DNA from: Bacteroidota bacterium | GTDB lineage: Bacteria; Bacteroidota; Bacteroidia; Palsa-965 | Direction of reading: 5' to 3' | Assembly: GCA_003153435.1 (NCBI GenBank) | Contig: PLYR01000128.1 | Span: 1-32,591 of the forward strand | Length of the DNA stretch: 32,591 nucleotides | Shown here: piece after piece, positions 1-32,591 of the stretch | How positions within the stretch are numbered: position 1 is the first letter of the stretch | Layout of the letters: each line of letters starts with the position of its first letter | Notes under the pieces: model-generated | Databases searched by the model: none | Seen by the model: only the letters and a program-made list of their open reading frames with translations | What the model was told of the DNA's origin: nothing | Program-made: the position numbers and the translations under genes

Positions 1-232
1 CCAACTGAAGATTTGGACTAATCTGTTCTAGGGGGATCCAGGTTTTCTTCATCTTCACAGGCTTTCCATCCATTTTTTGTTCTACACAGCGAATGAGCAT
101 TAATGGAGTAAGAGGAACAGGTATCCAGCGAAAAAGGAGTACAGAAAACAAACTAAGTCCGAGAAAGCCAATGAAAATTTTCAGAAAGAGTCTCCATATT
201 CGAGATCGGAAACCAGAGGATGGAGTCTTCAT
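1..232 (-). CDS. mtgA: Monofunctional peptidoglycan glycosyltransferase, N-terminal fragment
   Basis: This is the first 77 codons of a gene that runs off the left edge. The reading starts MKTPSSGFRSR, followed by one hydrophobic segment (about residues 12-37, IFIGFLGLSLFSVLLFRW), then VPVPLTPLMLIRCVEQ and KKTWIPLEQISPNLQL. The order TM anchor, P-x-T-x-x-M, W-x-P-L-x-x-IS-x-N-L-Q-L is the known beginning of MtgA (family GT51), which polymerises lipid II into glycan strands at the inner membrane. The catalytic Glu motif (EDQ) would lie just beyond the edge and is not visible. The ATG at 232-230 overlaps the TGA of the upstream gene (ATGA), and GGAGG sits just before it. It is the last visible gene of the PorP operon. 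The call rests on recognising the family's N-terminus only. Confidence 0.8.
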   Translation of the reverse strand, partial: MKTPSSGFRSRIWRLFLKIFIGFLGLSLFSVLLFRWIPVPLTPLMLIRCVEQKMDGKPVKMKKTWIPLEQISPNLQL

Positions 233-1062
233 TCCTCCACGTCATCAAAGCCTGCTCTTTTAAAGGACCTGGCGTGTGAAAATTCGGTTTCCACCTGGCG
301 TCGCAACCGGTCGAGGTGGAGGAGGATCGTAATAAAGTCGTTTGTCATATCCGGGAAGATGAACTGAAGCTGGCCCCAGGCTGCGAGCGATCGGTCCATA
401 CTGATTAGAGCTACTTTAGCCGATCCATCTGAATCTTTTGGCTCTGTTTCAGGTTCTTCTTCACCTATCCGGCCTGTCAAAGCCCGCATAAGCTTCACCC
501 ATATCTGAGGTTCATACCACCGAATAATCTGGAGAGCATCATTTATAAGCCCGATTTCAACAGTGGCTCTTTTAGCGCCTGCATCCAGGGCAATTTGTTT
601 TTCAAGTTCAATCGTTTTCCAATTTATCATTTCCTGGTTTTCGAGGATCCAGGCCTCAGCAAGTTCGCTGTACTTCCAGGCTGCGATGGCCACCGGATGC
701 TTCATGGCTGCTTGTTCAATCTCCTGGTCTTTCTGCCTGAGCTTATCCCATTGCTGATCATTCATAACCTCTGATCCATCTCCCTCTTTCGACTCCAGTT
801 TACGCAGATATTCCATGGTCAGATTGAGTGTGATTCCCAATTCTTCCCAAAACTCTTTACTGCGAATATCATGTGCGAGCGTGTCTGGTTCAGGCTGTGC
901 ATTTAACTCCCCTCCTGGTTCTCTGATTTCAATTGCAAAACTTCTGCACTTACCGGTAAAAGCACAACGCTCGCACCACCGGTCGCAGTAATTGTATATG
1001 CCAGGTATCCAGTCTGGGTTATCAATGATATCAGGGTCCCTTCTCTTTTTAGATTCTTTCAT
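229..1062 (-). CDS. Conserved hypothetical protein with N-terminal cysteine cluster
   Basis: The protein has about 277 residues and no signal peptide or membrane segment, so it is probably cytoplasmic. Near the N-terminus is the cluster C-x3-C-x2-C-x5-C (CDRWCERCAFTGKC), which could bind zinc or an Fe-S cluster. The rest is predicted mostly helical, rich in Trp, Glu and Lys, with an acidic low-complexity stretch (EEEPETEPKDSDG) about two thirds along. An upstream in-frame TTG at 1071 would add three residues, but the ATG at 1062 is preferred as a standard start. It lies 12-21 bases after porP and overlaps mtgA by four bases, so it is translated with them. I do not recognise a named family; a link to envelope assembly is only suggested by the operon. 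Confidence 0.75.
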   Translation of the reverse strand: MKESKKRRDPDIIDNPDWIPGIYNYCDRWCERCAFTGKCRSFAIEIREPGGELNAQPEPDTLAHDIRSKEFWEELGITLNLTMEYLRKLESKEGDGSEVMNDQQWDKLRQKDQEIEQAAMKHPVAIAAWKYSELAEAWILENQEMINWKTIELEKQIALDAGAKRATVEIGLINDALQIIRWYEPQIWVKLMRALTGRIGEEEPETEPKDSDGSAKVALISMDRSLAAWGQLQFIFPDMTNDFITILLHLDRLRRQVETEFSHARSFKRAGFDDVEE

Positions 1063-1083
1063 GAATTTCAAGGATTTGGAAAC

Positions 1084-2049
1084 CTATCTGTCGAAGCCAG
1101 GGCATTGAGCCAGTCGCAGGCCATTCATTGGCTGTGTAGGTGCACCATATGGAGTAAATCCGAAGATGACTTCTCTCGAATTAGCATTGGCATTTGAGAG
1201 GCGGGAAATGGAATAATCATAAGAAAGCCCAAGGATTATTTTATTTTTATAACGGAACTGTATCATCCCTACAAATGAATCCAGATTACGATATGATAAG
1301 CCTATACCGATCATCTTCCTATAAAACACTACACAATTCAAATCAAATGTCGGATAGTAGTTCACGGAAGATCTTAGCTGGATAGAAGGAGTATAGGTCC
1401 ACAGATAACTGGGGGAGGAAAAATTTCTTCCTACCGTAAAATACATGGTTGGCATCAAATAATTCTGGCTGCCGACAGCGGTTTTCCCGTCATAATTAAC
1501 AGTCTTATTTATAGATACCTGCCGTGCCGCCAGATCAAAATACATTTTCTTAGAAGCCAGTCGTATCCCAGGATTGATGACCGGAAATATGATAACCCTT
1601 GGCGGGTAGAGTGTAAGAGCCGGATCCTTTGCGTCTGTGACTCCTCCATCCAGTGAGTAGCTGGTTACTCCAACAGAGACGCCCGCAGAGAGGACATAAT
1701 CATGAGCAAGACGTTTGTGCCAGGCGTAGATTAAACTGAAGGATTTGGTAGCAAAAACACCCACATTGTCACTCTCCAGATATGCCCCCACCCCATGCCA
1801 GCTATGATAAAACCCTTTTTTCTTTATGGATTTGCTTATTCCAACCATACTCAATACGGGGGCTCCTTGAAAACCTGCCCACTGAGTCCTCCTGCCCATG
1901 ATAATCTCAAGAGGGCCCGACTCTCCTGCAGAAGCCGGATTGAGGCCCAGTTCATTGAGCATATATTGCGAAAATGTCGTATTCTGCTGGGCCCCAAGTG
2001 AACCACAGAGCATTATAAACAGAAGGCAAAATATCTTAGCTGCTTTCAT
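1084..2049 (-). CDS. PorP/SprF family outer-membrane protein of the type IX secretion system
   Basis: This is a 321-residue protein with an N-terminal signal peptide (KIFCLLFIMLCGSLGA, cleavage near residue 19). The mature start, QQNTTFSQYMLNELGLNPASAG, is the hallmark of the PorP/SprF family: Q-x-x-x-FSQYM-x-N-x-x-x-NPA-x-AG. It continues with RTQWAGFQGAP and alternating beta-strands typical of an outer-membrane barrel. Family members partner with cargo bearing type B (CHU_C) sorting domains and help their secretion and surface attachment. Here the upstream overlapping gene encodes exactly such a protein (ATGA overlap at 2046-2049), so the two are probably a dedicated pair. It is one of many PorP-like paralogues usual in Bacteroidota, so it need not be the gliding SprF or Porphyromonas PorP orthologue. 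Confidence 0.93.
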   Translation of the reverse strand: MKAAKIFCLLFIMLCGSLGAQQNTTFSQYMLNELGLNPASAGESGPLEIIMGRRTQWAGFQGAPVLSMVGISKSIKKKGFYHSWHGVGAYLESDNVGVFATKSFSLIYAWHKRLAHDYVLSAGVSVGVTSYSLDGGVTDAKDPALTLYPPRVIIFPVINPGIRLASKKMYFDLAARQVSINKTVNYDGKTAVGSQNYLMPTMYFTVGRNFSSPSYLWTYTPSIQLRSSVNYYPTFDLNCVVFYRKMIGIGLSYRNLDSFVGMIQFRYKNKIILGLSYDYSISRLSNANANSREVIFGFTPYGAPTQPMNGLRLAQCPGFDR

Positions 2050-2627
2050 CTAATAATATTAACTGATCCTGTTACTATTCCATCTCCCAAGTTCCCGGAA
2101 TCTTTATAGATCACATAAAAATAGGTTCCCGGATCAACCGGTAATTCAAAGAGATTTCTCCCATCCCAGGGAACATAGGCTCCTTTCTTTTCATAAACCA
2201 ATTCGCCCCATCGGTTATAAACTGAAACGAATAAATTCGGATAGAGATATGCATTGGAAATCGCCCAAACATCATTCACTCCATCTGCGTTCGGAGTGAA
2301 CAATCGTTCCGGTGCAGGATCACAGGCTCCCTGCATCACATTAATAACGACGGAAGTATCGATTCCTCCACCAGACAGAAAAAGAGTATAACTTCCTGCT
2401 GCAAGATTGGTAATATCCAGATTTGTGGATCCCGTATTCCATGAATACGTATAAGGCCCGCCAAGGGGTCCGTTAGCCTTCGTAACTTTTATCTCACCTC
2501 CTCCGGGAAGCTCTTCCTTGCAGTTAGCCTTTGTAATAATATACTGAACATCCCATTGCGCAAAGCAAGGAAGGCTCATACCCCCAAAAAGTATCGTACC
2601 GAGTAAGAATTTAAGATAATACCTCAT
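2046..2627 (-). CDS. Miniature SprB-like surface protein: one SprB-type repeat plus CHU_C (type B) sorting domain
   Basis: This is a 193-residue secreted protein. A signal peptide covers residues 1-23 (ending PCFAQ). Residues about 32-101 resemble one SprB repeat: a G-x-I-x-V core, GGPYTYSWNTGST, NLAAGSYTLFL. Residues about 109-193 form a CHU_C / gliding-motility-associated C-terminal domain with FTPNADGVNDVW, VSVYNRWGELVYE, WDGRN, VDPGTYFYVI and a terminal SVNIIR. Such domains direct export by T9SS and attachment to the surface. Two lone cysteines (36 and 102) bracket the repeat and may form a disulfide. The gene overlaps both neighbours by four bases (TPR upstream, PorP downstream). Known type B cargo such as SprB is huge; this one carries only one repeat, so it may be a small adhesin or a structural cap rather than a motility filament. 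Confidence 0.9.
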   Translation of the reverse strand: MRYYLKFLLGTILFGGMSLPCFAQWDVQYIITKANCKEELPGGGEIKVTKANGPLGGPYTYSWNTGSTNLDITNLAAGSYTLFLSGGGIDTSVVINVMQGACDPAPERLFTPNADGVNDVWAISNAYLYPNLFVSVYNRWGELVYEKKGAYVPWDGRNLFELPVDPGTYFYVIYKDSGNLGDGIVTGSVNIIR

Positions 2628-3334
2628 TTACAGAATTTATCTTTAAGCTCCTGGGCAAGCAAACTACCCAGATCTATTGCGGTCTTAATATCAGTACATG
2701 CCCCCTCATGATCTCCTTTCAGATATTTGGCTGTAGCCATAGCAATATACGCCTCCCTGTTTTGAGGGTCCAGTTGGACAACCTTCATATAGTCTGAGAT
2801 AGCTCCTGAATAATCTCCACTGATATCTTTCCAGTATCCTCTGCTATACCAGGCTTGAATATAAGATGGATTAATTTCAAGTGCTTTATCGAGATCAGCA
2901 ATTGCGTCTTTATACTCTTCAAGGAATGCTTTGGCAAGCGCCCTGTTATACCAGGCCTTTGCATAGGTCTTATTCAATTCAATAGCTTTCGACAAATCCC
3001 AGATGGAACCTGCATAGTCTTTTAACTGTCCTTTTGCCCATCCCCTCAGGTACCATGCATCAAAGTAGGAACGGTTAACCCGCATTAATTTATCCAGATC
3101 TTTTATTGCGGGTCTGAAATTCCCTTCAGCACATTTCAAACTGGCTCGGAGGTAAAGCGCGCTGTCGAATGAAGAAACCATTTCCAGGGCTTTATTCACA
3201 CTTTCCATTGCAGCTTTCAGATCCCCTTTTTTCTCATCAGCAAGAGCATTGTGATAATATACCGCAGCCTGATTCTGGGCGGGTATAAGATTCGGCAATA
3301 AAAACAGCAGCAGGGTGTATAGTATTGTTTTCAA
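2624..3334 (-). CDS. Secreted tetratricopeptide repeat (TPR) protein
   Basis: This is a 236-residue protein with a signal peptide (KTILYTLLLFLLPNLIPAQ). At least five to six TPR units follow, each 34 residues with the usual pattern: A-x-x-YYHNALADEKKGDLKAA, ALYLRASLKCAEGNFRPAI, AWYLRGWAKGQLKDYAGSI, AWYNRALAKAFLEEYKDAI, AWYSRGYWKDISGDYSGAI and AYIAMATAKYLKGDHEGAC. The end, GDHEGACTDIKTAIDLGS, resembles the C-terminal unit of many Bacteroidota TPR proteins. TPRs bind peptides or proteins; in the periplasm this one probably scaffolds or chaperones the products of the two overlapping downstream genes. It is the first gene of the operon and follows purL by 111 bases. It is tandemly repetitive at the protein level, with no damage seen. 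Confidence 0.9.
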   Translation of the reverse strand: MKTILYTLLLFLLPNLIPAQNQAAVYYHNALADEKKGDLKAAMESVNKALEMVSSFDSALYLRASLKCAEGNFRPAIKDLDKLMRVNRSYFDAWYLRGWAKGQLKDYAGSIWDLSKAIELNKTYAKAWYNRALAKAFLEEYKDAIADLDKALEINPSYIQAWYSRGYWKDISGDYSGAISDYMKVVQLDPQNREAYIAMATAKYLKGDHEGACTDIKTAIDLGSLLAQELKDKFCK

Positions 3335-3445
3335 ATGTTGAATGCTTAAGAATAAAGGTAGGTAAAAATACGAACTAACAGTATCGATTCCAAAATCGTG
3401 TTATTTCAGAAACGAAACCTGGGTCTCATTATTGAATAAAATGGA

Positions 3446-5677
3446 TTAATTTTCCAGTATCTCTTCCAGAGAATGATCATAGACTTCACGGGCTTCTTTC
3501 ACAGAACCGAACGACTCCCCATCTACAAGCATTTCCTTTCCACGTATGAAACCAAGCTTTGAAAATCTGACCTCATGTTTTTTCAGCTCATCTACCAGCT
3601 TTACTTCATCCTCTTTTCGGACGCTAACGATGATACGGCCTTGAGCCTCGCCGAATAGAAATGCATCTGCACGGATGGTCTTATCGCTGTTAACTTCAAA
3701 ACCCAGACCTGAAACAAAAGAGCATTCGGCGAGTGCAACAAACAACCCTCCATCAGACACATCATGGGCTGAATTAATAAGCTTTAATCGGATAACTGCT
3801 TTTACCGCCTGATGAGCCGCATACTCCTCATCAAGGTTAAAGTACGGGGCAGGCGAATTCTTAAACTTATGATAGGAATAGAGATATTCGGAAGAAGCAA
3901 TACAGTTCTTTGAATCACCTATCATGTATATAAAATCACCTTCATTTTTAAAACCAAGTGTCATTTGATTTTCCTTATCATCAAGGATACCCAACATCCC
4001 GATTGTAGGTGTTGGAAACACAGGTCCTTCAAATGAACTTTGATTGTAAAAGCTGACATTTCCTCCTGTAACAGGTGTTTTAAATTTAATACAGGCAGCA
4101 CTCATCCCCTTGATGGCTCCTACAAACTGCCAGTAAACTTCAGGATTATAAGGATTGCCGAAATTGAGGCAATTGGTGATAGCACTGGGCTCTCCTCCGC
4201 TACAGGTTATATTTCTTGCCGCTTCAGATACTGCAATCGCACATCCTATTTCCGGATCTGCATTCACATAACGGGCATTGCAATCAATTTTAAGGGCAAG
4301 AGCTTTGTCGGTACCTTTTATATGTACTATAGCCGCATCACTTGGGGCATTGGTACTCATATTCACCGTCCCGACCATAGAATCGTACTGATTATATACC
4401 CAACGTTTGGATGCAATGTTCGGGTGTGCAAGCAAAAACCTGCTAACGACCTTCAAATCCTTAGGCTCTTCTATACTTTCTATCTTGAATTTTTTAGACT
4501 CTGAAAAGCTTGCAGGCTCTTTGAATTCCCTTTTGTAGACGGGAGCTCCTCCTCCAAGAACGAGTGTATCACCAGGCACATCTGCAACGAGTTCCTCATG
4601 CATAAAATACCGAAGACGGTTACCGGTGGTTACTTCACCGATCAGAACACAATTCAGATCCCATTTTTCAAATACCTTTTCTACTTCTTTCTCCATTCCC
4701 TTTTTAACCACAATCAGCATTCGTTCCTGCGATTCGGAAAGGAGAATTTCAAACGGCTGCATATTAGCCTGCCTTGTTGGCACTTTATCAAGCCAGATAT
4801 TCATTCCATGCTCGCCTTTGGCACTCATCTCGGATGTAGAACAGGTAATTCCGGCCGCACCCATATCCTGCATTCCGATTACGGCACCAGTCTTAATCAC
4901 CTCCAGGGAGGCTTCCAGAAGCAATTTCTCCTGGAATGGATCTCCCACCTGCACTGCAGGCAAGTCTTTTGCTGAATCTTTTGTAATATCTGCTGAAGCA
5001 AAGGTAGCTCCATGTATTCCATCCTTACCCGTAGATGAGCCCACAATAAATACCGGATTCCCGGCTCCGTAAGAAATGGCTGAAGCAGTCTCCCCTGCTT
5101 TCACAATTCCGGCACTCATTGCGTTGACCAATGGATTGGTATTGTAACACTCATCAAAAAACACTTCCCCTCCAACCGTTGGAATTCCGAAAGCATTGCC
5201 GTAGTCACCAATACCTTTAACCACACCCTTCATGAGCCATTTCGTTTTATCAAGCTTCAGGTCGCCAAAGCGGAGCGAATTCAGTTGGGCGATTGGCCTT
5301 GCTCCCATGGTAAAGATGTCGCGATTAATTCCTCCTACTCCGGTAGCAGCACCCTGATAAGGCTCCAAAGCGGATGGGTGATTATGGGATTCTATTTTAA
5401 AAGCACAACCCAACCCTCCACCGATATCGACAAGCCCTGCATTTTCTTCTCCGGCTTTGGCAAGCATGTGTGGACCGTCTTTAGGAAGAGTCTTAAGCCA
5501 GAGAATTGAATTTTTATAGGAACAGTGTTCACTCCACATGACGGAATAGATACTCAGCTCAGTAAAATTAGGAGTACGCCCCAGAATAGACTTAATTTTA
5601 TCGAATTCCTCCGGCAATAGCCCTAGTTTTTTTGCAGTATCAACATTAGGAAGTGATTCTTTGGCAGTTGCAGTCAT
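3446..5677 (-). CDS. purL: Phosphoribosylformylglycinamidine synthase subunit PurL
   Basis: This 743-residue protein is full length for the small (Bacillus-type) PurL. It converts FGAR, ATP and ammonia from glutamine to FGAM, the fourth step of purine synthesis, in the cytosol. The signatures visible are [11 protein letters not shown] near residue 50, a glycine-rich ATP region with [35 protein letters not shown], and [13 protein letters not shown]. The second half repeats the AIR-synthase-like fold ([37 protein letters not shown]). It lacks the C-terminal glutaminase domain of the long PurL, so separate PurS and PurQ must be encoded elsewhere; neither is in this window. It is a monocistronic-looking gene with its own promoter box upstream, facing away from the membrane protein gene at 5862. 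Confidence 0.97.
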
Positions 5678-5701
5678 TCTGTTTTATGTTTTTAAGGAAA
5701 A

Positions 5702-5736
5702 CAAAATTAAACATCCGGGTAAATTCCGGGCTCAAA
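5702..5736 (-). promoter_or_regulatory. Bacteroidota-type promoter of purL
   Basis: Read on the minus strand, TAATTTTG (5709-5702) matches the -7 consensus TAnnTTTG. TTTG (5736-5733) lies 23 bases upstream, at the edge of the usual spacing to the -33 box. Transcription would start about 15-20 bases before the purL ATG. The same TAATTTTG box recurs before the coiled-coil gene at 31563. No longer leader, purine riboswitch or stem was seen in this short gap. Confidence 0.55.
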
Positions 5737-5815
5737 AAGTATTTTAATTTTCAACACTGCTTAAATAACCTACAAACCGGTAGTAACCAGCCTATTCCCC
5801 TAAATATCCTGTATC

Positions 5816-5847
5816 TTTCGGTTATGCATGGTGTTCTGCTATCTTTG
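5816..5847 (+). promoter_or_regulatory. Bacteroidota-type promoter of the membrane-protein gene
   Basis: TATCTTTG (5840-5847) matches the -7 consensus TAnnTTTG exactly. A partial -33 element (TTTC, 5816-5819) lies 20 bases upstream. The ATG of the gene follows the -7 box by only 14 bases, so the 5' leader would be about 7 bases or less. Confidence 0.5.
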
Positions 5848-5861
5848 AACCGTTTTTCAAT

Positions 5862-7382
5862 ATGGAAATCCTTCTCTCTCTTACTTATTTTGCCTTATTC
5901 CTGTGGATCATCGGCCGTATGCCCTTTTTTAGTTCCGATGGTTTGACCGCACGTACGGTAGGTATTGTTTTTTCCCTGAAGGTTTTGTCAGGTTTCGGAC
6001 TCTGGCTGATCTACTCTTATTATTATAAAGAGCGCAATGCCGCCGATATCTTCAAATACTTTGACGATAGCAAGGTCATGTTCGATGCCATCCACACCCG
6101 TCCCATGGATTATTTTCAGATGCTGTTCGGTCTGGGAAATGACAAACCTGCTTTTAATCAATATTATCTTCAAATGCATAACTGGGCTGGTCAGTATGAA
6201 AGCAATCTCTATAACGACAATCATACTATCATACGGCTCAATGCGCTTTTTCGCCTTTTCTCGCTGGGATATTATCAGGTTCATTCCGTCTTTATATCCT
6301 TCCTCTCCCTCATTGGACTCGTAGCTCTTTACCGCTCGTTTGCCCCTTTACTTCCTGGAAAGAAAAAATGGGTCATGGTGGCTGTTTTTTTTATCCCCTC
6401 TGTCCTCCTATGGGGATCGGGAGTGTTGAAGGAAGGAGTTATTTTATTCGGGATAGGGCTGCTGATCTTCCATTGGTTCCGGCTTATTCAAAGAGGTTTT
6501 TCTGTTTCTTCTCTGCTTTGGGTCGCTTTCAGTGTCAGCCTGTTGCTGGCTACAAAATTTTATATCCTTGTTTCCATTACTCCCGGCCTTGCCTATATAA
6601 CCTGGATCAGTCGAACAGAAAAGCGATTTGTCTTCCTTAAGTTTGTGGTGGTGATGGGAGCATACGCAGCACTTGGCCTCGGCGTTAAATATTTTATTCC
6701 GAACTACGATCCTCTACAGGTCTTATCCATAAAACAAAGAGATTTTGTTGCCCTTGCCAAAGGTGGTGCTTTACTTCGAACGGATACAGCAATGATCTTT
6801 CTGACTACAGAGCAACGGAAGAACGATCTTCAGGAAATAGACCATACTCAAACCTATAACCTGAGGCCAGGTACTGCATTTGCTTATTGGCATGACTATA
6901 CTATTGAGGAAGACACCTTATTCGGAAAACAAGGGATCAACCCTGCGGTCTTTACGATGGAAAACGATATGCCGCGTTCAGGAAGTCTGATCTACATGAC
7001 TCCTCTTGAACCTACCGTGTCTTCTTTTCTGCGAAGTCTTCCAATGGCACTTATTAATACCTGTCTGAGGCCTTTCCCGAATGAAGTAAACAGCCTGATG
7101 CTTATTACACCCTCACTGGAAATATTCGTTTACCTGATCTTTGTCTGTCTTTGTCTTTTTTTCCGCAGAAAAAAAGTCGAACATCCGGAGTATGCCCTTT
7201 TCTGCTTTTCATTTGCCATGATCTTATTCGTGATCACGGGCCTGACCACTGCTGTCCTGGGTGCGCTGGTCAGGTATAAGGTTCCCGGACTCCCTTTTCT
7301 GCTCCTTTCATTTATATTCATGCTTGATCAGGAAGCTGTCATAAAACGTATTCCTTTTCTAAAGAGAATGTCAGACAAATAA
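5862..7382 (+). CDS. Polytopic membrane protein, glycosyltransferase- or EpsG-like, function unknown
   Basis: This 506-residue protein has roughly ten hydrophobic segments: near residues 3-20, 28-50, 120-140, 153-172, 176-190, 200-222, 228-245, 250-270, 405-425 and 432-475. A large hydrophilic loop of about 120 residues (about 275-390) separates the last group. The motif PSVLLWGSGVLKEGVI, a short stretch in which S/G-x-x-KE sits in a membrane helix, recurs in Bacteroidota integral membrane proteins annotated as glycosyltransferase-like or hypothetical. I cannot name catalytic residues with certainty; an Asp pair after the first helices (FKYFDDSK) is a possible one. It stands alone between divergent purL and the permease operon. 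The start is fixed by the promoter box ending 14 bases upstream. Function is left open. Confidence 0.8.
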   Translation: MEILLSLTYFALFLWIIGRMPFFSSDGLTARTVGIVFSLKVLSGFGLWLIYSYYYKERNAADIFKYFDDSKVMFDAIHTRPMDYFQMLFGLGNDKPAFNQYYLQMHNWAGQYESNLYNDNHTIIRLNALFRLFSLGYYQVHSVFISFLSLIGLVALYRSFAPLLPGKKKWVMVAVFFIPSVLLWGSGVLKEGVILFGIGLLIFHWFRLIQRGFSVSSLLWVAFSVSLLLATKFYILVSITPGLAYITWISRTEKRFVFLKFVVVMGAYAALGLGVKYFIPNYDPLQVLSIKQRDFVALAKGGALLRTDTAMIFLTTEQRKNDLQEIDHTQTYNLRPGTAFAYWHDYTIEEDTLFGKQGINPAVFTMENDMPRSGSLIYMTPLEPTVSSFLRSLPMALINTCLRPFPNEVNSLMLITPSLEIFVYLIFVCLCLFFRRKKVEHPEYALFCFSFAMILFVITGLTTAVLGALVRYKVPGLPFLLLSFIFMLDQEAVIKRIPFLKRMSDK

Positions 7383-7388
7383 TTTTTC

Positions 7389-7412
7389 TACTTTTGGCTT
7401 CCCTCAGGAAGC
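7389..7412 (+). promoter_or_regulatory. Candidate -7 box and short hairpin before the permease gene
   Basis: TACTTTTG (7389-7396) fits TAnnTTTG, about 38 bases before the permease ATG. No good -33 TTTG lies at the usual distance. Directly after it, GCTTCC (7397-7402) pairs with GGAAGC (7407-7412) over a four-base loop, which would place a hairpin at the very 5' end of the mRNA. No T-tract follows on this strand, so it is not a convincing terminator for the upstream gene. Confidence 0.35.
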
Positions 7413-7433
7413 AAACAAAAACAGAGGCACCCA

Positions 7434-9368
7434 ATGAAGGACCTTTTCCGGAAAAAGACTGTTGAAAACATCCTTAAACAGGTGGAAAAAGATGGAGCTG
7501 ATCATGCCTCCACCGGCCTGCATAAGACCCTTGGTGTCAAGGACCTTACCGCCTTCGGTATTGCAGCTATTATCGGGGCAGGGATCTTCAGCACCATTGG
7601 TCAGGCCAGTTCAGATGGAGGACCAGCAGTTATTTTCCTGTTCCTCTTCACTGCCATTGCCTGTGGTTTTGCAGCATTCGCATATGCGGAGTTCTCGTCT
7701 ATGGTCCCGGTTTCAGGAAGTGCTTATACCTATTCTTATGTTGCCTTTGGTGAGCTTATCGCCTGGATTATAGGCTGGGCACTCATCATGGAGTATGGAA
7801 TCGGCAATATTACGGTAGCCATTTCCTGGTCTGATTATTTCACAGGTCTCATCAATAGCAGCGGAGGTCATGTCCCGGCCTGGATGACAATGGACTATCT
7901 GAGTGCGAGTAATGGTTTTTCAGAGGCTGCTATCCAGCTTAAAAAAGGAATTCCACTAGAGAAATTGAGCGATCCGCTTCAGGCAGCTTACAAAGCCTGG
8001 ATAAGTGCACCACAACTTGGAGGCTTCCACCTGGTTGCCAACCTTCCCGCTCTCGGCATCATTATCTTTATTACCTGGCTGGTGTATAAAGGCATGAAAG
8101 AATCCAGGAATGCGGCAAACGTAATGGTGGTTATTAAACTGAGCGTGGTCCTCCTGATCATTGCTATTGGAATCTTCTATGTAGATACAAAGAACTGGCA
8201 CCCTTTTGCCCCACATGGGATTCCGGGTATTCTAAAAGGTGTTTCCGCAGTTTTTTTCGCCTATATTGGTTTTGATGCCATCTCCACAACCGCTGAAGAG
8301 TGCAAAGATCCTCAGCGTGATCTTCCCAGGGGAATGATGTGGGCTATTATTATTTGTACCATCCTGTATATCATTATAGCCCTGGTGCTGACAGGAATGG
8401 TCAAGTATGATCAGTTGGCAGTGGGTGACCCGCTTTCCTTCGTATTTGAAAAACTTAACATGAAGTGGCTGTCAGGGGTTATAGCGGTTAGTGCTGTGGT
8501 AGCCATGGCCAGTGTACTACTGGTCTTTCAGCTGGGACAACCCCGTATCTGGATGAGCATGAGCCGTGATGGTCTTCTTCCTAAGATATTCTCACGCATT
8601 CATCCCCGTTTTCACACTCCTTCTTTTGCGACGATAGTGACCGGCTTTGTAGTTGCAGTACCCTGCCTTTTTATGAATCTGGTTATGGTAACCGATCTCT
8701 GCAGCATAGGAACACTTTTTGCTTTCGTCCTGGTATGTGCAGGCGTACTTAAGCTGCAGAATGACCCTACCGCTCCGAGAGGGAAATTCAAGACACCTTA
8801 TATCAATGCCAGGTATATTGCACCCGTTCTGGTTGTAGCTTGCCTTATCGGCCTCTGGTTCTGGAACCATGAAAATATGATTGATTTTTTCAAAGCACGT
8901 AAACTTAACACCGCTGAGGCGGTTCTTCACGAGGTTCCACCCAATGAAATGAGAAGCCTGCAGGAACAGGCAAAGACCTTATTTAAGCCTGAGTTTCGTA
9001 TTACTAATAATGCCGACTCTGCGGCCGCTCAGATGAATTTACTGCAACCTGACCAGATGAAATCAATCATCCGTACTTCTTCCATCCCTGACTCTCAAAA
9101 ATACCTGAGCGGCCTGAATGTCTTTGCTGAAAATATTCCGATGTGGATTTTTATTTTTATCAGCCTTGCACTTACAGTCTGGTGCTATAGACGAAGCCTT
9201 TCACTCATTCCAGCACTGGGCCTGATCAGTTGCCTTTATATGATGGCAGAGATTGAGCTTAGAAACTGGATTGGATTTACGATCTGGCTGATCCTTGGTC
9301 TGATCATTTACTTCAGTTACAGCAAAAAACACAGTAAACTGAATTCCCGGAATCATATCACTTCATAA
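7434..9368 (+). CDS. APC-family amino acid permease
   Basis: This is a 644-residue inner-membrane transporter. The first helix carries the APC hallmark GIAAIIGAGIFSTIGQA, the unwound Gly-rich segment that binds the amino acid. It is followed by AFAYAEFSSMVPVSGSAYTYSYVAFGELIAWIIGWALIMEYG and, in helix 6, FFAYIGFDAISTTAEECKDPQRDLPRG. These match the cationic amino acid transporter (CAT/YfnA) branch, which imports amino acids by proton coupling. Two oddities are visible: a 60-70 residue hydrophilic insert near residues 145-200, and about 85 polar residues (480-565) between the eleventh and twelfth helix regions, making it longer than the usual 450-500. Nine bases separate it from the SDR gene, so the two and the amidohydrolase are likely co-transcribed. 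The substrate cannot be told from sequence. Confidence 0.93.
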   Translation: MKDLFRKKTVENILKQVEKDGADHASTGLHKTLGVKDLTAFGIAAIIGAGIFSTIGQASSDGGPAVIFLFLFTAIACGFAAFAYAEFSSMVPVSGSAYTYSYVAFGELIAWIIGWALIMEYGIGNITVAISWSDYFTGLINSSGGHVPAWMTMDYLSASNGFSEAAIQLKKGIPLEKLSDPLQAAYKAWISAPQLGGFHLVANLPALGIIIFITWLVYKGMKESRNAANVMVVIKLSVVLLIIAIGIFYVDTKNWHPFAPHGIPGILKGVSAVFFAYIGFDAISTTAEECKDPQRDLPRGMMWAIIICTILYIIIALVLTGMVKYDQLAVGDPLSFVFEKLNMKWLSGVIAVSAVVAMASVLLVFQLGQPRIWMSMSRDGLLPKIFSRIHPRFHTPSFATIVTGFVVAVPCLFMNLVMVTDLCSIGTLFAFVLVCAGVLKLQNDPTAPRGKFKTPYINARYIAPVLVVACLIGLWFWNHENMIDFFKARKLNTAEAVLHEVPPNEMRSLQEQAKTLFKPEFRITNNADSAAAQMNLLQPDQMKSIIRTSSIPDSQKYLSGLNVFAENIPMWIFIFISLALTVWCYRRSLSLIPALGLISCLYMMAEIELRNWIGFTIWLILGLIIYFSYSKKHSKLNSRNHITS

Positions 9369-9377
9369 TTAATTACC

Positions 9378-10133
9378 ATGATCGTCTTCATCACAGGTGC
9401 AACTGCCGGTTTTGGAAAAGCCACCGCTGAACTATTTGCCTCCAAGGGTTATGATGTAATCATCACCGGGCGAAGAAAGGAAAAGCTATCTCTTGTAGAA
9501 GAGGATCTAAAAAAACGATTCAAAATAAAGGTTCTAAGCCTTTGCTTTGATGTCCGCCATGTCGAGGAAGTAGAAAAAGCGGTATCCTCACTCCCCGATT
9601 GCTGGAAGCAAATTGACATCCTCGTAAACAATGCCGGGCTGGCTGTGGGATATAACCCAATCCAGGAAGGGCTTATCGACGATTGGGACCGGATGATCGA
9701 TACCAATGTTAAAGGCCTGCTGTATATGACACGACAGATCGCCCCGCTTATGATTGCTAAAGGCAAAGGGCACATTATCAACCTGGGCTCAATTGCAGGC
9801 AAGGAAGTATATGCCAATGGTAATGTATATTGTGCAAGTAAATATGCGGTTGATGCACTCAATAAGAGTATGCGGATAGATCTCCTCCCTCATGGAATCA
9901 GGGTTACTTCCATCAGTCCGGGACTTGCGGAAACTGAATTTTCTATTGTCCGCTTTAAAGGGGATGAGCAACGTGCTAAAAATGTTTATAAGGGCATAGA
10001 GCCACTCAAGGCTGAAGACATTGCGGAAGCTATCTTCTGGGCGGCCAGCAGGCCAGCCCATGTGAACATACTCGATATCGTCCTGACTGCAGGAGCTCAG
10101 GCAAATGCAACCACTTTTATAAGGAAAAGCTAA
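9378..10133 (+). CDS. Short-chain dehydrogenase/reductase, YdfG-like
   Basis: This 251-residue classical SDR reduces or oxidises a hydroxy/keto pair with NAD(P). The cofactor motif TGATAGFG is at residues 6-13, with basic residues GRRKEK (31-36) after the second strand favouring NADP. NNAG is at 84-87, the catalytic Ser at 138 (NLGSIAG), and YCASK gives Tyr151 and Lys155. The SISPGLAETEFS stretch and overall length fit the YdfG group, which oxidises serine, threonine and other 3-hydroxy acids. Cytosolic, with no signal peptide. It lies 9 bases after the permease and 4 bases before the amidohydrolase, pointing to joint use of an amino-acid-like substrate, though this is inference. All key residues are present. 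Confidence 0.93.
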   Translation: MIVFITGATAGFGKATAELFASKGYDVIITGRRKEKLSLVEEDLKKRFKIKVLSLCFDVRHVEEVEKAVSSLPDCWKQIDILVNNAGLAVGYNPIQEGLIDDWDRMIDTNVKGLLYMTRQIAPLMIAKGKGHIINLGSIAGKEVYANGNVYCASKYAVDALNKSMRIDLLPHGIRVTSISPGLAETEFSIVRFKGDEQRAKNVYKGIEPLKAEDIAEAIFWAASRPAHVNILDIVLTAGAQANATTFIRKS

Positions 10134-10137
10134 AGCC

Positions 10138-11877
10138 GTGAAATTATTTAAATGGGCGTTTCTTTTAGCTGTTCTTGTCTCTTCTTGCATGAGCAAGCCC
10201 AAGATAAAAGTGGATCTCATTGTTTACCACGCTGCAGTATATACTGTCGACTCTAAATTCTCCGTCGCAGAGTGTTTTGCGGTAAAAGATGGTAAAATTC
10301 TCGTCGTAGGAAAATCCGACTCCATCCTCGCGCATTATGAAGCCAAAGAAATGATAGACGCCGCAGGGAAAGCTGTATTCCCTGGTTTTATTGATGCGCA
10401 CTGTCATTTTTATGAATATGGGCGATCCCTTCAGGAAGTAGACCTGGTAGGCACCAAGTCTTTCGAAGAAGTTATTCAGCGAATACAATCTTTTGTAAGC
10501 TCCCATCCTGAAATCTACTCAGACAAAAACGGAAGAAGCAACTGGATCGTTGGGCATGGATGGGATCAGAATAACTGGGAAGAAAAGAAATTTCCAGACC
10601 GCAAGCAGCTTGATTTACTATTCCCCCATACACCGGTCTATCTCTCCCGCATTGATGGTCATGCAACACTTGTAAATGGAGAAGCTCTTAAACAAGCCGG
10701 CATCACCAATTGGGTCCACGTAGACGGCGGGATTATCATAACACGGGGTCTATATGAAACGGAGGATATGACTCATGTCAAAACGGAAGGATTATCGGGA
10801 GTGCTGATTGATAATGCCATGGATCTAATCGGTAAAGTACTCCTTCGCCCTTCCAAATTGGAGATCCGAAAGGCATTACTCGATGCACAGCAAAAATGCC
10901 TGGCTATGGGGCTAACCACCCTGGATGATGCCGGACTAAGCAAAGAAGTGGTAGACCTGATTGATCAAATCCAGAAATCCGGAGAACTCAAAATGAGGAT
11001 TTATGCAATGCTTACCCCTGACAAAGAGAACCTCGATTATTACCTCACCCATGGTCAGTATAAAACAGATCGTCTCAATATCCGTTCATTTAAATTCTAT
11101 GCCGACGGTGCACTTGGATCACGGGGGGCTTGCCTTCTCAAACCTTATACGGACAAACCTTCGGAGTTTGGCTTTCTCCTGAACAAACCAGAATACTACA
11201 GATCAATGGCTCTGGAGATGTTTCAGAAGGGCTTTCAGATGAATACGCATTGCATCGGTGACTCGGCCGTCAGAATGATCCTCAGGCTCTACAACAATAT
11301 CTTTATGAACTATGCATGCAATGGCGGCCATCTTCATATGAATCCCCGTTGGAGGATTGAACACTTCCAGGTAACAACCCCGGAGGATATTGCCTTGCTT
11401 AGTAATAGTTGCAGCAAACAAATGTCCCCTATACCCTCTGTCCAACCCACCCATGCTACGTCAGACATGAAGTGGGCCATAGACCGCTTAGGCCCGGAAC
11501 GCATTAAATATGCATATGCTTACAAAGAGCTTAAGGAAGCTGCCGGGATGGTAGCCCTTGGGACCGATTTTCCGGTTGAGGATATTAGTCCGTTTAAAAC
11601 CTTTTACGCAGCGGTATCCCGAAAAGACATACACGGAAATCCGGAAAAAGGCTTTCAACCGGAAAATGCCTTGACCCGGGAGGATGCCTTGAGAGGAATG
11701 ACGATATGGGCGGCTTATGCGAATTTCGAAGAGAAAGAAAAAGGAAGTATAGAACCCGGAAAAATGGCTGACTTCATTCTTCTTGACCGAAACCTGATGA
11801 AGTGCAGCGAGCAGGAAATACTCAAAGCCTCTACCCTAGCAACCTATATCAACGGAGAACGGGTTTATTATAAATGA
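10138..11877 (+). CDS. Exported lipoprotein amidohydrolase, YtcJ-like (Amidohydro_3)
   Basis: This 579-residue protein starts with GTG at 10138, the only start that keeps the signal: FKWAFLLAVLVSSC is a lipoprotein signal with the modified cysteine at residue 17. The metal-dependent hydrolase core follows: FPGFIDAHCHFYEYG (His88, His90), GHGWDQNNWE, SRIDGHATLVN, FKFYADGALGSRGA, MNTHCIGDSAVRM, RIEHFQV and ALGTDFPVEDISPF. These are the marks of the YtcJ/NfdA branch of the amidohydrolase superfamily, which cleaves N-acyl or formamide bonds. The natural substrate is unknown. Most relatives are cytosolic, while this one is probably anchored in the envelope, where it could free amines or amino acids for the permease two genes upstream. 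The C-terminus (EPGKMADFILLDRN) is the usual end. Confidence 0.92.
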   Translation: MKLFKWAFLLAVLVSSCMSKPKIKVDLIVYHAAVYTVDSKFSVAECFAVKDGKILVVGKSDSILAHYEAKEMIDAAGKAVFPGFIDAHCHFYEYGRSLQEVDLVGTKSFEEVIQRIQSFVSSHPEIYSDKNGRSNWIVGHGWDQNNWEEKKFPDRKQLDLLFPHTPVYLSRIDGHATLVNGEALKQAGITNWVHVDGGIIITRGLYETEDMTHVKTEGLSGVLIDNAMDLIGKVLLRPSKLEIRKALLDAQQKCLAMGLTTLDDAGLSKEVVDLIDQIQKSGELKMRIYAMLTPDKENLDYYLTHGQYKTDRLNIRSFKFYADGALGSRGACLLKPYTDKPSEFGFLLNKPEYYRSMALEMFQKGFQMNTHCIGDSAVRMILRLYNNIFMNYACNGGHLHMNPRWRIEHFQVTTPEDIALLSNSCSKQMSPIPSVQPTHATSDMKWAIDRLGPERIKYAYAYKELKEAAGMVALGTDFPVEDISPFKTFYAAVSRKDIHGNPEKGFQPENALTREDALRGMTIWAAYANFEEKEKGSIEPGKMADFILLDRNLMKCSEQEILKASTLATYINGERVYYK

Positions 11878-11932
11878 GTTGGAACTCAGCCGGCTTTTTC
11901 CGACATTCGCATATTAACTTATCCTGCTTACA

Positions 11933-12664
11933 TTGAATCAAGTAAGGGTTTTCCTCATTGGGCTTACACTTTTATTCTCCCCGCTTTTGCGGGCTCAGAT
12001 GAACGTACCTTCTGGACCACGACCCATCAAATATCAATTTATGATTTTTGGTGTGATCAGTGCTTATCAGAATGACCCCAGAATCACGTCCAATACCCAT
12101 TCTGGTCAGGGACTTGGTGCAAATGTACGTGCTGAGATTCCGTTAATCAAAGGCATGAAGTTTCTGGTCGGTGCAGAAATCCTCACTCAAAGCATCAGTT
12201 TCGATTCATACTATTTCGGCCCCGGCTACTCTTTTAAATTTGACGGCAACGAGATATATAACCACAGTATCCGCACCACTGAAGTTGGGCTCCCTTTATT
12301 GTTTAAGCTCAACTGGAAGAAGAAAGAGGAAGTTTATAAGACTAATGTGTACTTCCTCTTTGGATGGGAGCCTAAATACACCTTGTTTGCTCACTCCACC
12401 GTTACCAGCTCCAGTGATGGAAGCCTGGTTTCAGATAACAATATCAAACTCCCATACGAAAATCAATTTTTGGGCACGAATGTGGGTAATTATATTGATG
12501 TCGGTTTTGGTTTTAACCGTAATTTCCTGCCAGGGCACAAAAGCATTATTTTTGAATGTTGTTACAGATATGGACTCAGCCGGTATGTGTATGAGATAGG
12601 ACAAGGCCATGACCTTTTGTTTCTGAATACCAACTTCAGTATTGGTCTCGGTTACCGGTTTTGA
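11933..12664 (+). CDS. Outer-membrane beta-barrel protein with TTG start
   Basis: This 243-residue protein has a signal peptide (VRVFLIGLTLLFSPLLRAQ) followed by alternating hydrophobic beta-strands (LGANVRAEIPLIKGMKFLVGAEI, TEVGLPLLFKLNW, FGWEPKYTLFAH, YIDVGFGFNRNFL) and the terminal strand NTNFSIGLGYRF, which ends in aromatic F as barrel proteins do. This is the layout of the Bacteroidota outer-membrane barrel (porin-like, OmpA-transmembrane-like) group. TTG at 11933 is the only in-frame start that keeps the signal peptide; the next ATG (11999) falls right at the end of it. It lies 55 bases after the amidohydrolase, so it could be the end of that operon or separate. The role in the membrane is unknown. 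Confidence 0.85.
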   Translation: MNQVRVFLIGLTLLFSPLLRAQMNVPSGPRPIKYQFMIFGVISAYQNDPRITSNTHSGQGLGANVRAEIPLIKGMKFLVGAEILTQSISFDSYYFGPGYSFKFDGNEIYNHSIRTTEVGLPLLFKLNWKKKEEVYKTNVYFLFGWEPKYTLFAHSTVTSSSDGSLVSDNNIKLPYENQFLGTNVGNYIDVGFGFNRNFLPGHKSIIFECCYRYGLSRYVYEIGQGHDLLFLNTNFSIGLGYRF

Positions 12665-12748
12665 GCGATTTAATTCTTTTCTGAAAGCCTGGCAGATTAT
12701 CCCAATATCATTCTAATTTAGCTTCATATAACCTAAAACACCTGAGTA

Positions 12749-14824
12749 ATGCGATTACCATCTTACAAAAAAATGATGATCATGATAACACTCTCCGGCA
12801 GTGTGATGATAGATGCACAGAATATTAAAACCTCCTCTACAGGTCTACTTTCACCTAAGAATGATGAAGTTGTGGATTTCGCCAAGCTTAATCCAACTAA
12901 TATCCATGAAGCCACCAAGTGGTATCTCGATCAGGTTAGAGCAGCTAACGCCAGGCTTCTAAGTGTTCCGGATGGGAAACGCAATTTTGAAAACACCATG
13001 GGAGAACTTGAGAAAGCTGCCACCTTCCTGGATCAGGCATCTTCCATTTATGAAGTACTTTCAAGTGCTTCATCCGACAAGGCCATCCGCGATGCCGCAA
13101 ATGAAGGAACGCAACAGATCTCCGCATTTACGACAGAACAAAGTCTGAACGAATCATTGTATAAGGCTGTAAAAGCATATGCCCTGACCGCTGATGCCAA
13201 AGACCTGAAAGGGGAACGTAAATATTATCTTGCCAAAGTTCTAAGAGATTATGAACGGGAAGGCTTTGCTTTAACAGCCGATAAACGGGATACACTCAAA
13301 GCACTTAACAACAAAATTCAAGACCTGAGCCTTGAATTCAGAAACAATATTGCCGGAGATAATCCTACTATTCGATTTACAGAAGCTGAACTGGCAGGCA
13401 TGCCGGATGATTATAAGAAAGCAAATCTTCAGACCGACGGCACTTACCTGTTGAGTGTTGGCAATCCATCCTACATTCCCTTCATGACGGTTGCCAAAAA
13501 CACGGATGCCAGGAAGAAATTTTACCTCTTAAAGACCAATGTAGGCGCTCCCAAAAACGATCTTTTGATTGCAGAAATCGTAAAGACCAGAGACAAGAAA
13601 GGGAAACTCCTCGGCAAAGCCTCTTATGCTGATTATGTCACAGAGGGAATCATGTCTAAAAACAAAAAAAATGTATGGGACTTTGAAAATAAACTGCGTA
13701 CCGATCTCCGTCCTAAAGCAGAAAGTGAATACAAGGAATTACTTGCAATCAAAAGCAGGGAAACAGGGAAACCTGAAACCTTTATCTATCCTTACGAAAG
13801 CATGTATTATGCGAACCGTTTAATGGATGAAAAATATAAAGTGGATGAAGAAAAAGTAAAGGAATACTTTGAATTACAGAATGTCATTCAAGGGCTCTTC
13901 ACCGTTTATCAGCAGATTTATAACTTATCATTTACGGAAGACAAGCATCCAAGTGTGTGGAACTCCGATGTGCAGGCATTTACAGTGACTGACAATGCAA
14001 CTAAGAAGGTAATCGGCTATTTTTATCTGGATCTGTATCCACGGAATGATAAATACAAACATGCTGCATGTTTCCCTATTACAGCAGCTCAGAATACCGC
14101 TACAGGGCGACGACTTGCAACTGCCGCACTCATCTGTAATTTCCCAAAACCAACTCCTGACCAGCCTTCCCTTATGCCACATAGTGAAGTAAGGACACTC
14201 TTTCATGAATTCGGACACCTGATGCATACGATGGTGAGTGAAACAGAACTTGGTGCTCTTGCCGGAACGAGTGTGCCTACTGATTTTGTAGAAGCTCCTT
14301 CTCAAATTATGGAAAATTGGGTATGGAATAAAAAAGTTCTCTCTCTCTTTGCAAAACATTATAAAACAGGTGCTATGATTCCGGATGACCTGCTCGACAG
14401 GATGATTGCCTCCAGGAATGCAACCTCCGGTGTTCTGGCGCTTCAACAGGTGTTGTATGGCACCCTGGATTTTACACTGAATGATGACTTTAAAATAATG
14501 GATGAGCATTCCATCCCCGATCTGGTGAGGCAACTTCAAAATTCAATCACCCTTTATCCTTATGTAGACGGATCTCATTTTGAAGCAAGCTTCGGACATC
14601 TGACTAATTATGGATCGCAGTATTACGGATATCTCTGGTCACTGGTTTATGCTCAGGATATGTACTCGGTTTTTGAAAAGGACCCTCTTTCTCCTGAAAC
14701 AGGAAACAGGTTCAGAAGAATGGTCCTTGCAAAAGGAGGAAGTGATGATCCTCTGAACCTCGTTCGAAATTTCCTGGGCAGAGAACCGAATAATAAGGCT
14801 TTCCTGAAGCACCTTGGCTTATAG
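12749..14824 (+). CDS. M3-family zinc peptidase (oligopeptidase / dipeptidyl carboxypeptidase type)
   Basis: This 691-residue thimet-type metallopeptidase degrades short peptides. The zinc motif HEFGH is at residues 486-490 in LFHEFGHLMHTM, and the third ligand Glu515 lies in TDFVEAPSQIMENWVW, the typical M3 second motif. The helical N-terminal half (about 30-300) and the C-terminal YPYVDGSHFEASFGHLTNYGSQYYGYLWS carry the substrate-binding Tyr/His region of the family. An N-terminal hydrophobic stretch (MMIMITLSGSVMIDAQ) looks like a signal peptide, so it is probably periplasmic like Dcp-type homologues in Bacteroidota. No clear operon partner: 84 bases follow the barrel gene, and it meets a minus-strand gene tail to tail. 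All catalytic residues are present. Confidence 0.95.
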   Translation: MRLPSYKKMMIMITLSGSVMIDAQNIKTSSTGLLSPKNDEVVDFAKLNPTNIHEATKWYLDQVRAANARLLSVPDGKRNFENTMGELEKAATFLDQASSIYEVLSSASSDKAIRDAANEGTQQISAFTTEQSLNESLYKAVKAYALTADAKDLKGERKYYLAKVLRDYEREGFALTADKRDTLKALNNKIQDLSLEFRNNIAGDNPTIRFTEAELAGMPDDYKKANLQTDGTYLLSVGNPSYIPFMTVAKNTDARKKFYLLKTNVGAPKNDLLIAEIVKTRDKKGKLLGKASYADYVTEGIMSKNKKNVWDFENKLRTDLRPKAESEYKELLAIKSRETGKPETFIYPYESMYYANRLMDEKYKVDEEKVKEYFELQNVIQGLFTVYQQIYNLSFTEDKHPSVWNSDVQAFTVTDNATKKVIGYFYLDLYPRNDKYKHAACFPITAAQNTATGRRLATAALICNFPKPTPDQPSLMPHSEVRTLFHEFGHLMHTMVSETELGALAGTSVPTDFVEAPSQIMENWVWNKKVLSLFAKHYKTGAMIPDDLLDRMIASRNATSGVLALQQVLYGTLDFTLNDDFKIMDEHSIPDLVRQLQNSITLYPYVDGSHFEASFGHLTNYGSQYYGYLWSLVYAQDMYSVFEKDPLSPETGNRFRRMVLAKGGSDDPLNLVRNFLGREPNNKAFLKHLGL

Positions 14825-14846
14825 CAGCTTTTATAGCCAGCTAAAA

Positions 14847-15575
14847 TCAGAGAATAGAACCGTTATACTGTTCTATTGCCCGGAGGTAGGATGCTCTGGA
14901 GCGTTTTTTTTGAATCACTCCAATCACATTGGAGGTAACGCCACCCACAAATAGTACTGCTCCGAAAGTCATAATTTGTCCGGAAATATCCGGACCGGAT
15001 GAAGTACCACTACTATTACTACTTCCAGCTGTTATCAATCCGATGAGAAAGAATTCTCCCCCTATCGCACTCGAGACTAAACCTGAATAAGAGCAAACCT
15101 GACCAATGGCATTTTCATTCCAGGAGGTGTGAAGATACCCGTCTACCATCGGGTTATGCTGCTTCTGCAACATCTTGCTAATTTGCCGCTGAGTCTTCCG
15201 TCTGTTATCTACATAAAAGCCTCTCCTCCCTACATCAATTCTTAAACCCGCTTCTTTTTCAAAAGGTTTAACTGGCTCTGTTGTCGTCTGAGTTCTTACT
15301 TCTGTATTGCCAGGCTGACTGTTTTCAGGATTGGAGGGTGGCTTTTCAAAATAATCAGCATTTCCGTTCTCATACTTTATGTAGCTGATCTCCGATTTAG
15401 GCAGATGATAAACAGGGCCATCCGGCATCGATGCTTTATAATAATCAATCGTATCTGAACCAACAAGGGTCACTTTCGCAAGAACCCTCCCTTTGTTTTT
15501 CTTGAAAATTGTATCCTGTGCATTTAGGAACAGACTGCTCCCGAACAAAAACAAAAAAAAGATCCATTTCTTCAT
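14847..15575 (-). CDS. Conserved envelope protein of unknown function
   Basis: This 242-residue protein has a signal peptide (KKWIFFLFLFGSSLFLNAQ). A small N-terminal domain follows, DTIFKKNKGRVLAKVTLVGSDTIDYYK then GPVYHLPKSEISYIKYENG. This domain, in which a metal-like or sensing beta unit reads I-x-K-x-x-G-x-x-x-A-K-V-x-x-V, is frequent in secreted Bacteroidota proteins of unknown role. After a Pro/Thr/Gln linker (residues 80-105) comes a Lys/Arg-rich segment and two hydrophobic segments, FFLIGLITAG and IMTFGAVLFVGGVTSNVIGVI, that may insert in a membrane. It meets the M3 peptidase gene tail to tail with 22 bases between, and follows the PP2C gene on the same strand, so it may be co-transcribed with nothing. 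I do not recognise a function. Confidence 0.75.
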   Translation of the reverse strand: MKKWIFFLFLFGSSLFLNAQDTIFKKNKGRVLAKVTLVGSDTIDYYKASMPDGPVYHLPKSEISYIKYENGNADYFEKPPSNPENSQPGNTEVRTQTTTEPVKPFEKEAGLRIDVGRRGFYVDNRRKTQRQISKMLQKQHNPMVDGYLHTSWNENAIGQVCSYSGLVSSAIGGEFFLIGLITAGSSNSSGTSSGPDISGQIMTFGAVLFVGGVTSNVIGVIQKKRSRASYLRAIEQYNGSIL

Positions 15576-15639
15576 ATCGTCGGCTTCTTAAATATCCTTT
15601 AAAAGTTAACTCGTCCTGACACAGAAGTGGGAAACTCCC

Positions 15640-18153
15640 TCACACCCTTACCCCTACTACTAAAACATCATCCACCTGTTCCAATGATCCTCTCCAGTCG
15701 ACCAGCGTTTGTCGGAGAATCTCCTTCTGTCGGCTCATAGTCTCTGGCTGTATCGAGAGGAGTTTTTCCTGCAATTGTCTGTATTTAAATTTTTTGCCTT
15801 TGGGTCCTCCAAACTGATCCGCAAATCCGTCTGTAAAGAGATAGAGTGTATCTCCTTTTCTTACTTCTAAGGCATGATTGGTAAATGGTCTTGCTTCTCC
15901 CCGTAGGTAGCTGATCGGATGCTTATCCGGCTTCCACTCCAGGCATTTGCCTTCTCTTATAAGCCATAACGGGTTGTTGGCTCCTGCCCATTCGACCATT
16001 ATCGTTTCTCCCTTTTTCTCAAAGCTGAGGAGGGATATATCCATTCCGTCATTGGAGGCTCCCTCAGCCTCATCTTGCTTAAGCGAACTGATAACCAGCT
16101 TCCGAAGCTCACCGAGGATAAGACTAGGCATGGTAATTCCTCGTTCATTCACAATTTCATTGAGGAATGAATTACCGATCATACTCATAAAAGCTCCTGG
16201 CACTCCATGACCTGTACAATCTACCGCAGCAATAAGTCTCTTTCCGTCTTTTTCCGTAAACCAATAGAAATCTCCGCTTACGATATCCCTGGGGTGGAAT
16301 AAAATATATGCTTCCGGAAACAGTTGTTTCATCACCCTCAACGGAGGCAAGAGAGCCTGTTGTATTCGTTTTGCATAATTAATGCTATCAGTAATATCTT
16401 TATTCTTTTCTTCCAGCTCTTCTTTTTGCTTCACGACCTGAGCAGTGCGTTCAATAACTTTCTGTTCCACATGCTCGTACATCAGGGCATTTTCAAGAGC
16501 TATATCAACGAATACGGCCAGGCTCTTCAAAATATTTACATGATAAGAGGTATAGGCATTTTTGCTAAAACTCTGTACGGTAATCACACCAACCTTCTTG
16601 TTGTTTTTCGAGACCAGAGGCAGGTAGATAAGAGAATGGGTCACATCCCCTACGATGGCTCCATAAGAGTCCAGGTGTGGAAAATAAGTTTTGAATTCGG
16701 TCTGAAGATCGTTAATGAATACGGTCTGCTGGTTCTCAAAACACCACACCGCAAGTTTATCTCTGTTTTCAAGAGGGAGGGAAAATAGTGGCATTTTCTG
16801 ACCCTTTTCGAAAGCTCCCGGAAAATCAAGACAATTCTTATCCTTCTGATAAATACCTATGATAAATACAGAGGCATCCATGAGCAGATTTATGCTCTCA
16901 TAGGCTGTCTCAATAATTTTCTCCACGGAAAGGCATGAAGTGATTTGCTGCCCGATTTCACTGAGCACTTTTACATTTTCATAGGTCTGCTCAATCTCCT
17001 CTTTTTGTTTAACTACTTCTGTTGTGCGTTCGATAACTTTCAATTCCACTGATTCATAAAGCAAGGCGTTCTCCAGAGCGATAGAAGTGAATACAGCGAG
17101 ATTGCGCACAATATTCAAATGATAATCCGTATAGGCATTTTTACTAAAGCTCTGGATCGTAATCACACCCAAAGATTTTTTTTCTTTCGAAATTAAAGGC
17201 AGCCAGATCGACGATTCAGGCATTTCGCCGGCTACAGGCCTTGGAGGCTCAAAGTCGGGCAGATAATTTTTATATTCACTTAGGTAGTCATTTATAAATA
17301 CTTCCTTTTGTGTTTTAAATGACCAGACCGGAAGTCTTGCCTCGTCAGAAAGGTTATAAAAGGCGAAAGGAAGAGATTTGCCCTTCTCAATACCAAGAGG
17401 ATAATCCAATGTTTGCTGGGACTCATTATAAATTCCTATCCAGAAGGATGAAGCATCCATCAATTCGTTGATGTTTGCGTAAGCGGTTTCAATAATTTTC
17501 TCAACTGATAGACTGGAAATAATTTGCTTTCCGATTTCACCCAACAGTTTAATATTCTGATAGGTATGTTCAATTTCTTCTTTCTGGCGGGTTATCTCTT
17601 TCAGTCTCATCCGCACTTCCTCTTCCATATTCTCATACAGTCGGGCTCGCTCCAGCGATCCGGAGATAGCAACGGCAAGTCCTCTTAGAATATCGAGGTG
17701 ATAGCCGGAATAAGAATTTTTCTTGAAGCTTTGAACACTCAATACACCAACGGCTTCTTTTCCAGCCATAAGCGGAAGATAGATGAGCGCTTCCGGGTCT
17801 TCACCTGCGGTAGGAGTTGGGATTTCGTTTCCCGGAAAATAGGTCTTGTAATCGTTCACAAAATCATTCATGATGATTTCTTCCCGATTTATATAACATC
17901 TTACAGAGAGTCTGTTTGTTTCTTCCAGTGAATTACTGTTTGCAGGCAGCTTCTCTCCTTTTTCAATATCAGCAGGATAAAAGAGTTCATTTGTTTCAGG
18001 CCTGTGGATTCCGATCACGAAAACGGTTGCATCCATCAGGACATTCACATTCTGATATACTTTTCCGATAATTTCTTCAACTGAAAGAAGTGAAGAAATC
18101 TCCTGTATAATTTCACTTAAAATTTGTGTAGTACGCTGAGTAGAATCGGACAT
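15640..18153 (-). CDS. Triple-GAF SpoIIE-type PP2C protein serine phosphatase
   Basis: This 837-residue protein has no signal or membrane segment, so it is cytosolic. Three tandem GAF-like sensor units (about residues 11-173, 205-372 and 397-563) each begin LLSEIGQQI-like, with SVEKIIETAY and LMDAS-x-F-x-IGIY, and end ALENA-x-x-YE. Coiled linkers rich in KQKEEIE separate them, and the third linker leads into the phosphatase. The PP2C domain (595-837) shows DIVSGDFYWF, VDCTGHGVPGAF, NDGMDISLLSF, FTDGFADQFGG and VDDVLVVGVRV, whose Asp residues bind the two metal ions. Such phosphatases act on phosphorylated anti-anti-sigma-like partners. No kinase or substrate lies beside it, but the domain is closely related to that of the gene at 27128, so it may act on the SiaC-type protein at 26148. 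Confidence 0.92.
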   Translation of the reverse strand: MSDSTQRTTQILSEIIQEISSLLSVEEIIGKVYQNVNVLMDATVFVIGIHRPETNELFYPADIEKGEKLPANSNSLEETNRLSVRCYINREEIIMNDFVNDYKTYFPGNEIPTPTAGEDPEALIYLPLMAGKEAVGVLSVQSFKKNSYSGYHLDILRGLAVAISGSLERARLYENMEEEVRMRLKEITRQKEEIEHTYQNIKLLGEIGKQIISSLSVEKIIETAYANINELMDASSFWIGIYNESQQTLDYPLGIEKGKSLPFAFYNLSDEARLPVWSFKTQKEVFINDYLSEYKNYLPDFEPPRPVAGEMPESSIWLPLISKEKKSLGVITIQSFSKNAYTDYHLNIVRNLAVFTSIALENALLYESVELKVIERTTEVVKQKEEIEQTYENVKVLSEIGQQITSCLSVEKIIETAYESINLLMDASVFIIGIYQKDKNCLDFPGAFEKGQKMPLFSLPLENRDKLAVWCFENQQTVFINDLQTEFKTYFPHLDSYGAIVGDVTHSLIYLPLVSKNNKKVGVITVQSFSKNAYTSYHVNILKSLAVFVDIALENALMYEHVEQKVIERTAQVVKQKEELEEKNKDITDSINYAKRIQQALLPPLRVMKQLFPEAYILFHPRDIVSGDFYWFTEKDGKRLIAAVDCTGHGVPGAFMSMIGNSFLNEIVNERGITMPSLILGELRKLVISSLKQDEAEGASNDGMDISLLSFEKKGETIMVEWAGANNPLWLIREGKCLEWKPDKHPISYLRGEARPFTNHALEVRKGDTLYLFTDGFADQFGGPKGKKFKYRQLQEKLLSIQPETMSRQKEILRQTLVDWRGSLEQVDDVLVVGVRV

Positions 18154-18276
18154 TGAGATATTTAAACAGGGATCAAATTGATGGAGGAAAGTTAATAGAT
18201 TCCTTTCAATCTACCTATTCCACCATAGGTAAGTTTGATGATCCCAGGCTGGCGGCCTCTATTCTAAGAATTCATT

Positions 18277-18284
18277 TATATTTG
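18277..18284 (+). promoter_or_regulatory. Candidate -7 box of the FKBP gene
   Basis: TATATTTG fits the Bacteroidota -7 consensus TAnnTTTG and lies 34 bases before the FKBP ATG. No TTTG is found 19-23 bases upstream, so the -33 element is missing or the promoter is weak or activated. The divergent PP2C gene starts at 18153, so both promoters must lie in this 165-base gap. Confidence 0.4.
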
Positions 18285-18318
18285 CTGCCGGAAACGATTC
18301 TAATCCTTTACAGATCAA

Positions 18319-18774
18319 ATGAAAACACTCTTCTATTTTTGCTGTCTGTCTCTCTTGTTTGGGGCGTGTCAGAAAAAGAGTACCAGCTCCTCAGATCAGG
18401 CTGCTACTGATAAGACCATCATAACCAATTATATCTCCAGCCACCATCTAACAGCGAGTTCTACGGCAGACGGGCTATATTATGTAATAAATAATCCAGG
18501 TACTGGAGTCAGACCAACTTCTTCATCAAACGTTACCGTTATTTACAAGGGTTATCTAACCAACGGAACGGTATTCGACCAAAACCCCGGCGGTTTCTCC
18601 TGTAGCCTGACTTCAGTAATTCAGGGCTGGCAGGAAGGAATCCCACTGTTTAAAGCAGGCGGATCTGGCACCTTGCTTATACCCTCTGCTCTCGGATATG
18701 GAAGCCAGGCCACCGGAAGCATTCCTGCAAATTCTGTTTTGATTTTTGATATTACCCTGGTTTCTGTACCTTAA
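18319..18774 (+). CDS. Lipoprotein FKBP-type peptidyl-prolyl isomerase
   Basis: This 151-residue protein speeds cis-trans isomerisation of Xaa-Pro bonds to help secreted proteins fold. The signal FYFCCLSLLFGAC places the lipid-modified Cys at residue 17, so it is anchored in the envelope. The FKBP domain fills residues about 60-151: VIYKGYLTNGTVFDQN (Tyr, Phe, Asp of the pocket), VIQGWQEGIPLFKAGGSGTLLIP (Trp at the pocket floor), SALGYGSQ (Tyr) and SVLIFDITLVSV. The pocket residues needed for activity are all visible. It is near the minimal size for the domain with only a short N-terminal spacer of about 40 residues. The barrel gene follows 36 bases downstream, so the two may share a transcript. 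Confidence 0.95.
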   Translation: MKTLFYFCCLSLLFGACQKKSTSSSDQAATDKTIITNYISSHHLTASSTADGLYYVINNPGTGVRPTSSSNVTVIYKGYLTNGTVFDQNPGGFSCSLTSVIQGWQEGIPLFKAGGSGTLLIPSALGYGSQATGSIPANSVLIFDITLVSVP

Positions 18775-18810
18775 ACCCTGGTGATTTCCTAACAAATCTT
18801 TTCTCTGAAC

Positions 18811-19545
18811 ATGTATAAGTGCCTGATTTATCTTTTCAGCCTAGGGCTTTGTCTATCTGCTACGGCTCAATCTAAACCTGATTCTACATTTCACAAGCAC
18901 GCTTCTGTCTCTGATAATGATACGACCGGTCCTTATCTCGAAAAGCACGAGTTCATGATTGGAGTCATCTTTGACTTCTCGGGACTTCAGGATACCAAAA
19001 CTACATTCGCCGGTGTTGTTACAGGGACAAATACACTGGCCCTGGGGGGAGATCTTGCTCTTGGTTATATGCTCACCAAGCGATTGGCTTTCCAGATAAA
19101 AGGAGGATACTCGGAAACTAAAATTGATAATTACACGGTTCAGACCCCTGTGGTAAACCCTACTTCGGTCATACTTCGGGATGATGACATTAAATATTAT
19201 GTAACCCCTGTTCTGAGATATTATTTTCCAATCGCAGATGATAATTACTTTTTCCTTCAGCTGCGGGCCCCCTTTTCGTTTGGACAATTCACCACACAGA
19301 CTTACGATGCCTCTAAGAAGACAATTAATACGGATGTTTACAATAAATCAGGAATTGGTGCCTACCTCCAGCCCGGGTTTACAACTTTTTTATCCAAAAG
19401 AATTGCCGCCGAAGTTGCAGCTGGAAATTTTGGCTGGGAGACTTACGATGGCAAGGATGCTGCAGGGAACATAACTCATACGGGAGGTTGGCAGTCTCTG
19501 CTGTATATAAACTCAGTTAGCCTGGGCTTTGTTATCTATCTTTAA
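18811..19545 (+). CDS. Outer-membrane beta-barrel protein, porin-family-like
   Basis: This 244-residue protein has a signal peptide (CLIYLFSLGLCLSATAQ). The mature protein starts with a polar stretch, then strands such as FMIGVIFDFSGLQD, LALGGDLALGYMLTKRLAFQIKGGYSET, YYVTPVLRYYFPIADDNYFFLQLRAPFSFGQF, GAYLQPGFTTFLSKRIAAEVAAGNFGW and the closing INSVSLGFVIYL. The pattern matches the small eight-stranded barrel group common in Bacteroidota. The function is unknown. It follows the FKBP lipoprotein and precedes the TonB-linked barrel on the same strand, a run of envelope genes. The ATG at 18811 is the only sensible start. Confidence 0.85.
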   Translation: MYKCLIYLFSLGLCLSATAQSKPDSTFHKHASVSDNDTTGPYLEKHEFMIGVIFDFSGLQDTKTTFAGVVTGTNTLALGGDLALGYMLTKRLAFQIKGGYSETKIDNYTVQTPVVNPTSVILRDDDIKYYVTPVLRYYFPIADDNYFFLQLRAPFSFGQFTTQTYDASKKTINTDVYNKSGIGAYLQPGFTTFLSKRIAAEVAAGNFGWETYDGKDAAGNITHTGGWQSLLYINSVSLGFVIYL

Positions 19546-19689
19546 TTGTTAAAGAATCTTAAATTCCTTCTGTTAACCTTCTGAAAAAAAATTGATCCAG
19601 TATTCATCCAGAATTCCTTCCTAATTTCGATCAGGGTTTAATCAAGCTCACTAATATTGGAAATCACGCCATTCACAGGTATGCTTCTT

Positions 19690-22185
19690 ATGGACTCGCG
19701 AAAAATTTATAGCCTCATCCTTTCTCTTCTTTTCGTTTCGGTTATTGGCAATGCGCAAAAAGCGGAGCCGAAGGGAGAAGGCTCTGTTACTGGAAGAATT
19801 ATTGATTCCGTTTCCAGGCAACCGGTGAGTTATGCATCCATCAGCATTACCACCCCTGATGGCACCCGGGAACTCAACGGATCAACAAGTGATGATAATG
19901 GTCAGTTTAAAATTTCCCAGATAGCAGAAGGAACCTATCGCCTGGTCATTTATTTTGTTGGTTATCAAACCGGGATCCGAAACAACATTATCATCTCCAA
20001 ATCCAAACCTGATTTTGTTCTGGGTGACTTCCTGCTGGTTGATAAAACGATGTTGAAGCAGGTAACGATCACAACCGATCGAAGCATCATCGAAAACAAA
20101 GTCGATAAGATTGTCTATAATGCCGAAAATGACCTGACATCTCAGGGAGGTGTGGCCATCGATATCCTCAAAAAGGTTCCGGAGGTTTCCGTAGATATAG
20201 ATGGGAATGTAGATATTCAGGGAAATACCAATATCCGTTTTCTGATCAATGGAAAACCTTCCAGCATGTTCGGATCCAATCTTGTGGATGTCCTTCAGTC
20301 GATTCCGGCAAGCCAGATCAAAAGTATTGAAGTCATAACAAGCCCTGGCGCCAAATACGATGCCGAAGGAACCGGTGGGATCATCAACATCATTCTTAAA
20401 AAGAGTACCGCTCAGGGTATTAACGGAAATATATCCTTGTCGGGAGGCACTCGTCTGGAAAATGGCTCCTTTAACCTGGCAGCCAAAAAAGGGGGACTCG
20501 GTGCCCATGCATTCTTCAGCGGAAACGCCCAACTTCAATCCACAGTCCTGAGCGATGTTACGCGCACCTCTCAGGACCCGCTTTCACTTCAGCAAACCGT
20601 CACCGATCAGAATGGCAAGAGCAATTTCACGAGGAATGGATATCAGTCGGGATATGGAGTCGATTGGGAAGCTACTTCCAATGATTTGTTCACTGGCGGT
20701 GTACTGTTCAACTATTTCGGCAATAACAGCGTCGGAAATTCGAGCCGTATTACTTCCTTACAGGATGCTTATGGTAATCCCCTTTCCAGCACTACTGATC
20801 TGCTCAATACTCAGAATAATGCAAACGGGCAGGTATTCGACTGGAATCTCGACTATAAGCACACTTTTAAAAAAGAAGGTCAGGAGCTTAGTGCTCTGGT
20901 TAATTCATCCACAGGGACCAATTATTCCTATTATCAGCAAAGTCAAAATCATGCATGGAATGATTCACTTTTTAATGGCTCCAAGGGAAATAATCCCGGC
21001 ACCGACAAAGAAACCGATATCAGCGTAGATTATGCACAGCCTTTTGGAAAAGAATCTTTATTCGAAACCGGGGGAAAAGCAACACTCAATCAAATCAATT
21101 CTGCTTCCAACGTTTATCTTTTAAACGGGTCTACAGGCAATTATGATTTTAATAATTCACAATCGCTCACCTTTCATTACCAGAGGCAAATTTATGCCGG
21201 CTATGCCAGTGTTAAAGTCAGGCTCTTTGATTATCTGGACATGAAGGTGGGTTGCCGTTATGAATACACAGAACATAGCGCATCATTTTCCAATGCAGGC
21301 AATATTGATTTCACTCCTTATGGTACTGTGGTTCCGTCTGTAGCCTTTTCCCATGTGTTTAAGAATAATCAGACTCTGAAACTTTTGTATTCACACCGGA
21401 TTCAACGCCCAGACTATCGTGATCTTAATCCATTCATTAACGCCACCGATCCTCAAAACCTCACCGCAGGTAATGTGAATCTCAAACCGGAAGTCTCAGA
21501 TCGCGTGGAGGTGGGTTATAATAAGTCGTTCGAAAAAGGTGGTTCGATCCTCATCAGCCTTTTCGCGAGATTAAATACAGATGATATACAACCCTACACC
21601 CGCTATTATTCTTCTTATCAGGTGGGCGACTCAACCTATAGAAATGTCACAGTGGGGATCAGAGACAACATCGGGCATGAAAACAACTATGGGGTTAGTT
21701 TTTTTGGCAATATCCCAATCACTCCTAAAATTAGTTTGAGAACCAATATCTCCGCTTTCGAGCGTTATATAACAACAGGATTGGATGCAGGTGGAGATAT
21801 TCATGGTTTCAATTACAGGATCAATCTGAATGCCACCTGGCAGATCAGTCCTACGCTGGTGGTAGAAGCCTTTGGAAACTTCAATTCCCCGCGGATCAAT
21901 GCACAAGGAACACAACCTTCCCAAACCACTTATACCTTTGCTTTCCGTAAGCAGTTTTGGAATAAGAAGGCCAGTGTGGCCCTCACTGCTACCAATCCCT
22001 TTGCGGAGTATGTGGATCAAAAGTCTAACCTGACCGGGACGAATTTTACACTGGTTACAGACCGTCAGCTTCCTTACCGGTCTTTTGGAATCAACTTGAC
22101 TTACAAGTTCGGAAAGATGGAGTTCAAGAAATCAAAGGACCCTGAAGATAATAACCTACCGGAACCTTCCCTGCCTACCAATTAA
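19690..22185 (+). CDS. TonB-linked outer-membrane beta-barrel receptor with carboxypeptidase-like N-domain
   Basis: From ATG 19690 the protein has about 831 residues (an in-frame ATG at 19681 and a TTG at 19657 are less likely, as the signal KIYSLILSLLFVSVIGNAQ then starts close to the N-terminus). A beta-sandwich of the CarboxypepD_reg type follows (GSVTGRIIDSVSRQPVSYASISI, GQFKISQIAEGTYRLVI, FVGYQT), then a plug domain (VDIDGNVDIQGNTNIRFLINGKPS, IKSIEVITSPGAKYDAEGTGGIINIILKK) and a long barrel ending YRSFGINLTYKFGK. This is the OMP_b-brl_2 group rather than SusC: it lacks a paired SusD gene, so its ligand is probably not a glycan, but a peptide, metal chelate or other solute cannot be told. 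It ends two bases before the oppositely directed cytochrome-like gene. Confidence 0.93.
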   Translation: MDSRKIYSLILSLLFVSVIGNAQKAEPKGEGSVTGRIIDSVSRQPVSYASISITTPDGTRELNGSTSDDNGQFKISQIAEGTYRLVIYFVGYQTGIRNNIIISKSKPDFVLGDFLLVDKTMLKQVTITTDRSIIENKVDKIVYNAENDLTSQGGVAIDILKKVPEVSVDIDGNVDIQGNTNIRFLINGKPSSMFGSNLVDVLQSIPASQIKSIEVITSPGAKYDAEGTGGIINIILKKSTAQGINGNISLSGGTRLENGSFNLAAKKGGLGAHAFFSGNAQLQSTVLSDVTRTSQDPLSLQQTVTDQNGKSNFTRNGYQSGYGVDWEATSNDLFTGGVLFNYFGNNSVGNSSRITSLQDAYGNPLSSTTDLLNTQNNANGQVFDWNLDYKHTFKKEGQELSALVNSSTGTNYSYYQQSQNHAWNDSLFNGSKGNNPGTDKETDISVDYAQPFGKESLFETGGKATLNQINSASNVYLLNGSTGNYDFNNSQSLTFHYQRQIYAGYASVKVRLFDYLDMKVGCRYEYTEHSASFSNAGNIDFTPYGTVVPSVAFSHVFKNNQTLKLLYSHRIQRPDYRDLNPFINATDPQNLTAGNVNLKPEVSDRVEVGYNKSFEKGGSILISLFARLNTDDIQPYTRYYSSYQVGDSTYRNVTVGIRDNIGHENNYGVSFFGNIPITPKISLRTNISAFERYITTGLDAGGDIHGFNYRINLNATWQISPTLVVEAFGNFNSPRINAQGTQPSQTTYTFAFRKQFWNKKASVALTATNPFAEYVDQKSNLTGTNFTLVTDRQLPYRSFGINLTYKFGKMEFKKSKDPEDNNLPEPSLPTN

Positions 22186-22187
22186 AG

Positions 22188-22595
22188 CTAGTTATTTTTC
22201 GCCTTTTGAGTGATCCACTTCAGAACAAGAGCTATATCATAGTCGCTTAGTTTTCCGGAAGGCGGCATAGGCGTGGCTCCTGAGGTCATCTGCTGGTAAA
22301 GAAAACTTTGTATAGGAGTAATCGTATCAATTTCATGGTGAAGAAACAACTGGTTGTATGCGACCGTGTCTTGAAGATTCAGTCGGATGTTAACATTTGA
22401 ACCGTTATGACAGCCTGCAAGGGCACAGTTGCTATGAAATATCGGAACAATATCCTTATGAAAATAAACAACAGCAGGTAATGCCGGGGTTGGAATAATC
22501 ACCGGACTATCTGTCCTACACGAAAAAAGAGCACTGATGAATGAAAAAATCATCAGTGCTTTTTTTGTGATACAATATGGACTATCTCGTTTCAT
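22188..22595 (-). CDS. Small c-type-cytochrome-like lipoprotein with C-x4-CH motif
   Basis: This 135-residue protein is the last gene of the putative copper operon. The signal KKALMIFSFISALFSC gives a lipobox Cys at residue 26. The mature part reads YFHKDIVPIFHSNCALAGCHNG: a heme-attachment-like motif C57-x4-C62-H63, with one or two extra residues compared with CxxCH. Later TPMPPSGKLSD gives Met110 in an MPP context, the usual sixth ligand of class I cytochromes, and DIALVLKWI forms the C-terminal helix. Similar short proteins in Bacteroidota are classed as planctomycete-type cytochrome c. It begins 8 bases after the MbnP gene. Its signal-peptide codons are folded into a striking hairpin (22520-22569). 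Heme binding is likely but unproven because of the wider spacing. Confidence 0.82.
   Translation of the reverse strand: MKRDSPYCITKKALMIFSFISALFSCRTDSPVIIPTPALPAVVYFHKDIVPIFHSNCALAGCHNGSNVNIRLNLQDTVAYNQLFLHHEIDTITPIQSFLYQQMTSGATPMPPSGKLSDYDIALVLKWITQKAKNN
22518..22569. terminator. Bidirectional terminator-like hairpin inside the cytochrome-like gene's signal sequence
   Basis: AGCACTGATGA (22530-22540) pairs perfectly with TCATCAGTGCT (22550-22560) across a nine-base loop. The stem extends outward through six A's (22523-22528) against six T's (22561-22566, one G-T pair) and CAC/GTG with one bulged base. On the plus strand the T-run follows the stem, as in a factor-independent terminator, and could stop transcripts of the barrel receptor, which ends at 22185 with only two bases before the facing gene. 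On the minus strand a T-run also follows the stem (22528-22523), so it could attenuate the cytochrome-like gene. Confidence 0.65.
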
Positions 22596-22603
22596 CCTCC
22601 CAT

Positions 22604-23374
22604 TTAGTATTCATACCGGAACATACCGGGAATGTTATTCGCAATTTGTGTAGCTAAAGGCAGGTTTGTAAACGGGTCACACATGGTCTGTGTCTTAAAA
22701 TTGACTCCCTTGAGCAATAAACCATAGTCACATATGATGTGAATGAAGGATGTTTGGTTTCCAACGACCGCAAACGTCTGATTTGGCATAGTAACGTTTT
22801 GTAATAAAGCATTCGTTCCGATCTGATAACTGATTGGAACATTCACGGGTCCATTATTCATGGCAGAGGTATCCACCGTACCCTGGACATTCATAAAGAT
22901 ATACCCTTTGGCGGTTGTTCCGAACCACATGGAAGGTGTCTGCAGAGAGAGCCCGGTAGAAGCAGCCTCTGTCGGAGCATTCGCCGCATTCGAAGTAGGA
23001 TCAAGCCCCACATTAAAGCTAACGGAAGTATAATTGCCGGCAGGGGCATTCCCGATAAAGTACTCCTCCGTTCCGATGGTCTTCAGTATGATCGTTCCAG
23101 TGAGGTTGTAAAAAGTGCCATCGGACTTTTTAAGCTGAATACCCGATGCATAAAACTCGGCCAGTTTAATTTTCAATTGTCTTCCGGTGTGATCTTTGCT
23201 GATCATAGAGGTATCGATTTCGTTTGTATCGATGTTGCTGTGAAGGTGAAACCATACTTGCCCGATTGCTACTGGTGCGGGCTGCTCTTTTTTACACGCC
23301 CCGAAAGAAGTTATGAGCGCAATAAGAATGATCATGTGAACAAAAGTTCTGACGCAGAATATATTTTTTATCAT
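22604..23374 (-). CDS. MbnP-family lipoprotein, copper-related
   Basis: This 256-residue lipoprotein has a signal MIILIALITSFGAC with the modified Cys at residue 27. The mature part is a beta-rich domain: VWFHLHSN (His43, His45), KIKLAEFYASGIQLKKSDG, GNYTSVSFNVGLDP, TPSMWFGTTAKGYIFMNVQGTVDTS, and a C-terminal CDPFTNLPLATQIANNIPGMF. This order, F-x-L-x-x-F-x-x-Y-x-S, S/G-x-x-F-x-x-G-L-D and M-W-x-x-x-x-x-GYIF-x-x-x-x-G, is the MbnP family (MbnP/MbnH pair first seen in methanobactin operons), thought to handle copper. Only two Trp are present (41 and 150). The usual diheme MbnH partner is not next to it; a small single-motif cytochrome-like gene takes that place. It is 33 bases after the Met-rich outer-membrane gene, in the same operon. 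Confidence 0.85.
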   Translation of the reverse strand: MIKNIFCVRTFVHMIILIALITSFGACKKEQPAPVAIGQVWFHLHSNIDTNEIDTSMISKDHTGRQLKIKLAEFYASGIQLKKSDGTFYNLTGTIILKTIGTEEYFIGNAPAGNYTSVSFNVGLDPTSNAANAPTEAASTGLSLQTPSMWFGTTAKGYIFMNVQGTVDTSAMNNGPVNVPISYQIGTNALLQNVTMPNQTFAVVGNQTSFIHIICDYGLLLKGVNFKTQTMCDPFTNLPLATQIANNIPGMFRYEY

Positions 23375-23407
23375 AAGATTTTTTTAAAATTTTGTTTGTT
23401 CGGATAA

Positions 23408-24490
23408 TTAAAAGTGATACTGCACACCTGCCATAAGCATTCCCGAACAGGTCATCTGGATCCCTTGCACATCTTGAATCAGAGGTAAATCATACTCCAA
23501 AAGGATTCGGGTGCCTTTCAGGGCTCCTTTCAATTTAAAGAGATTTATTCCTGCGCATGCAGAGGTGCGAGAGCCACCGGAGTTCGTACTGTTGGCAGAT
23601 GGGTCGTTGTAGGATAAAACTGCAATCTGAGGATCATATCCATAGATTTGGCCTGTTACAACCTCTTCGATTCGCAACGAGGCACTGATCCATTTTGTAA
23701 AACTGTAAGATACCCAGGCATTTCCAGTATAGACGTTTCCCAATTGATAACCGGCTGAATTATTCATCGTCTTAATATTACAATCCGCTTCCATTCCCCA
23801 GCTTATCTTTCTCCTCCAGATTCCGCTATAAGAAATCCCGGGAAGCAGATCAAAAGTGCCACTCCCCAGTTGCATCGGGTAAGCAAGTCTCTGGCCCTCC
23901 CCAACAAGGGTGGTTCCTGTGGCACTGATACTTCCCGTCGGGAGGCTTACCCCAAGGCTTAGTATGATGCGATGATCGTTCTTATCAAACAGCCGGTACG
24001 TTCCATAAATTCTAGAATCGGTTATTCCGGAGGAAGAGGAAGTCATAGAGTTATTACTCATGGTCATCACGGTTCCATTCATAATCATACCGGGAAGCAT
24101 GGTCATGCTCATGGAGTTCATAGCATAACCGAACATGCCCATGAGTGTTAAACGGTCGGTGACTCCATACATAACCATGGCCATATGCATCTGGGTATTC
24201 ATTTTCTCAGGAGTCATATCATAAGATTCGAGTACCTGTGGATCTGTCAGCGGGTTTTGACCATGCTGAGTTCCTTTCATATTCATGTTCATAAAAGAAT
24301 AGGAAACGCCCCAATCTCCCTTCAGGTGATTATGATCGATCATAATACCGAGCGGAACATGCCAGTCGGTGGCACAGCAGGGCTCTCTTTTAGTGCAGAC
24401 GGTGGAGGTATCACCATTCTGTTTTCCAAGGCATGTCTGGGTTATGGCAAGCAGCCAAACACCCGTCAAAAAGGTTTTTATGGATTTCAT
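23408..24490 (-). CDS. Met/His-rich outer-membrane barrel protein, probably metal-related
   Basis: From ATG 24490 the protein has 360 residues; an upstream in-frame ATG at 24538 would put 16 non-signal residues ahead of the signal peptide (IKTFLTGVWLLAITQTCLG), so the later start is chosen. The mature N-terminus has three Cys (32, 38, 39) in CTKREPCC and then VPLGIMIDHNHLKGDW. Residues 50-149 hold about 21 methionines, with clusters MNMNMKG, MHMAMVM and MNSMSMTMLPGMIM. These look like soft-metal (Cu/Ag) ligands at the surface of a barrel. Later strands (SLGVSLPTGSIS, GTFDLLPGISYSGIW, RTSACAGINLF, GMLMAGVQYHF) close a beta-barrel of the phenol-degradation/transporter type. It lies between the CNGKC small gene and the MbnP gene, in a copper-like operon. 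Binding of copper is inferred. Confidence 0.85.
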   Translation of the reverse strand: MKSIKTFLTGVWLLAITQTCLGKQNGDTSTVCTKREPCCATDWHVPLGIMIDHNHLKGDWGVSYSFMNMNMKGTQHGQNPLTDPQVLESYDMTPEKMNTQMHMAMVMYGVTDRLTLMGMFGYAMNSMSMTMLPGMIMNGTVMTMSNNSMTSSSSGITDSRIYGTYRLFDKNDHRIILSLGVSLPTGSISATGTTLVGEGQRLAYPMQLGSGTFDLLPGISYSGIWRRKISWGMEADCNIKTMNNSAGYQLGNVYTGNAWVSYSFTKWISASLRIEEVVTGQIYGYDPQIAVLSYNDPSANSTNSGGSRTSACAGINLFKLKGALKGTRILLEYDLPLIQDVQGIQMTCSGMLMAGVQYHF

Positions 24491-24584
24491 GGGCAATGCA
24501 ATAAGATTCATACCGGTGCATTTCATAGGAAAGCACAAATCATTTCATTCCCTATTTCAAGAATGAAAAAACGAGGTATTCAGC

Positions 24585-24956
24585 TTAGCATTGAGGGGGA
24601 TGGTAGACAGAAGCCGGATGGCTCGAAGAAGACGGTTCCTGGTAAGCAAAATCAATCATTGGAATGGATACATGAAAAGGAGGAACAAAAGCAAATGTAG
24701 AATTGGAGAAATGAGGCAGCAGGTTTTCAACCAACAAACGGGGAGCATTACTCCGGGGTGATTCTTCGCTGTTTTTTTTCAGCTCTTTCATCAGATGGCA
24801 TTTCCCGTTGCAATGCATCACAGGCTTGTCTTTATTGACGCAAAATACCCGTGTGATCTTCTCTTTATTGAACGCATAATCAACCAATGGAAAGGCCGGC
24901 CGCAGCAGTACTACGACATAGAGCGTTAGAAAAAACCAGGCCAACGATTTGATCAT
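24585..24956 (-). CDS. Small cysteine-motif protein (CNGKC), first gene of the copper-like operon
   Basis: This 123-residue protein has one N-terminal hydrophobic segment (LAWFFLTLYVVVLLRPAFPLV) acting as a signal or anchor. Then comes CVNKDKPVMHCNGKCHL: Cys39, Cys49 and Cys53 in a C-x9-HCNGKCHL-MKEL motif, which recurs in short Bacteroidota proteins next to copper or TonB-receptor genes. The tail is Pro/His-rich (SHPASVYHPPQC) and ends in a lone Cys. A metal-binding or sensing role fits, but is inferred from motif and neighbours. The start is ATG 24956: the in-frame TTG at 24965 lies within the promoter -7 box, so it cannot be transcribed. The Met-rich barrel gene follows after 94 bases. Confidence 0.75.
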   Translation of the reverse strand: MIKSLAWFFLTLYVVVLLRPAFPLVDYAFNKEKITRVFCVNKDKPVMHCNGKCHLMKELKKNSEESPRSNAPRLLVENLLPHFSNSTFAFVPPFHVSIPMIDFAYQEPSSSSHPASVYHPPQC

Positions 24957-24962
24957 GATTAA

Positions 24963-24993
24963 CAAATATAACTCTTTGCCTCCTTAAAACAAA
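24963..24993 (-). promoter_or_regulatory. Near-ideal Bacteroidota promoter with flanking inverted repeat, copper-like operon
   Basis: On the minus strand TTTG (24993-24990) and TATATTTG (24970-24963) match the -33 and -7 boxes with 19 bases between. Transcription would begin about 6-7 bases on, at or next to the ATG at 24956, so the mRNA may be leaderless. The 7-base inverted repeat CTCTTTG (24972-24978) / CAAAGAG (24998-25004) brackets the -33 box, one arm lying just inside the spacer and the other just upstream; it may be an operator. Confidence 0.7.
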
Positions 24994-25019
24994 ATACCAA
25001 AGAGGGATATAATATCAGA

Positions 25020-25649
25020 TCAGAAGGTCTCTATGGGAGTGATTTTCACCTCTATCGGAGTTTCCGAGGAGCAAATAGCACAGTGGTATCCCTTTCCAAC
25101 CTCAATAGTCTGAATCGACCAGGACTTATCACCGACCAGAATAGGGCTTTTAAGGCTGTTCATTCCCATCAGATTGCCCATTACTCCTTTGCCCAACGCT
25201 TTGAGAAATGCTTCTTTCCTTACCCAAAGCTTATAAAAGCGACTCAGATCAATGGGTGGGGTTCCTATATATTCAAGCTCTTCCGGATGAAAATATTCAG
25301 ATAAGGAGGTCATATCCATCTGTTTTTCCTCTTCCAGGTCAATCCCAACATCACTTTTTCCAAATGAAACAACAACGAGGCTACCCGAATGGCTGATATT
25401 AAAACAGGGGCCTCCTTTTATAAAGGGTTTGTTTTCTTTCCCTCTTTCCCATCGTTCCAAACCAACGTTATAAGAATTAACAAGTAGATATCTTCTGATT
25501 ATCAGCCGCGCTGCAAGTCTTAGCTTCTGATCTTTGAATACTTTATAACGCGTGATTTCCGCACGAACCTTTTCCGGAAGGGACTCAAGCAGCCCTTTCA
25601 CTTCGGATTCATTCCATCCATCCACATTAAAAATATACACCTCGATCAT
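25020..25649 (-). CDS. 4'-phosphopantetheinyl transferase, Sfp type
   Basis: This 209-residue enzyme moves the phosphopantetheine arm from coenzyme A to a serine of carrier proteins of fatty acid, polyketide or nonribosomal-peptide synthases. The signatures are all present: KPFIKGGPCFNISHSGSLV (residues 74-92), VGIDLEEEK (101-109) with the metal-binding Asp104 and Glu106, and the third motif FYKLWVRKEAFLKALGKGV, with Trp142, Lys145, Glu146 and Lys150. The length is usual for the Sfp/HetI group and longer than AcpS (about 120). No synthase gene is nearby. The gene stands alone, and the large dyad at 25671-25713 lies just upstream, 22 bases or more before the ATG. Cytosolic. Confidence 0.95.
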   Translation of the reverse strand: MIEVYIFNVDGWNESEVKGLLESLPEKVRAEITRYKVFKDQKLRLAARLIIRRYLLVNSYNVGLERWERGKENKPFIKGGPCFNISHSGSLVVVSFGKSDVGIDLEEEKQMDMTSLSEYFHPEELEYIGTPPIDLSRFYKLWVRKEAFLKALGKGVMGNLMGMNSLKSPILVGDKSWSIQTIEVGKGYHCAICSSETPIEVKITPIETF

Positions 25650-25670
25650 TTTCGATTTATCTAAAATATT

Positions 25671-25713
25671 TCACCCCCTTCTCCCTCTCGTAGAAGAGAG
25701 GGGAAAGGGGGCG
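25671..25713. repeat. REP-like long dyad (C-rich/G-rich inverted repeat)
   Basis: The left arm (25674-25689, CCCCCTTCTCCCTCTC) pairs with the right arm (25696-25711, GAGAGGGGAAAGGGGG) in 14 of 16 positions over a six-base loop; flanks TCA and CGA follow. It lies between the small helical gene and the phosphopantetheinyl transferase gene on the same strand. Its sequence resembles the CCCTCTC...GAGAGGG palindromes scattered in intergenic regions of many Bacteroidota. The T-run is on the wrong side for a terminator in either direction, so mRNA-stabilising or REP-type repeat is favoured. Confidence 0.6.
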
Positions 25714-25738
25714 AAAAAAATTATACTTTTACCGGCTA

Positions 25739-26014
25739 TTATTTACCGCTTTTATTGTCCTTATGAGCTCTGTAAGCAAGGGCTTCTTTTAAAGACTTAA
25801 TTGCTTTCTTGGAGTCAGCAATGGCATCAGCTTTGTGCCCGCCGAAATCATGCGGAGCTTTTTCCATGTATTCAATCGCGCCTTCAAGTTCTTTGATTGC
25901 TTTTTCAATACGTGGGTGTTCGCTGGCTTCTGTTTTCTGGTTATTCTGAACAACTACGAATGCTGTTGTTGCAAAAAAAAGAACTACGAGGGAAAGGAAT
26001 GCATACTTTTTCAT
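25739..26014 (-). CDS. Small secreted helical protein of the HDFGGHK type
   Basis: This 91-residue protein has a signal peptide (KKYAFLSLVVLFFATTAFVVV) and then two amphipathic helices around a conserved motif: HPRIEKAIKELEGAIEYMEKA, then PHDFGGHKADAIADSKKAIKSLKEALAYR. The core HDFGGH-K/R with A-I-x-x-L-x-x-A at either side is found in small periplasmic proteins of many bacteria with no known activity. The lone His residues in HPR, PHDFGGH and YRAH could bind metal. It precedes the REP-like dyad and the phosphopantetheinyl transferase; co-transcription with the latter is possible (89 bases apart). Function unknown. Confidence 0.8.
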   Translation of the reverse strand: MKKYAFLSLVVLFFATTAFVVVQNNQKTEASEHPRIEKAIKELEGAIEYMEKAPHDFGGHKADAIADSKKAIKSLKEALAYRAHKDNKSGK

Positions 26015-26147
26015 TGGATGGTTTTTTTTGGTTTAGAATGGAAAAGTAGAAAAAAGAAATGAAGCATGAATGAAGAACAGGGTCAATCAACCAGCCTTTC
26101 GCGCTTTCCCATTTTTTGTATTGTATTTTATTAGGTTTTAGAAAAGA

Positions 26148-26549
26148 TTAATGTGGAATGAACTCGAAAGGTAATTCCACCATCTCTGAAAATTCAGTTC
26201 CTGCATCAAGCATATCATCGTCTCTTTTGTCGTAATGCCATTCTATTTTGACATTGTATCCCTGTTCAACCAATTTTTTTACGGAAAATATAATATCTAG
26301 GATATACTTCGCTGAAGTGGAGTTAAAGTAGTCTAATTTAAACTCAAATATTATCTGAGATTTATCCCCGCGCTCATTTTTACGCCAGTAAAGTACATCT
26401 TCAAACTTTTTTATCCATTCGATAACCGGAGTATAAAACTTACTCGCATTTTCAGGTCTTGATTCTCCGGAAATTACAAACCGGTTAGAGGTGGTAGTGA
26501 ATTTAACTTCCGGCGAATCTTCGGTTGGGGAAATGATTAGTGAGTCCAT
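26148..26549 (-). CDS. SiaC-family regulatory phosphoprotein (DUF1987)
   Basis: This 133-residue cytosolic protein fits the SiaC family (DUF1987) across its length. Visible marks are LIISPTEDSPEVKF at the N-terminus, GESRPENASKFYTPVIEWI, and the phosphorylation region FKLDYFNSTSAKYILDI with Ser77, Thr78 and Ser79; in Pseudomonas SiaC a Thr at this site is phosphorylated by SiaB and freed by SiaA. When unphosphorylated, Pseudomonas SiaC binds and switches on the diguanylate cyclase SiaD. The kinase (26565) is 15 bases upstream and the phosphatase (27128) precedes that, so all three partner-switch parts are in one operon. No SiaD-like gene is present, so the output target is unknown. Confidence 0.88.
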   Translation of the reverse strand: MDSLIISPTEDSPEVKFTTTSNRFVISGESRPENASKFYTPVIEWIKKFEDVLYWRKNERGDKSQIIFEFKLDYFNSTSAKYILDIIFSVKKLVEQGYNVKIEWHYDKRDDDMLDAGTEFSEMVELPFEFIPH

Positions 26550-26564
26550 AATTTTATGTGTTTG

Positions 26565-27101
26565 TCAGATAGATATTTCAGTTTGAAATTGGTAGAAGGA
26601 AGTTTCATTGGTCAGGGGGAAAAAATCGTACTGAATGCTGTTTCCTGTCTTTATGGCAATATCGATAATCCCAAGCCCGGCTCCGTTTTCTGTCGTCTTT
26701 CCGGATTGGATCTGATCCCGGTACATTTGTTTGAGTTCTTCCAAACTGAGATTCATGACTTTATCCAGTTTTTCCTTCAATGCCGGGATATTGGAATTTA
26801 AGATCGGGTTTCCGGAGATGACCGTATATTTTGAATCATCCCGGCAAACCATAAAAATACTTTGGCTGTTGGCGGTCTTATCCTGCGTTGCATGGCGCCC
26901 GATATTTTCGATACTTTCAACCAATACATGGTAAACCCGTTTAACAGTATTTCCGGTTATATCATCCGGATTCAGTTTGCCCTTTATATTTTTCAGCAAA
27001 ACACTGATGATCCGGTGATCAAATTCACCGGTGAAGACAAGCAACACATTCTTCTCTTCCATAAAGCGGGAGATTTCGTAAGCGTCGATAATTGCATTCA
27101 T
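26565..27101 (-). CDS. SiaB-family protein kinase (GHKL-type, DUF6272)
   Basis: This 178-residue protein corresponds to the SiaB kinase family (DUF6272). The GHKL nucleotide-binding marks are an N-box YHVLVESIENIGRHA (Glu62, Asn66, His70) and a G-box ENGAGLGIIDIAIKTGNS (Gly140, 142, 144) of the kind seen in anti-sigma kinases. The N-terminal part, VLLVFTGEFDHRIISVLL, starts with a strand-helix of the family and lacks a sensor domain. It would phosphorylate the SiaC-type protein encoded 15 bases downstream, with the PP2C enzyme from 27128 reversing it. The gene lies 26 bases after that phosphatase gene. Cytosolic, with key ATP-site residues intact. Confidence 0.85.
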   Translation of the reverse strand: MNAIIDAYEISRFMEEKNVLLVFTGEFDHRIISVLLKNIKGKLNPDDITGNTVKRVYHVLVESIENIGRHATQDKTANSQSIFMVCRDDSKYTVISGNPILNSNIPALKEKLDKVMNLSLEELKQMYRDQIQSGKTTENGAGLGIIDIAIKTGNSIQYDFFPLTNETSFYQFQTEISI

Positions 27102-27127
27102 GCTAAACTTTTTTAGAAACCGTTAAA

Positions 27128-30100
27128 TTATATTCTAATTCCAACCACAAGGATATCATCGGTCTGGACCCTGTCCCCTTTCCATTTCATTATTGTATCA
27201 TCCAGTACTTGCTTTTGTTTTTCGACATCCAGGAGATAAATATTCTGGAGCAATTCACGGAAAGGCTGTCCGAAGAATTTTTTTCCTTCTTGCCCCCCTA
27301 TCTGATCCACATACCCGTCGGATATCATATACAACATGTCGCCTTTCTTTAGGTCAACAGGATGAGAGGTGAAACCGGTATTTGTCCGGCTGAAACTTCC
27401 GATAGCGCGTTTGTCTCCTTTTATCTGTGTACATTCTCCGTCTCTGATTAAAAACAGCGGGTTATGTGCCCCTGCAAATTCCAGGCTGTTCAGATCTTTA
27501 TTCACAGAAATAAGGGCTATGTCCATTCCATATTTGGCAGAGGTATTTTCCTGATCCTGTTTTAATGTTTTTAGTACCTGAATATTTAATTCTGTCAGAA
27601 TTTCGGCTGGTCTGGCTGACCTTGTCACATTTATGGTTTCCTTCAAAAGGCTATGGCCCATGAGCGACATAAAAGCGCCAGGTACTCCATGGCCTGTACA
27701 ATCGGCCACCCCTAAGAGTATCCTGCCATGATCTTCCTGTATCCAATAAAAATCACCACTGACAATATCCTTGGGTTTATATAACACAAAGTGAGAGCTG
27801 AAATACTTACTGATATCCGAATCTGCGGGAAGGAGGGCTTGCTGAATATTCTTCGCGTATTCAATACTGTCTATAATAACACCATTCTTTTTCTCCAGTT
27901 CCGATTTTTGTGCAGTGATTACTTCCGTACGTTGCTGAACTTTTTCTTCGAGTATCTGGTTTTTCTTTTTCAGTTCTTTTTCTCTCCGCTTTACCACGAA
28001 AGTGATAGACAGAACAAGCACTGCACCAAGAGAGACATAGAACCAAGTCGTTCTCCAGAATGGGGGGCTGATAGAGAAATGAAAGGTGACCGGTTCCTTG
28101 TTCCAGACTCCATTGCTGTTACAGGATCTTACTTTGAAAACATAATCTCCTTTCTGAAGATCGGGATAGGTTACGGAATTTTCTTTTACGATGGGAGACC
28201 ATTCTTTATCCAATCCTTCCAGCATATAGCGATACTTAACGCGTTTGGGGTTGGTAAGGCTGGTTCCTGTAAATTCAAAAGTAAAATGATTTTTATTCCA
28301 TGGGAAGATATGATCTTCCGGAATACTGACCTCCTGAAAATATATTTTCGGGTTTGCAATCGTGGTCACCGGCTCTACGATATCAGTCCGTTCAAGTGCT
28401 GCATTGTATTTTACTACACCTATGATGGAACCGAACCAAAGATTTCCTTCTTTATCCTTACAGGAGGCATTGGGATTAATCTCGATACCCAGAAATCCAT
28501 CCCCTTTTTCATAATGCCGGAAGGTTTCTTCTTTTGTATTGTATTTATCAATTCCAAGTCCTGTACCCACCCATATATTGTCTTTGTTATCGCAGGTAAG
28601 AAGAAAGGGCGTTTTAGAACTAAGGCCTTCTTTGGTGGAGTAATTCCGGAAAGTCTTCCCATCGTATTTGTATATACCTTTCTCATAGCTGCCGAACCAC
28701 ATATTCCCTTTGGAATCTTCCGTCATACACAGGGTATATTCTCCCGGATAGCCATCTGATGCAGAAAATCTTTTGAACTTCTTATCCTTTTTACCAAGGC
28801 TTCCAGGTTCCAGCATACTCAAGCTGCCACCCAGTGCACCAAACCACATCCTGTCTTTAGAATCGTGGAAGATGGTATAGATCTGGTTACTTCCCAGGTT
28901 ATTGTCTACTGTGAATTTCTCAAACGTTTCATTGGTGATATCAAATTTGAGAGCTCCTCCTTTGTTGGTTCCTATCCATACATTTCCATCTTTATCGCCA
29001 CTGATGCAATAGATTTCATTTACCGGAAGTCCGTTTTCGGTTGTAAACTCCTTTATTTCCCCTGAAGCTATATCCATCCGGCTCAGTCCATGCCCAAAAT
29101 TTGTGAACCAAAGGTGGCCTGTAATATCCTCATACAATGCAGTGGTATTTAACACCTGCCCTTCCCCTCCGGTACGCCGTATGAAACGAAATGCTGTTTT
29201 AGGTGAATCATCATCTTCAGCTACTTTTTTACTTCCCTTCTTTTTGGGTTCAGCTTTTTCATTCCCTGGTGTTGATTTACTTGCATCGGTAACGAATTGA
29301 ATCAGTCCGTTCTCTGTTCCGAGCCACATATCCCCATCTTTGCTTTGAATGACAGACCAGATAAGTGTGTTTTGAAGTCCGTCATTCTCTCCGAATATTT
29401 CAAACTGCTCATCGAAATACTGATTCAGTCCAAGATAAGTACCAAACCAGATATTCCGCTCCCGGTCTTGCAGGATAGAGAGAACCCGGTCATTACTCAG
29501 TCCATGTTTTGTAGATATACTCTGAAACCAGGAGCCTTTATAATGCAGTTTCTCCAGCTCAGGAAGGAACTTCGAAACACCTCCCCAATAGGTACCCACA
29601 AACAGGACCCCATCCGATGTTTCATAAATAGATTTTACATAATTGGAAGCAAGGCCTTGCTGAATAGTGTATGAGTAAATTCTCTTGTCTCCTGCCGGAG
29701 TAGTTTGAACTCTTTGTAATCCCCTATTCTGGGTACCAATCCACATGTCCCCTTTCTTGTCGCATGCCAGAGCAGTTACTATTCCCTCTGAGCCGCTAAA
29801 AGAAGTCAGGCTGGCTCCTGAAATGGTCACGCCGTTGTTGGTACCGATCCAAACATTTCCTTGCTGATCCTGAGCAAAAGAACTCACGGCATCTCCGGCA
29901 AGTCCGTTCTTTGTATTGAGTACCTTGAACTGACCTGCCTGCAGTATCCAGGCTCCTTCCCCTTCTGTTCCAAACCAAAGCTGACCTTTCTTATCGCAAA
30001 AAATGGAATTAATCGTTTTGGATATATTCCCCTGCGCAGGTGTCACTTCCGAAAATTTCCCGGTTGCAATATCGTATTTTGTAATTCCCCCTGACCAGTG

Positions 30101-30433
30101 TCCGAACCATACATTTCCATCTTTATCAAGGCATGAGGAAGTGACCCTGATTTCTGCAATTCCATCGCTCTTCGTATAATTTTTAAAATTAAGTCCATTG
30201 TATTTTGAAATACCATTCATCGTACCCACCCATATGTTTCCATCCTTATCCTGCACCATCGAGTAGATACTCGATTGAGGTAATCCTTCTTCAATTCCAA
30301 ATTGACTGAGGTTGAAACTCTGAGCAAGTGAATGATTAGACGTGAGGCATAGAGAGATGAAGCAGAAAGCAATCCCGGTGATGTTCCGAACGAATTTGCA
30401 ACAATTTTTGTATGCGGCTAAATTCATCTTCAT
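27128..30433 (-). CDS. Reg_prop double beta-propeller / Y_Y_Y / SpoIIE-type PP2C transmembrane phosphatase
   Basis: This 1101-residue sensor phosphatase has a signal peptide (to about residue 38, SLAQ) and then about 14 Reg_prop units of the form D-x-x-GN-x-W-x-GT-x-x-G (residues 45-700), enough for two seven-bladed propellers. A Lys/Asp-rich insert lies near residue 390-405. The Y_Y_Y domain (about 711-785, KYRYMLEGLDKEWSPI, DYVFKVRSCNSNGVW) and a TM helix (about 791-815) lead to a coiled coil and a cytosolic PP2C domain: DIVSGDFYWI, ADCTGHGVPGAF, YGMDIALISV, ISDGYVDQIGG and TDDILVVGIRI hold the metal Asp residues. Ordinarily Reg_prop and Y_Y_Y end in a histidine kinase; here a PP2C does. 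It is next to SiaB/SiaC genes, so it plays the SiaA role. The ATGA overlap at 30430 couples it to the upstream gene. Confidence 0.93.
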   Translation of the reverse strand: MKMNLAAYKNCCKFVRNITGIAFCFISLCLTSNHSLAQSFNLSQFGIEEGLPQSSIYSMVQDKDGNIWVGTMNGISKYNGLNFKNYTKSDGIAEIRVTSSCLDKDGNVWFGHWSGGITKYDIATGKFSEVTPAQGNISKTINSIFCDKKGQLWFGTEGEGAWILQAGQFKVLNTKNGLAGDAVSSFAQDQQGNVWIGTNNGVTISGASLTSFSGSEGIVTALACDKKGDMWIGTQNRGLQRVQTTPAGDKRIYSYTIQQGLASNYVKSIYETSDGVLFVGTYWGGVSKFLPELEKLHYKGSWFQSISTKHGLSNDRVLSILQDRERNIWFGTYLGLNQYFDEQFEIFGENDGLQNTLIWSVIQSKDGDMWLGTENGLIQFVTDASKSTPGNEKAEPKKKGSKKVAEDDDSPKTAFRFIRRTGGEGQVLNTTALYEDITGHLWFTNFGHGLSRMDIASGEIKEFTTENGLPVNEIYCISGDKDGNVWIGTNKGGALKFDITNETFEKFTVDNNLGSNQIYTIFHDSKDRMWFGALGGSLSMLEPGSLGKKDKKFKRFSASDGYPGEYTLCMTEDSKGNMWFGSYEKGIYKYDGKTFRNYSTKEGLSSKTPFLLTCDNKDNIWVGTGLGIDKYNTKEETFRHYEKGDGFLGIEINPNASCKDKEGNLWFGSIIGVVKYNAALERTDIVEPVTTIANPKIYFQEVSIPEDHIFPWNKNHFTFEFTGTSLTNPKRVKYRYMLEGLDKEWSPIVKENSVTYPDLQKGDYVFKVRSCNSNGVWNKEPVTFHFSISPPFWRTTWFYVSLGAVLVLSITFVVKRREKELKKKNQILEEKVQQRTEVITAQKSELEKKNGVIIDSIEYAKNIQQALLPADSDISKYFSSHFVLYKPKDIVSGDFYWIQEDHGRILLGVADCTGHGVPGAFMSLMGHSLLKETINVTRSARPAEILTELNIQVLKTLKQDQENTSAKYGMDIALISVNKDLNSLEFAGAHNPLFLIRDGECTQIKGDKRAIGSFSRTNTGFTSHPVDLKKGDMLYMISDGYVDQIGGQEGKKFFGQPFRELLQNIYLLDVEKQKQVLDDTIMKWKGDRVQTDDILVVGIRI

Positions 30434-31563
30434 TCCTTTTTATTTTTTTTATCGTGAGCGGCGATTACATCCAGGAGGCTGGTCAATGCATTGCTGGTTT
30501 CATACTTTCCAGAAAGATTTGCCGCTTGTATTTTATCCTCTTTAACACGAGAGGTTAAGAACCGCCCTTCCTGAGCCCGGAGGGAGTATGCTTCAGGGCT
30601 GATCGGGATGACTGGCATCTCATTCATGATCTGTTGCTTTGGGTTGACTTCAACCTTCGCAGTTGGTTGTGAAGTTTCCACCTTTTTATCAGCAGGTGCT
30701 TCTGTTTTGTTATCTGGTACCGGTGTTTCTTTTATTTCTGATCCGGCCTTTTCAGCAGCAAGGGCTGCATCCTGTTTGCTTTTCAGTTCAGCGGCTGCTT
30801 TCCTGTCGGTGTCTTCCTGAGCGAGTCTTGCTTTCTCGGCTTCTTCTTTTGCTTTTTCCTCAGCAAGGCGGGCTGCTTCCTGCTGTGTCGCCTTTATTTT
30901 ATCTTCCTCCTCTTTCTTTTTCTTTTCATCCTCCAGTCGTTTCTTTTCTGCTTCAATCTTTTTCTGTTTTTGTTCCTCTTCTTTCTGCTTCTTTAATTGA
31001 TCTTTACGATACTGTGGATCAGACTTCAATTTCTCCTGTTCGTTTTGAACCACCTTTGCATAGCTCTGGTCTATACCGAAACCTTTTTGCTTTGCATTCC
31101 ATTTTATTCTGCCAAAAGCCTGTTTCAACACAATATCATTGGGCATCAGTGGAGTCAAGGAGATCTCAAGATCGTAATCATAGCTGGGAAAAGGATCTTT
31201 CGCATATTGCTTGGGGGGAACAGCCGTATTGATGGATAGAATTTTACCGAGCAAACCAGTCTTCGAGATGTAAACCAGATACTCTCCGGAGGTATCAGCC
31301 ACCACCTGTTTAATATTTAAAACATATTTCCCGTCGTTCGTTGTAAGGAGCCTTGTGATTTCTTGATCCTTCTTCTTAAGTACGATGGATACACCTGCAA
31401 CCGTTTTATTGTTGACTTTAATATCTCCCTGAAGCACAAAAACAAAAGAGGTCGTGTCTCCGGTCTGAGCAAGAAGTCGGGAGCCGGAAATTAAAAAGCC
31501 GCAAAGGATAAGAAAGGGTACAATCCTTAAAATTATACTTTCAGGCTTGGTCGATCGGGACAT
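30430..31563 (-). CDS. Secreted coiled-coil protein with carboxypeptidase-like N-domain, first gene of the Sia operon
   Basis: This 377-residue protein has a signal peptide (IVPFLILCGFLISGSRLLAQ, about residues 14-33). Residues about 40-140 form a beta-sandwich (FVFVLQGDIKVNNKTVAGVSIVLKKKDQEI, TTNDGKYVLNI, GEYLVYISKTGLLGKIL) like CarboxypepD_reg/transthyretin-type domains. A long charged stretch (about 165-275) of repeating KKQKEEEQKQ, EKKRLEDEKKKKEEED and AARLAEEKAKEEAEKA predicts an extended coiled coil. A Pro/Thr/Lys linker and a short end follow. The gene starts the operon (own -7 box at 31584) and overlaps the propeller-phosphatase by four bases, so it may span the periplasm and touch the propeller as a signal donor; this is inference. 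No enzymatic motif was seen. Confidence 0.8.
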   Translation of the reverse strand: MSRSTKPESIILRIVPFLILCGFLISGSRLLAQTGDTTSFVFVLQGDIKVNNKTVAGVSIVLKKKDQEITRLLTTNDGKYVLNIKQVVADTSGEYLVYISKTGLLGKILSINTAVPPKQYAKDPFPSYDYDLEISLTPLMPNDIVLKQAFGRIKWNAKQKGFGIDQSYAKVVQNEQEKLKSDPQYRKDQLKKQKEEEQKQKKIEAEKKRLEDEKKKKEEEDKIKATQQEAARLAEEKAKEEAEKARLAQEDTDRKAAAELKSKQDAALAAEKAGSEIKETPVPDNKTEAPADKKVETSQPTAKVEVNPKQQIMNEMPVIPISPEAYSLRAQEGRFLTSRVKEDKIQAANLSGKYETSNALTSLLDVIAAHDKKNKKE

Positions 31564-31583
31564 GCTTGGATTTCAGAATTAAG

Positions 31584-31627
31584 CAAAATTAAACCAGTTT
31601 CCGGAATGAATGACGGGTTCTTCCGGA
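31584..31627 (-). promoter_or_regulatory. -7 box and paired TTCCGGA sites before the Sia operon
   Basis: TAATTTTG (31591-31584) fits TAnnTTTG and lies 20 bases before the ATG of the coiled-coil gene. No -33 TTTG is at the normal distance. Instead two copies of TTCCGGA (31599-31605, within the palindrome TTCCGGAA, and 31621-31627) begin 22 bases apart, about two turns of DNA. A regulator could bind both faces and stand in for the missing -33 box. Confidence 0.5.
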
Positions 31628-31704
31628 TTCAATATCAGCCTGATTCAACCAGTAAATTTTTATTAGCTACCAAATGTAGGCAATATTTAATTTCTACATA
31701 TTAT

Positions 31705-31874
31705 GGTTCTCTTATCACTGGCTTAACAGAGAAAATCCACGTTAAACCCAATTATATACCGAAATAAGCGAATTTCGTTCCCAATTCTTTAAAAAAACAA
31801 AGAATTACCGGAAATACAAGATTCTGGATTAATGCAGAGATGAAATAGACGGGGTTCTCTTACTACTGGCTTAA
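31705..31874. repeat. Two near-identical 22-base copies of a gene-end sequence
   Basis: The copies at 31705-31726 and 31853-31874 match at 20 of 22 bases; on the minus strand both encode LSQ and a stop. The second is the true end of the T9SS cargo gene, while the first lies 127 bases past its stop in a non-coding gap, preceded by FSLLSQ in frame but without a gene. It looks like the remnant of a duplicated gene end or of an earlier tail. The rest of the gap between 31564 and 31862 is AT-rich and shows no other gene; an 8-base AT-rich inverted repeat (AATTCTTT/AAAGAATT) lies near 31780-31805. Confidence 0.55.
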
Positions 31875-32591
31875 AAACTTTCGGGTCACCACCTTGGAAC
31901 CGTCTCTGAGTGTAAGTATATATAAACCAGTTGGAAGTGAAGTCATCAGCTTTTGTTCATTCTCCCCACGATGAATGTTGGTCAGGAGATTTGTAGTGAT
32001 CAAGGAACCTTGCATATTATAGATATCGGCCTGTACCGGGCTTTCTTGTTCGGTATAAAAATGAAACGATGAGCCGTTTTTATCGGAGAAAACAGTAAGG
32101 TTGCTTATAAAAGGGCAGTTCACTACCACTGTTCCACTATACTTGAAGTTTCCGTTATAATCTGTCTGTTTCAAACGGTAGTAGGAGGTCCCTGGGAGCG
32201 GGTTATTATCGATTAGGGAATAATCAAGGGGTTCTGAGCTGTTGCCAGCCCCGGGTACTGTTCCTAGTACCACATAGTTCATTCCATCCTCAGATCGTTC
32301 CACGGTAAAGAAATTATTGTTCGTTTCGGAGGAGGTAGTCCATGCAACACGCACATCGCTTTTCTCTTTCCTGTAATTCGCGCTATAGCTTTTCAGCTCT
32401 ATGGGCAAGTCTGCAACACCACAAAGGTGAAGGTAACCCGCAACTCCGGAGGTATTAGCTGCCATGGTCCACTGAAAGTTGTACGTGCCGGCTACAGAAG
32501 GATAGGCTGCATCTGCGCCTACATATGGAAGGGTATAGGGTGAAACGAATGGATCCTGAAAAACATCGTTAAATGCAGGAGCAGAAGCATC
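31863..32591 (-). CDS. T9SS type A sorting-domain cargo protein, C-terminal fragment
   Basis: The reading frame is open to the right edge of the window, so at least 242 residues are visible and the N-terminus with its signal peptide is missing. An internal ATG at 32465 is not the start: codons upstream (FNDVFQDPFVSPYTLPYVG, then YPSVAGTYNFQWTM) continue in frame. A domain of the kind seen before many T9SS tails follows: LPIELKSYSANYRKE, VAWTTSSETNNNFFTVERSEDGMNY, GTSYYRLKQTDYNGNFKYSG. The last 75 residues are a type A sorting domain: VFSDKNGSSFHFYTEQ, VQADIYNMQGSLI, LPTGLYILTLRDGSKVVTRKFLSQ. The protein is exported by T9SS and held at the surface; its catalytic or binding part lies outside the window. 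Confidence 0.92.
   Translation of the reverse strand, partial: DASAPAFNDVFQDPFVSPYTLPYVGADAAYPSVAGTYNFQWTMAANTSGVAGYLHLCGVADLPIELKSYSANYRKEKSDVRVAWTTSSETNNNFFTVERSEDGMNYVVLGTVPGAGNSSEPLDYSLIDNNPLPGTSYYRLKQTDYNGNFKYSGTVVVNCPFISNLTVFSDKNGSSFHFYTEQESPVQADIYNMQGSLITTNLLTNIHRGENEQKLMTSLPTGLYILTLRDGSKVVTRKFLSQ

Follow-up and report, generated by a model that had tools for sequence, protein, structure and literature searches.

In the HptB-HsbR-HsbA system of Pseudomonas and the RsbU-RsbW-RsbV system of Bacillus, a PP2C phosphatase and a kinase set the phosphorylation state of a small STAS-like protein. SiaABC systems are alike in this respect but differ in that SiaB and SiaC form separate families and in that sensor and output are different. 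As far as we could find, the SiaABC family is known experimentally from one c-di-GMP system, SiaABCD of P. aeruginosa, in which SiaA receives its input through a two-TM, HAMP-linked region and the output is the cyclase SiaD; our literature search found no paper on SiaABC in Bacteroidota. A different kind of input is found in the Bacteroides hybrid two-component receptors BT4663, BT3049 and BT4673, in which a periplasmic double propeller with a Y_Y_Y domain is combined with histidine kinase, receiver and DNA-binding domains. Here, we analysed a contig of 32,591 nucleotides from a Bacteroidota bacterium (PLYR01000128.1, assembly GCA_003153435.1), referred to as the window. Judged from its sequence, the window probably encodes a SiaABC-type partner switch with a propeller sensor, a SiaA-like PP2C and a SiaB/SiaC pair, in a class in which the likeliest output of such switches would be membrane proteins.

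Results

A propeller phosphatase encoded with SiaB- and SiaC-type proteins

Four open reading frames on the minus strand (26148-31563) make up the locus; a further phosphatase gene lies elsewhere in the window.

30430-31563, minus strand: Acc, a secreted protein (8-genome orthologue alignment, AlphaFold, Foldseek)
27128-30433, minus strand: membrane phosphatase, Reg_prop/Y_Y_Y/TM/PP2C (Pfam, PDB 6k4e, NF038263, AlphaFold model)
26565-27101, minus strand: SiaB-type kinase (PF19788, NF038262, PDB 6kko_A, residue check)
26148-26549, minus strand: SiaC-type phosphoprotein (PF09345, PDB 6kko_C)
15640-18153, minus strand: 3xGAF-SpoIIE phosphatase, candidate second input (homologue adjoins the unit in genome G003)

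The acc gene overlaps the phosphatase gene by 4 bases (ATGA), 26 bases lie between the phosphatase gene and siaB, and 15 lie between siaB and siaC. This confirms the coordinates, strand and compact layout given in a preliminary description of this DNA, and its domain calls (Reg_prop x14/Y_Y_Y/TM/PP2C, SiaB type, SiaC type) are backed by Pfam, NCBIfam, the blade motifs and the hydrophobic segment.

Pfam assigns Reg_prop, Y_Y_Y and SpoIIE to the phosphatase, with SpoIIE as the sole output domain of the chain and histidine kinase, receiver and DNA-binding domains absent. The protein contains 14 Reg_prop blade motifs, Y_Y_Y (727-788), a single hydrophobic segment (795-815), a coiled-coil linker and the PP2C domain (about 827-1100). 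This PP2C part is specifically of the SiaA kind: the C-terminal 290 residues, linker included, match the P. aeruginosa SiaA-PP2C structure (PDB 6k4e, E=4.5e-46) as their sole PDB match at 1e-10, and the phosphatase matches the NCBIfam SiaA model NF038263 with E=1e-67, yet under its equivalog cut-off. The AlphaFold model (mean pLDDT 77) superimposes on SiaA-PP2C at 2.3 A (TM 0.90), and its periplasmic part aligns with the double propeller of the heparin-sensing receptor BT4663. D894, D911, D1039 and D1093, invariant in 13 aligned sequences, are the putative metal ligands. That a glycan is the ligand of the sensor is a guess; neither a SusC/D pair nor a glycosidase appeared in a Pfam scan of selected window genes.

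The SiaB-type kinase matches PF19788 (DUF6272; E=2e-34), the SiaB family kinase model NF038262 (142 bits, cut-off 85) and PDB 6kko_A, and its Glu62 and Asn66 correspond in the alignment to the catalytic Glu and the N-box of Pseudomonas SiaB. The SiaC-type protein matches PF09345 (E=6e-34) and PDB 6kko_C (E=4e-13), and its Ser77 occupies the place that Thr68 has in Pseudomonas SiaC (NSTS versus NTSS motif). Of 140 aligned SiaC rows, 134 have a Thr or a Ser at this acceptor site; the six others have neither residue there. We also note a tandem double SiaC protein (L255:5771-6547).

The locus shares with SiaABCD a SiaA-like PP2C with the same linker, a SiaB-type kinase with the catalytic Glu, the SiaC acceptor site and the clustering of the genes, but differs in the double propeller and Y_Y_Y input, the acceptor Ser, the extra secreted protein and the lack of SiaD. 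With the hybrid two-component receptors it shares the whole periplasmic part, whereas its output is a Ser/Thr phosphatase.

Acc was described previously as a coiled-coil secreted protein, which is correct but incomplete: besides a signal peptide and a long helix, AlphaFold and Foldseek indicate a transthyretin/CarboxypepD_reg-like domain (about 40-165), and the orthologue alignment (8 genomes) reveals a conserved C-terminal motif, NLSxKYExxNxxTSLLD. With this domain, the long helix and the conserved motif, Acc fits a periplasmic partner and probably is one; a role as signal carrier is a guess. Acc is a narrow family. Although 185 of 395 genomes gave matches, high-score, near-full-model matches were few and the remainder look like generic domains or helices, and we therefore rejected the idea of a widespread family. 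In lying next to the PP2C gene, acc resembles a lipoprotein gene that, in the other clade, is located between propeller-PP2C and siaB.

The four genes are conserved as a unit

Our PP2C scan of the named genomes, which are mostly MAGs, recovered 14 loci, every one in a Bacteroidota MAG. In six of these (L112, L113, L114, L115, L116 and L122; L115 is from the same-genus genome G003, also L092), the genes are arranged tightly on one strand as siaB-siaC-acc-PP2C. The four-gene linkage is thus real, since the same genes sit together in six other MAGs, and the window order is a rearranged version of this conserved set. When SiaB and SiaC sequences are concatenated, the resulting tree places the window and these six loci in one clade (support 1.00). 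A seventh genome, G040, falls outside this clade; there, acc/PP2C is divergent from siaB-siaC, and the contig ends within the PP2C gene. The proposal of a SiaA/SiaB/SiaC set in which a hybrid-two-component-type periplasmic sensor is placed on the phosphatase is supported.

Because acc and PP2C also occur together without siaBC nearby (L118, L119 and L156), the acc-PP2C pair appears to be the wider unit. Two further loci (L117 and L123) have PP2C without siaBC. The preliminary description had named separation of the propeller-PP2C gene from siaB/siaC as evidence against its reading; separation is seen at these five loci and is not the rule. At L109 (5322-9944), Reg_prop, Y_Y_Y, SpoIIE and two SiaB domains are joined in one chain of 1540 residues, followed by siaC.

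The 3xGAF-SpoIIE phosphatase, which the preliminary description overlooked, has 70% identity over 837 aa to a homologue in G003 that is divergently adjacent to siaB of the unit, making the window protein, from G003 only, a candidate member of the module. A second PP2C gene also lies just downstream of the unit in L112, L114 and L116. Given such neighbours in G003 and these three loci, the pairing of each SiaC with two phosphatases may be a frequent arrangement.

SiaC in a class without detectable GGDEF proteins

The window genome (98% complete) gave no GGDEF match, and GGDEF was absent from all 59 genomes of the class sampled (the window genome and 58 relatives), under a search that gave matches in 8 of 14 control genomes. 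SiaB and SiaC have an identical distribution, both being present in 43 of these 59 genomes. The sampled members lack detectable GGDEF proteins and SiaC must therefore have other outputs, which extends to genome and class level the earlier proposal that, with no cyclase nearby, the target of SiaC is something else; likewise, no SiaD that could serve as output of the window switch was found in the genome or the 58 relatives.

We annotated 138 SiaC genes in context, having examined nearly all of the roughly 157 matches listed. Within 5 kb, SiaB is a neighbour of 89 of them, PP2C of 54, propeller PP2C of 23 and a TerB-ABC-ABC2 exporter, a protein about 1030 residues long, of 20. PP2C per SiaC is 0.39, against about 0.13 expected from the density in the window genome, and propeller PP2C per SiaC is 0.17 against about 0.03, an expectation that assumes eight propeller PP2C in the window genome, where seven were seen. 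Orphan SiaC genes are frequent, with 40 of the 138 having no SiaB, PP2C or exporter nearby.

Nineteen of the 48 exporter genes have siaC no more than 1.2 kb away, where 0.4 would be expected. Of the 43 genomes that contain SiaC, 37 have the exporter, as compared with 1 of the 16 that lack SiaC (p=2e-8, kinship ignored). Complete PP2C-SiaB-SiaC-exporter runs are found at L164, L165 and L166, and runs of propeller-PP2C, lipoprotein, SiaB, SiaC and exporter at L172, L175 and L177. At L167, a gene between siaC and the exporter gene (9525-10649) encodes a relative of the exporter N-terminal region joined to a SiaC domain (a TerB-SiaC fusion). In the window genome, the exporter (C66) has no siaC linked to it, and the type of SiaC that usually partners it is represented by a paralogue on C89, not by the window SiaC; an exporter directly neighbouring a window-type SiaC was not found at any locus examined. 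Among the ten genomes that have the window-type PP2C, nine contain the exporter; the exception is G003, which is incomplete. A literature search on TerB-ABC proteins yielded nothing relevant.

A second type of neighbour strengthens the analogy with SiaD. It is a coiled-coil protein whose hydrophobic segments probably lie in the membrane, and its gene adjoins siaC at five loci in five genomes (L256, L170, L189, L215 and L258), the two genes overlapping by at most 16 bases or standing at most 125 bases apart. These proteins carry the motif [VM][SG]DRLQ, while the SiaC-binding stalk of SiaD contains I81, S82, D83, R84, Y85 and Q86, that is, ISDRYQ (PMC8457831). A pattern spanning both motifs matched those five proteins only among 1896 ORFs (1.0 expected); it was built after seeing the five and is a description, not a test. 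This coiled-coil membrane protein is likely a SiaC target without a cyclase. Comparison with the PDB gave chance matches only, and no such protein was found in the window genome.

Discussion

Altogether, we infer a model in which the reactions, and the direction in which they turn the switch, follow SiaABC. The double propeller and Y_Y_Y would sense a periplasmic signal, probably with Acc as a partner; the signal would pass through one transmembrane helix and the coiled-coil linker and set the activity of the cytoplasmic SiaA-like PP2C. The SiaB-type kinase would phosphorylate SiaC on Ser77 and the PP2C would remove this phosphate, whereupon unphosphorylated SiaC would bind its target. Because the sensor on the outside is different and there is no c-di-GMP enzyme to control, the family probably acts on other targets, for example an export pump. 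In this class, the targets of SiaC are most likely membrane proteins rather than a cyclase, with the TerB-ABC-ABC2 exporter as the best candidate; that the exporter is the target of the window's own SiaC paralogue is a guess. We also entertain, as a possibility that falls short of being probable, that SiaC in Bacteroidota controls membrane transport by binding, when unphosphorylated, to the TerB region of the exporter or to a coiled coil similar to the SiaD stalk on a membrane protein, and that this includes the window switch. If so, propeller sensors would open or close an export pump via protein phosphorylation, without a second messenger or a transcription step.

Three other readings have to be considered. 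The PP2C might act on one or several of the five other SiaC paralogues, the window SiaB and SiaC being a separate pair that merely adjoins it. Cross-talk is possible in a genome with six SiaC, five SiaB domains and 42 SpoIIE proteins, and the rearranged gene order among relatives and the existence of acc-PP2C without siaBC are in keeping with such independence; but the four genes are together in seven other genomes despite rearrangement, SiaBC of the unit forms one clade with G040 apart, and a PP2C-SiaB fusion exists, making this reading unlikely. Alternatively, the output could be transcription if SiaC, like the STAS proteins of RsbW/RsbV switches, held or released an anti-sigma-type or transcriptional regulator. 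The structure of SiaC is related to that of anti-sigma factor antagonists (PMC7647112), but among recurrent SiaC neighbours we found one sigma-factor-like ORF family, named from its sequence, at six loci and a median distance of 3.8 kb, whereas the linkage of the exporter to siaC is dense by contrast, and we regard a transcriptional output as quite improbable.

Lastly, SiaC could act, as it does in Pseudomonas, on a c-di-GMP enzyme whose gene lies elsewhere. This is the sole SiaC output characterised to our knowledge (PMC8457831), but the reading is nearly refuted and has a very slight probability given that the almost complete genome and its 58 relatives gave no GGDEF match while more than half of the controls did. 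Returning to membrane proteins as targets, SiaC is common in a class without detectable GGDEF, and concrete candidate outputs can be read from its neighbourhoods, its fusions and the shared binding motif, for a family otherwise described from c-di-GMP signalling. Moreover, the sensor of Bacteroides glycan receptors would also feed Ser/Thr phosphatases, providing a second route from this sensor into the cell.

Finally, we note two recurrent associations. At L160 (9572-10986) and its relatives in many genomes, the exporter gene is accompanied by genes for two proteins of no recognised family, one secreted and about 145 residues long, the other a lipoprotein of some 300 residues. CheR- and CheB-like genes, judged as such by sequence, recur beside PP2C-SiaB-SiaC runs (L164, L166, L167, L174 and L220), hinting at a link with receptor methylation.
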